This document shows positions 1-64,000 of a DNA stretch of 64,000 bases, one piece after another; position 1 is the first letter of the stretch, and every line of letters begins with the position of its first letter. This DNA is from Aerosticca soli. Lineage in GTDB: Bacteria > Pseudomonadota > Gammaproteobacteria > Xanthomonadales > Rhodanobacteraceae. Position numbers and translations under genes: made by a program. A model generated the notes under the pieces. That model saw nothing but the letters and a program-made list of their open reading frames with translations. It did not search any database and was not told the origin of the DNA. The stretch is taken from the NCBI RefSeq assembly GCF_003967035.1, contig NZ_AP018560.1:643001-707000 (forward strand), given 5' to 3'.

Positions 1-340
1 TGGGCTTCAGCCACCCCGATCAACAATCCCAACGGCCCGACCCGGTATCCCAGATTGGAGTGCTGGAAGGCCAGATGCACGACCAAGAAGCCGAGCCATG
101 CGCCGACGGCCAACCACAGCTTGGAACGCCGCTACTGGCTCAACGGGGAGTGGAAAGGCCGCCCGCCCTCTAGCAAGGCGGCACAAGCGAGCGCGACGAT
201 CACTGTGAGTAGCTCCGTCGGAAAAGACGGCCGGCCGGTCGCGAGCTCGCCGAAGAGCACAACCGCAGTGGCGCCACGGATCAGTGGATAGCAGCCATAC
301 CGGATGACAGTCGCAATGAAGGGGGCGCATTGGTGCTCAT
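1..340 (-). pseudogene. Decayed membrane-protein gene, cut by the left edge
   Basis: Reading leftwards from the ATG at 338-340, the protein starts MSTNAPP. If one base is restored in the G5 run at 321-325, the frame continues as a hydrophobic protein (FIATVIRYGCYPLIRGA and onwards). An in-frame TAG at 132-134 then interrupts it. The same frame resumes with another membrane-like stretch (KLWLAVGAWLGFLVVHL) and runs off the window. Two lesions along one continuous hydrophobic reading suggest a decayed integral membrane protein gene. A homopolymer sequencing error could explain the first lesion but not the stop. I do not recognise the family. It is divergent from the cation transporter gene and has its own MerR-type promoter-like sequence. 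Confidence 0.55.
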
Positions 341-370
341 CTGTTCTGTCCTAAAGCTCTGACTGGATTG

Positions 371-400
371 GAAAACCTTCTAGCTACGGTAGAGTCAAGG
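371..400 (-). promoter_or_regulatory. MerR-type (CadR/ZntR-like) promoter-operator, leftward
   Basis: On the minus strand this reads CCTTGACTCTACCGTAGCTA followed by GAAGGTTTTCC. It has a TTGACT -35 box and a dyad inside an over-long spacer, as at promoters activated by MerR-family metal sensors. It faces the decayed membrane-protein gene. The matching regulator gene is not in the window. The assignment rests on sequence pattern only. Confidence 0.5.
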
Positions 401-440
401 GCGTCCGGGAAGACCCTGTGGCAAGTTCGTTGCATCTGCG

Positions 441-474
441 CCTTGACTCTCCAGCCGCTACAGGCTTCAGCATC
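441..474 (+). promoter_or_regulatory. MerR-type promoter-operator in front of the cation transporter gene
   Basis: CCTTGACTCTCCAGCCGCTA continuing CAGGCTTCAGC resembles the opposite-facing site at 371-400: CCTTGACTCT, then a GC-containing dyad, then a GG-TT stretch about 20 bases on. A TTGACT -35 box at 443-448 with a long dyad spacer is typical of MerR-family activation. It lies about 25 bases upstream of the transporter start codon. Metal-responsive control is inferred. Confidence 0.5.
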
Positions 475-497
475 CATCGATTTGGAAGGAACAATGC

Positions 498-1133
498 ATG
501 GCTGAAAACCACAGAAATCACGAAAACGACGAGTTGGGCCGCCTAGATGCGAGCGATGCGAAGGACCGAAAGATTCTTCTGACTGTGTTGCTGATCAACC
601 TGACGCAGTCCGCCGCCGGCATTGCCCTTGGCATCTGGGCTGGCTCTACGGCGCTGATGGGCGCCGGGTTGGACAACCTCGCCGATGCGTCGGTCTATGC
701 GGTTAGCCTGTATGCCGTCGGTCGTGCGGCAACGGTCAAGGTGGGCGCGGCCCGCTTGTCGGGTTTCTTGCTAATCGGCCTGGCCGCGCTGCTGCTGTTG
801 GAAGTCCTACGCCGCTTCGCTGGAGGGGAAGAGCCTGTCGGCCCAGCCATGATGGCCATGGCCGCGCTGAACGCGGCTTTGAACCTAGTGTGCCTCAGAC
901 TACTGCGCCGCCATCGCGGGGAAGATGTGAACTTCAAGGCGTCAGCGATCTTTACCAGCAACGACTCCATCGTCAATGGTGCGATTGTGCTGTCCGGGGT
1001 GCTGGTGATGGGGTTCGGGTCGAACATCCCGGATCTGGTGCTGGGCGTCATCGTGGCCGCAATCGCAGCGAATGGGGGGCGGGAAATCCTGCGCGAAGCA
1101 TCGGAAACAGCTCGCCGTAAGGCGGGCACATAA
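498..1133 (+). CDS. Short cation diffusion facilitator (CDF) transporter
   Basis: A 211-residue membrane protein likely to export divalent metal ions across the inner membrane. It shows the CDF pattern of about six hydrophobic segments, with acidic/Asn signatures GLDNLADASVYAVSLYAVG in the second segment and SNDSIVN in the fifth. It stops where full-length CDF proteins would continue into the cytoplasmic metal-sensing domain, so it belongs to the short form common on mobile elements. The start at 498 is preceded by GGAAGGA seven bases upstream; the ATG four bases earlier meets a stop at once. A MerR-type promoter precedes it, so metal induction is likely. It is cargo beside ICE core genes. 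The metal cannot be told from sequence. Confidence 0.82.
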   Translation: MAENHRNHENDELGRLDASDAKDRKILLTVLLINLTQSAAGIALGIWAGSTALMGAGLDNLADASVYAVSLYAVGRAATVKVGAARLSGFLLIGLAALLLLEVLRRFAGGEEPVGPAMMAMAALNAALNLVCLRLLRRHRGEDVNFKASAIFTSNDSIVNGAIVLSGVLVMGFGSNIPDLVLGVIVAAIAANGGREILREASETARRKAGT

Positions 1134-1380
1134 GGCATGTTTTCGCCCAGTTCATCCCGAGGTTTACCTCTGCAAAAGAGGTAGTCCAGCCTTTGGGCTA
1201 CGGCCTCGGCTGCAGCCGAGCGTACCATTGGCGATGGCCGCGCGATAGGCGGGCATGCCGTTCTCGACCTCCGTCTGCCGTACAGCAGCGGTGCGCAAGG
1301 TTGAGGGTGCATGTCGTCTCTCCTGTTCGTGTGGCCCAGGCCAATGGCCGGGCCGGGACGTTGATGGGCAGGAGAATGGC

Positions 1381-1404
1381 GCCGAAGGCCCAACGGCCTT
1401 CGGC
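1381..1404. repeat. Perfect 10-bp hairpin with 4-nt loop
   Basis: GCCGAAGGCC at 1381-1390 and GGCCTTCGGC at 1395-1404 are exact reverse complements separated by CAAC. No run of T follows on either strand, so it is not a textbook intrinsic terminator. Confidence 0.7.
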
Positions 1405-1590
1405 TCGGGAGAAAAGAGGAACCACCCGTGGGCTGATTGGCAGGCCCGGTCGTCGCTAGAACCGTCTGCTCATCAAGCAATCACACCCGGCCCATGTCGT
1501 GGCTGGGGCCGGCATCGTCTGGCGCACATCCGCGCACAAAGGGAGCCCGTTTTTGCACCGGCGGGCACCGGCACCGATTACCGCTGACCA

Positions 1591-1644
1591 CGAAGGGTCT
1601 CCCGGTGGCTCGTGCAGCCTGGCAAGCCACCGGGAGACCCTTCG
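1591..1644. repeat. Perfect 20-bp inverted repeat (14-nt loop)
   Basis: CGAAGGGTCTCCCGGTGGCT at 1591-1610 is exactly complementary to 1625-1644. It lies about 210 bases past the topB stop. No U tract follows on either strand. Candidate roles are a strong transcriptional stop, an oriT hairpin or a small palindromic element; none can be proved here. Confidence 0.75.
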
Positions 1645-1856
1645 CAGAGGGCGGAAGAAACGCAGATCAACAGAACGCGCGTGGTGCGGCTCGCAGAGAA
1701 GCTACCTTCAGGTCCCGCGGCCGGGGACGGCTGGGCGGGACGCGCACACGGATCAAGAAGGCGTTGCGCGCTGGGCGTCCCGCAGGGCATGCGGCGGAGT
1801 GCGGGACAGGGGCCACGCCGCCGAAGGCGGGCACGGCTCACGGGGAACGGGGGCGG

Positions 1857-3887
1857 TCAGGAGCCTTTGCGGCCGCTACGGCGCGGGCGCGAGGCGCCGC
1901 GCTTGGAGCTGCCGGATTCGACTGGCAGCGTGCCTTTGCAGTCCGGGTAGCGGCTGCACGACCAGAACGGGCCGCTCTTGCCGCTGCGCTGGCGCGTGGG
2001 TGCGCCGCACTGCGGGCATGCCGGCCCTTGGGGAACCTTGATGGACAGGGAGGCGCTGCCGTACTGCGCAATCAACTGCGAAATCCACGCGGCCTGCTTG
2101 CCGATGAACACGTCCAGGGTGAGCTGTCCGGCCTCGATCATGTCGAGCGCCTGTTCCCAGACGGCGGTGGTGCCAGGGTCGGCAATCGCCGCAGGCACGG
2201 CATCGATCAAAGTGAAAGCCGCATCCGAGGCGCGGATGGCGCGCCCCTTCTTCACGAGGTAGCCGCGAGCGATCAGGCCGCCGATGATGTTGGCCCGCGT
2301 CGCTTCGGTGCCGATGCCAACCGTATCCTTGAGCTTCTGCTTCAGGCGGGGATCGGACACCAGCTTGGCGACGCCTTTCATGGACTTGACCAACTCGCCT
2401 TGCGTGTACGGTTTGGGCGGCAGCGTCTTGAGTGCCTTGAGATCGACGTCGGCCACCTGGCATGCCAGGCCCTCATACAGTTTCGGCAGCGCGGGCAGCA
2501 CCTGGGCGCGGACCGCAGTATCGCCCTCGCCATCACCGTCTTCGGCCTGCGGCTCGGCGAGCACCTGGCGCCAACCCGGGATGACAACCTGCTTGCCCGT
2601 GGCCGCCAGGTTCTGCCCCCCGCACGAAAACTTGGCCACAGTGCGGTCGAACTCGTGGTGAGGGAGGAACTGCGCCAAGTAATGCGACCGGATGAGCCTG
2701 TACACGGCCAGTTCCTTCTCGCTCATGGCGGAGAGCTTCGCCGGTTCGAGCGTCGGGATGATGCCGTGGTGCGCCGTGACCTTGCCATCGTTCCAGGCGC
2801 GCGAGCGCTGCGAGCGGTCGAGCTGGCCCATGATCGAGCGCAGCGAGGGATCGGTCTTGAGCAGGCTGTCGAGAACGGTGGGCACTTCGGCAAACATGCT
2901 CTCGGGCAGGTAGCCGGAGTCCGAGCGGGGGTACGTCGTGGCCTTGTGCGTCTCGTACAGGGCTTGGGCAATCTCCAAGGTTTCCTGCACGTCCAGCCCA
3001 AGCTGCTTGGAACACACTTCCTGCAAGGTGCCCAGGTCGAACGGCAGCGGCGGGCCTTCGCGGACACGCTCAGTCTCCACCGACACGACGTGGGCACTGC
3101 CCGCAGCGCGGATCTGCTGCATGGTCTGCTGTGCGACCGGCTGCCGCAGGCAGCGGCCTGCGTCGTCGGTGCACGCATCGGGTGGAACCCATTGCGCGGC
3201 GAAAGTCGAACCGCCTGCGAACAGGGACACGGCGATGGCCCAGTATGGTACGGACACGAAGCGCGCGATCTCGCGGTCGCGGTCCACAACGAGCTTGAGC
3301 GTCGGGGTCTGTACGCGGCCGACCGACAGCACGCCGTCGTAACCCGCCTGTCGCCCCAGCACCGTGAACAGCCGGCTCAGGTTCATGCCCACGAGCCAAT
3401 CCGCACGGGAGCGCGCCAGCGCCGAGTGGTACATCGAAAGCGTCTCGGCCGAAGGCCGCAGCTTGCCCAGTGCCGCCCGAATGGACGCATCGTTGAGCGC
3501 CGACAGCCACAGGCGTTCGATGGGGCCGCGGTAGCCGCAAAGCTCCACGATCTCGCGGGCGATCAATTCGCCCTCGCGGTCGGCATCGGTGGCGATAACC
3601 AGGTGAGTCGCCTTCGCCAAGAGCGCCTTGACGACCTTGAATTGCGTGGCGGTCTTCGGTTTGACCTCGACCCGCCAGTGCTGGGGAATGATGGGCAACT
3701 GCTCAACGGACCATCGTTTGAGCTGCTCGTCGTAGGCCTCGGGCGGCGCCGCCTCCACGAGATGGCCGATGCACCAGGTGACCGTGACGCCGGAACCGTT
3801 GAGGCAGCCTTCACCGCGCTGCGTGGCGCCGAGAATCCGGCCAATGTCTTTGCCCTGGGAGGGCTTCTCGCACAAGAACAGCCGCAT
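1857..3887 (-). CDS. topB: DNA topoisomerase III of the ICE core
   Basis: A type IA topoisomerase of 676 residues that passes single strands to decatenate or relax DNA, likely helping ICE replication or transfer. The start is the ATG at 3885-3887, giving MRLFLCEKPSQ; longer upstream frames lack family similarity. Visible features are the TOPRIM acidic motif DADREGELIAR near residue 100, the catalytic tyrosine in TYPRSDSGYLP near residue 320, and a C-terminal zinc ribbon CPQCGAPTR with CSRYPDC. It lies downstream of ssb on the same strand, as in ICEclc-type elements, where topoisomerase and SSB are paired. A 283-base gap with hairpins separates it from ssb. Confidence 0.95.
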   Translation of the reverse strand: MRLFLCEKPSQGKDIGRILGATQRGEGCLNGSGVTVTWCIGHLVEAAPPEAYDEQLKRWSVEQLPIIPQHWRVEVKPKTATQFKVVKALLAKATHLVIATDADREGELIAREIVELCGYRGPIERLWLSALNDASIRAALGKLRPSAETLSMYHSALARSRADWLVGMNLSRLFTVLGRQAGYDGVLSVGRVQTPTLKLVVDRDREIARFVSVPYWAIAVSLFAGGSTFAAQWVPPDACTDDAGRCLRQPVAQQTMQQIRAAGSAHVVSVETERVREGPPLPFDLGTLQEVCSKQLGLDVQETLEIAQALYETHKATTYPRSDSGYLPESMFAEVPTVLDSLLKTDPSLRSIMGQLDRSQRSRAWNDGKVTAHHGIIPTLEPAKLSAMSEKELAVYRLIRSHYLAQFLPHHEFDRTVAKFSCGGQNLAATGKQVVIPGWRQVLAEPQAEDGDGEGDTAVRAQVLPALPKLYEGLACQVADVDLKALKTLPPKPYTQGELVKSMKGVAKLVSDPRLKQKLKDTVGIGTEATRANIIGGLIARGYLVKKGRAIRASDAAFTLIDAVPAAIADPGTTAVWEQALDMIEAGQLTLDVFIGKQAAWISQLIAQYGSASLSIKVPQGPACPQCGAPTRQRSGKSGPFWSCSRYPDCKGTLPVESGSSKRGASRPRRSGRKGS

Positions 3888-4170
3888 ATCCGTCCATCCC
3901 GATTCCTGTTGTTCATGGAGTTGCTGGGATCGAGGATGCCGAGCGCAGCCCCTGGCAGCAGCAAACAAGCCGCATGCGGCAGCGACCGCTTTCACGCCGA
4001 TGAAATGGCGAGTGCGGGGAAGGTGCGTGGCCGGAAGTGTGCGGGCCGAGAGCCGCGATTTCCGGGAGCGCGCGTGGAACTCGGTGGACGTTGGTGGAGC
4101 TATCCCCTGGGGATAATTCGCAGCGCATGGAGGGCGGCGAAGCACTGCGGCAGCCGCCCTCCATGCCCGA
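3888..4170. other. ssb-topB spacer with a palindrome and a hairpin
   Basis: No gene is seen here. The spacer holds the dyad TATCCCCTGGGGATA at 4101-4115, one of four related CCCC-N-GGGG palindromes in the ICE, and the ssb-proximal stem at 4127-4164. Confidence 0.55.
4127..4164 (-). terminator. Hairpin downstream of ssb
   Basis: ATGGAGGGCGGC at 4127-4138 and GCCGCCCTCCAT at 4153-4164 form a perfect 12-bp stem with a 14-nt loop, six bases past the ssb stop codon. No U run follows, so it may attenuate or protect the transcript rather than end it. Confidence 0.45.
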
Positions 4171-4611
4171 TCACTTCCTGCGCTTGGTCTCTTTCGGCGC
4201 CGTCGATTCCTGGGTGGCCTGGGGCTTCGGCTCTGCCTCCTGTGGCTTCGGGCTGAGGGCCACAGACTCGATGCGGTACGGCAGGATGCCGACACTGCGC
4301 GCGTTGACCTGCCAAGTCTCACGCGGCTGATCTTCGTTGTCCGTCCAGGGGTCGCGCTCCATGCGGCCGACGACCAGCACCCGCATGCCCTTCTGGTAGA
4401 GCTGCTGCCAGCGGTCGGCGTCGTGGTGCCAGAGTTCCACCGGCGCCCAGAAGCCGCCGCGGTCCTCGAACTCGCCGCCCTTGGTGGGGACGGGGTTGTC
4501 GAAGTACACGTTCAGCCGGAGCAACCGGCGAGGATCGTCGTTGCCATTGGGGAATTCGCGGTACTCGGGAGGCGATCCGATGTTGCCCTCGCCGATGAAT
4601 TGTGTGCTCAT
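4171..4611 (-). CDS. ssb: ICE single-stranded DNA-binding protein
   Basis: A 146-residue OB-fold protein expected to coat single-stranded DNA during ICE transfer or replication. The core includes LLRLNVYFDNPVP, GGFWAPVELWHHDA, GMRVLVVGRMERDPW and TWQVNARSVGILP, a recognisable SSB layout. The tail is Pro/Lys/Glu-rich and ends KRRK rather than in the acidic DDDIPF tip of chromosomal SSB, so it may not recruit the usual partners. Its start has GGAGATTCC upstream. It follows the DUF3158 gene with a 73-base gap. In ICEclc, ssb is co-transcribed with inrR from a promoter active in only a few cells; the same organisation is inferred here. Confidence 0.9.
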   Translation of the reverse strand: MSTQFIGEGNIGSPPEYREFPNGNDDPRRLLRLNVYFDNPVPTKGGEFEDRGGFWAPVELWHHDADRWQQLYQKGMRVLVVGRMERDPWTDNEDQPRETWQVNARSVGILPYRIESVALSPKPQEAEPKPQATQESTAPKETKRRK

Positions 4612-4684
4612 GTTGGAATCTCCGTGGTGGTTGAAATACCCGTGCCTCGTTGGGCTCGGGCGCGTGCTCGGATGGCAGGCGCAA

Positions 4685-5212
4685 TCACCGATCGCGCACT
4701 GCGGCAGGAACGGACGCGAGCCGGCGCAGGTAGGTGTTGTCCGCCTGCGCGGCCTTGCTGGCGCATTCCTGTGCTTGCCTGCCCAGGGTGTGCAGCAGGC
4801 TGATCTGCATGTTCAGCATGACGCGCTGCAGTTCGATCTCGTGCAGGTCGTGCAGCAGGTTGACCGGCGTGCTGGGGCTCGCCATCAGCTCCTGCCACAA
4901 CGCCACGCCCATGGCCGATCGATCGTGCTTGCGCCAGCGAAGAAAGGTCGTGCCTGCGCCAGTGGTCTGCTGGGCCAGCTCGACGGGAAGCAGGTGGAAG
5001 GGATGCCCGCACGCCTGTGGCAGCACCTGTCGCTGCGCCAGGGCAATCAACTCGTCGCGCATGGCGAAGCACTGGCTGGCCCAGGCCTCGAAGTCCCCTT
5101 TACCTTTAAAAGGCTTTAAAAGGCCTTTTAGAGAGGCCGCGTGTTCCAGCCGCATGAAGGCTGGCTGTTCCAGACGACGGAAGTAGCGCGGTTCGCGGTT
5201 CGGGTCGCTCAT
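4685..5212 (-). CDS. DUF3158-family ICE protein, InrR position
   Basis: A 175-residue soluble protein without an assigned biochemical role. It begins MSDPNREPRYFRRLEQPAFM and has mostly helical, Leu/Gln-rich sequence, including HDLHEIELQRVMLNMQISLL. I place it in DUF3158 from memory of the family. The start overlaps the stop of the upstream TIGR03761 gene (ATGA at 5209-5212), so the two are translationally coupled. By order (TIGR03761 gene, this gene, ssb) it matches inrR of ICEclc, a gene needed for full integrase expression in transfer-competent cells. That equivalence is positional inference. Confidence 0.7.
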   Translation of the reverse strand: MSDPNREPRYFRRLEQPAFMRLEHAASLKGLLKPFKGKGDFEAWASQCFAMRDELIALAQRQVLPQACGHPFHLLPVELAQQTTGAGTTFLRWRKHDRSAMGVALWQELMASPSTPVNLLHDLHEIELQRVMLNMQISLLHTLGRQAQECASKAAQADNTYLRRLASVPAAVRDR

Positions 5213-6000
5213 GCCGGTTCGTCCTCGCCGGCGGCTGTGGACTTGGCCTCGGCCGAATCGGCGGCAGCGCCTTCGTCGGTGGGAGATGCGGCTGCGGCAG
5301 CGCTATCACCACGCTGTTGCAGACCACGGCGCACGACGGGCGGCGCAAACTTCGAGCGGCGCATGCCTTCGAGCACGTCCTGCGGCAGTTCGCCGAACTT
5401 CTCCAATGCTGCCCGAGCTGCGGCGTTCTTGGCCGCGAAGTCGTCGCGGGTGCAGCCCGAGTAGCGGTATTGCTGGGCCAGGCTGAACAGGCTGCGCAGC
5501 GCGTGGGCACCTTCGTTGAGCCAGCGCTCCAACGTCGAGCGATCGATCAGCGCGGTGTGGTGGGCGAGGATCAGCTTGCGGGCGATGTCGTCGTAGTCGG
5601 CCAGCAGATAGACGGCGGCAAAGCCGAGCTGCGCGTTCACGAACAAGGGGAGCTTCACCGGCTGCACGTTGAGGTTCTCACCCAGGCTCAACGCCGCAGG
5701 CACGCCGGCCAGTGCCTGGTCAACCTGCTCGCGCAGCGATTGCAACGTGGTCCTGGTCTGGTCGAGCTTTTCCTCGATGCGCAACATCCACCAGTCGCTG
5801 TACGGGTCGTCCTGCTCCGAGCCGCGCTTCATCTTGTTCATCACGGCGATGTAGCCGTTCAGGCCGACGATGCCGGGTCGCCCCTCGGCGGCGGCGCGGC
5901 CATGCCAGATGCGCGAGGCGTGGTGGGTGTGCAGCGTCAGCGACATCGCGCTGCGCAGGGAGCCGAGGTTGAGTTGCAATGGTTCGTTGCTGGTTGCCAT
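5209..6000 (-). CDS. TIGR03761 family ICE protein (PFL_4669-like)
   Basis: A 263-residue protein of a family seen almost only in integrating conjugative elements; its function is unknown. Recognisable segments are LNLGSLRSAMSLTLHTHHASRIWHGR at the start, GIVGLNGYIAVMNKMKRG, DDPYSDWWMLRIEEKLD and LLADYDDIARKLILAHHTALI. The last 40 residues are Ala/Asp/Glu-rich and probably disordered. It heads a three-gene leftward unit with the DUF3158 and ssb genes and overlaps the DUF3158 start by four bases. Upstream is a 429-base gap with four-part dyads, where the promoter should lie. Confidence 0.82.
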   Translation of the reverse strand: MATSNEPLQLNLGSLRSAMSLTLHTHHASRIWHGRAAAEGRPGIVGLNGYIAVMNKMKRGSEQDDPYSDWWMLRIEEKLDQTRTTLQSLREQVDQALAGVPAALSLGENLNVQPVKLPLFVNAQLGFAAVYLLADYDDIARKLILAHHTALIDRSTLERWLNEGAHALRSLFSLAQQYRYSGCTRDDFAAKNAAARAALEKFGELPQDVLEGMRRSKFAPPVVRRGLQQRGDSAAAAASPTDEGAAADSAEAKSTAAGEDEPA

Positions 6001-6429
6001 GGTGATCGCTCGCTGGTGGACAGGGAGCCGCCAGCATCCGCATGCAGCGGAAGGCAGTCAGTCAACAAACCGAAATGAGCCGACCCCCGGTTCTGTGCGC
6101 GCTGGCGGCGCAGCGCGCAACGGTCCCCTGGGGACCGCTCCGCAGATGGGCACTCACATCGGCGTTCCCGTCCTCGGTTGTTGACGGTATGCGTGCTGCA
6201 CCGCACGTCGCGCTGCCGTTCGACACGATCCTTCGCCGCGCAGCCGTCCCCAGGGGACCGTTCCGTTGAGCGCCATGGAGGTCTGCTTCATGGTCTTGCA
6301 TGCGCTCTACTCAGGTTTTGCGCAGCATGTCGCGCCGTCGCCCGGCGCTTCACCGCACAGCCGTCCCCAGGGGACCGTTTCTGCCGACCGCCATGGAGAT
6401 CTACTTCACGGCTTTGACAAGCCCTGTGC
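6001..6429. other. Regulatory-looking ICE spacer with palindromes and a tandem repeat
   Basis: A spacer between the STY4528-family gene and the TIGR03761 gene. It contains CCCC-N-GGGG dyads at 6121-6137, 6246-6258 and 6363-6375, and an imperfect tandem repeat of about 103 bases (6235-6337 and 6351-6457). By position it corresponds to the inrR promoter region of ICEclc. A 79-codon frame on the minus strand (6062-6301) crosses several dyads and repeats NGPLGTA-like words; I cannot show that it is translated. Confidence 0.6.
6121..6137. repeat. Palindrome CGGTCCCC-T-GGGGACCG
   Basis: Eight-base arms around a single central base. Related dyads are TATCCCCTGGGGATA at 4101-4115 and GTCCCCAGGGGAC at 6246-6258 and 6363-6375. 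All four sit in ICE spacers, suggesting a shared operator or RNA hairpin. Confidence 0.7.
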
Positions 6430-6457
6430 TCAGGATTTGCGCAGCAGATCGCGCAGG
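6235..6457. repeat. Imperfect tandem repeat including the 3' tail of the STY4528-like gene
   Basis: Copy one (6235-6337) and copy two (6351-6457) share CAGCCGTCCCCAGGGGACCG, then CGCCATGGAG, CTTCA, and CTCAGG-TTTGCGCAGCA, in the same order and spacing with a period of about 116 bases. The end of copy two is the last codons of the gene at 6430-7668 (read on the minus strand: LRDLLRKS, stop). Copy one carries a decayed second version (RRDMLRKT, stop). This is a partial gene-end duplication. Confidence 0.7.
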
Positions 6458-7668
6458 CGCTCGATGTGCTGCCGGGCCACCTCGGGCGGCACGACGTTGC
6501 GCGGCGGCTCGGTTGGTGGCGCTCGCGCCGCCGATGGTGTTGGCGGTGCCGGGCCGGTCTGCTTGGCCCAGGCATTGAACTCGCCGCGCATGGCGCGCTG
6601 GATGATGCCGAACAGATAACCGGCGGGGTTGCGGATGCCATGCTTGCCGCACCGTGCGGCCCATTCGTCCAGCACGGCCTGCCGCAGGGCAGCGTCCACC
6701 TGCTGCAACGCCATCTTGGCTCCGGCCTGCTGTTCCGCCTTCAGTTCCGCGAAGCGCTTGGGCCATTGCAGGTCGCCCAGCGCACGCGCCTGCGCGGTAG
6801 TACGTACTTCATCAATACGACTACTACGTACTGTACGGTCCTGCTTCGAATTCCGAAGAGCGCCGTCTGGCGCGGGTTTCGGCCCTGCTTCGGATTCCGA
6901 AGATGGGCGATCGCCATTCCGAAGAAGGCTCGCGGGCCCTTCTTCGGAATCGTGGACCGCATCCTCCTGTGGATAACTTTCGGAGGCGGTGATGCCCTGG
7001 TCGGCCAGGCGCTCGGCGAGCACTTGCAGCCGCGACGGCAAGGTGCGTCCGGACAGCATCGGGTCGTCCGCGATCTCCTGGAGGGTGTTGAGTCCCACCA
7101 CCTGGACGGCCTTGGCCGAATGCCCCAGCGACTGGCTGACCAGGGCCAGGTAGTCGGCGTCGAGTTGCATCGCCTCGAACGGCGTCAGCGGTTCGTCGTG
7201 CAGGACGTAGAGGTTGCCGAGGATGCGACCGGTCTTGGGGTCGCGCCGTCGTCGCACGAGGCTCAGCCAGCGCGTCAGGCGCAGCAGCGTCAGCGCCCGC
7301 GCCACGGTCTCATGGGAGGCCTGGCCTGCGCAGGGCATCGACGCCAGCCAGGGGCGCAACTGCTCATAGGTGGGAAATGCCGTGACGCCATCGTCGTTGA
7401 GCATCAATCGGAACACCTGCCAGGCGTTGCGCTCCAGCGGTGTCAGGCGGCGGTCGAGGAACAGCCGCCGCGGCACGCTCTCGTGCCGATTGCCACTGAA
7501 CAGGAAGGCGTCGCCGGACGTAGGAGGCGTGGGCGTTGGAGCAGGCAGGGACGCGGGAGCGCCAGAGCTGGACTTGGGCGCGAGGTCCTTCAGCGCAGCG
7601 TCGAACAGGTCGGCGAGTGCGATGGGGCCAGGGCGCTGGGCTCGTGGGGCGGTGTCGTCCACGGCCAT
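6430..7668 (-). CDS. STY4528-family ICE replication-type protein
   Basis: A 412-residue protein of the STY4528 family, named for Salmonella pathogenicity-island-type ICE genes and annotated as a replication protein, though the biochemistry is not established. The N-terminal part has a conserved block (RRLFLDRRLTPLERNAWQVF, then GVTAFPTYEQLRPWL and ETVARALTLLRLTRWLSLV) that reads like a winged-helix initiator domain. The middle, about residues 230-300, is low-complexity and AT-richer than the rest, including the 6800-6840 stretch. The C-terminus has a Pro-rich linker and ends LRDLLRKS. It starts four bases after the DUF2857 stop and so belongs to the same unit. A decayed copy of its 3' end lies downstream. 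Confidence 0.8.
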   Translation of the reverse strand: MAVDDTAPRAQRPGPIALADLFDAALKDLAPKSSSGAPASLPAPTPTPPTSGDAFLFSGNRHESVPRRLFLDRRLTPLERNAWQVFRLMLNDDGVTAFPTYEQLRPWLASMPCAGQASHETVARALTLLRLTRWLSLVRRRRDPKTGRILGNLYVLHDEPLTPFEAMQLDADYLALVSQSLGHSAKAVQVVGLNTLQEIADDPMLSGRTLPSRLQVLAERLADQGITASESYPQEDAVHDSEEGPASLLRNGDRPSSESEAGPKPAPDGALRNSKQDRTVRSSRIDEVRTTAQARALGDLQWPKRFAELKAEQQAGAKMALQQVDAALRQAVLDEWAARCGKHGIRNPAGYLFGIIQRAMRGEFNAWAKQTGPAPPTPSAARAPPTEPPRNVVPPEVARQHIERLRDLLRKS

Positions 7669-7671
7669 GGC

Positions 7672-8232
7672 CTAGCCCAATCCCTGATCGACCCAGTTCC
7701 TGATCGCGGCCCAGACCACCGAGAGCGGCAGCGACATGCCCTCGGCCAGGTCCATGGCCGCATCGAGAATCGAGGTCTCGTCCTCCAGATCGACGTTCCT
7801 GCTGCTGGTCACGGCTTTCCATTGCCGCCACAGTTCGGTGTCCTGGGTCTCGTCCAGGACGGGGTGGCGCCCCTTGCGCTTGGGCAGGCCGAGGATCTCC
7901 CGCCGCAGGGCGACTTCCTGATGGGTCAGGCCATAGAAGCGGCTGACCATCTCCGTGCTGGCCCCCAGCCGCAGCATGCGATCGACCGTGGCGATTTCCT
8001 TCTCCACGTCCTGTGCCTGGTTGAGCAGGCGCTGCAGCACTTCGCGGTTGACCGTGACCGAGCACCACGAGACGCTGGCGTTGGCCAGCACGCTGATCAG
8101 CGCGGGGTGCTTGAGCGCATCCAGCTCGGCCTCGCCGAAGCCCATGGCCTTGCAGCGGCGCAGTTGGCCGTTGCGAAGGTCATACAGCGCCTGGGCAATC
8201 ACGGCCTGGTTGAGCGGATGCGATGTGGACAT
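7672..8232 (-). CDS. DUF2857 / STY4526-type protein, BisC (FlhC-like) candidate
   Basis: A 186-residue protein starting at the ATG at 8230-8232 (MSTSHPLNQAV), with GAGGGAGG upstream; longer frames are non-homologous. The segment RMLRLGASTEMVSRFYGLTH followed by QEVALRREILGLPKRKGRHP resembles the FlhC DNA-binding helix region (RLGARLQML, then GSPPPKGMLP). In ICEclc the gene next to parB/bisD encodes BisC, half of the FlhDC-like activator BisDC that maintains the bistable transfer-competence loop. Family placement comes from reading the sequence; the BisC role is inferred from that resemblance plus order. The gene lies 14 bases after the ParB-like stop. Confidence 0.72.
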   Translation of the reverse strand: MSTSHPLNQAVIAQALYDLRNGQLRRCKAMGFGEAELDALKHPALISVLANASVSWCSVTVNREVLQRLLNQAQDVEKEIATVDRMLRLGASTEMVSRFYGLTHQEVALRREILGLPKRKGRHPVLDETQDTELWRQWKAVTSSRNVDLEDETSILDAAMDLAEGMSLPLSVVWAAIRNWVDQGLG

Positions 8233-8246
8233 GCGGCCTCCCTCGC

Positions 8247-9926
8247 TCACGTCCCGGGCGCCGTGGTGCCGGCTTCCAGGTCCAGCAGACGCCGGGCGAG
8301 GCGCAGCAGCCGAAAGAGCTTGACCAACGCCGTGTCGCTCAAGCGCCTTGCGCCGCTGCCATGGCCTTGGCTCTGGCCGTGCAACAGGGTCGGCAGGTCG
8401 GCGGCGAGCTGCGCGCCGTCCAGGCCCGCTTCGGCGACGGGCTGACCCGTCAGGGAAGTGAGCAGCGTCAGCACCGCGCGGCCGAGCGGCGACGGGGCTT
8501 GGCCGCGGGCGCGGCACGCAAACCCGATGCCATCGGCGCGATCCTCGATGCACTCGTCCAGGCCTGCCTCCCCGGCGATCTCGCGCGCGAACTGCGCGAT
8601 GTGGATGCGCAGCCGATCGGGCGTGTCCAGGCCGGCGTCGATGTACCAGACGTCGGAGATCGGATAGAGTCCGCCGGCTTGCACCGGGATGGACTGCAGC
8701 ACGCTCGCCGAGAAGTCGGGCGGCAGCGCATCGCCCAACTGGTCGGCGACCATGCGCTGGATCGATTGGAGCCGTTCTGTCGTCGGTGCTGGCGAGACGA
8801 TGTGCTCGCGAAGCAGATCGCCCGGTGCGGCCGGCTGGCTTCCCGTGGCCGCTTCGCCAACCGCCGTGTCGTCGTGGCGCAAGGTGGGCTCGGACGCCGG
8901 AGGGCTGGCGGGTGGAGGACCGGCCGCCGCTGCAGGCGTGGCGATGGACGATGCTGCGCCCGGCGGAGTCGGCGTGCCGGCGGTGGGCGAAGGCAACGCC
9001 GGCTGCGCCGCAGGTGGCGTCGGGTCACTGACCAGCGCCCGGTGGCGGCTTTCCGATTCGGTCAGGTCCAGCGCCAGCACGTCGTAGCCGATGCCCAGCA
9101 GCTCGGACATCTGGCCGATCAGCTCGTCTTGCACGCGCTGCGGCGCGAACTCGTCGCCCTGCGTGTCGAACTGCGCCAGCACCTCCTGAAAGAAACTGTC
9201 GAAGTCCAGCGGCAGCGAACGGTCCTTGGCGTAGTGCTCCCAGGTGCGTTTGCAGGCCGTGCGCATGACCGACAGCCGCTCGACCTGGTGGCGCCCCAGG
9301 CCGCCATAGAGCACAGTGGGAATGGCGGGCAGCAGGTAGCGCACCGCGTCGGCCATGCGGGTGATGTGCGACCGCTGGACGGGGAAGCCATCGGCCGCCA
9401 GGCGGCGGGCCAGTTCCGACTGGCTCAGGGCGGCGCCGCTCTCCTGCTCGTAGAACTCCCGTGCTTTCTCGACGCCGAGCGCGCGCTCGATGAACGTGAG
9501 GCCGCCGCGCAGTTCGTTCTCGGCAAGATGCCCGGTCAGCGCGACGATTTCACCGCGCTCCGGCCATGGTCGGAACAGGCACGATATGCGGAAGAAGCGT
9601 TCTTCCTTGGTCTCCGACCAGAGTTCGCGCAGGATCGCCAGTCGCGTGTTGCCGCCGTTGCGGATGATGTAGTGGTCCTCGCCGGGCCTGCGCGTGATGG
9701 CCGGCGCCGCGTCCAGGCCGCGCTCGCGGATGGATGCCTTGATTTCCTCGTAAGCCGGGTTGCGCTTCATGCGCGGGTCATGGTCGTAGGGCCGCAACTG
9801 GTCCAGCGTCACGACCATGGGCGTGTCCGCGATCGGGTCGCTCAAGGCCGTAGCCGCTGGGCCGCTGCGCTCGAAGCCGGCCGCGAGCAGCTTGCCTGCC
9901 ATGTCCTGCGAGGTCATGTCAGCCAT
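8247..9926 (-). CDS. parB: ParB-family ICE protein (BisD candidate)
   Basis: A 559-residue ParB-like protein. The start is the ATG at 9924-9926 (MADMTSQDM), preceded by GAGGGG. The N-terminal ParB/Spo0J nuclease-like domain shows VVTLDQLRPYDHDPR, IRERGLDAAPAITRRPG and IIRNGGNTRLAIL near residues 40-110. A helix-turn-helix region follows (LSQSELARRLAADGFPVQRS). A long Pro/Ala-rich linker leads to a C-terminal domain. It overlaps the upstream small gene by eight bases. In ICEclc the protein at this place, first called ParB, acts with BisC as the BisDC transcription activator. Both a partition and a regulatory role are therefore possible. Confidence 0.88.
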   Translation of the reverse strand: MADMTSQDMAGKLLAAGFERSGPAATALSDPIADTPMVVTLDQLRPYDHDPRMKRNPAYEEIKASIRERGLDAAPAITRRPGEDHYIIRNGGNTRLAILRELWSETKEERFFRISCLFRPWPERGEIVALTGHLAENELRGGLTFIERALGVEKAREFYEQESGAALSQSELARRLAADGFPVQRSHITRMADAVRYLLPAIPTVLYGGLGRHQVERLSVMRTACKRTWEHYAKDRSLPLDFDSFFQEVLAQFDTQGDEFAPQRVQDELIGQMSELLGIGYDVLALDLTESESRHRALVSDPTPPAAQPALPSPTAGTPTPPGAASSIATPAAAAGPPPASPPASEPTLRHDDTAVGEAATGSQPAAPGDLLREHIVSPAPTTERLQSIQRMVADQLGDALPPDFSASVLQSIPVQAGGLYPISDVWYIDAGLDTPDRLRIHIAQFAREIAGEAGLDECIEDRADGIGFACRARGQAPSPLGRAVLTLLTSLTGQPVAEAGLDGAQLAADLPTLLHGQSQGHGSGARRLSDTALVKLFRLLRLARRLLDLEAGTTAPGT

Positions 9927-10188
9927 GGCCGCACCCCTCGCAGTCCCCACGACCGCCGGCCGGCGCCATGCGGGCCTCTCGCTCGGCGCGGCGGATCTGC
10001 GCACGGGCGTTCAATTCGGCCCGGTGGTCACTCGCTGTCGAACTCGTGTAGATCGCCGCGCAGCCGGCCTTGGTGAACTTGAGGTGCCCGCCCGGCGTGC
10101 GCTTGACGTGCCAGCCCTCACCGACCGCGAACTCGATCAGGGCGCGCAGCCGCTTGTGGCCGCGGGCCAGCTCATGTGCGTTCGCCAT
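9919..10188 (-). CDS. Small HicA-like protein between parA and parB (Shi candidate)
   Basis: An 89-residue protein (MANAHELARGHKRLRALIEF) starting at 10188 with GGGAGG upstream. The core GEGWHVKRTPGGHLKFTKAG, then IYTSSTASDHRAELNARAQI, matches the HicA mRNA-interferase fold, including the Gly-Gly-His catalytic signature. The tail is Gly/Arg-rich with two Cys (GDCEGCGHG). It overlaps parA by 17 bases and parB by 8, a tightly coupled block. No HicB antitoxin gene is adjacent. In ICEclc a gene named shi lies between parA and parB and, with parA, slows host division in transfer-competent cells; this gene has the same position. Toxic activity is inferred. Confidence 0.7.
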   Translation of the reverse strand: MANAHELARGHKRLRALIEFAVGEGWHVKRTPGGHLKFTKAGCAAIYTSSTASDHRAELNARAQIRRAEREARMAPAGGRGDCEGCGHG

Positions 10189-11047
10189 GGGGCCTCCCAG
10201 GATCAAGAGGTCGCTGCGGGCGGCCGGATACTTGAGCCAGTCGGTCCTGCCATTGCGGGAACAACTCGCTGGCGAGCGCGCGCATCGTGTCGAGCGCGGC
10301 AGGGGCGACTCTGCCGGGCGGCTGGCGGTGCTCGACCCGATGCACCGGCAGGCCGCGCGTTGCGGCACGTGGATACGCTTCTATGGCCGGCACGTCGGTG
10401 GCGAGCACGCGGATGCCGGCGCTGTCCTGGAACAGGTCGCGCAAGGCCTGCTGGATCAGCCGTGCGTTGGCGGACACCGGGTGGACGCGGTTGATGAGCA
10501 AGTGCAGCGGCGGCGGTTCGATGCCCAGGTGCCGGTACGGCGCAATGTCTTCGAGCAACTGCATGGTGCCGCGCCGCAGCTCGCGTGCCGCGAGGATCTC
10601 CGGCGTGACGGGCGACAGCGCGAGATCGGAGGCGAGCACCGCCATCTCCAGCAGCACGGAACGCGCGCCCTGGGTGTCGATCAGCACCAGGTCGTAGAGG
10701 GGAGCAAGTGCTGGCAGCAGATGCCGCAACCGCAGGCGGCCATCCGGCGCATGCAGCAACAACGTGTTCAGCTCGCCCCGGTGGTCGTCGGACAGCACCA
10801 GGTCCAGGCCCGCGATGATCGTGCGGGACACGAGCTGGCCAAGGTCGCGCTCGTTGAAGGCCAACAGCTCATAGATGCCGCCCGGCGCGCGCTGGGTCAG
10901 TTCGTAGTAGGAGGACAAGGTGGGCTGCACGTCGAGATCGAGCAGCAGCACGCGCAGGCCCGCGTCCGCGGCGAGCCCGCCCAGGTTGGCGGCCGTCGTG
11001 GTCTTGCCGACGCCGCCCTTCGTTGAAATGATGGACACGACCTGCAT
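10172..11047 (-). CDS. parA: ParA-family ATPase of the ICE
   Basis: A 291-residue deviant Walker ATPase. The N-terminus MQVVSIISTKGGVGKTTTAA carries the KGGVGKTT loop; LLLDLDVQPTLSS and LVLIDTQGA are the Walker A' and B regions. Soj-type ParA proteins bind DNA with ATP and work with ParB. In ICEclc-type elements parA also shapes the transfer-competent cell state together with shi. The start at 11047 has GGAGAG nine bases upstream. Its end overlaps the HicA-like gene by 17 bases. It is the second gene of the alpA-led leftward operon. Confidence 0.93.
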   Translation of the reverse strand: MQVVSIISTKGGVGKTTTAANLGGLAADAGLRVLLLDLDVQPTLSSYYELTQRAPGGIYELLAFNERDLGQLVSRTIIAGLDLVLSDDHRGELNTLLLHAPDGRLRLRHLLPALAPLYDLVLIDTQGARSVLLEMAVLASDLALSPVTPEILAARELRRGTMQLLEDIAPYRHLGIEPPPLHLLINRVHPVSANARLIQQALRDLFQDSAGIRVLATDVPAIEAYPRAATRGLPVHRVEHRQPPGRVAPAALDTMRALASELFPQWQDRLAQVSGRPQRPLDPGRPHGERT

Positions 11048-11089
11048 GGCGCTCTCCGGCTGGGAATGGGAAGTCCGCGGGAGAGCGGG

Positions 11090-11302
11090 TCAGGTCCGGT
11101 GGTTGAGGCGCTCGGCGATCCACTGGTCGATTTCGATCGAATCCCAGCCGACAGCGCGCACGCCCAGGCGCAGCGCCTGAGGGAACTGGCGCTTCTTCAT
11201 CAGGTTGTAGATGTGGGCGCGTTTGAAGCCGGACTTCGCTTCGACTTCATCGAGCCGCAGGATGCGGCGCTCGTTCGGCGGGAGTACAGGGGTCTGCGAC
11301 AT
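11090..11302 (-). CDS. alpA: AlpA-family regulator / excisionase-like protein
   Basis: A 70-residue MerR-like winged-helix DNA-binding protein: RRILRLDEVEAKSGFKRAHI, then YNLMKKRQFPQALRLG and WDSIEIDQWIAERL, which is the AlpA pattern. The ATG at 11300-11302 is chosen because AGGAG sits eight bases before it; a GTG three codons earlier is possible. In ICEclc the alpA promoter is the switch point: BisR starts it and BisDC feeds back on it, driving the whole alpA-parA-shi-parB-bisC block. The 118 bases between this gene and the BisR-like gene probably hold that promoter. Confidence 0.88.
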   Translation of the reverse strand: MSQTPVLPPNERRILRLDEVEAKSGFKRAHIYNLMKKRQFPQALRLGVRAVGWDSIEIDQWIAERLNHRT

Positions 11303-11420
11303 GGCGGTCACTCCTGAACGCTCGGTGGCGTTTGTTGGCGTGACCTCTATTCAATAGACCTGGCTGCGGAAAGACATTGCAAATGCAATCTCCGCGATTG
11401 CACATACAAGCTGGATAACC
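11303..11420 (-). promoter_or_regulatory. Candidate alpA promoter region
   Basis: A 118-base AT-richer spacer between the BisR-like gene and alpA (for example TTGCAAATGCAATCTCCGCG and TATTCAATAGACC on the + strand). TGCAA-ATGCAA and GATTGCACATACAAG give short dyads. No single clear -35/-10 pair can be fixed. The role is inferred from position. Confidence 0.35.
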
Positions 11421-12167
11421 TCATGCGCTTGCGCTACGAACGTACCTCTTAGCGTTGGCGAACTTTCCGTTTAAGGTGCGCTCAGTGATGCCCATGGTGC
11501 CGCCGTAGTGGGCGACCAATGCAGAGACAAGGGCCTCCTGCGTTTTGAAGCTGGAATAGGGCACGCCTGAAGGCGACTGGCTCAGCATCAGCGTCAACAT
11601 CCCTCCAATGATGTTGAGATAGGTCGTTTCCGCCCGTTCGCTGATCTCGCATTGCTTGGATGCCAACAGCACCGAGGATTGCTTGAGTAGCGTGTCGTGC
11701 TGCTCCTGCAGTTCTCGCATCTCACGTCGGGCTTGTTCAAGCGCGGCCTGAAGGGCCAGCCGCTCCACGAGGATCGCCTGTCCTGTTTCCATGGTGATGA
11801 AAGGATGCGCCATGCGTTCGCCACGGCTGAACAGAAATCCTGGCCGGTGCTCGGGATAGTGGGTGCGCATCCAGCGTTTTAGATCGACATGGCGAACAGT
11901 CAGATCCAGAGAATTGAGCAGGTTCGGATCATTGAGCGTGATCCCGTTCTTGCCGTAGGGCAGCTCTCCGTTGAGGATGCCGTCATAGATACGTTCCGAG
12001 TGCAGCCGGCACTCATTCCATCGAGGGCAGTTCAGCGACCGAGGCAGGACACGCGGTGACGCGATCGTGGCCAGGATCATCGGGAGATACCGCAGCAACC
12101 CAGCCCATCGGATGGCCGCCTCGATGGGACGATAGAACACCTTTGATGTTGAAATGTCCTTGTGCAT
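11421..12167 (-). CDS. BisR-like ICE regulator candidate (uncharacterised)
   Basis: A 248-residue protein starting at the ATG at 12165-12167 (MHKDISTSKVFYRPIEAAIR), with AGGAG eight bases upstream. It has no motif I can name. A central charged coiled-coil-like stretch (LEQARREMRELQEQHDTLLK) is followed by a C-terminal region ending GGTMGITERTLNGKFANAKR, which could be a helix-turn-helix. GC content is lower than in its neighbours. Position directly upstream of alpA, nearest the ICE end, is where ICEclc carries bisR, founder of a regulator family that starts the competence cascade. BisR identity is inferred from synteny. Confidence 0.6.
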   Translation of the reverse strand: MHKDISTSKVFYRPIEAAIRWAGLLRYLPMILATIASPRVLPRSLNCPRWNECRLHSERIYDGILNGELPYGKNGITLNDPNLLNSLDLTVRHVDLKRWMRTHYPEHRPGFLFSRGERMAHPFITMETGQAILVERLALQAALEQARREMRELQEQHDTLLKQSSVLLASKQCEISERAETTYLNIIGGMLTLMLSQSPSGVPYSSFKTQEALVSALVAHYGGTMGITERTLNGKFANAKRYVRSASA

Positions 12168-12617
12168 GTCTTCGTCTCCTTTCGGGTGCGCTACATCACC
12201 GGCTCCTTTCTTGCCCAAGGGCTGTTGTGTCGTTATGGCCTGCGACGGACGCTTGAGGCGATGCCCTAAGCGAAGGCGGAGGAGGCCATTGGCGTCCGCC
12301 GCAGGTGGCCTTGTCTTGCTTGATATGCAAGAATCGATCAGTTGCCGGCCCATCGAGCGATGAGGACGCAAGCTCGATATTGGCGCTCACGGTACCAGCG
12401 TCATAGGTGGCGCAAAGCCCATCAAGACCGATTTGGTATGGTCTGATATCCAGACGGTTCAAGACCAGCGAGTTGAAGCGTTCGACGCCCCTACGTCCAG
12501 TTGGGGACTGGAAATCAGCGGTTAGTGATGCATCGCTCCACATGCTGATATATCGACAAAGTATCTGCCGCAGTACCAGTGACCCTGCCAGGTTGCCCCA
12601 GCACATAGGAGACGGAG
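12168..12617. other. 450-base stretch without an assignable gene
   Basis: This lies between the BisR-like gene and the divergent DUF305 gene and must hold both promoters. An open frame runs through it on the minus strand (12196-12684), but it overlaps the DUF305 start and resembles nothing known. Base composition is less GC-rich than the chromosome to the right. No clear promoter boxes could be fixed. Confidence 0.5.
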
Positions 12618-13118
12618 ATGGCTGAACATTCCCATGAACATCAACATCACACATCCGGTCAGATGGGTAAGCACGGCCGACCATACGCCAAGTTCTGGGT
12701 GAACATGGTGTTGGGCCTCGTCGTCATGTACTTCGTAATGTTCAGCATGATCGACGGCGCCAGGGACTTCAGAAACAATCTCAACATGCTCTACATGGCG
12801 GTCACTATGTGGGCGCCAATGGGCATCTTCATGCTAGCGACAATGCCCGGCATGTTTCCAAACCGGCGGCTCAATCTCGTGCTGTACGGCTTGTTTGCCG
12901 TTCTCACACTCGGTTCTTTTGCCGCTACCCGTGCTCAAACCGGAATCGGCGATCGACAGTTCATCGCGTCTATGGTCCCGCACCATTCGGGAGCGATCCT
13001 CATGTGCCGCGAGGCGCAGCTCTCAGATCCGGAACTCGTCAACCTATGCCAAGCGATTTCCGATGGCCAGCGCGCGGAGATCGAGCAGATGAACCGGATT
13101 GCTGCACGCCTTCGTTGA
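12618..13118 (+). CDS. DUF305 membrane protein, copper-tolerance type
   Basis: A 166-residue protein with a His-rich start (MAEHSHEHQHHTSGQMGKHG), three hydrophobic segments near residues 27-45, 55-80 and 85-105, then a C-terminal DUF305 segment with the signature FIASMVPHHSGAILMCREA. The paired His, Met and Cys residues suggest metal binding. Such genes usually travel with copper or silver resistance sets on mobile elements. GGAGACGG precedes the start. It is the last gene before the ICE end and, unlike the core genes, points rightwards. The metal and mechanism are inferred from family context. Confidence 0.82.
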   Translation: MAEHSHEHQHHTSGQMGKHGRPYAKFWVNMVLGLVVMYFVMFSMIDGARDFRNNLNMLYMAVTMWAPMGIFMLATMPGMFPNRRLNLVLYGLFAVLTLGSFAATRAQTGIGDRQFIASMVPHHSGAILMCREAQLSDPELVNLCQAISDGQRAEIEQMNRIAARLR

Positions 13119-13408
13119 GGCTGGCTGCCACTACACTGGCGCCGCGTTGCGCTCCGGCGAAGTTAGCCGCAGCGATGTAAAGATGAGTACTTGCGGTGTT
13201 CCGATGCCGGCGGTTGTGTCCTACAGCCGTCCAGGTGCCAGGTAGTCCACGCGACACCACCCCGCGCTGCCTGCGGAGCGAGCGCAAGTCATGATCGTCG
13301 CAAGTTGGAGTTCGATAGCGAACCCGCTCAGCAGCTGGACGCATCAGGCGTAACGACGGGTGGATGGATCATCCTTGGACGCTGGTGGAAGTGGTTGGAT
13401 GAACTTTG
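13119..13408. other. ICE-terminal stretch, no gene seen
   Basis: From the DUF305 stop to the outward promoter I find no credible reading frame, repeat or RNA gene. Confidence 0.5.
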
Positions 13409-13437
13409 TTGCCGAGGGCGAAAAACAAGGCTATAAT
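13409..13437 (+). promoter_or_regulatory. Outward-facing promoter at the ICE end (Pcirc-like)
   Basis: TTGCCG at 13409-13414, a 17-bp spacer and a perfect TATAAT at 13432-13437. It lies about 70 bases inside the att site and points out of the element. In the circular form it would read across the joined att site into whatever lies at the other ICE end. In ICEclc that is the integrase gene, driven by Pcirc. The role is inferred; the promoter boxes are seen. Confidence 0.65.
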
Positions 13438-13505
13438 TGAGTTCTTCGCTGATCACCACAGTGGAGAAAGTGATTGGGAAACAGAGACTTAGCGCTCTAG
13501 TGCAT

Positions 13506-13523
13506 GACTCGTTTCCCGCTCCA
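13506..13523 (+). other. ICE attachment site (element end)
   Basis: GACTCGTTTCCCGCTCCA matches the last 18 bases of the tRNA-Gly gene at 13686-13703 (GTCTCGTTTCCCGCTCCA) at 17 of 18 positions. ICEclc-family integrases recombine at exactly this 18-bp tRNA-Gly 3' end. ICE-type genes lie to the left and ordinary chromosome to the right, so this is the integrase-distal boundary of the element. Confidence 0.82.
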
Positions 13524-13533
13524 GATGCACGTT

Positions 13534-13570
13534 GCAAAGGCCTCGGCGGTTCGCCGGGGCCTTTGCCTTT
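13534..13570 (+). terminator. Rho-independent terminator right of the att site
   Basis: GCAAAGGCC at 13534-13542 pairs with GGCCTTTGC at 13558-13566, with further pairing inside, and CTTTT follows. It probably ended the transcript of the tRNA-Gly gene that the ICE used for integration and now caps the outward ICE promoter. Confidence 0.7.
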
Positions 13571-13584
13571 TGCGCATGGCGGAC

Positions 13585-13613
13585 TTCACAAGCGCGACGG
13601 GTCTGTATATAGT
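13585..13613 (+). promoter_or_regulatory. Promoter of the tRNA-Gly gene
   Basis: TTCACA at 13585-13590, a 17-bp spacer and TATAGT at 13608-13613, with the tRNA beginning 15 bases later. Confidence 0.6.
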
Positions 13614-13627
13614 TTTGGGTTCCTGAT

Positions 13628-13703
<76 letters not shown>

Positions 13704-13730
13704 GGTTTGCAAGCATGGCCCAAAGGGCAT

Positions 13731-13747
13731 CCCCGCGAGGGGTTTTT
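13731..13747 (+). terminator. Terminator after tRNA-Gly
   Basis: CCCC-GCGA-GGGG followed by TTTTT; a short GNRA-capped stem with a U run, between tRNA-Gly and tRNA-Cys. Confidence 0.55.
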
Positions 13748-13777
13748 CGTTTCATGGCGGGGCTGCCCGCCGGCAAT

Positions 13778-13851
13778 GGCCAGGTGGCAGAGTGGTCATG
13801 CAGCGGCCTGCAAAGCCGTGTACGCCGGTTCGATTCCGACCCTGGCCTCCA
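13778..13851 (+). tRNA. tRNA-Cys(GCA)
   Basis: A 74-nt cloverleaf with acceptor stem GGCCAGG/CCTGGCC, an anticodon arm containing CTGCAAA (anticodon GCA), T loop GTTCGATTC, discriminator T and an encoded CCA end. Confidence 0.94.
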
Positions 13852-13922
13852 TTGCCGCCAGCCCAGCCGGGCTTGGCATCCTGAAAGATCCCCTGCATGG
13901 CCCGTGCTAGGATGACGCGCCT

Positions 13923-14223
13923 GCCCGAGTGGTGGAATCGGTAGACACAAGGGACTTGAAGCAGTTTTGAGCCCCGCACCGGGAAACCGGGCGGGTGAAG
14001 CCCGTCAAAGTCGGCGAACGCCCTGGACCATCCGCGCCAACGCCGAGCCAAGCCCGAGTGCATCGGGAAGGTGTAGAGAGCAGACGGCGGGCACCTAAGG
14101 CCGGCAAGGCTAGGGTGAAGGCGTGCTCCAGACCACGAACGGCGCGGCCGGCGGCGAAAGCCGAAGTGGTACGAAAATCCCTCGCCGCAAGGCGTGCCGG
14201 TTCGACTCCGGCCTCGGGCACCA
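13923..14223 (+). tRNA. tRNA-Leu(UAA), split by a group I intron
   Basis: The exons are 13923-13957 and 14174-14223. Joined, they give an 85-nt leucine tRNA: acceptor stem GCCCGAG/CTCGGGC, anticodon arm AGGGA-CTTAAAA-TCCCT with anticodon TAA, long variable arm CGCCGCAAGGCG, T arm GCCGG-TTCGACT-CCGGC and an encoded ACCA. Without removing 13958-14173 the anticodon loop cannot form. The insertion lies directly after U34, the position used by cyanobacterial and plastid tRNA-Leu(UAA) introns. UUA codons probably depend on this tRNA. Confidence 0.95.
13958..14173 (+). ncRNA. Group I (IC3-type) self-splicing intron, 216 nt
   Basis: Exon CUU pairs with internal guide GAG at 13969-13971, giving the U-G pair at the splice site; GAAG/UUUU extends P1. 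P2 is 13973-13995 with a GAAA loop. P3 is GCCCGUC (14000-14006) with 14083-14092. P4 is UCGGCG (14011-14016)/CGCCGA (14041-14046). P6 is CCCGA (14053-14057)/UCGGG (14063-14067). P7 is GAGCA (14078-14082)/UGCUC (14124-14128). P9 is CCAC/GUGG with CGGC-GAAA-GCCG (14152-14163). The final G is 14173. Core words (GCCGAGCCAAGC, GAAGGTGTAGAGA, CACCTAAGGC) match the Azoarcus tRNA-Ile intron as I remember it, while P7 differs by paired changes. No reading frame lies inside. Confidence 0.93.
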
Positions 14224-14297
14224 CCTTTTGGCTCGCTGCTGCGCACGCCGCGCTCCGGGGCATCCGCCCCAGACAGGATGCGCCAAGCGCCGTTCGC

Positions 14298-15968
14298 TCA
14301 TCCCTCGGTGAATGGCGGCAGACCGAGCCCGAGCCGCAACGGGTCCAGTCTTGCGCCGTAGCGCGCCGCGCGTGCGGTGTCGCGACGCAAGGGTTCGCGC
14401 ACCTGCGCGGCGCTGGCGGTGCGCACGCTGCGCTCGGCGCGGTGGAAGTCGAGACAGGCCGGATCGAAGGGCAGCCCGCAGAAATCGAGCAGGGCGCGGA
14501 TCTGGCCTTGCGGATCCTCGAGCAGGGCTTCGTAGGACTGGGAGCGGATGCGCGTCGGCTCGGCCATGCGCCAAGCATCGAGCGTGCGCTCGCAGTCGCG
14601 GATGTAGGCGGCGATGTCGGTCAACGTGCAGGCGAAATGCGGCGTCCGCTGGAACGGCTGCCGGTAGCAGGACCAGCCGGCCTCCAATCGGTCGCGGCGC
14701 ACGTCGACGATTCTCGCGGCCGGCAGCATGGTCCGCAGCAGTCCCGCGTAGAGCCAGTTTTCCGGCAGCTTGTCGGTATGGATCGGCCGCTGGCGGCGCC
14801 AGTGCCCGGTGCGTTCCAGGTAGCGTTCGCCCAGGCGCTGCCAGTCCGTGGCGGAGGCCTCGCCGAGCCAGTGCGGAAACGGCCGCCCCCGGCGGCGCGA
14901 TTCCTCGGCCAGCGTGGCGGGCAGGTCCGGCAGTTCGCTCGCCCCCTCGACGTGCGGATGCGCGGCGAGGATGTGCTCGACGAGGCTCGATCCCGAGCGT
15001 GGCAGGCCGACGATGAAGACCACCTCCCGTCCGAGCGTGGACACGGCCGGTGCCGGCAGGGCCGTGCTGGCGACGCGCACGCTTTCGACCAGCGCATGGA
15101 AGGCTGTGGCGTGCCACGGGGCGAGGCGTCGCTGTTCGGCATTGGCGGCGGCGAAGGCGGCGAAGGCGGCCGGGTAGTCGTCCAGGTCCTCGCAGGCCTT
15201 GCCGAGTGCGAAGCCGAGCGCAATGCGATCGCCGGCCGAAAGATCGCGCCGGGCCAGCAGCGCCTGCAGCAGCTGGCGATCCCCCTCGTCAAACGGCCGC
15301 GTCCGCAGGTTGGCCAGGCCGCGCCAGGCATCGCCGCAGGTGGCGGCGAGGTCGAGCGCCCGGCGGTATCGCGACCTCGCCTCGTCGATGCGGCCGAGAT
15401 GGGCCAGTGCGTCGCCGAGCAGCACCTGCGCTGGCAGCATCTGCGGCGCCAGCTCTGTCGCCCGGGACAGGGCCTCGACCGCCGATGCCGTGGCGCCGAG
15501 TTGCTGCAGGTTGCGTCCGAGGTTGAACCAGGGCGGCGGCAGATGAGGCGCGAGCTCGCAGGCGCGGCGCCAGCTCGCCCGCGCAGCTTCGGTTTGTCCC
15601 AGGGCCTGCCAGGCGGATCCCAAGTCCGAATGTGCCAGTGCATAGTCGGGCCACTGTGCCAGGGTGCGCTCGTAGCATTGCCGTGCCGCCTCCGGTTGCA
15701 AGAGGCGCATGTGCAGCAGGCCATACAGACGCCAGGCTTCGGGGTGTTCCGGCGCACGGTCGAGGACGGCGGCGAGCGACTGACGCGCGGCGCGCTCGTC
15801 GCCGTCGCGGATGGCCCCGGCAGCGGCCTGCAGGCGAGCCACGCCGGTCGCGTCCAGGCCGTCCAGCCGCACGCCTTGAGTGGCCATGGAGGTGTCGTGC
15901 GGGGCGGCGGTAGGCATGGCGACGATGCTAGCTGGCCGGTCGGCGAAAGCGAATGCCGCTGGCGCCAT
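14298..15968 (-). CDS. TPR-repeat sulfotransferase
   Basis: A 556-residue protein. Residues from about 35 to 270 form tetratricopeptide-like repeats (AWRLYGLLHMRLLQPEAARQ, DYALAHSDLGSAWQALGQTE, PWFNLGRNLQQLGATASAVE). The C-terminal half is a PAPS-dependent sulfotransferase, with the 5'-phosphosulfate loop VVFIVGLPRSGSSLVEHIL near residue 315 and later a DVRRDRLEAGWSCYRQPF-type 3'-phosphate region. It would move a sulfo group from PAPS to an unknown acceptor. The ATG at 15968 has GAGG just upstream; the ATG at 15917 is a weaker alternative. It lies opposite and between tRNA-Leu and tRNA-fMet. PAPS would come from the Sat-CysC encoded at 48-49.7 kb. Confidence 0.85.
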   Translation of the reverse strand: MAPAAFAFADRPASIVAMPTAAPHDTSMATQGVRLDGLDATGVARLQAAAGAIRDGDERAARQSLAAVLDRAPEHPEAWRLYGLLHMRLLQPEAARQCYERTLAQWPDYALAHSDLGSAWQALGQTEAARASWRRACELAPHLPPPWFNLGRNLQQLGATASAVEALSRATELAPQMLPAQVLLGDALAHLGRIDEARSRYRRALDLAATCGDAWRGLANLRTRPFDEGDRQLLQALLARRDLSAGDRIALGFALGKACEDLDDYPAAFAAFAAANAEQRRLAPWHATAFHALVESVRVASTALPAPAVSTLGREVVFIVGLPRSGSSLVEHILAAHPHVEGASELPDLPATLAEESRRRGRPFPHWLGEASATDWQRLGERYLERTGHWRRQRPIHTDKLPENWLYAGLLRTMLPAARIVDVRRDRLEAGWSCYRQPFQRTPHFACTLTDIAAYIRDCERTLDAWRMAEPTRIRSQSYEALLEDPQGQIRALLDFCGLPFDPACLDFHRAERSVRTASAAQVREPLRRDTARAARYGARLDPLRLGLGLPPFTEG

Positions 15969-15997
15969 GCCCTCAAATCCGATGGGTCTGTGCGTAC

Positions 15998-16026
15998 TTG
16001 CAAAAACCCGGCCACGTCGCTATAGT
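15998..16026 (+). promoter_or_regulatory. Promoter of tRNA-fMet
   Basis: TTGCAA at 15998-16003, a 17-bp spacer and TATAGT at 16021-16026. The tRNA starts 14 bases downstream. Confidence 0.7.
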
Positions 16027-16039
16027 TAGCGGCTCCTGA

Positions 16040-16116
16040 TGCGGGGTGGAGCAGTCTGGCAGCTCGTCGGGCTCATAACCCGAAGGTCGCAGGTTCGAAT
16101 CCTGCCCCCGCTACCA
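16040..16116 (+). tRNA. metY: Initiator tRNA-fMet(CAU)
   Basis: A 77-nt cloverleaf with anticodon arm GTCGGGCTCATAACCCGA: three G-C pairs next to a CAU anticodon, the initiator hallmark. Position 1 is T (16040) and position 72 is T (16112), leaving the unpaired 1-72 end that marks initiators; E. coli has C-A there. CCA is encoded. It lies directly upstream of rimP-nusA-infB, as metY does in E. coli. Confidence 0.95.
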
Positions 16117-16132
16117 CGACTTTCTTGACAAG

Positions 16133-16156
16133 AAAGCCTCCTCGCGAGGCTTTTTT
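16133..16156 (+). terminator. Terminator after tRNA-fMet
   Basis: AAGCCTC at 16134-16140 pairs with GAGGCTT at 16146-16152 and runs into TTTTTT. It separates metY from rimP, at least in part. Confidence 0.75.
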
Positions 16157-16272
16157 GTTGGCGGCAAACCGGCGGCGGCCCTCATCGGCCGACGTCCCGG
16201 CAAGGTTGCTATGGAAATGGGCCGTCGTGAGCCCATTTTTTGTTTCCGGCGTTGGAAAAAACGGTTTTTCAC

Positions 16273-16806
16273 ATGGATACGCAGGCACTGGCACGGCGTT
16301 TCGACGAGGTCCTCGGCGACCTCGGCCTGGAATGCCTGGGCGTCGAATTCGTGTCCGGCCCCGGACAGGGCACCTTGCGCGTCTATCTGGACATCCCGCC
16401 GGGAAGTCCAGAAGCGGGTACGCGCGAAGTCACGCTGGACGATTGCGAGGCCGCCAGCCGCGAGCTGTCCGCGCTGCTCGACGTCGAGGATCCGATTCCG
16501 GGCCACTACGTGCTCGAAGTATCCTCGCCGGGGCTGGACCGGCCGCTGTTCACCGCCGGCCATTTCGCCCGGGTGGTGGGGCAGGAAGTGAAGCTGCTGC
16601 TGCGGATGCCGATCGAGGGGCGCCGGCGCCTGCGCGGCCGGGTGCTCGCAGTGGTTGAGGAGCGCATCACGCTCGAGGCGGAGGGCCGGTCATGGACGAT
16701 CGACCACGCCGACGTGGAGAGCGCCCGCGTGGTGCCGGACTGGGTGGCGCTCGGTTATGCGCCACAGCCCAGGCCCGGCAAGAAGCCCGGCAGGAAAGCG
16801 CATTGA
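16273..16806 (+). CDS. rimP: Ribosome maturation factor RimP
   Basis: A 177-residue cytoplasmic protein needed for 30S subunit maturation. Family words are [40 protein letters not shown] and [20 protein letters not shown], followed by a C-terminal SH3-like barrel. The ATG at 16273 ([10 protein letters not shown]) matches the usual family start; an in-frame TTG eleven codons earlier would add a non-conserved extension. It is the first protein gene of the rimP-nusA-infB-rbfA-truB-rpsO-pnp series, 105 bases before nusA. Confidence 0.95.
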
Positions 16807-16911
16807 ATTTTTTGAATACGGCTTCGAGGGGTCTCGCCATGGACGGCGCTCCTTGGAAAGCACCTATCGCGTCCTAAGGACAGACGCACAAAGTCATGGA
16901 GTTGCCTTGCA

Positions 16912-18417
16912 ATGAGTAAAGAACTGCTGCTGGTCGTCGACGCGGTCGCCAATGAAAAGGGCGTCCCGCGCGAGGTGATCTTCGAGGCGATGGAGGCCGC
17001 CCTGGCCTCGGCGGCCAAGAAGCGCTATCCGGAGGAGGATCCGGACATCCGCGTGAGCATCGATCGCCAGACCGGCGACTACCAGACCTTCCGGCGCTGG
17101 GAAATCATCGCCGACGACGCCGAGATGGAGTCGCCGTACTACCAGGTGCGCCTGATGGACGCCCTGGATGAGCGGCCCGATGCCCAGGTCGGCGAATACA
17201 TCGAGCAGCAGATCGAGAACGCCGAGTTCGGCCGCATCGCCGCGCAGGCCGCCAAGCAGGTGATCGTGCAGCGCGTGCGCGAGGCCGAGCGCCAGCAGGT
17301 GGTCGATGCCTACAAGGATCGCGTCGGCGAGCTCGTCACCGGCATCGTCAAGCGTGTCGAGCGCGGCAACGTGTATCTCGACCTCGGCGGCAACGCCGAG
17401 GCGTTCATCCCGCGCGACAAGACCATTCCGCGCGAATCGCATCGCGTCGGCGACCGCGTGCGCGGCTACCTCTACGAGGTGCGTTCCGAGGCGCGTGGCC
17501 CGCAGTTGTTCGTCTCGCGCGCCGCGCCGGAGTTCATGATCGAGCTGTTCAAGCTCGAGGTGCCCGAGGTCGGCCAGGGGCTGGTCGAGATCAAGGGCTG
17601 CGCCCGCGATCCGGGCGACCGCGCCAAGATCGCGGTGGTCGCGCACGACAGCCGCACCGATCCCATCGGCGCCTGCATCGGCATGCGCGGTTCGCGCGTG
17701 CAGGCGGTGTCCAACGAGTTGAACGGCGAGCGCGTCGACATCATCTTGTGGCACGAGAACCAGGCCCAGTACGTCATCAATGCGATGGCGCCGGCCGAGG
17801 TGCAGTCGATCATCATGGACGAGGACAAGCACTCGATGGACATCGCGGTGGCCGAGGACAAGCTGTCCCAGGCGATCGGCCGCGGCGGCCAGAACGTGCG
17901 CCTCGCCAGCAAGCTCACCGGCTGGCAGCTCAACGTGATGACCCAGGATCAGGTCCGCGCCAAGAGCGAGGCCGAGCAGGAGGCCTCCCGCCTGCTGTTC
18001 ATGGAAAAGCTCGAGGTCGACGAGGAAATCGCCAACATCCTGGTCCAGGAAGGCTTTTCCAGCATCGAGGAAATCGCCTACGTGCCCAGCGCCGAGCTGC
18101 TGGCGATCGAGGGTTTCGACGAGGACATCGTCGAGGAGTTGCGCGCCCGCGCCCGCGATGCGCTGCTCACCGAGGCGCTGGCCGCCGAGGAAGGCGCCGA
18201 CGAGGCGCAGCCCAGCGAGGAGCTGCTGGCGCTCGAGGGCATGGACGAGGACACCGCCTATGCGCTCGCGGCGCGCGGCGTGGCCACGGTGGACGATCTG
18301 GCCGACCTTGCGGTCGACGATCTGATCGACATCGAAGGCATGAACGAGGAGCGCGCCGCGGCACTGATCATGGCGGCGCGTGCGCCGCTGATCGAGCGGT
18401 TGGAAAAGGGCGGTTGA
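16912..18417 (+). CDS. nusA: Transcription termination/antitermination factor NusA
   Basis: A 501-residue RNA polymerase-binding protein controlling pausing, termination and antitermination. In order: the N-terminal polymerase-binding domain ([20 protein letters not shown]), the S1 domain ([20 protein letters not shown], about 130-200), two KH domains ([40 protein letters not shown]) and two acidic C-terminal repeats ([40 protein letters not shown]). The two AR repeats are typical of gammaproteobacterial NusA. infB follows after 101 bases. Confidence 0.98.
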
Positions 18418-18518
18418 AGCGGTCCGTAGTGACTGCCGGAAGGCAGTACGTCCTTATTTAGGGGCGGTGCGGTCGATTCGCGGGATGCAGGCGCAAGGCA
18501 AGGCGGAGAAAGGTACAG

Positions 18519-21272
18519 ATGTCGGATATCACGATCAAACAGCTTGCTGAGCAAGTGAAAATGCCGGTGGAGAAGCTGCTCGGCCAGTTGGCCGAGGCCG
18601 GCATGCATTTCTCCGCCGCCGACCAGCTCATCAGCACCACCGAGCGCATGAAGCTGCTCGGCTTCCTGCGCCGCACCCACGGCAAGGGCGGCGATGCGGA
18701 TGCGGCCGACGACAGCGCGCCGCGCCAGATCACGCTCAAGCGGCGCAAGCTCAGCGAGATCAAGGTGGCCACGCCGGGTGGACGTGGCGCGGCGAGCACG
18801 GCCAAGACGGTCAACGTCGAGGTGCGTGCCAAGCGCACGTACGTCAAGCGCAGCGTGATCGCCGACGAGGCCGCCGTCGACGGCGAGCGCGAGGAGGCCC
18901 TGCGCAAACTGCAGGAATCCCAGCAGCAGCGCGCCGACGAGGAGCGCGCGCGGGCGCAGGCCGAGCAGCGCCGCCATGAGGAAGAGGCCAGCCGTCAGGA
19001 AGAGGCGCGCCGCCGCCAGGCAGAGGAAGAAGAAGCGCGCCGTCTGGCCGAGGCGCAGGCGCAGGCCGCCGAGGCGGCCGTCGCGGCGGTGCCGGCCGAG
19101 CCGGCAACCACCGAGCCGGCCGTGTCGGAGCCGGTGCCGGCGGCCCCCGCCACGCCTGGCGTGCAGCGGCTGGATACCAGCTCGCTCGGGCTCATCCTGC
19201 CGCGCGTCCACGAACCCAGGCGCCGCGAGAAGAAGCCGCCGGTCGCGCCGGCCCCTGCTGCGCCGGCCCCAGCGCCGGCACCCGTGGCCGAGGCTGCCCG
19301 TGCTGCTGCGGGCAAATCGCGACACGAGGTTCGCGAGCGCGACGAAGGTCCGGGCGGCAAGCGTTTCGCCTCCGGCGAGCTGCATCTTTCCGATGCCGCG
19401 CGCCGTTCCAAGCGCGGCAAGCCCGGCAGGGGCACGCCCCGGGAAGGCGCCCGCAACCAGCCGGCCAGCGGCACGCATGGCTTTTCCCGCCCCACCGCGC
19501 CGGTGGTGCGCGAAGTGCCGATCGGCGACAGCAATCTCGTCGCCGATCTTGCGCAGAAGATGGCGGTGAAAGGCTCGGAAGTGGTCAAGGCGCTGTTCAA
19601 GATGGGCGTCATGGCCACCATCAACCAGGCCATCGACCGCGACACCGCAACGCTGGTGGTCGAGGAACTCGGCCACAAGCCGGTCGATGCCAGCCAGAAC
19701 GACGCCGAAGCCGCGCTCGCCGCGCACACGCAGAGCGCCGAGCTGGAGGGCGAGAAACAGCCGCGTCCGCCGGTGGTCACCATCATGGGCCACGTCGACC
19801 ACGGCAAGACCTCGCTGCTGGACTACATTCGCCGCACCAAGGTGGCGGCCGGCGAGGCCGGTGGCATCACCCGGCACATCGGCGCCTATCACGTGGAAAC
19901 GCCCAAGGGCGTGATCACCTTCCTCGACACGCCCGGGCACGCGGCGTTCACCGCCATGCGTGCGCGCGGCGCCCAGCTCACCGACATCGTGGTGCTGGTG
20001 GTGGCGGCCGACGACGGCGTGATGCCGCAGACCATCGAGGCGGTGCAGCACGCGCGCGCCGCCAAGGTGCCGCTGATCGTCGCGCTCAACAAGATGGACA
20101 AGGCCGACGCCAATCCCGACCACGTCAAGCAAGGGCTGGCCAACCTGGAAGTCATCCCGGAAGACTGGGGTGGCGATACCATGTTCGTGCCGGTGTCGGC
20201 CAAGACCGGCATGGGCATCGACGAGCTGCTCGACGCCATCTCGGTGCAGGCCGAGGTGATGGAGCTCAAGGCCGTGGTCGACGGTCCGGCGTCCGGCGTG
20301 GTGATCGAATCGAGCCTGGACAAGGGCCGCGGTCCGGTGGCCACGGTGCTGGTGCAGCAGGGCACGCTCAAGCGCGGCGACTTCGTCGTCTGCGGCATCG
20401 AGTACGGCCGCATGCGCGCGCTGATCGACGAGACCGGCAAGACCGTGCAGGAGGCCGGGCCGTCGATCCCGGTGCAGGTGCTCGGCCTGTCCGGCGTGCC
20501 GGAGGCGGGCGACGACTTCGTCGTCGTCGCCGACGAGCGCCTGGCGCGCCAGGTGGCCGCGGAGCGTCAGCAGAAGCGTCGCGAGACGCGGCTGGTCAGC
20601 ACCGCCAAGGCCAACCGGCTGGAAGACATCATGGCGCAGATGGGCCAAGGCAACGGCCAGCAGACGCTCAACATCCTGGTCAAGGCCGACGTGCAGGGTT
20701 CCGTGGAGGCCTTGCGCGAGGCACTCGGCCAGATCGGCAACGACCAGGTGCGTGTCAACGTGATCGCCGCCGGCGTCGGCGGCATCACCGAGTCCGACGC
20801 CACCCTGGCGGCGGCCTCCAAGGCGCTGATCATCGGCTTCAACGTGCGCGCGGATGCCTCGGCGCGCAAGGTGATCGACGCCAACGGCCTGGACGTGCGT
20901 TACTTCTCGATCATCTACGACGTCATCGACCAGGTGAAGCAGGCCGCTTCCGGTCTGCTCGGCGTCGAGGTGCGCGAGGAGATCATCGGCGTGGCCCAGG
21001 TGCGCGAGGTGTTCCGTTCCTCCAAGTTCGGTGCGGTGGCCGGCTGCATGGTCATCGAGGGCACGGTCAAGCGCAACAAGCCGATCCGCGTGCTGCGCGA
21101 CAACACGGTGGTCTTCCAGGGCGAACTGGAGTCGTTGCGCCGCTTCAAGGAACTGGTCGACGAAGTGCGCAGCGGCATGGAATGCGGCATCGCGGTCAAG
21201 CAGTACAACGACGTCAAGGTCGGCGACCAGATCGAGTGCTTCGAGCGCATCGAGGTGGCACGCACGCTGTGA
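18519..21272 (+). CDS. infB: Translation initiation factor IF-2
   Basis: A 917-residue GTPase that brings fMet-tRNA to the 30S subunit. It starts with the IF2_N domain ([20 protein letters not shown]), followed by a long charged Glu/Arg/Ala then Pro/Ala-rich linker. A second IF2_N-like region comes next, then the G domain near residue 420 with [16 protein letters not shown] and NKMDKADA. Domains II-IV end [20 protein letters not shown]. The start has GGAGAAAGG upstream (AAGGCGGAGAAAGGTACAG). Its product acts with the initiator tRNA encoded at 16.0 kb. Confidence 0.98.
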
Positions 21273-21411
21273 CGCGCGCCGGCTTTCACGACGTGCGCAG
21301 ATAGCGGCCATGGATGCGGGAAGGGTATGGAAAACCGTTCCCGCCTCCTTTGCCCCACGCCCGTATCCCGCGATCCATTCCCTTTTCCGATTTTCGATTC
21401 CTGCGCTACCC

Positions 21412-21783
21412 ATGCCTTCCCGCGACTTCAAACGTACCGATCGCGTCGGCGCCGAGCTGCGCCGTGAACTCGGGCTGCTCGTGCATGCGGCCGTGCGCGA
21501 CCACGGTCTGCCGTCGGTCAGCGTGTCCGACGTCGAGGTGACCCGCGACCTCGATTTCGCCACGGTCTGGGTCACGGCGTTGCAGCCGTCATACGCGCAC
21601 GCCGCGGTGAAGGCGCTGAACGAACTGGCCGGCGAATTCCGCCGCGCGCTCTCGCGCAGCATGCGCATCCGCCGGGTGCCGGAGCTGCGCTTCAAGTACG
21701 ACGATTCGGTCGATCGCGGCGAGCGTATCGAACGCCTGCTGCGCGAGGATCACCCGCCCGCCGCGGCAGGCGAGGGCGAGTGA
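21412..21783 (+). CDS. rbfA: Ribosome-binding factor A
   Basis: A 123-residue KH-type protein that binds 30S precursors and aids 16S rRNA 5' end maturation. Signatures are RTDRVGAELRRELGLLVHAA, VSVSDVEVTRDLDFATVWVT and RRALSRSMRIRRVPELRFKY, then DDSVDRGERIERLL. The start at 21412 (MPSRDFKRTDRV) matches the family; the upstream part of the open frame is not conserved. It lies 139 bases after infB and 42 before truB. Confidence 0.96.
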   Translation: MPSRDFKRTDRVGAELRRELGLLVHAAVRDHGLPSVSVSDVEVTRDLDFATVWVTALQPSYAHAAVKALNELAGEFRRALSRSMRIRRVPELRFKYDDSVDRGERIERLLREDHPPAAAGEGE

Positions 21784-21825
21784 TCCTCGCCCCTGGCCTG
21801 GCGCAATCCCCGTAAATGGCCATCC

Positions 21826-22734
21826 ATGCCTTGGCGTGATCTCGACGGCATCCTGTTGCTCGACAAGCCGCTCGGCTTGAGTTCCAGCCAGGCCTTGCAG
21901 GCCGCGCGGCGTCTGCTCGGCGCGGCCAAGGGCGGCCATACCGGCGCGCTCGATCCGCTGGCCACCGGCCTGTTGCCGCTGTGTTTTGGCGAGGCGACCA
22001 AGCTCGCCGGCCATCTGCTCGGTGCGCGCAAGGCGTATCTGGCCGAGTGCCGGCTCGGCATCACCACCACCACCGCCGATCGCGAGGGCGAGGTGACCGC
22101 CGAGCAGTCGGTGCCGGCTTTCGATGAAGCCGTGCTGGAGGCCGCGCTGGCGAAGCTGCGCGGACGCATCATGCAGGTGCCGCCGGTTTATTCGGCGCTC
22201 AAGCAGGGCGGCGAGCCGCTCTATCGCAAGGCCCGCCGCGGCGAGACGGTGGCCGTGGCGCCGCGCGCGGTCGACATCCATCGGCTGGATCTGCTCGAAC
22301 GCGCTGACGATACCTTGCGCCTGTACGTGGAATGCGGGGCCGGTACCTACATCCGCAGCCTGGCGGTCGCGCTCGGCGAGGCGCTGGGCTGCGGCGCCCA
22401 TCTGGCCGGCTTGCGTCGTCTGTGGGTGGAACCTTTCACCGCGCCGGCGATGATCACGCTGGAGCGGCTTGCCGAAGCCGCCGCGCGCGGTGAGGCCGAG
22501 TCACTGCTGCAGCCCTTGGCCGCCGGCGTCGCCCACTGGCCGGCGCTGCGGCTGGATGCGAGCCTGGCCCAGGCGGTGCGGCATGGGCGGCCGCTGGTAT
22601 GGCCCGGGGCGGACGATGCCCGCGGTCCGCACGCCGCCTTCGACGAGGACGGGCGGCTGCTGGCGCTGGTGGAACGACGCGCGGACGGGCGGCTCGGCAT
22701 CCTGCGCGGACTGCGTCCGGCGGCCGGCTCATGA
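21826..22734 (+). CDS. truB: tRNA pseudouridine(55) synthase
   Basis: A 302-residue enzyme that makes pseudouridine 55 in the T loop of most tRNAs. The catalytic aspartate is in [16 protein letters not shown] near residue 45. Further family words are [40 protein letters not shown] and [20 protein letters not shown]. The C-terminal part, about 245-302, is a small PUA-like extension. Convention and spacing support the ATG at 21826, although no strong ribosome-binding site is visible. Confidence 0.97.
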
Positions 22735-22754
22735 GCCTGAGCCTGAAGTCGCCC

Positions 22755-22784
22755 TTGTTGTGCCGCCACTGCGCTGGCTACAAT
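22755..22784 (+). promoter_or_regulatory. rpsO promoter
   Basis: TTGTTG at 22755-22760, an 18-bp spacer and TACAAT at 22779-22784, leaving an untranslated leader of roughly 100 nt before rpsO. Confidence 0.6.
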
Positions 22785-22815
22785 ACCAAAGTTGTATCCT
22801 CACCGTGAACCTGGC

Positions 22816-22862
22816 GGAGCTTGCGCAACTTCATCGATACGCGGTGAGGTTGCGCAAGTTCC
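22816..22862 (+). promoter_or_regulatory. rpsO leader hairpin, candidate S15 control element
   Basis: GGAGCTTGCGCAACTT at 22816-22831 is complementary at 14 of 16 positions to 22847-22862, with a 15-nt loop. Each arm also contains the palindrome TTGCGCAA, allowing alternative folds. It ends 29 nt before the start codon. S15 controls its own translation through leader RNA in many bacteria; that role is inferred here. Confidence 0.5.
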
Positions 22863-22891
22863 GCATCCGTTTTTTTCAGGAAAGTCCACAC

Positions 22892-23161
22892 ATGTCGCTT
22901 ACCGCAGAACAGACCGGCAAGATCATCGCCGAATATGGCCGTGTCCCCAATGACACCGGCTCCCCCGAGGTGCAGGTCGCGCTGTTGTCCGCCCGCATCG
23001 AGCATCTGACCGAGCACTTCAAGGTGCACAAGCAGGACCACCACTCCCGCCGCGGCCTGCTCAAACTGGTCAACCAGCGCAAGAGCCTGCTCGGCTACCT
23101 CAAGGCGCGCGACCCGGCACGCTATCAGAGCCTGATCGAGCGGCTCGGCCTGCGCCGCTGA
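22892..23161 (+). CDS. rpsO: 30S ribosomal protein S15
   Basis: An 89-residue protein, the standard S15 length, that binds the three-way junction of 16S rRNA and nucleates the central domain. Family words are [39 protein letters not shown] and [28 protein letters not shown] precedes the ATG at 22892. It lies in the usual place between truB and pnp and has its own promoter and structured leader. Confidence 0.98.
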
Positions 23162-23337
23162 AAGGCGAGCCTCGCATGTCCGCGCGATGCAGGCCGAGCC
23201 GGCATGCCACGCCAGGCATGCGCTTTGCGTGCACGCGCGTTTTTTCGACGCTGGCCGGCTGGCCTGTTTGGCATGGCCGCGCGATGCGGCGTGTGCTGTC
23301 CGCCTGCGGCGACTGCTTCTAAAAATGGGATTCCAAC

Positions 23338-25440
23338 GTGGCGAAAGTAACCAAGTCGTTCCAGTACGGTAAGCACCAGGTGACGCTGGAGACGGGCGAG
23401 ATCGCCCGCCAGGCGTCCGGTGCCGTCATGGTCAGCATGGGCGGCACCGTCGTGCTGGTCACCGTGGTGGCCGCTCCCCGTGCCCGCGAGGGCCAGGATT
23501 TCTTCCCGCTCACGGTCGACTACGTGGAGAAGTTCTATTCGGCCGGGCGCATCCCGGGCGGCTTCTTCAAGCGCGAGGGCCGGCCGACGGAGAAGGAAAC
23601 CTTGACCTCGCGGCTGATCGACCGTCCGATCCGGCCGCTGTTTCCCGAGGAATTCCGCAACGAAGTCCAGGTGATCGCGCAGCTCATCTCGCTCGATCCC
23701 GAGGTCGACGGCGACATTCCGGCCATGCTCGGCGCCTCCGCGGCGCTGACGCTGTCGGGCGTGCCCTTCCAGGGTCCGATCGCCGCCGCGCGGGTGGGCT
23801 ACGTGGGTGGCGAATATGTGCTGAATCCGGGCGCCAGCGAGCTCAAGACCTCGGGCCTGGACCTCGTCGTCGCCGGTACCGCCAGCGCGGTGCTGATGGT
23901 CGAGTCCGAGGCCAAGCTGCTTTCCGAGGAGGTCATGCTGGGCGCGGTGATGTTCGGTCATCGCCAGCTGCAGACCGCGATCGAGGCGATCCGCAGCTTC
24001 GCCGACGAGGCCGGCCGCAAGACCTTCCACTGGGAGCCGGTGCCGCGCGACGAGTCGCTCTACGCCGACATCCGCAGCGTGCTCGGCGACCGGCTGGTCA
24101 AGGCGTTCGCCATCCGCGACAAGCTCGAGCGCCGTGACGCGATCGCCAGGCTCAAGGCCGACGTCAAGGCCGGCATCGCCGAGACCGCGGCCTCGCGCGG
24201 CTGGTCCGACCAGGACATCGAGACGGCCTTCGCCGAGATCGAATACCGCACCCTGCGCGACGGCGTGCTCAAGGACAAGACGCGCATCGACGGCCGTCGG
24301 CTCGACGAGATCCGGCCGATCACGGCGCGGGTCGGCGTGCTGCCGCGCACGCATGGTTCCTCGCTGTTCACCCGCGGCGAGACGCAGGCGCTGGTGGTGG
24401 CCACGCTCGGCACCACGCGTGATGCGCAGATCATCGACGCGCCCGAGGGTGAGTCCAAGGACACCTTCCTGTTCCACTACAACTTCCCGCCGTTTTCGGT
24501 GGGCGAGACGGGCCGCTTCGGCGCGCCCAAGCGCCGCGAGATCGGCCACGGCCGGCTGGCCAAGCGGGGCGTGCAGGCGGTGATGCCCTCGATCGAGGAG
24601 TTCCCCTACGTGCTGCGCGTGGTCTCGGAGATCACCGAGTCCAACGGCTCCTCCTCGATGGCCTCGGTGTGTGGCTCCTCGCTGGCGATGATGGATGCCG
24701 GCGTGCCGCTCAAGGCGCCGGTGGCCGGCATCGCCATGGGACTCATCAAGGAAGGCGACGAGTTCGTGGTGCTTTCCGACATCCTGGGCGACGAGGACCA
24801 TCTGGGCGACATGGATTTCAAGGTCGCCGGTTCCGCCGACGGCATCTCCGCGCTGCAGATGGACATCAAGATCGATGGCATCACCGAGGAGATCATGAAG
24901 GTGGCGCTGGACCAGGCCAAGCGTGGCCGCCTGCACATCCTCGGCGAGATGGCCAAGGCGCTGCCGGCGCCGCGCGCCGAGATGAGCGAATACGCGCCGC
25001 GCCTGCTCACCGTCAAGATTCACCCGGACAAGATCCGCGAGGTGATCGGTAAGGGCGGCGCGACCATCCGCTCGATCACCGAGGAGACCGGCACCACCAT
25101 CGACATCAGCGACGATGGCACCGTGGTCATCGCCTCGGTCAACCGCGCCGCCGCCGACGAGGCCAAGCGTCGCATCGAGCAGATCGTCTCCGACGTCGAG
25201 CCGGGTCGCATCTACGAGGGCAAGGTCGCCAAGCTGATGGATTTCGGCGCTTTCGTCACCATCATGCCGGGCAAGGACGGCCTGGTGCACGTGTCGCAGA
25301 TTTCCAACGAGCGCGTGGAGAAGGTGTCCGACAAGCTCAAGGAAGGCGACATCGTCAAGGTCAAGGTGCTGGAAGTGGACAAGCAAGGCCGCATCCGGCT
25401 GTCCATGAAGGCGGTGAGCGAGGGCGAAGGCACCGTCTGA
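23338..25440 (+). CDS. pnp: Polyribonucleotide nucleotidyltransferase (PNPase)
   Basis: A 700-residue trimeric 3'-5' phosphorolytic exonuclease of RNA decay. It begins with GTG at 23338 (protein [20 protein letters not shown]), matching the family start. Two RNase PH-like domains are present ([15 protein letters not shown]-like loop; [35 protein letters not shown]). A KH domain ([20 protein letters not shown]) and an S1 domain ([20 protein letters not shown]) close the protein. A strong terminator follows. The 176-base spacer after rpsO shows no feature I can name. Confidence 0.98.
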
Positions 25441-25470
25441 AGGCCTCGACGCGGCCGACGACGTGCTTGC

Positions 25471-25500
25471 AAAGGCCCGGCTTGCCGGGCCTTTGGCTTT
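25471..25500 (+). terminator. Terminator after pnp
   Basis: AAAGGCCCGGC at 25471-25481 pairs exactly with GCCGGGCCTTT at 25484-25494, and GGCTTT follows. It ends the long rimP-pnp gene series. Confidence 0.8.
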
Positions 25501-25663
25501 CCGGACATGAGGGAAGGCGCCAGTGTGGCCGCCTTTGCGGGATAGCTCGAGGCGGGTATCGGGGCGTGCCCCGACCTGGGCATGCGGTGCGACGCTTTGA
25601 GCCCCGGACTGTCATGCGCGGTTTGCTAGGATGATGGGCAGATCCCTTTCCGGTGCCCTCGTC

Positions 25664-26599
25664 ATGGCCGACCCGTCCAGCATGGATTTCGATGCCTACC
25701 GCAAGCTCGCCCAGCAAGCCTGGGAGACGTGGATGAAGGCGTGGCAGCCGCCGGCAGGTGCGCCGTCGGCACCGTTTGCGCCATTCATGCCTTTCCCGCC
25801 GCCGTTCGATCTCTTCGCCGGTGCCTCATCATCCGCACCGCCGCCGCCTTGGCCGCCCACGATGCCGTGGACCTGGCCGGCCGCGCCGGGCCAAGTGCCG
25901 CCCTGGTTCGCGGGTGGCGGCGCGCCTGCGCAGCCCTCGCCGGCGCCCTGGATGGCCTGGTTCGAGAGCGGCTCGGCGCCGGCCAAAGCCCGCGCCGACT
26001 ATGCGCCGCTCGGCTACACGCGCGAGCGCCAGCGTGAGCAGCAGGCCTGGCTCAAGGCGGTGGAAAACTACTTCGAAGCCTTCGTGCGCCATCAGACCCT
26101 GCTGCAGCAGGTGCTGCTCGGCGCGAGCGAGCGTATGCAAAAACGCCTGGAGGAGCGCCGCGCCAGGGACGAGCCGCCCGCTTCCCAGCGGGCGCTCTAC
26201 GACCTCTGGGTCGATGCCTATGAGGACGCCTACGCCGAACTCGCGCTGTCCGAAGAGTTCCGGGCCACCAGTGGGGCGCTCGCCAACGCGGAGATGCGGC
26301 TGCGCAAGCTGCAGGTCAGGCAGATGGAGCGGCTGTGCCGCGAGCTGGGCATCCCCATGCGCAGCGAGGTGGACACCATCGGCCGCCGGCTGCAGGAAGT
26401 CCGTCGTGCCGTGGCCGCACTGGAGCGTGCCCAGGCGCAGCGTCGGGACGAGGATCGGGCGCCTGTCGCGCCGGGGCGCGCCGAGGCGGAAGCTGCCGTC
26501 GCCACGGGCGAGGCCGAACGGCCGCAACCCGTGCTCGCTGCGGCGACCCTGCCGGAAAAAGGGGCGCGCAAGGCGCGCGGCGGCTCGCGGGCCAAGTGA
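25664..26599 (+). CDS. phaE: Class III PHA synthase subunit PhaE
   Basis: A 311-residue partner of PhaC in polyhydroxyalkanoate granule synthesis. The start at 25664 gives MADPSSMDFDAYRKLAQQAW; an ATG 33 bases earlier is also in frame. Residues 30-110 are Pro/Ala/Trp-rich and low-complexity. The conserved C-terminal half includes LWVDAYEDAYAELALSEEFR and MRLRKLQVRQMERLCRELGI, then MRSEVDTIGRRLQEVRRAV, the PhaE signature region, probably coiled. The tail is Ala/Arg/Glu-rich. phaC begins nine bases after its stop, so the two are co-expressed and should form the PhaEC complex. Confidence 0.88.
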   Translation: MADPSSMDFDAYRKLAQQAWETWMKAWQPPAGAPSAPFAPFMPFPPPFDLFAGASSSAPPPPWPPTMPWTWPAAPGQVPPWFAGGGAPAQPSPAPWMAWFESGSAPAKARADYAPLGYTRERQREQQAWLKAVENYFEAFVRHQTLLQQVLLGASERMQKRLEERRARDEPPASQRALYDLWVDAYEDAYAELALSEEFRATSGALANAEMRLRKLQVRQMERLCRELGIPMRSEVDTIGRRLQEVRRAVAALERAQAQRRDEDRAPVAPGRAEAEAAVATGEAERPQPVLAAATLPEKGARKARGGSRAK

Positions 26600-26608
26600 G
26601 GACGAGCG

Positions 26609-27685
26609 ATGAACACGCCACTGCCCTTTGCCTTCGATCCGCTCGCCGTCGCGCAGGAAATGGCCGCCTTCCAGCGCAAGCTCGCCGCCGGCCTGCAGAC
26701 GCTGCGCGGTCTGCCGGAACCCGAATACGCCAATACGCCGCGCGAGGTGGTCTACCGCGAGGACAAGCTCACCCTGTGGCACATGTTGGGCGAGCGCGCG
26801 CCGACGGCGAAGACGCCCACGTTGATCGTCTATGCGCTGGTCAACACGGTGTGGATGACCGACCTGCAGCCGGACCGCTCGCTGGTGCGCAACCTGCTTG
26901 CGCAGGGCGAGGACGTCTACCTCATCGACTGGGGTTATCCGGATGGTGCCGATCGCTGGTTGACCCTGGACGATTACTTGAACGGCTATCTGGACCGCTG
27001 CGTGGATGCGATCCTCCGCCGCCACGGCGTGGCATCGGTCAACCTGCTCGGCATCTGCCAGGGCGGCACTTTCTCGCTGTGCTACAGCGCGATGCACCCG
27101 GACAAAGTGGCCCGTCTGGTGACCATGGTGACGCCGGTGGACTTCCGCACGCCGGACAACACGCTCTCCCACTGGGCGCAGGACATCGACGTCGATCTCA
27201 TGGTCGATGCGCTGGGCAACATCCCGGCCGAGCTGATGAATGGCGTCTACCTGATGCTGAAACCGCTGCGGCTCACCCAGCAGAAATACGTGGCGATGGT
27301 CGACATCCTGGACGACCCCAAGGCGCTGGAGGATTTCCTGCGCATGGAGCGCTGGATCTTCGATTCGCCCGACCTTGCCGGCGAGGCCTTCCGCGAATTC
27401 ATCAAGGGCTTCTACCAGGAGAACCGGCTGGTCAAGGGCGGTCTCGAGATCGGCGGACATCCGGTGGCGCTTCAGGCCATCGACCAGCCAGTGCTCAACA
27501 TCTATGCCGAACAGGATCATCTGGTGCCGCCGGAGGCCTCGCGGGCGCTGGGGCGGCTGATCGGCAGCCGTGATTACACCGAGCTCGCCTTCAAGGGCGG
27601 TCACATCGGCATCTACGTCTCCGGCCGCGCACAGCGCGAGGTGGCGCCGGCCATCCATCGCTGGTTGCACGAACGCGGCGGCTGA
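26609..27685 (+). CDS. phaC: Class III PHA synthase catalytic subunit PhaC
   Basis: A 358-residue alpha/beta-hydrolase-fold synthase that polymerises 3-hydroxyacyl-CoA. The lipase-like box is GICQGG with the nucleophile at Cys150; Asp303 (YAEQDHLVPP) and His332 (FKGGHIGIYVSGRA) complete the triad, one position off the Allochromatium PhaC numbering C149/D302/H331. Its length is the short class III form. It follows phaE by nine bases with GAGGACGAGCG upstream. No phaA, phaB or granule-coat genes are in the window. Confidence 0.95.
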   Translation: MNTPLPFAFDPLAVAQEMAAFQRKLAAGLQTLRGLPEPEYANTPREVVYREDKLTLWHMLGERAPTAKTPTLIVYALVNTVWMTDLQPDRSLVRNLLAQGEDVYLIDWGYPDGADRWLTLDDYLNGYLDRCVDAILRRHGVASVNLLGICQGGTFSLCYSAMHPDKVARLVTMVTPVDFRTPDNTLSHWAQDIDVDLMVDALGNIPAELMNGVYLMLKPLRLTQQKYVAMVDILDDPKALEDFLRMERWIFDSPDLAGEAFREFIKGFYQENRLVKGGLEIGGHPVALQAIDQPVLNIYAEQDHLVPPEASRALGRLIGSRDYTELAFKGGHIGIYVSGRAQREVAPAIHRWLHERGG

Positions 27686-27757
27686 TGCCTGCCGCGACCG
27701 CGGCCGCGGGATGGCGGCATGCTAGGCTAGGCGGTCTTTTCGCCGCTTCATCGCCAC

Positions 27758-28786
27758 ATGGCTGAGTCTGCGCAAGTTTCCCATCCCCATGACCGCGTGC
27801 GCGCCCTCGCCTGGCAGGGCGACCGGCTGGCGCTGCTCGACCAGCGCCTGCTGCCGCTCGAGGAACGCTGGATCGAATGCACCAGCGCCGCCGCCGTGAC
27901 GTCCGCGATCCGCGACCTCGTCGTCCGCGGTGCGCCGGCGATCGGCATCGCCGCCGCCTGGGGCGTGGTGCTGGCAGCGCGGGCCGGCGAGCCGCTGGAG
28001 GCGGCGCTCGCCATGTTGCGTGCGGCACGGCCTACCGCGGTCAATTTGATGTGGGCGCTCGATCGCATGCAGACGCGGATCGCGGCCGGTGCCGATGCCG
28101 ACGCGCTGGCGCTGGAGGCGCGGGCGATCCAGGACGAGGATCTGGCTGCCAACCGACGCATGGGCGAGCTTGGCGCGGCGCTGATCGCGCCGGGTTCGGG
28201 CGTACTCACCCATTGCAATACCGGCTCGCTGGCCACCGCCGGTTTCGGTACGGCGCTCGGCGTGATCCGTGCGGGGGTGGCGGCCGGGCGGATCACACAG
28301 GTCCATGCGACCGAGACCCGGCCCTGGCAGCAGGGCGCGCGGCTGACCATGTACGAGCTGGTGCGCGATCGCATCCCCGCGCGGCTCATCGCCGACTCGG
28401 CGGCCGCGCATCTCATGCGCACCGGCGCGGTGCAGTGGGTGATCGTCGGTGCCGACCGCATCGCCGCCAACGGCGACACCGCCAACAAGATCGGCACCTA
28501 TCAGCTGGCCATCGCCGCCCGCCACCACGGCGTGAAGTTCATGGTGGTGGCGCCCTCGTCCACGGTGGATCTGGCCACGCCCGAGGGCGCGGCGATCGAG
28601 ATCGAGGAGCGCGCGCCGGAGGAACTGCTGTCCATCGCCGGCCGGCGCACCGTGGTCGAGAGCGCGCAGGCGTGGAATCCGGTCTTCGACGTGACGCCGG
28701 CGGCGTTGATCGATGTCCTGGTCACGGAACGCGGCGTGGTCGCCGGTCCGGACCGGGCGGCGCTGGGGGCGCTCTTCGGCCAATGA
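27758..28786 (+). CDS. mtnA: Methylthioribose-1-phosphate isomerase
   Basis: A 342-residue eIF2B-like enzyme converting methylthioribose-1-phosphate to methylthioribulose-1-phosphate in methionine salvage. Family words are [58 protein letters not shown]-like ([16 protein letters not shown]), [20 protein letters not shown] and [18 protein letters not shown]. Its stop overlaps the next start by four bases. No other mtn genes are nearby. Confidence 0.95.
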
Positions 28787-29193
28787 GGTGGGGTCGCGAG
28801 GTCACCCTGTTCGCCGTCGGCGGGGTACTGGGCCTGATCGTCGATGCCGGCGGCGTGCAGCTGCTGGTCGCCTTGGCCGGCTGCAATCCGTATCTGGCGC
28901 GCATTCCCTCGTTCCTGGTCGCGGCCACGGTGACCTGGTGGTGGAACCGCCGGCATACCTTCGCCGGACGCACCAGCGGCCGGCCGGCCTATCAGGAATG
29001 GCTGCACTGGATGGGCCTCATGAGCTTCGGTGCCGTGGTCAACTATGCGACCTACGCGGCGCTCCTGACCTGGTTCCAGCCCCTGCATCGCTGGCCGGCG
29101 CTGGCCACCGCCGGCGGTTCGGTGGCGGCGGCGGCAGTCAACTTCGCCACCGCCCGCGTGCTGCTTTTCAAGAAGTCGCATCATCACGCTTAA
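28783..29193 (+). CDS. GtrA-family membrane protein
   Basis: A 136-residue inner-membrane protein with four predicted membrane segments, starting at the ATG that overlaps the mtnA stop (ATGA, 28783-28786). The family pattern is clear: [20 protein letters not shown], then [36 protein letters not shown] and [17 protein letters not shown]. GtrA proteins usually help move undecaprenyl-linked or other polyprenyl-linked sugars across the membrane. Coupling to mtnA looks like genome economy rather than shared function. The substrate is unknown. Confidence 0.85.
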
Positions 29194-29331
29194 CTTCTTG
29201 ATTTGAAAAGGCGATAGCAGGTTTTTTTAGGCGCCTTGTGGTAGACTTGGACGTTTTCCGTTCCGGGACGCGGCGCGCACCCCATGGTGCGCCGTGGCCT
29301 CTCGTTTTCGTCTACGTTCCAGGGAAGCCCG

Positions 29332-31917
<2,586 letters not shown>

Positions 31918-31949
31918 GTCCTGGCCGGCCGGGTGCGGCATACGCGCAT

Positions 31950-31975
31950 CTTGAACCGGGCGAGGACGTCCCTAC
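31950..31975 (+). promoter_or_regulatory. Heat-shock (sigma-32-type) promoter candidate for the Hsp20 gene
   Basis: CTTGAA at 31950-31955, a 14-bp spacer and CCCTAC at 31970-31975 resemble the sigma-32 pattern CTTGAA-N13/15-CCCCAT. It lies about 50 bases before the Hsp20 start. Confidence 0.5.
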
Positions 31976-32028
31976 TTGGGAGAACAGAGCGGCAGCGTCC
32001 GCACCCCAAGACGTAAGGAGACAAAGCC

Positions 32029-32484
32029 ATGAATGCCAGCCGTTACAACCTGTGGAACCCCGGCAGCCTGTTGCCGGATGAATTGCGCCAGGCCTTCGAC
32101 CGTTTCTTCCAGCAGCAGGAAGAAAGTGACGGTTCCAACGTGGTGACCAGCCAGTGGACGCCGCGGGTGGACATCAAGGAAGAGGACAAGCGCTTCGTGA
32201 TCTATGCCGACATCCCCGGCGTCGATCCGGCGAACATCGAGGTCAGCATGGAGAAGGGCGTCCTCACCATCAAGGGCGAGCGCACCCTCGAGAACCGCGA
32301 ACAGAACGGGCGTTTCACGCGCCTGGAGCGGGCCCACGGCGTGTTCTATCGCCGCTTCGCGCTGCCCGACAGCGCCGACCCTGAGGGCATCACCGCGACC
32401 GGCAAGCACGGCGTGCTGGAGATCGTCATTCCCAAGCGCGCCGAGACCACGCCGCGTCGCATCACGATCCAGACCGAGAAGTAA
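32029..32484 (+). CDS. Small heat shock protein Hsp20
   Basis: A 151-residue alpha-crystallin-domain chaperone that holds unfolding proteins. The domain spans about residues 42-140: WTPRVDIKEEDKRFVIYADI, PGVDPANIEVSMEKGVLTIK, GER, then FYRRFALPDSADPEGI and NGVL-type core GKHGVLEIVIPK. AAGGAGAC precedes the start. A sigma-32-like promoter sits upstream and a strong terminator follows, so it is a monocistronic stress gene placed before a J-protein gene. Confidence 0.94.
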   Translation: MNASRYNLWNPGSLLPDELRQAFDRFFQQQEESDGSNVVTSQWTPRVDIKEEDKRFVIYADIPGVDPANIEVSMEKGVLTIKGERTLENREQNGRFTRLERAHGVFYRRFALPDSADPEGITATGKHGVLEIVIPKRAETTPRRITIQTEK

Positions 32485-32513
32485 TCGCACCGCCCGCGTC
32501 AGGGCACAAGGGT

Positions 32514-32555
32514 CGGCCCACGGCGGAGGGATGAACCGCCGTGGGCCGCTGTTTT
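32514..32555 (+). terminator. Terminator after the Hsp20 gene
   Basis: CGGCCCACGGCGG at 32514-32526 pairs exactly with CCGCCGTGGGCCG at 32536-32548 and is followed by CTGTTTT. Confidence 0.8.
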
Positions 32556-32580
32556 GATGAGGCAAACGTCGGGAGTGGCC

Positions 32581-33477
32581 GTGGAATTCAAAGACTATTA
32601 CGAGATCCTGGGCGTCAAGCCCGACGCCAGCGATGCCGAGATCAAGGCGGCCTACCGCAAGCTGGCGCGCAAATACCATCCGGACAAGAACAAGGAGCCG
32701 GGTGCGGAGGAGAAATTCAAGGCCATCAACGAGGCCCACGAGGTACTGCACGATCCGGAAAAGCGCCGCGCCTACGACGAGCTGCGCGCTGGCGGTTACC
32801 GCGGCGGCGAACAGTTCCGGCCGCCGCCGGGCTGGGGACAGGGCCGCCAGGGCTTCGATTTCGACATCGGCGATGGCGATTTCAGCGATTTCTTCGAGAG
32901 CCTGTTCGGCCGCTCCGCCGGCGCTCGCACGCAGACTCGCGCGCGGCGCGGGCGTGACGTGCGCGCCAAGGTGCAGATCGACCTGTCGACCGCCTTCAGC
33001 GGCGGCAACACCCGGCTTGCCTTGAACGACGGCAGCGGCCGCGAGCGCGTGCTCGACGTGCGCATCCCGGCCGGCATCCAGCCCGGACAGGTGATCCGGC
33101 TGGCCGGCCAGGGACAGCCAGGCGCCGGCGGCGGCCCGGCCGGCGACCTGTTGTTGGAGGTGGAGATCCGTCCCGATCCGCGCTTCCGGCTGGAAGGCCG
33201 CGACGTGTACTACGTGCTGCCCGTGGCGCCCTGGGAGGCTGCCCTGGGCGCCACGGTCAAGGTTCCCACGCTGGCCGGAACCGTCGACCTGCGCATTCCG
33301 GCCGGCTCGCAGAGCGGTCGCAAGTTGCGCCTCAAAGGGCGCGGCATGCCGGGCCCGACACCGGGGGACCAGTTCGTCGAGCTGTCGATCCGCACGCCGG
33401 CGCCCGGCACCGAGCGGCAACGCCAGGCCTACGAGGCCCTGCGCGACGCCTTTCCGGGCTACGACCCGCGCGCCTGA
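32581..33477 (+). CDS. cbpA: CbpA/DnaJ-type J-domain co-chaperone
   Basis: A 298-residue co-chaperone stimulating DnaK. The GTG at 32581 ([12 protein letters not shown]) is preferred because GGGAG lies just upstream and CbpA proteins begin this way; an ATG nine codons earlier is in frame. It has the J domain with the HPD motif ([20 protein letters not shown]), then a Gly/Phe-rich linker ([18 protein letters not shown]). Two beta-rich peptide-binding domains follow ([40 protein letters not shown]). It lacks the DnaJ zinc centre, which separates CbpA from DnaJ. Confidence 0.92.
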
Positions 33478-33743
33478 GCCCGGGTCGTTTGCCGGATGGG
33501 GAGGGAACACGTGCCGCGCGGTTGGCGCCGGGTCGTTCGATCCGCGCCTGGCGTCCAGTGCCGTCGATGGATCGGCGCCTGTGCGTCAACCCGCTACGCC
33601 GGGCGTCGCGGTTGCGTTCCGCCGTCAACAAGCGCCGTGGCCGGTGCCGAAGACCAAGCGCGGGGTGGCGTGGGATGCGGCCATTCCCGCGGCCCCGCGG
33701 GCCTGGATCGCCGGCCTAACGGCGCAGCCGGCCGCAAGCGCTT

Positions 33744-34109
33744 TTAGGCCGGCAGCAGGGGCTGCAGCGCGGACACCAGCTCGTCCTCGCGGACCGGCTT
33801 GGTGACGTAGGCACGGGCGCCCTGGCGCATGCCCCAGACCTTGTCGGTCTCCTGGTCCTTGGTGGTGACCAGCACGACCGGGATGTGCGCGGTCTCCGGC
33901 GTCTTGCTGATCGTGCGCGTGGCCTGGAAGCCGTTGAGGTTGGGCATGACCACGTCCATCAGGATAAGGTCGGGCAGCTCGCGTCGGGCGATCTCGACGC
34001 CGGCGGCACCGTCCTCGGCGGTCAGCACCTCGTGACCGAGTTTCTCGACGATGCGCTTCAGGCCCAGCAGCTGGGACGGTGAATCGTCGACGATCAGAAT
34101 GCGCGCCAT
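33744..34109 (-). CDS. pilH: Single-domain response regulator, PilH-like
   Basis: A 121-residue CheY-like receiver starting at 34109 (MARILIVDDSPSQLLGLKRI). The phospho-acceptor lies in LPDLILMDVVMPNLNGFQAT and the conserved Lys in VTKPVREDEL. The run VVLVTTKDQETDKVWGMRQG matches PilH of the Pseudomonas twitching-motility Chp system almost word for word. It stands alone, convergent with cbpA, without pilG, pilI or chpA beside it. A PilH role is inferred from that similarity; no kinase is in the window. Confidence 0.8.
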   Translation of the reverse strand: MARILIVDDSPSQLLGLKRIVEKLGHEVLTAEDGAAGVEIARRELPDLILMDVVMPNLNGFQATRTISKTPETAHIPVVLVTTKDQETDKVWGMRQGARAYVTKPVREDELVSALQPLLPA

Positions 34110-34167
34110 GCGGTGTTCCCCTGGTGGATGGGCGATTCTATGCCGCATCGTCCGGGGCTTCCAAGGG

Positions 34168-35175
34168 TCAGCCGGCCGGGTCGAGGCGGACGACGGTGCG
34201 GCCGAAGGATTCCCCGGCGAGCATGCGCTCGAACACCTGCGGCAGTTCCTCCAGGGTCACCTCGCGGGTGACAATGCGGTCCAGGTGCCGCGGCTTCCAT
34301 GCGCCGGCGAGTTTCTCCCAGATCCGTTCGCGCAGATCGCGCGGGGTGCCGCCGGAGGCGACGCCGAGCAGGTTGACGCCGCGGATGATGAACGGGATGA
34401 CCGTGCTCTTGAAGTCGATGCCGCCGGCATTGCCGCACACGGCGAGGTTGCCGTAAGGGGCGATCTGCGGCAACAGGCCGGCGAGCATGGCGCCGCCGAC
34501 GTTGTCCAGCGCGCCGCCGAAGCGGACCGATTCCAGCGGCTTGCCGCCGAAAGCGAGCGCATGGCGGTCGAGGCAGCGGGCGGCGCCGAGCGAGGCCAGA
34601 AAATCGAAGTGATCGGCCTTGCCGCTGATGGCATGCACCTCGTAGCCGGCGCGGCTGAAGATGTCGATCGCCAATTGCCCCACGCCGCCGCTCGCGCCGG
34701 TCACCGCCAGCGGTCCCAGGGCGGGATGCTGGCGGTTGGTTTCCATCTGCATGAGGGCGAGTGCGGCGGTGAAGCCGGCGGTGCCGAGTGCCATGCTCTC
34801 GCGCAGGGTGAGCCCCGGCGGCAGCGGGATCGTCCAGCGCGATTCCAGCCGCACGTACTCGGCATAGCCGCCGTCGCGCGTCTCGGAGAGCTCGCAGCCG
34901 GTGCACAGCACCGCATCGCCTTCCTTGAAGGTGGGATCGGTGGAGGCGACGACGTGGCCGGCGACGTCGATGCCGCCGTTGAGCGGGAAGCGGCGCAGGA
35001 TCTTGCCCTTGCCGGTGCCGGCCAGCGCGTCCTTGTAGTTCACCGAGGACCAGGCTGCCTTGACCAGTACCTCCCCGGGCGACAGCGCATCGACGCTTAA
35101 GTTTTCGATGCCGGCCCGATAGCCGGCTTCGTCGTTGTGGATGCGGAAGGCACGGAAAGGCGGGATCGTGGCCAT
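34168..35175 (-). CDS. acuI: Acrylyl-CoA reductase / YhdH-type quinone-like oxidoreductase
   Basis: A 335-residue medium-chain reductase of the YhdH/AcuI group that reduces acrylyl-CoA with NADPH. The start at 35175 gives MATIPPFRAFRIHNDEAGYR, with GAGGACC upstream. Family words are VLVKAAWSSVNYKDALAGTG, FPLNGGIDVAGHVV, the nucleotide loop VTGASGGVGQLAIDIFSRAG, and NLAVCGNAGGIDFKSTVIPF, then IIRGVNLLG. It lies 58 bases upstream of the PilH-like gene on the same strand. Confidence 0.9.
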   Translation of the reverse strand: MATIPPFRAFRIHNDEAGYRAGIENLSVDALSPGEVLVKAAWSSVNYKDALAGTGKGKILRRFPLNGGIDVAGHVVASTDPTFKEGDAVLCTGCELSETRDGGYAEYVRLESRWTIPLPPGLTLRESMALGTAGFTAALALMQMETNRQHPALGPLAVTGASGGVGQLAIDIFSRAGYEVHAISGKADHFDFLASLGAARCLDRHALAFGGKPLESVRFGGALDNVGGAMLAGLLPQIAPYGNLAVCGNAGGIDFKSTVIPFIIRGVNLLGVASGGTPRDLRERIWEKLAGAWKPRHLDRIVTREVTLEELPQVFERMLAGESFGRTVVRLDPAG

Positions 35176-35231
35176 GGCGAAGGTCCTCGCGGGGCGGTCG
35201 AAGGGGGGCGTGTGCAGCGAGCGGCGCGGCG

Positions 35232-35828
35232 CTAAGGATCCACGCTGTGCGGGTCGACGTCGAGTGCCGTCGGGCGGCTGCGGTAGGCGGCCATCCACGC
35301 GAAAAGCGCCTCGACATCGTCACCGAACCACAGTGCCTCGCGCTGCTCGGCACGGACGAAGCCTTCGGCCACCATGTGCTCGACCATCGTCCGCAGCGGC
35401 CGGTAATAGCCGCGCGTCTCCAGGAAGGCGCAGGGCCGGTCGTGCAGGCCGAGCTGCACCCATGTCAGCATTTCGAACATCTCGTCCAGCGTGCCGAAGC
35501 CGCCGGGCAGGGCGACGAAGGCGTCGGCCAGCTCGAACATGCGCCGCTTGCGCTGGTGCATGGTGTCCACCTCGACGAGCTCGCTGAGCCCGCGGTGGGC
35601 GACCTCGCGCTCGATGAGCGTGCGCGGGATTACCCCGACCGCGCGGCCGCCGCCGGCGAGCACCGCATCGGCGAGTATGCCCATGAGCCCCACCCGGCCG
35701 CCGCCGTAGACCAGGGTGATGCCGCGCCGGGCCAGCGTGTCGCCGAGGCCGCGGGCGAGCGCCACATAGTCCGGATGCTGGCCGGTACGGGCGCCGCAAT
35801 AAACGCAAAGGGCGGTGGGTTGAGGCAT
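35232..35828 (-). CDS. LOG-family nucleotide hydrolase (TIGR00730)
   Basis: A 198-residue Rossmann-type protein of the LOG family, which cleaves ribose 5-monophosphate from AMP or cytokinin nucleotides. The start at 35828 gives MPQPTALCVYCGARTGQHPD. Signatures are GITLVYGGGRVGLMGILADA and FVALPGGFGTLDEMFEMLTW, the PGGxGTxxE active-site motif. It should make adenine or free cytokinin-like bases; the in vivo substrate in bacteria is uncertain. Confidence 0.9.
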   Translation of the reverse strand: MPQPTALCVYCGARTGQHPDYVALARGLGDTLARRGITLVYGGGRVGLMGILADAVLAGGGRAVGVIPRTLIEREVAHRGLSELVEVDTMHQRKRRMFELADAFVALPGGFGTLDEMFEMLTWVQLGLHDRPCAFLETRGYYRPLRTMVEHMVAEGFVRAEQREALWFGDDVEALFAWMAAYRSRPTALDVDPHSVDP

Positions 35829-35995
35829 GCGCAGGTCGGCTCCGACGTACGGACCGTCATCCCGGGTGCAGGCCCGGAAAGGCACGGCCGGAAAAAGTCA
35901 CGGCCGCGCATGTTTCCATTCGCGGGCCGTCTGCAGGACGGGGCCAGGCACCCCGCGTCATCCTTCCGGCCGACGCGGGGTGCACCCGTCCCGAT

Positions 35996-37489
<1,494 letters not shown>

Positions 37490-37520
37490 TCACCCGGTTG
37501 CCGATGCCCGTGCCGCCGGC

Positions 37521-38735
37521 TTACAGGCCGAGCAGCATGCGCTGCGGGTTCTCGAGCTGGTTCTTGATGTCGACCAGGAACAGCACCGCGTCCTTGCCGT
37601 CGATGATGCGATGGTCGTAGGACAGCGCGATGTACATCATCGGCGCGATCACCACCTGGCCGTCCACCGCGGCCGGACGCTCCTTGATCGCGTGCATGCC
37701 GAGGATGGCGCTCTGCGGCGGGTTGACGATCGGCGTGGACATCAGCGAGCCGAAGGTGCCGCCGTTGGTGATGGTGAAGGTGCCGCCCTGCAGGTCCTCC
37801 AAGGTCAGCTTGCCCTCGCGGGCCTTCTTGGCGTACTCGGCGATGCCCTTCTCGATCTCGGCGAAGCTCATGTCCTGGGCGTCGCGCAGCACCGGCGTGA
37901 CCAGGCCCTTGTCGGTGGCCACCGCGATCGAGATGTCCTGGTAGCCGTGATAGATGATGTCGTTGCCGTCCACCGAGGCGTTGACGATCGGGTGGCGCTT
38001 GAGCGCCTCGGCGGTGGCCTTGACGAAGAAGCTCATGAAGCCGAGCTTGATGCCGTGCGTCTTTTCGAACGATTCGCCCAGGCTCTTGCGCAGCTTCACC
38101 ACTTCGGCCAGGTTGACCTCGTTGAACGAAGTCAGCATGGCGATCGAGTTCTTCGACTGCATCAGGCGCTCGGCGATGCGCGCGCGGATGCGCGTCATCG
38201 GCACGCGTTCCTCCGGCCGCGCGCCCGGCGTGGCGGCGGCAGGCTGTGCCGGCGCGGACGGCTTGGCGGTGGCGGCCTTGACCACGTCCTCCTTGGTCAC
38301 CCGACCGCCGCGACCGGTGCCGGTGATGGCCGAGGTATCGACATGGGCCTCCTCGGCGACCCGGCGTGCGGCCGGCGACAGGGTGTCGTCCGCGGACTTG
38401 GCCGGCGCGCCCGGCGTGGACGCCGGGGCTTGCGCTGGTGCCGGCGCGGGCGCCTTGGCCTCGCTCTTGGCCGCCGGGGCGGGCGCGGCCGCGGCGGCGC
38501 CTTCCTCGATCACCGCGATCACCTGCTGGCTGGTCACGGTGTCGCCGGGCTTGAACTTGATTTCCTTGAGCACGCCGTCGACCGGCGAGGGCACTTCGAG
38601 CACCACCTTGTCGGTTTCGAGGTCGACCAGGTTCTCATCGCGCCTGACCGCGTCGCCGGCCTGCTTGTGCCAGGTGGCGATGGTGGCGTCGGAGACGGAT
38701 TCGGGCAGGACGGGGACTTTGACTTCGATGGACAT
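37521..38735 (-). CDS. sucB: 2-oxoglutarate dehydrogenase E2, succinyltransferase
   Basis: A 404-residue core subunit. It has an N-terminal lipoyl domain with the modified Lys in [20 protein letters not shown] (near residue 43), an Ala/Pro-rich linker, and a peripheral-subunit-binding segment ([20 protein letters not shown]). The C-terminal transacylase domain carries the active-site words [20 protein letters not shown]. The start at 38735 ([20 protein letters not shown]) has GGAACC upstream. It sits between sucA and lpdA. Confidence 0.97.
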
Positions 38736-38821
38736 GGCGGTTCCTTAAAGTGGGTGCGCTCATCCCTGAACGCCGAAGTCGAAAAGCGGCCATCCGTGGC
38801 CACGCTGTTCAGGAAATCTGC

Positions 38822-41656
<2,835 letters not shown>

Positions 41657-41779
41657 GTCACCACCGGCAGGGGAAGGGGAGACTCGCAAGGGCGCCGCCA
41701 GAGCGGCCGGCGGGCCGGGAAACTTGCCGATTATAAGCCCCCTGCCTGCGGCGTCGCGACAGCCGGGCGCGCGCGGCGC

Positions 41780-42271
41780 TCACAGGTCGAGCGCGCGCAG
41801 CACGCCCGCGGGTCGCGCGCGTTGCCAGCCGGCCTCGAATTGGCGCAGATAGGGTGCCTGGGCCGCAGGGTCGCCGAACCCGGCGCGACCCTGCGGCCGT
41901 TCGGCCAGCGGCTGGAACAGCCAGCCACCGGTGTCGGCGAGCAGGTATGCCGAAGGGCAGGCCAGCTCGGTCTCATCCACCGGCACGCGCACTTCGATCA
42001 GGCTGGGCAGACGCTGGACCAGGGTGAGCAGGCGATGGCCCTCGCGCAGCATCGCCTCGGCATCGTGCACCAGCAAGCGGATGTGCGCGCCGCGACCGGC
42101 AGTGGCGATGCGGCGCAGCTCGGCCAGTTCGGCATCGGCGGCGAGCACCGTGGGCGGCAGCGCCGGCATGCGCACGGCCAGGCGCCGGCGCGCGGCCCCG
42201 AGGAGGCGCAGACGGGCGGCGGCGAGCGCCTGCGCATCGGTCAAAACCAGGCTTTCCGCCGCCGTGCTCAC
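41780..42271 (-). CDS. Uncharacterised protein coupled to the RoxA gene
   Basis: A 163-residue cytoplasmic protein I do not recognise with certainty; it may be the DUF7931 type often found beside acetyltransferase or cupin genes in Xanthomonadales. It has a HIRLLVHDAEAMLREGHRLL segment followed by LVQRLPSLIEVRVPVDETEL and AYLLADTGGWLFQPLAERP, which reads like a degenerate phospholipase-D-type fold, without the HKD catalytic motif. Its ATG overlaps the roxA stop by four bases, implying translational coupling. Function is unknown. Confidence 0.65.
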   Translation of the reverse strand: MSTAAESLVLTDAQALAAARLRLLGAARRRLAVRMPALPPTVLAADAELAELRRIATAGRGAHIRLLVHDAEAMLREGHRLLTLVQRLPSLIEVRVPVDETELACPSAYLLADTGGWLFQPLAERPQGRAGFGDPAAQAPYLRQFEAGWQRARPAGVLRALDL

Positions 42272-43458
42272 CGGCGTTTGCCCGGCACCAGCAGGCCTTC
42301 ATTGACCAGTGCGAGCAGCACGTCGAGCGTCTCGGCCGTGGGCGGTTCGGCCAGGCGCAGCGTGCGCTCGGCACAGAGTCGCATGGCCAAGGCCGGAGGA
42401 CACGGCAGCGCCAGGCCGTTGGCGAACAGCATGGCCCGTGCCGGGCTTTCGCGCACCCAGGCCAGCCGCGTCCAGGGATGGCGCAGCAGCGGCGCGCCGG
42501 CCGCCAGGCGCTCGCCGAGCCGGACGGCGGTGTACGCGCGGGCAGGCGGGGCCGGTTGCCTGGCCAGGCGATAGCGGGTGATGAAGCGGCCGAACCAGTC
42601 GCGCAGGGTGGGCTCGTCGAGGCCGGCGGCGAACGGCAGCGCGGCACGCACCCGGGCGAGCGCGGCGCGGTCGATCTCGCCGGCGGCCCTGGCCGGGGTG
42701 AGGTCGGGGTCGGCGTAGCGCTTTTCCTCGGGCAGGCGCTCGGCCAGATAGTCGGCCAGATCGCCGAGCAGCTCGGCCTGGGACGGTGCGCGCATGCCGA
42801 CCGACAACGTCATGCAGGGGCCGCCGACAGCGACGCCGTCATGCGGCACGTCCGGCGGCAGATAGAGCACGTCGCCGGGTTCGAGCACCCAGGTGTGGCT
42901 GGGCGAGAAATGGACCAGCTGCTTGAGCTCGACGTCCGGGCGGAAGTCCCTGGGCGCCGCCGGGTCGGTGCTGATCGCCCAGCGCCGCCGGCCCAGCCCC
43001 TGGATCAGGAATACGTCGTACTGGTCCACGTGCGGGCCGACGCCGCCACCCGGCTCGGCGTAGGAGATCATGACGTCGTCCACACGCCAGCTCGGCAGGA
43101 AGGCAAAAGGCTCCAGCAGCTTCGCCACCTCGGCGTCCCATTTGTCCACGTCCTGTACCAGCAGCGTCCAGTTCGCATCGCCGGTGGCGGCGAAGTCGGC
43201 TTCCTCCAGCGGGCCGGTCTTGACCTGCCAGCGCCGGCGCGCCGCATCGTGCTTGATCAGCCGCGACAGCGCCCCGTCCTCGCAGGCCAGGCCGGCGAGG
43301 TCGTCCGGCGTGATCGGTGGCACGAAACCGGGAAAGGCCTGACGTATCAGCAAGGGATGCTTTTGCCAGTAATCGCGCAGGAAACGCGCAGGCGGCATGC
43401 CGAGCGGCTGGCGCGCCGAGCCGCGCACTTCGATCGGAAAAGCCGATGGTTTGCTCAT
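42268..43458 (-). CDS. roxA: RoxA-type ribosomal protein L16 arginine hydroxylase (cupin)
   Basis: A 396-residue Fe(II)/2-oxoglutarate oxygenase of the YcfD/RoxA JmjC-like group, which hydroxylates an Arg of ribosomal protein L16. The start at 43458 (MSKPSAFPIEVRGSARQPLG) is preferred over upstream in-frame codons that run through a repeat element. Iron ligands lie in GVGPHVDQYDVFLIQGLGRR (His-x-Asp) and LYLPPDVPHDGVAVGG (His), near residues 135 and 200. The winged C-terminal region is present. It is divergent from cysJ and translationally coupled to the downstream 163-residue protein gene. Confidence 0.88.
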   Translation of the reverse strand: MSKPSAFPIEVRGSARQPLGMPPARFLRDYWQKHPLLIRQAFPGFVPPITPDDLAGLACEDGALSRLIKHDAARRRWQVKTGPLEEADFAATGDANWTLLVQDVDKWDAEVAKLLEPFAFLPSWRVDDVMISYAEPGGGVGPHVDQYDVFLIQGLGRRRWAISTDPAAPRDFRPDVELKQLVHFSPSHTWVLEPGDVLYLPPDVPHDGVAVGGPCMTLSVGMRAPSQAELLGDLADYLAERLPEEKRYADPDLTPARAAGEIDRAALARVRAALPFAAGLDEPTLRDWFGRFITRYRLARQPAPPARAYTAVRLGERLAAGAPLLRHPWTRLAWVRESPARAMLFANGLALPCPPALAMRLCAERTLRLAEPPTAETLDVLLALVNEGLLVPGKRR

Positions 43459-43673
43459 GCGCGGCATTGTAGTGGTCGCAGGGCGTCGATCCGCCACATC
43501 GCGGCTGAAGCCACTCTCTCGCAGGCAGGCGTCGCTTTGCTTGCCGGCGCCATACCGTGCCGGCGCCACCGGCACATGCGGCTCGGGCATAACGACATAT
43601 CAACACATCCTTTCGCGCGCCGGCGGCAGCGGCCTATGTTTGCGCACTGACGTTTGGACGTCCGGAGAGTCGA
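43459..43673. promoter_or_regulatory. roxA-cysJ divergent promoter region
   Basis: A 215-base spacer. It contains a REP-like sequence (43499-43525) and the stretch GGGCATAACGACATATCAAC (43587-43606). The word CATAACG also occurs before cysG, so it may be part of a CysB site. No firm -35/-10 pair could be fixed. Confidence 0.35.
43499..43525. repeat. REP-like element, degenerate copy
   Basis: TCGCGGCTGAAGCC followed by ACTCTCTCGCAGG. The same word opens the better copy at 49722-49746 (TCGCGGCTGAAGCCGCTCCC). The two copies bracket the cysJ-cysI-cysH-sat/cysC run. Confidence 0.6.
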
Positions 43674-45488
43674 GTGAATGCTGTTGTCGCACCCGTGCTG
43701 CCGGTGACCCCGATTCCACCCGAGCGGCTGGAGCAGTTGTCGCGCGCCGTCGAAGGCCTCAGTCCGGCCCAGCTTTACTGGGTGGCGGCATGGACTGCCT
43801 CGATCGCCCAGGGACAGCGTGGCGGGCCGGTCGTGCTGCCCACGACGCCAGCGGCGGAGGCCGTCGCGGCCGACCGGCTGACGATCGTCTACGGCAGCCA
43901 GACCGGCAATGCCAAGCGGATTGCCGAGGAACTGGCCCAGCGCAGCGAGAGCGCCGGGTTGACCGTACGGCTGCTGCGCGCGGACGTCTATCCACAGCGC
44001 GAGCTGGCCAAGGAGCGCCATCTCGTCGTGGTGATCAGCACCCAGGGCGACGGCGAGCCGCCGGACGATGCGCGCGGGCTGGTGGAATTCATTGCCGGCA
44101 AGCGTGCGCCGAAGTTGCCCGGACTGAAGTTCGCCGTGCTCGGGCTGGGCGATTCGAGCTATCCGCTGTTCTGCGCGATCGGCCGTCAGCTCGATGCCCG
44201 CTTCATCGAGCTGGGCGCGACGCGCTTCGCCCCGCTGGCCGAGGCGGACGTCGATTTCGAGACCGTCAGCGAGCCGTGGCTGGACAGCACGCTCAAGCAG
44301 GCACGCGAGCTGTTGGCGACGGCCAGTCCGACGGTGCGGCCGGCCGCATTGCACACGGTGCCCGATGCCAGCTGCTATACACGTGACAAGCCGTTTGCGG
44401 CGACGGTACTGGCCAACCAGCGTATCGTCTCGCGCGACAGCGACCGCGACGTGCGGCACATCGAACTGTCGCTCGAGGGGTCGGGCCTGCGTTACGAGCC
44501 AGGCGACGCCCTGGGCGTATGGCCGAAGAACCCTGCGCCGCTGGTGGCGCAGTGGCTCGATGCGTTGCAGCTCGATGGCGCGCGGGAAGTGACCCACAGA
44601 ACCCGCACCCTGCCGCTGGCCGCCTGGCTGCGCGACGAATGCGAGATCACGCGGCTGAGCCGTCCGTTCGTCGCCGCGCTGGGAGCCATCAGCGGACACG
44701 CCGAGCTGACGCAACTGCTGCACGCCGACGGCAAGGCCGCGCTCGCCGAGCTGCTGGCCAACGAGCAGCCGATCGATCTGCTGCGCCGTTACCCGGCCCG
44801 CTGGGAGCCCGAGGCGCTGATCGCCGCGCTGCGTCCGCTGACGCCGCGGTTGTATTCGATTGCCTCGAGCCGGCGCGCGGTCGACGAGGAGGTGCATCTG
44901 ACCGTGGCCGTAGTCGATTACCAGGCGCACGGCCAGCCGCATTGGGGCGCCGCCTCGACCTTCCTCGCCCAGGCCGGCGAAGACGCCACGGTGCCGGTGT
45001 TCATCGAGTCGAACGAGCGCTTCCGCCTGCCGGCCGATCCGGCGCGCGACGTCATCATGATCGGGCCGGGCACCGGTGTGGCGCCGTTCCGCGCGTTCGT
45101 GCAGGAGCGCCAGGAGACCGGCGCCAGCGGGCGCAACTGGCTGTTCTTCGGCAATCGCCATTTCGCCCGCGACTTTCTCTACCAGATCGAGTGGCAGCAG
45201 GCGCTCAAGGATGGCGCGCTGCACCGGCTCGACGTCGCCTTCTCCCGCGACGAAGGAAAAAAGGTGTACGTGCAGGACCGGCTGCGGGAGCGTGGCAGGG
45301 ATGTCTACGCGTGGCTCGAGGCTGGCGCCCACCTGTATGTGTGCGGCGACGCCACGCACATGGCGCGGGACGTGCACGACGCCCTGATCGACATCATCGC
45401 CGCCCACGGTGGCCGCTCGCCCGAGTCCGCCAAAACCTGGCTGGCCGAACTACTCCAGCAAGGGCGCTACGCCCGCGACGTGTACTGA
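43674..45488 (+). CDS. cysJ: Sulfite reductase flavoprotein (alpha) subunit
   Basis: A 604-residue FMN/FAD protein passing NADPH electrons to CysI. It starts with GTG at 43674, with GGAGAG upstream. In order: an N-terminal helix pair ([20 protein letters not shown]); a flavodoxin domain ([57 protein letters not shown]), about 65-210; an FAD-binding region ([20 protein letters not shown]); and an NADPH-binding region ([18 protein letters not shown]), ending YARDVY. cysI starts two bases after its stop. Confidence 0.97.
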
Positions 45489-45489
45489 C

Positions 45490-47181
45490 ATGACCGCCAA
45501 ACTCTCTGAGATGGAACAGATCAAGGCCCGCAGCCGTTTTTTGCGCGGCACGATCGCCGAAGGGCTGGCCGACCCGCTGACCGGTGCGATCAGCGACGAC
45601 GACAGCAAGCTGCTGAAATTCCATGGCAGCTACCAGCAGGACGATCGAGACCTGCGTGACGAGCGCCGCCGGCAGAAGCTGGAGCCGGCCTACAGCTTCA
45701 TGATCCGCGCGCGCCTTCCCGGCGGCGTGGTGACCCCCGCGCAGTGGCTGGCCTTCGACGCGCTGGCGCGCGAGCATGCCAACGGCACGCTGCGCATCAC
45801 CACGCGGCAGACCTTCCAGTGGCACGGCGTGATCAAGCGCGAGCTCAAGCCCACCATCGCGGCGATCCACCGCGCGCTGGCCACCACCATCGCCGCCTGC
45901 GGCGACGTGGTGCGCACGGTGGTGTGCACGCCCAACCCGGTGGAGTCCGCCGCGCACGCGGCCGCCTACGCCTGGGCCGCGAAGCTGTCCGAGCACCTGG
46001 CGCCCCGGACCCGCGCCTACCACGAGATCTGGCTGGACGGCGAGAAGCTCGTGGGCGGGGACGAGGAGCCGCTGTACGGCCCCACCTACCTGCCGCGCAA
46101 GTTCAAGATCGGCCTGGCCATCCCGCCGCTCAACGACATCGACGTGTTCGCCCAGGATCTCGGCCTGATCGCGGTCGTCGAGCAGGGCGAGCTGCGCGGC
46201 TTCGACGTCGCGGTGGGCGGCGGCATGGGCGCCACCCACGGCGACGCCGGCACCTACCCGCGGCTGGCCAGCGTGATCGGCTTCGTGGCGCCGGAGCGGT
46301 TGGTCGCGGTGGCCGAGGCGGTGATCGGCATCCAGCGCGACTGGGGCAACCGCAGCGAGCGCAAGCACGCGCGGCTCAAGTACACGCTCGACCATCGCGG
46401 GCTCGACACGTTCGTCGCCGAGCTGGAGCGGCGGCTGGGCTTCGCGCTGGAGCCGGCGCGGCCGTACCGCTTCGAGCACAACGGCGACCGCTATGGCTGG
46501 ACCGAGGGGCAGGACGGCCGCTGGCACCTCACCCTGCACATCGAATCCGGCCGTCTCGCCGACGCGGGCGGGCGGCGCGCGCTCACCGGCCTGCGCGAGT
46601 TGGCCAGGGTGCATCGCGGCGACTTCCGTCTCACCTGCAACCAGAACGTGATCGTGGCCAACGTCGAGCCCGCCGGCCGCGCGCGCATCGACGCCATCGT
46701 CGCGGCGCACGGCCTGGACGGCTACCGGCGCGGCAGCGCGATCCGCCGCCACGCGCTGGCCTGCGTGGCGCTGCCCACCTGCGGCCTGGCGATGGCCGAG
46801 AGCGAGCGCTACCTGCCCGCGCTGCTGCCGCAGCTGGAGGCGCTGCTGGAACGCCACGGCCTCGCCGACGCGCCGATCCTGCTGCGCCTGTCCGGCTGCC
46901 CCAACGGCTGCTCGCGGCCGTACCTGGGCGAGATCGCGCTGGTCGGCCGCGGCCCCGGCCGCTACGACCTGCGCCTGGGCGCCGACTTCCGCGGCCAGCG
47001 GCTCAACCAGATCTACCGCGAGAACATCGACGAAGCGACAATCTTGGCCACCCTCGATCCGCTGTTCGCGCGCTACGCCGCCGAGCGCACGGAGAGCGAG
47101 GGCTTTGGTGATTTCCTGTACCGCGTGGGCGAACTGGTTGCACCGGCGCGTCGCACCATCCCGCCGGAGGTCTGCGCATGA
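45490..47181 (+). CDS. cysI: Sulfite reductase hemoprotein (beta) subunit
   Basis: A 563-residue siroheme/[4Fe-4S] enzyme that reduces sulfite to sulfide with six electrons. The start at 45490 ([20 protein letters not shown]) follows the cysJ stop directly. Cluster and siroheme ligands are the cysteines in [17 protein letters not shown] and [20 protein letters not shown] near residues 430-480. Substrate-binding basic words include [20 protein letters not shown]. Siroheme should come from CysG encoded at 51-52.6 kb. It overlaps cysH by four bases. Confidence 0.97.
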
Positions 47182-47891
47182 GTGCGTTGCCGAAGAGCGC
47201 CGACCCGGATGCACGCGAGCGACTGAACCAGGCGCTGGCCCAGCGCAGTGCCGAGGAGCGCGCCGCCTGGGCGCTGGAGCATGCCCCCGGCACGCACGTG
47301 CTTTCGTCCAGCTTCGGCGCCCAGGCCGCCGTCTCGCTGCACATGCTCACGCGCCTGCAGCCGCGCCTGCCGGTGGTGCTGATCGATACCGGCTACCTGT
47401 TTCCGGAGACGTACCAGTTCGTCGACCGCCTCACCGAGCGGCTCGAACTCAACCTCAAGGTATACCGGCCACAGCTCAGTCCGGCCTGGATGGAAGCGCG
47501 CTATGGACGGCTGTGGGAGCAGGGCGTCGCCGGGATCGACCGGTACAACCAGATGCGCAAGGTCGAGCCGATGCAACGTGCGCTGGCCGAGCTCGGTGCC
47601 GGGAGCTGGTTCGCCGGGCTGCGGCGCGGGCAGTCGGCCAGCCGTGCCACGGTGGATTTCGCCGAGCATCGCAACGGCCGCTGGAAGTTCCATCCGCTGG
47701 CGGACTGGACCGACCGCGATGTCGGCCAGTACCTGCAGCGGCATGACCTGCCCTACCACCCACTGTGGGAGCAGGGCTACGTCTCGATTGGCGATACCCA
47801 CACCAGCAGGCGCTGGGAGCCGGGCATGGAGGCGGAGGACACCCGCTTCTTCGGCCTCAAGCGCGAATGCGGCCTGCATCTGTTCGTGTAG
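47178..47891 (+). CDS. cysH: Phosphoadenylylsulfate (PAPS) reductase
   Basis: A 237-residue thioredoxin- or glutaredoxin-dependent reductase forming sulfite from PAPS. Family words are [60 protein letters not shown] and the catalytic Cys near the end in [12 protein letters not shown]. It lacks the paired-cysteine iron-sulfur motifs of APS reductases, so it should use PAPS. This fits the APS kinase domain encoded next door. The start overlaps the cysI stop (ATGA). Confidence 0.94.
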
Positions 47892-47960
47892 CCGCCAGCC
47901 CCACTCCCCACCGATGAACCCCAAGTCGCTTCGCCGCGACCACGACAGGACCCACCCTTG

Positions 47961-49712
47961 ATGGCAACCGTGCTTTCCCCCGAATACCAGACCACCGACG
48001 AACCATTGATCGCCCCGCACGGCGGCGTGCTCAAGGAGCGCTACCTGCCGGCGGACGAGGCCGAGGCGCTCAAGCAGCGTATCGGCAACCTGCCTTCGGT
48101 GGACCTGAACACGCGTCAGCTGTGCGATCTGGAGCTGCTGCTCAACGGCGCGTTCTCGCCGTTGGAGGGGTTCCTCGGCCGGCTGGACTACAACCGCGTT
48201 CTCGATGAGATGCGCCTGGCCGACGGCACGTTGTGGCCGATGCCGATCACGCTGGACGTGGGCGAGGCGCTCGCTGCGCAGCTTTCGGCCGGCAGCGAAG
48301 TGGCCCTGCGTGATTCCCAGGGCGTGCCGCTGGCGGTGCTGGAGGTCGATGACATCTACTGGCCGGATCGCCTGCACGAGGCGCGCCGCGTGTTCGGCAC
48401 CACCGACCGCCTGCACCCGGGCGTGGCCGAGCTGCTGGAATGCACGCGGCCGGCCTGCCTGGGCGGCCGCGTGCGCGGCATCCAGCCGCCGGCGCACTAC
48501 GACTTCACCGAGCTGCGCGACACGCCGCGCCGCCTGCGCGAGTGGTTCGCCGCCCGCGGCTGGACCCGCGTGGTGGCCTTCCAGACGCGCAACCCGATGC
48601 ACCGCGCGCACCGCGAGCTGACCCTGCGCGCGGCCGAGCAGGTCGGTGCCAAGCTGCTGATCCAGCCGTCGGTCGGCCGCACCAAGCCAGGCGACGTGGA
48701 TCACTACACCCGCGTGCGTTGCTACCGCGCGCTGCTGCCGCAGTACCCGCAGGACAGCGTGAAGCTGTCGCTGCTGCCGCTGGCGATGCGCATGGGCGGA
48801 CCGCGCGAGGCGCTGTGGCACGCGATCATCCGCAAGAACTACGGCGCCACCCACTTCATCGTCGGCCGCGACCACGCCGGTCCCGGCAAGGACGCCGACG
48901 GCAAGCCATTCTACCCGCCGTTCGCCGCGCAGGAGCTGCTGCGCGCGCACCAGGACGAGCTCGGCATCGGCATCGTGCCGTTCCCGGCGATGGTGTACGC
49001 GGCCAACCGCGACGCCTACCTGCCGGCCACCGAGGTCGGGCCGCAGGACGAGGTGCGCGACATCTCCGGCACCGAGCTGCGCCGGCACCTGCGCGAGGGC
49101 AGCGAGATCCCGTCCTGGTTCAGCTTCCCCGAGGTGGTGAGGATCCTGCGCGAGCGCCACCCGGCGCGCGCGCCGCGCGGCTTCGCGCTGTTCTTCACCG
49201 GCCTGTCCGGCGCTGGCAAGTCGACCCTGGCGCAGGCGGTGGTGGCGCAGCTGCTGGAGCACGGCAGCCGGCCGGTGACCGTGCTGGACGGCGACGAGGT
49301 GCGCCGGCATCTCTCGCGCGGGCTGGGCTTCTCGCGCGAGGACCGCGCCGCCAACGTCACCCGCATCGGCTACGTGGCAGGCGAGATCGTGCGCCACGGC
49401 GGCATCGCGGTGTGCGCGCCGATCGCGCCCTACGCCGACGCCCGCGCCGAGGCGCGCGCGCTGGTGGAGGCGCACGGCGACTTCATCGAGATCCACGTGG
49501 CGACGCCGCTGGAGGTGTGCGAGGCGCGCGATCGCAAGGGCCTGTACGCGCAGGCGCGCGCAGGGAAGATCGCCAGCTTCACCGGCATCAGCGACCCCTA
49601 CGAGGTGCCCGAAGCACCGGAGCTGCGCGTCGATGGTGGTTCGGCCGAGCCGGTCGTGTTGGCCCGGCAGATCCTCGCCCTGCTGCGTAACAAGGGGCTG
49701 ATCGACGGTTGA
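47961..49712 (+). CDS. Fused sulfate adenylyltransferase / APS kinase
   Basis: A 583-residue bifunctional enzyme making PAPS from sulfate in two ATP-dependent steps. Residues 1 to about 395 are a homomeric ATP sulfurylase (Sat), with the motif VVAFQTRNPMHRAHRELTLR and HFIVGRDHAGPGKDADGKPF. Residues about 400-583 are APS kinase (CysC): Walker [21 protein letters not shown], then VTVLDGDEVRRHLSRGLGFS. This replaces the CysD-CysN system of E. coli. The ATG at 47961 is chosen; a TTG codon directly before it is in frame. It lies 69 bases after cysH and convergent with cysB. Confidence 0.95.
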   Translation: MATVLSPEYQTTDEPLIAPHGGVLKERYLPADEAEALKQRIGNLPSVDLNTRQLCDLELLLNGAFSPLEGFLGRLDYNRVLDEMRLADGTLWPMPITLDVGEALAAQLSAGSEVALRDSQGVPLAVLEVDDIYWPDRLHEARRVFGTTDRLHPGVAELLECTRPACLGGRVRGIQPPAHYDFTELRDTPRRLREWFAARGWTRVVAFQTRNPMHRAHRELTLRAAEQVGAKLLIQPSVGRTKPGDVDHYTRVRCYRALLPQYPQDSVKLSLLPLAMRMGGPREALWHAIIRKNYGATHFIVGRDHAGPGKDADGKPFYPPFAAQELLRAHQDELGIGIVPFPAMVYAANRDAYLPATEVGPQDEVRDISGTELRRHLREGSEIPSWFSFPEVVRILRERHPARAPRGFALFFTGLSGAGKSTLAQAVVAQLLEHGSRPVTVLDGDEVRRHLSRGLGFSREDRAANVTRIGYVAGEIVRHGGIAVCAPIAPYADARAEARALVEAHGDFIEIHVATPLEVCEARDRKGLYAQARAGKIASFTGISDPYEVPEAPELRVDGGSAEPVVLARQILALLRNKGLIDG

Positions 49713-49721
49713 GGGCAGTCA

Positions 49722-49746
49722 TCGCGGCTGAAGCCGCTCCCACAGG
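49722..49746. repeat. REP-like element
   Basis: TCGCGGCTGAAGCCGCTCCC then ACAGG, containing the short dyad GCGGCT-GA-AGCCGC. Such REP units are scattered between genes in Pseudomonas and Xanthomonadales. It sits between the convergent sat-cysC and cysB genes; a degenerate copy is at 43499-43525. Confidence 0.7.
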
Positions 49747-49827
49747 TGCGCGGCGCCATTGGCTCTGGGTCTGGTGGGGCGGCGTCAGTCGGCAAAGAGC
49801 AAAGAAGGACAGCCAGCGCCACCGGCT

Positions 49828-50826
49828 CTACGCGGCATCCGGCAACAGCACCTGCGAGCGCTCGCGCCAGTGTGGTACGGACGGCCATTCCACGGCGTCC
49901 GGGCTGCTCGCCTGCAGCGCTCGCGCGACGTCGCGACGCCCCAGGTGCGGGGCAAAGGCGGCGATGAACTCGAGCATGAAGTCGCGCAGCACGCTCTCGC
50001 GGCGCAGCACGATCCAGGTGGTGCATTCGGGTAGCAGGTGATCAGCCGGGAGCGTGCGCAGGTCGGTGTCGCTTGCCTGCATGGCCATCTCGGCGAGCAC
50101 GCCGATGCCCAGTCCGGCGCGCACGTAGGTCTTGATCAAATCCGCGTCGCCTGCCGTCATGGTGATCTGCGGCCGCAGGCCCGCCTGCTCGAAGGCCTGG
50201 CGCAGGGACGAGTCCGGCTTGACCGACGAGTCGTAGCTCACCAGCGGCAACCCGGCCAGTTCCTGCAGTGTCAGCGGTCTGGTCTGCGTGGCCAGCGCAT
50301 GGGCCAAGGGTGCCACCACCACGCGGTTCCAGCGGTAGGCGGGCAGGGCGATGCCGACATCCGGCGGCGCGCCCACGCTGCTGATCACGGCCAGATCGGC
50401 GCGGCCGGCTTCCAGTTGCGCCAGCACTTCGGTGTCCCGGCCCGGCTGCAGGTGCACGCTTACCTGCGGATAGCGCTGGTTGAGCGCCGCAATCGATGCC
50501 GGCAGCGCAAAGCGCGCCTGCGTGTGGGTCGTGGCGATGCGCAGTTCGCCGCTGGTCTCGTTGCGCAGGTTGGCGGCGATGGAGCGGATGTTGTCCGCTT
50601 CGGCCAGAATGACGCGGGCTCGCTCGAGTACATGACGCCCGGCGCGCGTCACGCCATCGAGGCTCTTGCCCTTGCGCACGAACAGCTTGACGCCCAGCTC
50701 GTCCTCAAGCTGCTTGAGCTGCTTGCTCAGACCGGGCTGGGTGGCGTGCACGTGCTCGGCCGCCAGGGTGATGTTCAGACCCGCGTCGGCAATGGCGACG
50801 AGATAGCGCAGCTGGACTAGCGTCAT
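49828..50826 (-). CDS. cysB: LysR-family regulator CysB
   Basis: A 332-residue LysR-type activator of sulfur assimilation. The start at 50826 (MTLVQLRYLVAIADAGLNIT) gives the usual N-terminal winged helix with LAAEHVHATQPGLSKQLKQL. The effector domain has the CysB/Cbl layout (SGELRIATTHTQARFALPAS and DADLIKTYVRAGLGIGVLAE), matching the inducer-binding positions of CysB. It lies convergent with sat-cysC and divergent from cysG across a 301-base spacer, so it probably controls both sides. N-acetylserine as inducer is inferred from the family. Confidence 0.92.
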   Translation of the reverse strand: MTLVQLRYLVAIADAGLNITLAAEHVHATQPGLSKQLKQLEDELGVKLFVRKGKSLDGVTRAGRHVLERARVILAEADNIRSIAANLRNETSGELRIATTHTQARFALPASIAALNQRYPQVSVHLQPGRDTEVLAQLEAGRADLAVISSVGAPPDVGIALPAYRWNRVVVAPLAHALATQTRPLTLQELAGLPLVSYDSSVKPDSSLRQAFEQAGLRPQITMTAGDADLIKTYVRAGLGIGVLAEMAMQASDTDLRTLPADHLLPECTTWIVLRRESVLRDFMLEFIAAFAPHLGRRDVARALQASSPDAVEWPSVPHWRERSQVLLPDAA

Positions 50827-51127
50827 TGGATGGGGCCCGTGATCGGTCGTTGGTGGCGGAACGTCGCGTGGACGCGATTCAGGGACATCGCATGCGCTCG
50901 GGTCGGATGCCCGACGACGCGCCAGCGGCACTGCCGTGGCGGAGCGTGGCGACGGTCCATGCGAATCATACGGACGTCTGTACGGCTATGTGGCGTTCGC
51001 GTCAAGCTGGCAGGTTACCGATGGCCCGGTCCACATAACGTGAAAGCATAAGCCCGGCAGCACAAATCATTTGTGGGCAGGCGCGGCCGCGCATAGCGTG
51101 ATCGGCTCCCGTTTCCCCGGTGTCGCC
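50827..51127. promoter_or_regulatory. cysB-cysG divergent promoter region
   Basis: A 301-base spacer without a gene. Near the cysG end it holds CCACATAACGTGAAAGCATA (51031-51050) and the perfect dyad CACAAAT-C-ATTTGTG at 51061-51075, 53 bases before cysG. LysR-type proteins bind interrupted dyads of this kind. The word CATAACG recurs upstream of cysJ. CysB binding is inferred. Confidence 0.45.
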
Positions 51128-52612
51128 ATGAAGCTGTACCCGCTGTTTGCCGACCTGTCCAACCGCGCCGTGCTCGTGGTCGGCGGCGGCGCTGTGGCCG
51201 AACGCAAGGTGGCCGCACTGCTCGGGGCGCAGGCGCAGGTCACCGTCAATGCCCCGCAACTCACGCCGCAGTTGGCCCGCTGGGCCACACAGGGACGCAT
51301 CACCCATCGTGCCGATGCCTTCCAGGCGCAGTGGCTCGAGCGCGTATGGCTGGTGGTGGCAGCAACTGACGATCGGGAATTGAACCGGCTGGTGGCGAAC
51401 CTGGCCGAGCTGCAGCGCATCTTCGTCAACGTGGTGGACGATGCGGAGCTGTCCAGTTTCCACGTGCCGGCCGTGGTGGACCGCGCGCCGCTGACCATCG
51501 CCATCTCCAGTGGCGGCGACGCCCCGATGCTGGCGCGGCTGGTGCGCGAACGGCTCGAAGCGCTGCTGGAGCCGTCGCTGGGCGCCCTGGCGTCGCTCGC
51601 TGCGCGCCTGCGCAAGCGCATCCGCCTGCGCCATCCGGACATGGCCGCGCGCCGGCGTTTCTACGAAGAACTCTTCGCCGGGCCGGTGGCTGCCTGGCTG
51701 CGTCAGGGCCGCCCCGACGCCGCGCTGGCGGCGGCCGAACAGGCGCTCGCCGGCGTGCCCGCTGCACGGGGCGGCTCGGTGGTGCTGGTCGGCGCCGGCC
51801 CTGGTGATCCCGGGCTGCTCACCCTGCGCGCCTTGCGGGCACTGAACGAGGCGGATGTCATCGTGCATGACCGCCTGGTCAGCGCCGAGGTGCTCGAACT
51901 TGCGCGCCGCGATGCCGAGCGCATCGAGGTCGGCAAGCAGGCGGGCAACCATCACGTGACCCAGGACGCCATCCACGCCATCCTGCTCGAGCATGCCCGC
52001 GCCGGCCGGCGCGTCGTGCGCCTGAAAGGCGGCGACCCGTTCGTGTTCGGCCGCGGTGGCGAGGAGATGGAATTCCTGCACGCGCACGGCGTTGCCTACG
52101 AGGTCGTGCCGGGCATCACCGCCGCGCTGGCGTGCGCGGCCCATGCCGGCGTGCCGCTCACCCATCGCGACCATGCGCAGTCGGTACGGCTGGTGACCGC
52201 CCATTGCAAGGCATCCATGGACACGCTCGACTGGGCCGCGCTGGCGCACGAGCGCCAGACACTCGCCGTGTACATGGGCGTGGCCGGGCTGGAGACGATC
52301 CAGGCCCGCCTGATCACGCACGGGCGCGCACCGGAGACGCCGTTCGCGCTGGTCGAAAACGGCTCGCGCAGCAACCAGCGGGTCATCACTGGCACGCTTG
52401 CCACGCTGGCCGAGCGTGCGGCCCTGCATGCAGTGCAATCACCCGCCTTGCTGATACTTGGCGAAGTGGCGGCGCTGGCGCCCACGTTGTCGTGGTTCGG
52501 GCAGGCGCCACTGGGCGCCGCCGCGGCCGCTGCAGCCTCGTCCGGGCAGCGCAGGACAGGCCTGCCCGCAGCCCGTCCGGACGAGGTGCTCGCGGCCATC
52601 CACCACGTATGA
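51128..52612 (+). CDS. cysG: Siroheme synthase (trifunctional)
   Basis: A 494-residue enzyme turning uroporphyrinogen III into siroheme. The start at 51128 gives [20 protein letters not shown]. The N-terminal NAD dehydrogenase/ferrochelatase domain ([40 protein letters not shown]) covers about 1-210. The C-terminal methyltransferase domain follows ([60 protein letters not shown]). It supplies siroheme to CysI. The extreme C-terminus is Ala-rich. Confidence 0.97.
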
Positions 52613-52688
52613 TCCTGCACGCCCGATCGTCATCCACCCACGGCGCCAGGTCACTGTCGCCGCTCCCTCGTTGGCTTAGGAGTAGCCC

Positions 52689-53630
52689 ATGATCTACGAC
52701 AGCATTCTCGACACCATCGGCAACACGCCCATCGTCAGGCTGCACCGGCTGGCGCCCGCGCACGTCGAACTCTACGTCAAAGTGGAGAGCTTCAATCCCG
52801 GCGGCTCGGTGAAGGATCGCCTGGCGCTGGCGATCATCCTCGACGCCGAGCGGCGCGGCGCGCTCAAGCCCGGCCAGACCGTGGTCGAGGCCACCTCCGG
52901 CAACACCGGCGTCGCGCTGGCGATGGTGTGCGCAGCGCGCGGCTATCCGTTCGTGGCGGTGATGACCGAAACGTTCTCGGTCGAGCGGCGCAAGCTGATG
53001 CGCGCCTATGGTGCCCGCGTGGTGCTGACGCCGGCGGCCGAGCGCGGCAGCGGCATGGTGCGCAAGGCCAAGGAGCTGGCCGACAAGCACGGCTGGTTCC
53101 TCGCCAATCAATTCGCCAACCCGGCCAACCCGGCCTATCACCGCAACACCACCGCGGCGGAGATCCTGCGCGACTTCGCCAACCACCGGCTCGACTATTT
53201 CGTCACCGGCTGGGGCACCGGCGGCACGCTCACCGGCGTCGGCGAAATGCTGAAAGTGGCTCGGCCGGAAGTGCGCATCATCGCTAGCGAGCCGGCCGGC
53301 GCGGCGCTGCTCTCGGGCAAGGCATGGCAGCCGCACAAGATCCAGGGCTGGACGCCCGACTTCGTGCCGGCGGTGCTCAACCGCGACGTCGCCGATGAAA
53401 TCCTGCCGGTGGACGACGTGCTCGCCCGCGACACCGCCCGCGCGCTGGCCCAGCAGGAAGGCATCTTCGTCGGCATTTCCGCCGGCGCCACGCTCGCCGC
53501 CGCGCTCGAAGTGGCCCGGCGTGCGCCGCAGGATTCGGTGCTGCTGGCCATGCTGCCCGATACCGGCGAGCGCTATCTCTCCACCTTCCTGTTCGAGGGC
53601 GTCAACGAAGGATCGGACGAGGTGGAGTAG
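52689..53630 (+). CDS. cysK: Cysteine synthase (O-acetylserine sulfhydrylase)
   Basis: A 313-residue pyridoxal-phosphate enzyme joining sulfide and O-acetylserine to make cysteine. The PLP Lys lies in ESFNPGGSVKDRLALAII, the phosphate-binding loops in VVEATSGNTGVALAMV and GWGTGGTLTGVGEML, and the substrate region in HKIQGWTPDFVPAVLNRDVA. The overall match is closer to CysK than CysM. TTAGGAGTAGCCC gives a good ribosome-binding site. It lies 76 bases after cysG and completes the pathway encoded in this region; cysE is not in the window. Confidence 0.93.
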   Translation: MIYDSILDTIGNTPIVRLHRLAPAHVELYVKVESFNPGGSVKDRLALAIILDAERRGALKPGQTVVEATSGNTGVALAMVCAARGYPFVAVMTETFSVERRKLMRAYGARVVLTPAAERGSGMVRKAKELADKHGWFLANQFANPANPAYHRNTTAAEILRDFANHRLDYFVTGWGTGGTLTGVGEMLKVARPEVRIIASEPAGAALLSGKAWQPHKIQGWTPDFVPAVLNRDVADEILPVDDVLARDTARALAQQEGIFVGISAGATLAAALEVARRAPQDSVLLAMLPDTGERYLSTFLFEGVNEGSDEVE

Positions 53631-53733
53631 TGGGCGTCCATCCGTAGCCGCGCGGTACTAGGATGCGGGGCTTGCCGTCGGCCATTGGATTCCTGCGGCA
53701 TGTTCACTTCCCCATTCCCACGGAGGCCTACGC

Positions 53734-54348
53734 ATGAAGCTGTACTACTCACCGGGCGCCTGCTCGCTCTCGCCGCACATCGTCGCCTGCGAGGCGGGCA
53801 TCGCGCTGCAATTGGAAAAGGTCGACCTGAAGGCCAAGCGCACCGAGAGTGGCCGCGATTTCGTCGCGATCAACCCGAAGGGCTACGTGCCGACGCTGGA
53901 GCTCGACGACGGCCAGGTCCTCACCGAGGGCCCGGCGATCGTGCAGTACCTTGCCGACCGCAAGCCCGAGAGCGGTCTTGCGCCGGCAGCCGGCACGATG
54001 GGGCGTTATCGCCTGCAGGAATGGCTGACCTATATCGGTACCGAGCTGCACAAGACCTACAGCCCGCTGTTCAGCCCGGACACCAGCGACGAGGTCAAGC
54101 AGAGCCGCAAGGATTATCTGCGCCGCCGCTATGCGCTGGTGGAAAACACGCTGGCCAAGCAGCCGTTCCTGCTCGGCGAGCAGTTCACGGCGGCCGATGC
54201 GTATCTGTTCACGGTGACCAACTGGGCGCGACTGGTGCACCTGGACCTGGCCGACATGCCGGCGCTGCACGCGTTCATGCAGCGCGTTTCCGAGCGGCCC
54301 GGGGTGCGCGCGGCCCTGGAAGCCGAAGGGCTGCTGCGCAAGGCCTGA
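53734..54348 (+). CDS. gst: Glutathione S-transferase
   Basis: A 204-residue two-domain transferase of the bacterial beta class. The N-terminal thioredoxin-like domain starts MKLYYSPGACSLSPHIVACE, with Cys10 and Ser11-type beta-class residues and the glutathione-binding LTEGPAIVQYLADRKP. The helical C-terminal domain includes LLGEQFTAADAYLFTVTNWA. It probably conjugates or reduces electrophiles with glutathione; the physiological substrate is unknown. It is separate from the cys genes, with 103 bases between, and ends at a strong terminator. Confidence 0.93.
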   Translation: MKLYYSPGACSLSPHIVACEAGIALQLEKVDLKAKRTESGRDFVAINPKGYVPTLELDDGQVLTEGPAIVQYLADRKPESGLAPAAGTMGRYRLQEWLTYIGTELHKTYSPLFSPDTSDEVKQSRKDYLRRRYALVENTLAKQPFLLGEQFTAADAYLFTVTNWARLVHLDLADMPALHAFMQRVSERPGVRAALEAEGLLRKA

Positions 54349-54372
54349 TCGGCACGTGATGTGATCGATACG

Positions 54373-54405
54373 CGGCCCGTCGTTTGCATCCGGCGGGCCG
54401 TTTTT

Positions 54406-54406
<1 letters not shown>
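54373..54406 (+). terminator. Terminator between gst and purB
   Basis: CGGCCCG at 54373-54379 pairs with CGGGCCG at 54394-54400 and runs into TTTTTT. It overlaps the end of the convergent purB gene. Confidence 0.8.
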
Positions 54407-55836
<1,430 letters not shown>

Positions 55837-55914
55837 TCATCCCGGCTGCGCTACGCTTGGTGCCTCGCGGTCCGGCGACTTTGCCACCCACGGTTCGTAA
55901 GGAGGATGTCCGGC

Positions 55915-57312
55915 ATGAACGGTTTTCGCATCGAACACGACAGCATGGGCGAGCTCAAGGTGCCCGCCGACGCGCTCTACGGCGCGCAGACCCAGCGCGC
56001 GGTGGAGAACTTCCCGATCTCCGGGCTGCGCCTGCCGCGCACCTTCATCCGCGCGCTGGGCCTGATCAAGGCGGCGGCGGCGGAGGTCAACCAGTCGCTC
56101 GGCCATCTGGACGAGGCACGGGCGAAAGCCATCCACCAGGCCGCGCTGGCGGTGGCGGAGGGCGAGTACGACGCGCATTTCCCGATCGACGTGTTCCAGA
56201 CCGGTTCGGGCACCAGCACCAACATGAACGCCAACGAGGTGATCGCGCACCTGGCCGCGCGCGAGGGCGTCGAGGTGCATCCCAACGATCACGTCAACTT
56301 CGGCCAGAGTTCCAACGACACCATTCCCACCGCCATCCGGGTGGGCGCCGCGTTGCTGGTCGAGGAATCGCTGCTGCCCGCGCTCAAGCACGCGCGGCGG
56401 GTGATCGACCGGCGTGCCCGCGAGCTGCGCAAGGTGGTCAAGACCGGCCGCACGCATCTCATGGACGCGATGCCGGTCACCTTCGGCCAGGAGCTCTCGA
56501 CCTGGTCGACGCAGATCGACGCCTGCATCGACCGCCTGAAGGATGCGATGGTGCGGGTGCGCCAACTGCCGCAGGGCGGCACCGCGGTCGGCACCGGCAT
56601 CAACACCGATCCCAAGTTCGGCCCGGCCGTGGCCAGGGCGCTCAAGCGTCTGACCGGCATCCGCTTCGAGGCCGCGGACAATTATTTCGAGGGCATCGCC
56701 GGACAGGAAGCGGCGGTGGAGCTCTCAGGCGCCCTGAAGACGCTGGCGGTGGTGGTGATGAAGATCGCCAACGATCTGCGCTGGATGAACTCAGGTCCAC
56801 TGGCTGGCCTGGGCGAGATCGAGCTGCCGGCGCTGCAGCCGGGCTCTTCGATCATGCCCGGCAAGGTCAACCCGGTGATCCCGGAGGCCGCGACCATGGT
56901 CGCCGCGCAGGTGATCGGCAACGACGCGGCGATCACCGTCGCCGGGCAGTCCGGCAATTTCCAGCTCAACGTCATGCTGCCCTTGATCGCCTACGACCTC
57001 CTGCAGTCGATCGAGCTGCTCGCCAACGTCATCCGCTTGCTCGCCGACAAGGCGATCGCCGGCTTCAAGGTCAACCGCGAACGCGTGGCCCAGGCGCTGG
57101 CGCTGAACCCGATCCTGGTCACCGCGCTCAATCCGGTGATCGGCTACGAGCAGGGCGCGGCCATCGCCAAGCGTGCCTACAAGGAAAAACGCCCGGTGCT
57201 GGAAGTTGCGCAGGAGATGACCGGGCTGGCCAAGGAGGAGCTCGAAAAGCTGCTCGATCCGCTCGCGCTCACCAAGGGCGGCATCCACGGCAAGGGCGGC
57301 GGTGGGGGCTGA
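55915..57312 (+). CDS. fumC: Fumarate hydratase, class II
   Basis: A 465-residue iron-independent fumarase converting fumarate and malate. The ATG at 55915 (MNGFRIEHDSMGELKVPADA) stands nine bases after AAGGAGG; the in-frame ATG nine bases earlier is too close to that site. Signatures are YDAHFPIDVFQTGSGTSTNM, KTGRTHLMDAMPVTFGQEL and the catalytic loop PGSSIMPGKVNPVIPEAATM. It complements sucAB-lpd as a TCA-cycle gene and is paralogous in fold to the neighbouring purB product. Confidence 0.96.
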   Translation: MNGFRIEHDSMGELKVPADALYGAQTQRAVENFPISGLRLPRTFIRALGLIKAAAAEVNQSLGHLDEARAKAIHQAALAVAEGEYDAHFPIDVFQTGSGTSTNMNANEVIAHLAAREGVEVHPNDHVNFGQSSNDTIPTAIRVGAALLVEESLLPALKHARRVIDRRARELRKVVKTGRTHLMDAMPVTFGQELSTWSTQIDACIDRLKDAMVRVRQLPQGGTAVGTGINTDPKFGPAVARALKRLTGIRFEAADNYFEGIAGQEAAVELSGALKTLAVVVMKIANDLRWMNSGPLAGLGEIELPALQPGSSIMPGKVNPVIPEAATMVAAQVIGNDAAITVAGQSGNFQLNVMLPLIAYDLLQSIELLANVIRLLADKAIAGFKVNRERVAQALALNPILVTALNPVIGYEQGAAIAKRAYKEKRPVLEVAQEMTGLAKEELEKLLDPLALTKGGIHGKGGGGG

Positions 57313-57424
57313 GCAAGCGCATCGCTCCGCCGGCGCTCGGCCGGACGTCCGCGGAAGGCGGTTTGTCGGGGGCAAGCATACGGTGACGACACGCCCCCAG
57401 CGCAATGCGCCGCGTGACGGCGTT

Positions 57425-58030
57425 TTAGTGTCGGTGGCCGAGTCGCGCGCGCAGCTGTGCCAGCGCCTGGCCGCGGTGGCTCTGCGCATTTTTCGTCGCC
57501 GGGTCGAGTTCGGCGGCCGAAAGCGTCTGCCCCTCGGGCAGGAACAGCGGGTCGTAACCGAAGCCCTGCGCACCCTGCGGCGCCTCCAGCACGCGACCGT
57601 ACCAGCGGCCTTCGGCGATCAGCGGTGCCGGGTCGTCGGCATGCTCGAGCAGCACCAGCACGCAGATGAAGAAGGCGCCGCGTCGTTCCGGCGGCACGCC
57701 TTCGAGCAGGCGCAGCAGCTTGGCATTGTTGGCGGCGGCATCGCCGTGGACGCCCGCATAGCGGGCCGAATGCAGCCCCGGCGCGCCACCGAGGGCGTCC
57801 ACGCACAGGCCCGAATCGTCCGCCAGGGCGGGCAGGCCGGTGACGCGTGCGGCGTGGCGCGCCTTGAGCAGGGCGTTCTCGACGAAGGTGGCGGCGGTTT
57901 CCTCGACCTCGCCCACGCCGAGCTCGCCCTGCGCCACCAGGCCGATGCCGCTGCCGGCAAAGAGTTGCGCGAACTCGGCGAGTTTGCCGCGATTGCCGCT
58001 GGCCAGCACGATGCGCCGCACGGGCTTCAA
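57425..58030 (-). CDS. rdgB: Non-canonical purine NTP pyrophosphatase (RdgB/HAM1)
   Basis: A 201-residue enzyme removing ITP, dITP and XTP from the nucleotide pool. Family words are [40 protein letters not shown] and SARYAG, then [20 protein letters not shown] and [13 protein letters not shown]. It overlaps rph by four bases (ATGA), the usual rph-rdgB coupling. Confidence 0.96.
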
Positions 58031-58755
58031 GCCTCGAGCGCGGCGCGTTGCGCGGCGACCAGTTCGGCGACGCCTTTCTCGGCCAGACCGAGCAGGGCGT
58101 CGAGCTCATCGCGGCGGAAGGCATGACCTTCGGCGGTGCCCTGCACCTCGATGAAGCCGCCGCCGTCGTTCATCACCACGTTCATGTCGGTGTCGCAGTC
58201 GACGTCCTCGGCATAGTCGAGGTCGAGCACCGGCGTGCCCTTGTAGATGCCCACCGACACCGCCGCCACTGCACCGACGATGGGGTTGCGCTTCAGATGC
58301 TCGCGCCGCATCAGCACGTGCACCGCGTCGACCAGCGCGACATAGGCGCCGGTGATCGCCGCGGTGCGGGTGCCGCCGTCCGCCTGGATCACGTCGCAAT
58401 CGAGCGTGATCACGCGCTCGCCGAGAGCCTGCCGGTTGACGCAGGCGCGCAGCGAACGGCCGATCAGCCGCTGGATCTCCATCGTGCGCCCGCCCTGGCC
58501 GCCGCGCGTCGCCTCGCGTGCGGTGCGGGTGCCGGTGGCGCGCGGCAGCATGCCGTATTCGGCGGTGACCCAGCCCTCGCCCTTGCCGCGCAGCCACGGC
58601 GGGATGCGGTCCTCGATGCTGGCCGTGCACAGCACGCGGGTGTCGCCGAAGCTGACCAGCACCGAGCCTTCCGCATGGCGGGTGTAGTGGCGCTGAAAAC
58701 TCACCGGGCGCAGCTGGTCGGGCGCGCGGCCACTGGGGCGGAGCAGGACATTCAT
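58027..58755 (-). CDS. rph: Ribonuclease PH
   Basis: A 242-residue phosphorolytic exonuclease trimming tRNA 3' ends. The start at 58755 gives [20 protein letters not shown]; the longer open frame upstream is not family-like. Signatures are [58 protein letters not shown] and [20 protein letters not shown]. It is full length, unlike the frameshifted rph of E. coli K-12. It is divergent from yicC across 76 bases and coupled to rdgB. Confidence 0.96.
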
Positions 58756-58831
58756 GGGGAGGATTTCGGGCAAGGCCGGATCTGAAAGCTTACCATTGCA
58801 CTCTTTTTCCCACCCACACGTGCCCCTTGCC

Positions 58832-59692
58832 ATGATCCGCAGCATGACCGCCTATGCCAGTGCCGAGGCGAACAGTCCCGTCGGCGTGTTCGTGTGCGAA
58901 CTGCGCACGGTCAATCACCGTTATCTGGAGATCAGTCCGCGCCTGCCCGATGAGCTGCGCCCCTTCGAGGCGGCGCTGCGCGAGCGCATCGCCGCGCGGC
59001 TTTCGCGCGGCAAGGTGGACTGCACGATCCGTCCGGCCGCCGGCGCCCAGGCGCTGCAGCTGACCATCGACGCCGCCGCACTGGAACGGTTGACGGCGCT
59101 CCATCAGGAGCTTTCCGCGCGCTTTGCCGGCCTCACCGTCGACTTTGCCGAACTGCTGCACCTTCCCGGCGTGCTGGCCAGGCCCGAAGCCGATCCCGCG
59201 GCGCTGCAGGCCGCGCTCCTGGCATCGCTCGACCGCGCCCTGGCATCGCTCACCGCCACCCGGGAGCGCGAGGGCGCCAAGCTCACCGCCGTGCTCGAGG
59301 AGAAGCTCGAGGCCATCGCCCGCATCGTCGCCCAGGTGCGCGAGTGGATGCCGCAGATCCGCGCCGCCCTGCGCGCGCGGCTGGAAGCGCGGCTGGCCGA
59401 GCTGAAACAGCCGGCCGATCCGGGGCGGCTGGAGCAGGAGCTGGTGCTGCAGATCACCCGCAGCGACGTCGAGGAGGAGCTCGACCGCCTGGCCACCCAC
59501 GTGGCCGAGACCCGGCGCGTGCTCGCGCTCGATGAACCGGTCGGCCGCCGGCTGGACTTCCTGATGCAGGAATTCAACCGCGAGGCCAATACGCTGGGCT
59601 CCAAGTCGGTCGATGCGCGCACCACCAACGCGGCAGTGGAGCTGAAGGTGCTGATCGAGCAGATGCGCGAGCAGGTGCAGAACATCGAGTGA
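58832..59692 (+). CDS. yicC: YicC-family endoribonuclease
   Basis: A 286-residue protein of the YicC/YloC family, recently assigned endoribonuclease activity. The start at 58832 ([20 protein letters not shown]) is the conserved family start. Further words are [31 protein letters not shown] and the strongly conserved C-terminal [40 protein letters not shown]. The rph/yicC/gmk neighbourhood is common in gammaproteobacteria. Confidence 0.94.
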
Positions 59693-59818
59693 GGCGCCGG
59701 ACCGCCCTGACTATACTTTTGCGCACATGACTTTTCCCCCGGCCCGAACCGAACCTGCCGCGACTTGCGCCTCGTCGCGCGGCGCCGTCCTGTCATCGCC
59801 ATGCAGAAGGCGGGCAGG

Positions 59819-60505
59819 ATGAACATTCCGGCTGTCACAGGCGATAGCCGCGCCGATGCCGCATCCGCGGCGCAGACCGCGCCGGCCGCTTCTCAGGGCA
59901 CGCTGTTCATCGTCGCCGCCCCCTCGGGCGCGGGCAAATCCACCCTGGTCAACGCCCTGCTCGAGCGCGATCCCGGCATCAGCCTGTCCATCTCCCATAC
60001 CACCCGGCCGCCGCGTCCGGGCGAGCAGTATGGCCGCCACTACTTCTTCGTCGACCGCGAGCGTTTCGAGCGCGAAATCGCCGAGGGCGTGTTCCTGGAA
60101 CATGCCGAGGTGCACGGCAACCTCTACGGCACCTCGCGTCGGGTGGTGGAGGGGCTTCTGGCCGAGGGCCGCGACGTCCTGCTGGAAATCGACTGGCAGG
60201 GCGCGCGCCAGGTCCGCGCGGTGATGCCCGATTGCGTGAGCGTGTTCATCCTGCCGCCCTCGCGCGCCGAGCTGGAGCGGCGCCTGCGTGGCCGCGGCGC
60301 CGATGCGCCGGAAGTGATCGAGCGGCGACTGCGCAATTCGCGCGAGGAGATCGCCCATGCGCAGGAGTTCGACTACATCATCGTCAACGATCGCTTCGAG
60401 GACGCCCTGGCCGACCTGCAGGCGATCGTGCGCGCCGTGCGCCTGCGCACCGCCCTGCAATGGCGGCGGCACCAGGCGCTGATCGCCGAGCTGCTGGCGC
60501 CATGA
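59819..60505 (+). CDS. gmk: Guanylate kinase
   Basis: A 228-residue kinase making GDP from GMP. The ATG at 59819 ([20 protein letters not shown]) is chosen with GAAGG upstream; an ATG 18 bases earlier is possible. About 25 N-terminal residues precede the conserved core: [20 protein letters not shown] (P-loop), [20 protein letters not shown] and [20 protein letters not shown]. mlaF follows after 68 bases; the usual rpoZ-spoT neighbours are absent. Confidence 0.95.
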
Positions 60506-60573
60506 AGCCCTCCATTGGCGACGTCACGCCGCATCGGCTAACGTGTCGGCCTTCTTCGCCGCCCCCGGGGCCT

Positions 60574-61404
60574 ATGAGCGAGCACACGCCATCCGCCGAC
60601 GAACCGCTGGTGCGCATCCGCGCCTTGACCACCGTGCTCGGCGGCAAAGTCATTTTCGACGGCCTGCATCTGGACATCCCGCGCGGGCGGATCACCGCCA
60701 TCATGGGGCCGAGCGGTACCGGCAAGACCACGCTGCTCAAGCACATCACCGGTCAGTTGCGCGCGGACTCGGGGCAGGTGCAGGTCGCCGGCGAGGACGT
60801 CGCCGCGCTCGATCGCAGGCGCCTGTTCGCGCTGCGCGAGAAGATCGGCTATTTGTTCCAGAACTCCGCGCTGCTCACCGATTTCGACGTCTTCGAGAAC
60901 GTCGCCTTCCCGCTGCGGCAGCACACCGATCTGCCCGAGGTGCTGATCCGCAACGTGGTGCTGACCAAGCTGCAGGCGGTGGGGCTGCGCGGCGCCGCCG
61001 GCCTGATGCCGAGCGAGCTTTCCGGCGGCATGGCCCGGCGGGTGGCGTTGGCGCGCGCGATCGTGTTCGACCCGATGCTGATCCTTTACGACGAGCCGTT
61101 CGTGGGCCTGGATCCCATCGCGCTCAACCAGGTACTCAAGTTGATCCGCACGCTCAATCAGACGCTGGGACTCACGTCCGTGCTGGTCGCGCACGAGCTC
61201 GATGCCATCAAGCGCGTGGCCGATCACATCTACCTGATCGCCAACGGCAAGGTCGTCGCGCACGGCGAGCCGGCCACCATCACCAGCGACGGCTCGCCGT
61301 GGACGCGGCAGTTCTTCGGCGGCGAGGCGGATGGCCCGGTGCCGTTCCAGTATCCGGCCGGCGATTACGCCGAGGATCTCGGCTTTCCGCGGAGGCCGGC
61401 ATGA
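60574..61404 (+). CDS. mlaF: Phospholipid-transport ATPase MlaF
   Basis: A 276-residue ABC ATPase powering lipid movement between inner and outer membranes. The start at 60574 (MSEHTPSADEPLVRIRALTT) has GGGG upstream. Walker A is AIMGPSGTGKTTLLKHITGQ, the signature is SELSGGMARRVALARAIVFD, Walker B is PMLILYDEPFVGLDP, and the switch His lies in SVLVAHELDAIKRVADHIYL. It overlaps mlaE by four bases; mlaF-E-D-C-B form one operon. Confidence 0.96.
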   Translation: MSEHTPSADEPLVRIRALTTVLGGKVIFDGLHLDIPRGRITAIMGPSGTGKTTLLKHITGQLRADSGQVQVAGEDVAALDRRRLFALREKIGYLFQNSALLTDFDVFENVAFPLRQHTDLPEVLIRNVVLTKLQAVGLRGAAGLMPSELSGGMARRVALARAIVFDPMLILYDEPFVGLDPIALNQVLKLIRTLNQTLGLTSVLVAHELDAIKRVADHIYLIANGKVVAHGEPATITSDGSPWTRQFFGGEADGPVPFQYPAGDYAEDLGFPRRPA

Positions 61405-62177
61405 ACGCGCGTTCCAGCGGCGGGCATGGCGCGCTGCTCAGTGCGCTGGCGCAGATCGGCGAATGTGGCCTGTTTCTCATCACCTTGCTGCGCGCGGTGC
61501 CGCGCAGCCTGCGCTATGCGCGCGAGCTGTTGCGCCAGATCTGGTTCATCGGTGCGCTCAGCCTCACCATCATCATGGTCTGCGGGCTCTTCGTCGGCAT
61601 GGTGCTGGCGCTGCAGCTCTACCACGTGCTGTCGATCTTCGGCGGCACCGCGGCCACCGGCGAGGTGGTGGCGCTGGCGGTCTATCGCGAGCTCGGCCCG
61701 GTGCTCACGGCGCTCTTGTTCGCCGGCCGCGCCGGTACCTCGATGACCGCCGAGATCGGCCTGATGCGCGCCACCGACCAGCTCGCCGCGATGGAGATGA
61801 TGGCGGTCGACCCGATCGCCTATGTCGCCGCGCCGCGTTTTCTGGGCGGCTTGATCGCGATGCCGCTCCTGGCCTGCGTGTTCTGCGCCACCACCTTGCT
61901 CGGCAGCCATCTGGTCGCGGTGAGCTGGCTCGGCCTCGACAACGGCACGTTCTGGTCGAACATGATCGCCGCGGTGGAGCTGCGTACCGACGTCGTCAAC
62001 GGCATCCTGTGGAAAAGCCTGGTGTTCGGCGCGGTGGTCTCGCTGATCGCGGTGTTCCAGGGCTACACCACGCCGCCGACCAGCGAGGGCGTGGCCTATG
62101 CCACCACCCGTACCGTGGTCGCCTCGTCCATCACCATTCTCGCGCTGGACTTCGTGCTCACCGCCTTCCTGATGTGA
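61401..62177 (+). CDS. mlaE: Phospholipid-transport permease MlaE
   Basis: A 258-residue inner-membrane permease with about five or six hydrophobic segments. Family words are QIWFIGALSLTIIMVCGLFV, GAVLALQLYHVL-like VGMVLALQLYHVLSIFGG, RELGPVLTALLFAGRAGTSM, TAEIGLMRATDQLAAMEMMA and the C-terminal GYTTPPTSEGVAYATTRTVV. GGAGG lies ten bases before the ATG, which overlaps the mlaF stop. Confidence 0.96.
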   Translation: MNARSSGGHGALLSALAQIGECGLFLITLLRAVPRSLRYARELLRQIWFIGALSLTIIMVCGLFVGMVLALQLYHVLSIFGGTAATGEVVALAVYRELGPVLTALLFAGRAGTSMTAEIGLMRATDQLAAMEMMAVDPIAYVAAPRFLGGLIAMPLLACVFCATTLLGSHLVAVSWLGLDNGTFWSNMIAAVELRTDVVNGILWKSLVFGAVVSLIAVFQGYTTPPTSEGVAYATTRTVVASSITILALDFVLTAFLM

Positions 62178-62220
62178 TTGCCATGCATCCGCCCGTTTCG
62201 ATTTCGCCGAGGACGTCTTC

Positions 62221-63087
62221 GTGAGTCAGAGAAAATCCTATGCCGTCGGCACCGGCCTGTTCATCGTGCTCGGCTTCGCCACGCTGGGCTATCTGGCCAC
62301 CCAGACCACGTCGGTCGCCAACATGAAACTCGGCGACACCTACACGGTGGACGCGCAGTTCGCCAACATCGGCCAGCTCAAGGAGCGCGCGCCGGTGAAG
62401 GTGGCCGGGGTACGCATCGGCCAGGTCAAGTCCATCGAGCTGCTGCCCGGCAAGGAAGCCGCCGAGGTCAAGCTCGCCATCGACAAGCGCTTCAACGCGA
62501 TCCCGGCCGATTCGGTCGCCAACATCTTCACCAGCGGCCTGCTCGGCGACCAGTACGTCGGCATACAGTACGGTCATGCCAAGCAGAGCCTCACCGATGG
62601 CGGTCACCTCGCGCTCACCCGGCCTTCGCAGCAGCTTGAGGACATGCTCGGCAAGTTCTTCGGTGCCGGCGGCGTGGCCGACAACCTGGACGGCAGCTAC
62701 ACCTTGAAGGCGCGGTTTTCCAATGTCGGTTCGCTGTCCGTCGGCGCGCCGGTGAAGATGTCCGGCGTGGCCATCGGCCGGGTGTCCGCGGTGGATGTCG
62801 ACCCGGTCAAGCTCGACGCCGTGGTCAAGCTCGCCATCGACAAGAAATATAATCAGATTCCCGACGATTCGGCGGCAGCGGTATTCACCAGCGGGCTGAT
62901 CGGCAGCCAGTTCGTCGCCATCCAGCCCGGCGGCTCGCCCGATGCGCTCAAGGACGGCGACGAGCTGGTGCTGACCCAGTCGGCGCTGCAGCTGGAAGAC
63001 CTGATCGGCAAGTTTCTGGTCAACGGTTCTTCGGGCGACGCCCGCAAGCCGGATCAGTCGCCGCCCACTGCGCCATCCGGCAAGTGA
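62221..63087 (+). CDS. mlaD: MlaD substrate-binding protein with two tandem MCE domains
   Basis: A 288-residue protein starting with GTG at 62221 (MSQRKSYAVGTGLFIVLGFA). One N-terminal membrane anchor (about 8-25) is followed by two MCE domains. The first runs about 38-130 (FANIGQLKERAPVKVAGVRI; FNAIPADSVANIFTSGLLGD) and the second about 155-250 (FSNVGSLSVGAPVKMSGVAI; YNQIPDDSAAAVFTSGLIGS). Usual MlaD is about 180 residues with one MCE domain. The two copies are clearly similar to each other, so this is an internal duplication. A Pro/Ser-rich tail ends the protein. Confidence 0.94.
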   Translation: MSQRKSYAVGTGLFIVLGFATLGYLATQTTSVANMKLGDTYTVDAQFANIGQLKERAPVKVAGVRIGQVKSIELLPGKEAAEVKLAIDKRFNAIPADSVANIFTSGLLGDQYVGIQYGHAKQSLTDGGHLALTRPSQQLEDMLGKFFGAGGVADNLDGSYTLKARFSNVGSLSVGAPVKMSGVAIGRVSAVDVDPVKLDAVVKLAIDKKYNQIPDDSAAAVFTSGLIGSQFVAIQPGGSPDALKDGDELVLTQSALQLEDLIGKFLVNGSSGDARKPDQSPPTAPSGK

Positions 63088-63116
63088 CCCATCCCCTTCA
63101 CCCCAGGAGTTTTTGC

Positions 63117-63812
63117 ATGTTCCGTCAGCTGGCCTTTGCGATCGCCCTCGCCTGCGGCACCGTCGCCGCCGCGCCCGTTCTCGCCCAGGAGACCGCACCG
63201 GCATCGGCCGAGGCCTCGAGCCCGCAGCAGATCGTTCAATCGGTGATCCAGGAGCTCAACAAGACCGTGGTCGGCCACCGTCAGGAATTGCAGAACGACA
63301 AGGAAAAACTGATCGAAGTGATCGACAAGGTCCTGTTGCCGCACTTCGACATCGATTACGCCTCCATTCTGGTGCTCGGCCAGCACGCCCGCGAGGCGAC
63401 GCCGGAACAACGTCAGCGTTTTGCCAAGGCCTTCTACGATTCGATCACCCACCGCTATGCCGAAGGTCTGCTCAAGTACACCCAGGGTTCGGTGCGCGTC
63501 CTGCCTTTCAATGGGGACCTCAACGAACGCCGCACCATCGTGCGCACGCAGGTGGTGATGGAGGAGGGCAAGACCGCCTCGGTGGATTTCGCCTTCCGCA
63601 AGGGTCGCAACGGCGATTGGAAAGCCTATGACGTCATCATCGAGGGCATCTCCTACGTCACCAACTACCGCAACCAGGTCGATGCCGAGATCCGCAAGGT
63701 CGGTATCGAGCAACTGATCAAGAACCTGGAGACGCAGGGCGAGAAGGCGCTGCAGAAGATGGAACAGGACGCCCCGCAGGGCGGCAAGCCGGCGGCTACG
63801 CCTTCAACATGA
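63117..63812 (+). CDS. mlaC: Periplasmic phospholipid-binding protein MlaC
   Basis: A 231-residue exported protein. The start at 63117 has CAGGAG upstream and gives a signal peptide (MFRQLAFAIALACGTVAAAP, cut near VLAQE). The mature part shows the MlaC/Ttg2D pattern: KVLLPHFDIDYASILVLGQH, RFAKAFYDSITHRYAEGLLK and WKAYDVIIEGISYVTNYRNQ. It ferries lipids between MlaD in the inner membrane and the outer-membrane MlaA complex; mlaA is not in the window. It overlaps mlaB by four bases. Confidence 0.95.
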   Translation: MFRQLAFAIALACGTVAAAPVLAQETAPASAEASSPQQIVQSVIQELNKTVVGHRQELQNDKEKLIEVIDKVLLPHFDIDYASILVLGQHAREATPEQRQRFAKAFYDSITHRYAEGLLKYTQGSVRVLPFNGDLNERRTIVRTQVVMEEGKTASVDFAFRKGRNGDWKAYDVIIEGISYVTNYRNQVDAEIRKVGIEQLIKNLETQGEKALQKMEQDAPQGGKPAATPST

Positions 63813-64000
63813 CGCAGACGGAAGCCTTCAGCCTGACGCGCCCCGAGGCCGGTACGCTCGGCCTTCAGGGCAGTTTGAGTTTTGCCACCGCCGCACGCGC
63901 CCTGCGCCTCATCGAGGCGGCGGTGGCGGCCGAACAGCCGCAGCGGCTGGACCTGTCGCCGCTCCGGCACGGCGACAGCGCCGGGCTGGCCTGCCTGCTG
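63809..64000 (+). CDS. mlaB: MlaB STAS-domain protein, cut by the right edge
   Basis: The ATG at 63809 overlaps the mlaC stop (ATGA). The visible 64 residues begin MTQTEAFSLTRPEAGTLGLQ and reach QRLDLSPLRHGDSAGLACLL, the STAS-domain loop of MlaB-like NTP-binding proteins. MlaB binds and stabilises the MlaF ATPase. The rest lies beyond the window. Confidence 0.85.
   Translation, partial: MTQTEAFSLTRPEAGTLGLQGSLSFATAARALRLIEAAVAAEQPQRLDLSPLRHGDSAGLACLL

Follow-up and report, generated by a model that had tools for sequence, protein, structure and literature searches.

Group I introns of subgroup IC3 are small introns in the anticodon loops of tRNA genes; both P2 and P9 end in GAAA loops, and P8 is receptor-like. 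The Azoarcus tRNA-Ile intron is of this type, with GAAA in both L2 and L9, and it self-splices in vitro, as does the tRNA intron of Anabaena; the group I introns of tRNA-Arg(CCU) are of the alphaproteobacterial kind. In 2002 Vepritskiy et al. reportedly found the tRNA-Leu(UAA) gene of a gammaproteobacterium, Pseudomonas sp. SMCC D0715, to be interrupted by a group I intron, which is said to comprise P1–P10 and, within P8, an 11-nt receptor motif. The accessible part of one source gives tRNA group I introns for cyanobacteria and for "few" alpha- and betaproteobacteria (PMC4033280); cyanobacterial and plastid tRNA-Leu(UAA) introns are treated there and in the accessible part of PMC4476775, and the tRNA-Ile2 introns of Acidovorax and Burkholderia in that of PMC8450103. 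In the available portion of a further paper, A.s. (Anabaena) is named among the introns shown to self-splice (PMC2729099).

The locus described here lies in the window, the whole stretch of 64,000 nucleotides that was analysed. A preliminary description had proposed a 216-nt insert exactly after U34 of tRNA-Leu(UAA), the removal of which restores a perfect tRNA. An intron-aware ARAGORN run over positions 13923–14223, one of the checks proposed there, recovered tRNA-Leu(UAA) with a 216-nt intron at the identical coordinates, 13958–14173, inserted between U34 and A35, and the exons after intron removal form a complete tRNA with encoded CCA. Plain ARAGORN and the Rfam tRNA model detected no tRNA gene at 13923–14223, and in its vicinity plain ARAGORN reports tRNA-Gly, tRNA-Cys and tRNA-Met only. 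Uninterrupted tRNA-Leu(UAA) genes are present in eleven relatives from the same family; the joined window exons (predicted junction ...GGGACUU joined to AAAAUCCC) are 83–92% identical to them, and all 11 alignments are gap-free at the junction. The same tRNA-Gly and tRNA-Cys precede 8 of these 11 intron-free loci, and the Gly-Cys-Leu order also occurs in intron-bearing relatives. The features of the locus are as follows, R2 being a covariance model described below.

13628–13851, + strand: tRNA-Gly(GCC) and tRNA-Cys(GCA), immediately upstream (ARAGORN)
13923–13957, + strand: 5' exon of tRNA-Leu(UAA), last base U34 (intron-aware ARAGORN)
13958–14173, + strand: group I intron, assigned to IC3 type, 216 nt, last base G (ARAGORN, R2 model, helix check)
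13955–13971, + strand: P1, exon CUU with guide GAG (U-G at the splice site), and GAA/UUU (helix check)
13973–13995, + strand: P2 hairpin, L2 = GAAA (helix check)
14000–14092, + strand: P3, 14000–14006 with 14083–14084 and 14088–14092, enclosing P4, P5 and P6 (covariation, helix check)
14078–14128, + strand: P7, GAGCA at 14078–14082 with UGCUC at 14124–14128, the guanosine-site helix, enclosing P8 (covariation, helix check)
14094–14114, + strand: P8 with CCUAAG...UAGGG (helix check)
14153–14162, + strand: P9, L9 = GAAA (helix check)
14174–14223, + strand: 3' exon of tRNA-Leu(UAA), CCA encoded (ARAGORN; alignment to intron-free genes)

Further upstream, the sRNA family sX8 has a strong match (95.6 bits) at 13444–13525 of the window, and promoter-like sites lie directly upstream of this match and of the tRNA-Gly gene. 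Between 8247 and 11047, a few kb before the tRNA-Gly(GCC) gene, reading frames recognised by eye as ParA-like and ParB-like perhaps mark an integrated mobile element.

The helices of the intron were placed by hand and then verified base by base. Every placed pair is standard and none fails, which bears out the full group I core with the P1 U-G pair, the GAAA loops of P2 and P9 and the terminal G, as first described. The splice-site wobble in P1 is U13957-G13969; P3 reads GCCCG-UC/GA-CGG-CGGGC, with CGG as a bulge, and P4 is UCGGCG/CGCCGA. P5, P6, P6a and a P9.1-like hairpin are also present, P10 is formed by UUUU with exon AAAA, and the intron ends with G14173. The pseudoknotted P3–P7 core with P4–P6 and P8, the U-G pair at the 5' splice site and the terminal guanosine are those of a group I intron, and the insertion site, the P2 and P9 GAAA loops and the receptor-like P8 point to the IC3 type. 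We take CCUAAG...UAGGG in P8 to resemble the 11-nt tetraloop receptor, a motif that might explain why, among 15 introns, no more than 4 have a standard second outer pair in P8.

Comparison of 17 related introns, including that of the window, revealed standard pairs in 95.4% of pair cells, against 87.6% after shuffling and 26–44% when the partner strand was slid by 1–3 columns. Both sides have changed in 13 of 38 pairs, located in P3, P4, P5, P6, P6a and P7, the last accounting for three; the P7 variants among these introns are GAGCA/UGCUC, GACUA/UAGUC and GACUC/GAGUC.

Searches with covariance models gave divergent results. The Rfam model RF00028 (Intron_gpI) found no match in the window at the gathering score or at E ≤ 1, and none anywhere in the host genome, a result that could suggest an unrelated inserted sequence or chance folding. 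Against this, a model designated R2, built from 24 tRNA introns and excluding the window and all training rows of the window-family model R1, matches 14000–14173 with 138.3 bits and E 3.1e-40, although its rows were aligned to R1, whose training included the window, so that the alignment is not fully independent. The next-best R2 matches have E values of 2.8 in the window and 7.5 in the genome. The preliminary description had named the lack of a group I model hit as grounds for abandoning its reading; this is the case for RF00028 and untrue for R2. RF00028 was also run at E ≤ 0.5 on ten loci, the window's (L044) and nine others, and reached five: L245, with three introns all above the cut-off, and, below the cut-off, L257, L059, L240 and L288. 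It missed L044, L047, L055, L078 and L112, that is, the window and 4 of the 9 sibling loci. Since the sibling L059, a tRNA-Leu(UAA) intron from the window's bacterial family, is recognised (48.9 bits at a cut-off of 50, E 1.5e-9) and four siblings are also missed, we read the RF00028 result as a limit of sensitivity. Introns with the same core also sit at U34 or C34 of tRNA-Leu in 114 of the 118 loci from named records among the matches listed. The probability of an unrelated insert or of chance folding is practically nil, and the R2 match and the siblings refute it as far as sequence can. ARAGORN, the helix check and R2 together support a group I intron in tRNA-Leu(UAA), and by these features the insert is best classified as IC3.

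Whether aided by a protein or not, such an intron would very probably be removed by the guanosine reaction. The guide GAG of the precursor would pair with exon CUU, placing U34 opposite G; a free guanosine held at P7 would attack after U34, and the freed U34 would attack after the terminal G14173, helped by P10 (UUUU/AAAA), which would align the exons. Their joining would restore CUUAAAA, a normal anticodon loop. Docking of the P2 and P9 GAAA loops would lock the fold, by contacts that we infer from the loop sequences. A sub-case of this explanation, not wholly exclusive of it, is that the intron is unable to splice alone and needs a host protein such as a tyrosyl-tRNA-synthetase-like cofactor or an RNA chaperone. 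Misfolding could be caused by the high G+C content (68%) and by the minimum-energy fold of the 302 nt, which differs from the group I fold; the thermodynamic fold lies 1.5 sd below those of shuffled sequences, 11 of 100 of which fold equally well. However, this intron has the core and the peripheral elements known from compact introns that self-splice, and the related Azoarcus and Anabaena introns act unaided in vitro. We consider dependence on a protein unlikely and unaided self-splicing of the window intron likely.

The host genome consists of one contig of 2.87 Mb with 44 tRNA hits, and all these loci were rerun through ARAGORN. A second intact tRNA-Leu(UAA), which would have made the interrupted gene dispensable, was looked for and rejected: none is present among the 44 loci, where the other leucine tRNAs are CAA, UAG, CAG and GAG, although some stretches of the genome, perhaps rRNA operons, may be masked, since tRNA-Ala(UGC) and tRNA-Ile(GAU) did not appear among the 44 hits either. 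With no other tRNA-Leu(UAA) gene identified, this one can be used only after splicing. We also probed 22 genomes with the exact pattern GGACTYAAAATCC, which would miss variant loops, and counted the 20 with a Leu intron, leaving out G221 (no Leu intron known) and G077 (partial match). With this pattern, an intact UAA loop (GGACTTAAAATCC) was found in none of the 15 genomes with a UAA intron, and an intact CAA loop (GGACTCAAAATCC) in none of the 7 genomes with a CAA intron; neither loop was intact in G004 and G098, which have both introns. The CAA loop is intact in 10 of 13 UAA-only genomes, and the UAA loop in all 5 CAA-only genomes.

The demand for this tRNA appears to be small. No UUA was found among the 310 leucine codons of six window reading frames judged by eye to be genes, and at such low usage slow splicing would cost little. 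The proposal that reading of UUA in this host would require self-splicing holds, with the qualification that this codon seems almost unused. This rarity could also fit an intron that has decayed and no longer splices, in a tRNA gene that the host can spare, and one related copy, at L127, looks decayed. In the window, however, the placed helices are all intact and covary, and the exons make a perfect tRNA with encoded CCA, for which reasons we reject decay; the lack of an intact UAA loop in the 15 probed UAA-intron genomes also speaks against it. We therefore regard a decayed intron as very improbable and retain a functional group I intron as the preferred reading.

Related introns are widely distributed. 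A full-length match to the tRNA with its intron was obtained in 13 of 117 genomes of the family, including the window's, and a diverged match in two more (G035 and G064), the latter genome having a 484-nt tRNA-Leu(UAA) intron with large peripheral insertions (L060/L087). The tRNA-intron genes of family genomes are identical to genes from named Frateuria, Dyella, Dokdonella and "Lysobacteraceae bacterium" records, and genomes of the same order match Stenotrophomonas and Pseudofulvimonas likewise. The host had been taken to be a gammaproteobacterium, and the identities with Frateuria and Dyella support this, pointing to the order Lysobacterales. An exact 18-base core pattern occurs in at least 118 stretches of named bacterial records; 114 of the 118 listed hold an intron-bearing tRNA-Leu, corresponding to 115 genes (81 UAA and 34 CAA, one locus having both). 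Of these listed genes, 100 come from beta- or gammaproteobacterial records, one from an alphaproteobacterial record, one from a metagenome bin labelled Mycobacterium, and 13 from records with no class. The remaining four listed stretches are also tRNA-Leu; three are cut by the end of the locus, and L127, which has a mismatched anticodon stem, is perhaps decaying. At L058 and L226 (G077) and at L242, no intron-bearing tRNA holding the core was found. With model R1, matches were obtained in 48 of 299 genomes from the order, in 68 of 369 from the class and in 41 of 398 from the phylum, in overlapping samples where the order and class counts include partial matches (model positions 9–93) and the hosts are not all tRNA-Leu. 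On sequence evidence, the intron family is common in beta- and gammaproteobacteria. The proteobacterial cases cited in the preliminary description were confined to tRNA-Ile and tRNA-Arg, and the rarity that this implied does not stand.

A phylogenetic tree was constructed from 169 cores, with the splice-site region left out and a few non-Leu introns (e.g., tRNA-Arg) included; support is lacking for 95 of its 165 inner branches. Host order requires 24 changes over the 81 named rows (29–34 when shuffled) and host class 16 (18–30 when shuffled), and with counts so near the shuffled ones the intron follows taxonomy weakly. The nearest rows to the window intron on this tree are from Pseudomonas, Ectothiorhodospira and Variovorax; on a tree of 220 cores they are L046, from its own family, followed by Stutzerimonas, a predicted viral contig and Achromobacter.

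Members of the family also interrupt a second leucine tRNA, tRNA-Leu(CAA), where they are inserted after C34. The guide GAG is kept in all 42 unique tRNA-Leu(CAA) introns, resulting in C-G at the splice site; U-G is found in 114 of 116 unique UAA introns, and in the other two the GAG lies just beyond the scanned range. The C-G introns comprise L055, L056, L057, L075, L076 and 37 further unique ones. Counts for P1 and J4/5 are based on 185 of 236 intron calls (Leu UAA or CAA), the other 51, many of them spurious, being left out, while counts of the terminal G (142/142 UAA and 43/43 CAA) are uninformative, since the search pattern required that G. On the 169-core tree the UAA/CAA label changes only 3 times among 160 rows, against a shuffled mean of 38 for the CAA group, and movement between the two sites would therefore have been rare.

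To our knowledge, U-G at the 5' splice site is nearly universal among group I introns, with rare natural exceptions, and it is the adenosines of J4/5 that read this wobble. J4/5 is AA:AA in 105 of 114 parsed UAA introns versus 27 of 42 CAA introns (Fisher p 7e-5, kinship ignored). On the tree these deviations require 9 changes among the 116 UAA rows and 6 among the 42 CAA rows, and the coupling of a relaxed J4/5 to a C-G splice site is therefore suggestive only. The role of the U-G pair in splice-site choice is treated in the accessible part of PMC8793689, and no published tRNA-Leu(CAA) introns were found in the open-access literature searched. The family offers a natural test of 5' splice-site choice by group I introns without the U-G wobble.

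Some copies appear to travel with mobile elements. The betaproteobacterial isolate Eoetvoesiella caeni (L140) has a 319-nt tRNA-intron gene that is found, identical in sequence, in two Lysobacterales metagenome bins and in G072, a genome of the window's family that is seemingly one of those two bins. The likeness extends beyond the gene, with 99.6–99.9% identity over 2.0–5.9 kb, and starts some 195 nt ahead of the tRNA; identity to this region is 87–89% in Hydrogenophaga, Variovorax and another bin. The conjugation genes trbI, trbG, trbL and trbJ follow the tRNA directly, and an asparagine synthase gene precedes it. Given this near-identity across classes and the trb genes, it seems that at loci of this kind the entire tRNA gene, intron included, is carried from class to class by a conjugative element. 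The bins could be due to misbinning, an explanation that fits the isolates less well. Intron-bearing tRNA-Leu(UAA) genes adjacent to trb genes were observed at L140 (1778–7673), L053, L199, L200, L093, L111 and L148. Conjugation is thus a possible route for tRNA introns across bacterial classes.

Viruses are a second group of carriers. Two core patterns revealed at least 129 loci on viral contigs (L306–L434, all predicted viruses), and 89 of the 129 listed yield an intron-bearing tRNA call holding the core, while no such tRNA was found at the other 40. The calls are taken as given by ARAGORN; Leu(UAA) accounts for 46 of the 89 listed, and another 14, labelled "Tyr", resemble Leu(UAA) in shifted register. 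Named phages with related introns are Gordonia phage Daredevil, Agrobacterium phage Atu_ph07 and the uncultured huge phages LR756511 and LR756501 (phage loci L304, L305, L435 and L436). Among the phage loci as a whole, some have HNH genes inside; one such gene lies in the tRNA-Leu intron of LR756511. According to a 2014 review, all phage introns then observed were in protein-coding genes (PMC3984707), a statement against which the phage tRNA introns found here go. The word "intron" is absent from the main text of the huge-phage paper PMC7162821, and no phage tRNA intron is mentioned in the accessible parts of PMC7886860, PMC6293099, PMC8541194 and PMC1464144.

Three introns, all above the Rfam cut-off, were detected on one predicted viral contig (L245, 5401–7261). 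In Pelagibacter phage HTVC120P (L437), two reading frames for capsid protein are separated by a stretch with the same core, an arrangement that suggests an intron in the capsid gene. Predicted viral contigs L238, L239, L241, L244 and L246 have a host-like intron-bearing tRNA-Leu(UAA), in four cases within about 1.5 kb of the contig end, and are probably prophages integrated by that tRNA. A recent phage origin of the window copy is unsupported, viral and cellular rows switching only 7 times in the 220-core tree.

Matches to the window gene were found in 1285 of 72,556 plasmid records. Three resistance plasmids (CP041648.1, CP094253.1 and NZ_CP023816.1; L301 2995–3291, L302 and L303 2995–3292), the three examined among these matches, contain an intron-bearing tRNA, labelled "Stop" in shifted register by ARAGORN, that in our reading would be Leu(UAA) with a group I intron of about 220 nt. 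Close to it are a predicted aac(3)-IId gene and IS26, and in two of the three plasmids an annotated AAA ATPase gene intervenes. The nearest relatives of the plasmid copy, 86–87% identical, come from another class of the phylum, presumably Alphaproteobacteria, and may mark the place where the resistance module was picked up. No homologue of aac(3) or the AAA ATPase (E below 0.4) was found within 18 kb around the copy in G838 (86%) or 16 kb around that in G1034 (83%).

Taking these data together, we lean towards the view that the window intron is one of a mobile family that Rfam detects poorly and plain tRNA finders overlook, and that this family has moved to a second leucine tRNA and would splice there at C34-G with a relaxed J4/5; conjugative elements and phage tRNA genes could be its vehicles.

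A third related intron lies in a tRNA with anticodon CAU (L077 856–1177 and L078 890–1208), probably tRNA-Ile2, in the relatives G098 and G004, which have both Leu introns. At the loci L231–L233, with fuller but weak matches, and L235–L237, with half matches covering model positions 9–93 only, GGGGACTCAT or GAGGACTCAT precedes the insert, and these are perhaps a different tRNA-Ile(CAU) intron. The tRNA-Arg(CCU) introns L283, L285, L290–L292, L297 and L300, found by R1, come from the same phylum and another class.

The window intron itself is one more tRNA intron of known type, in a place where plain tools show no tRNA-Leu(UAA), while tRNA group I introns as a whole look far commoner in Proteobacteria than stated in the accessible part of PMC4033280. 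Among the described systems, the tRNA-Arg(CCU) introns have the same core as the window intron and are inserted instead after the CCU anticodon. The Azoarcus tRNA-Ile intron shares the core words and the GAAA loops of L2 and L9, but occupies another tRNA and site and differs in P7, P5 and P8. The cyanobacterial and plastid tRNA-Leu(UAA) introns occupy the same tRNA and have the same subgroup and site, whereas P7 of the window intron is GAGCA/UGCUC. The intron of Pseudomonas sp. SMCC D0715, as reportedly described, agrees with that of the window in tRNA and bacterial class and differs from it in host group and presumably in sequence.
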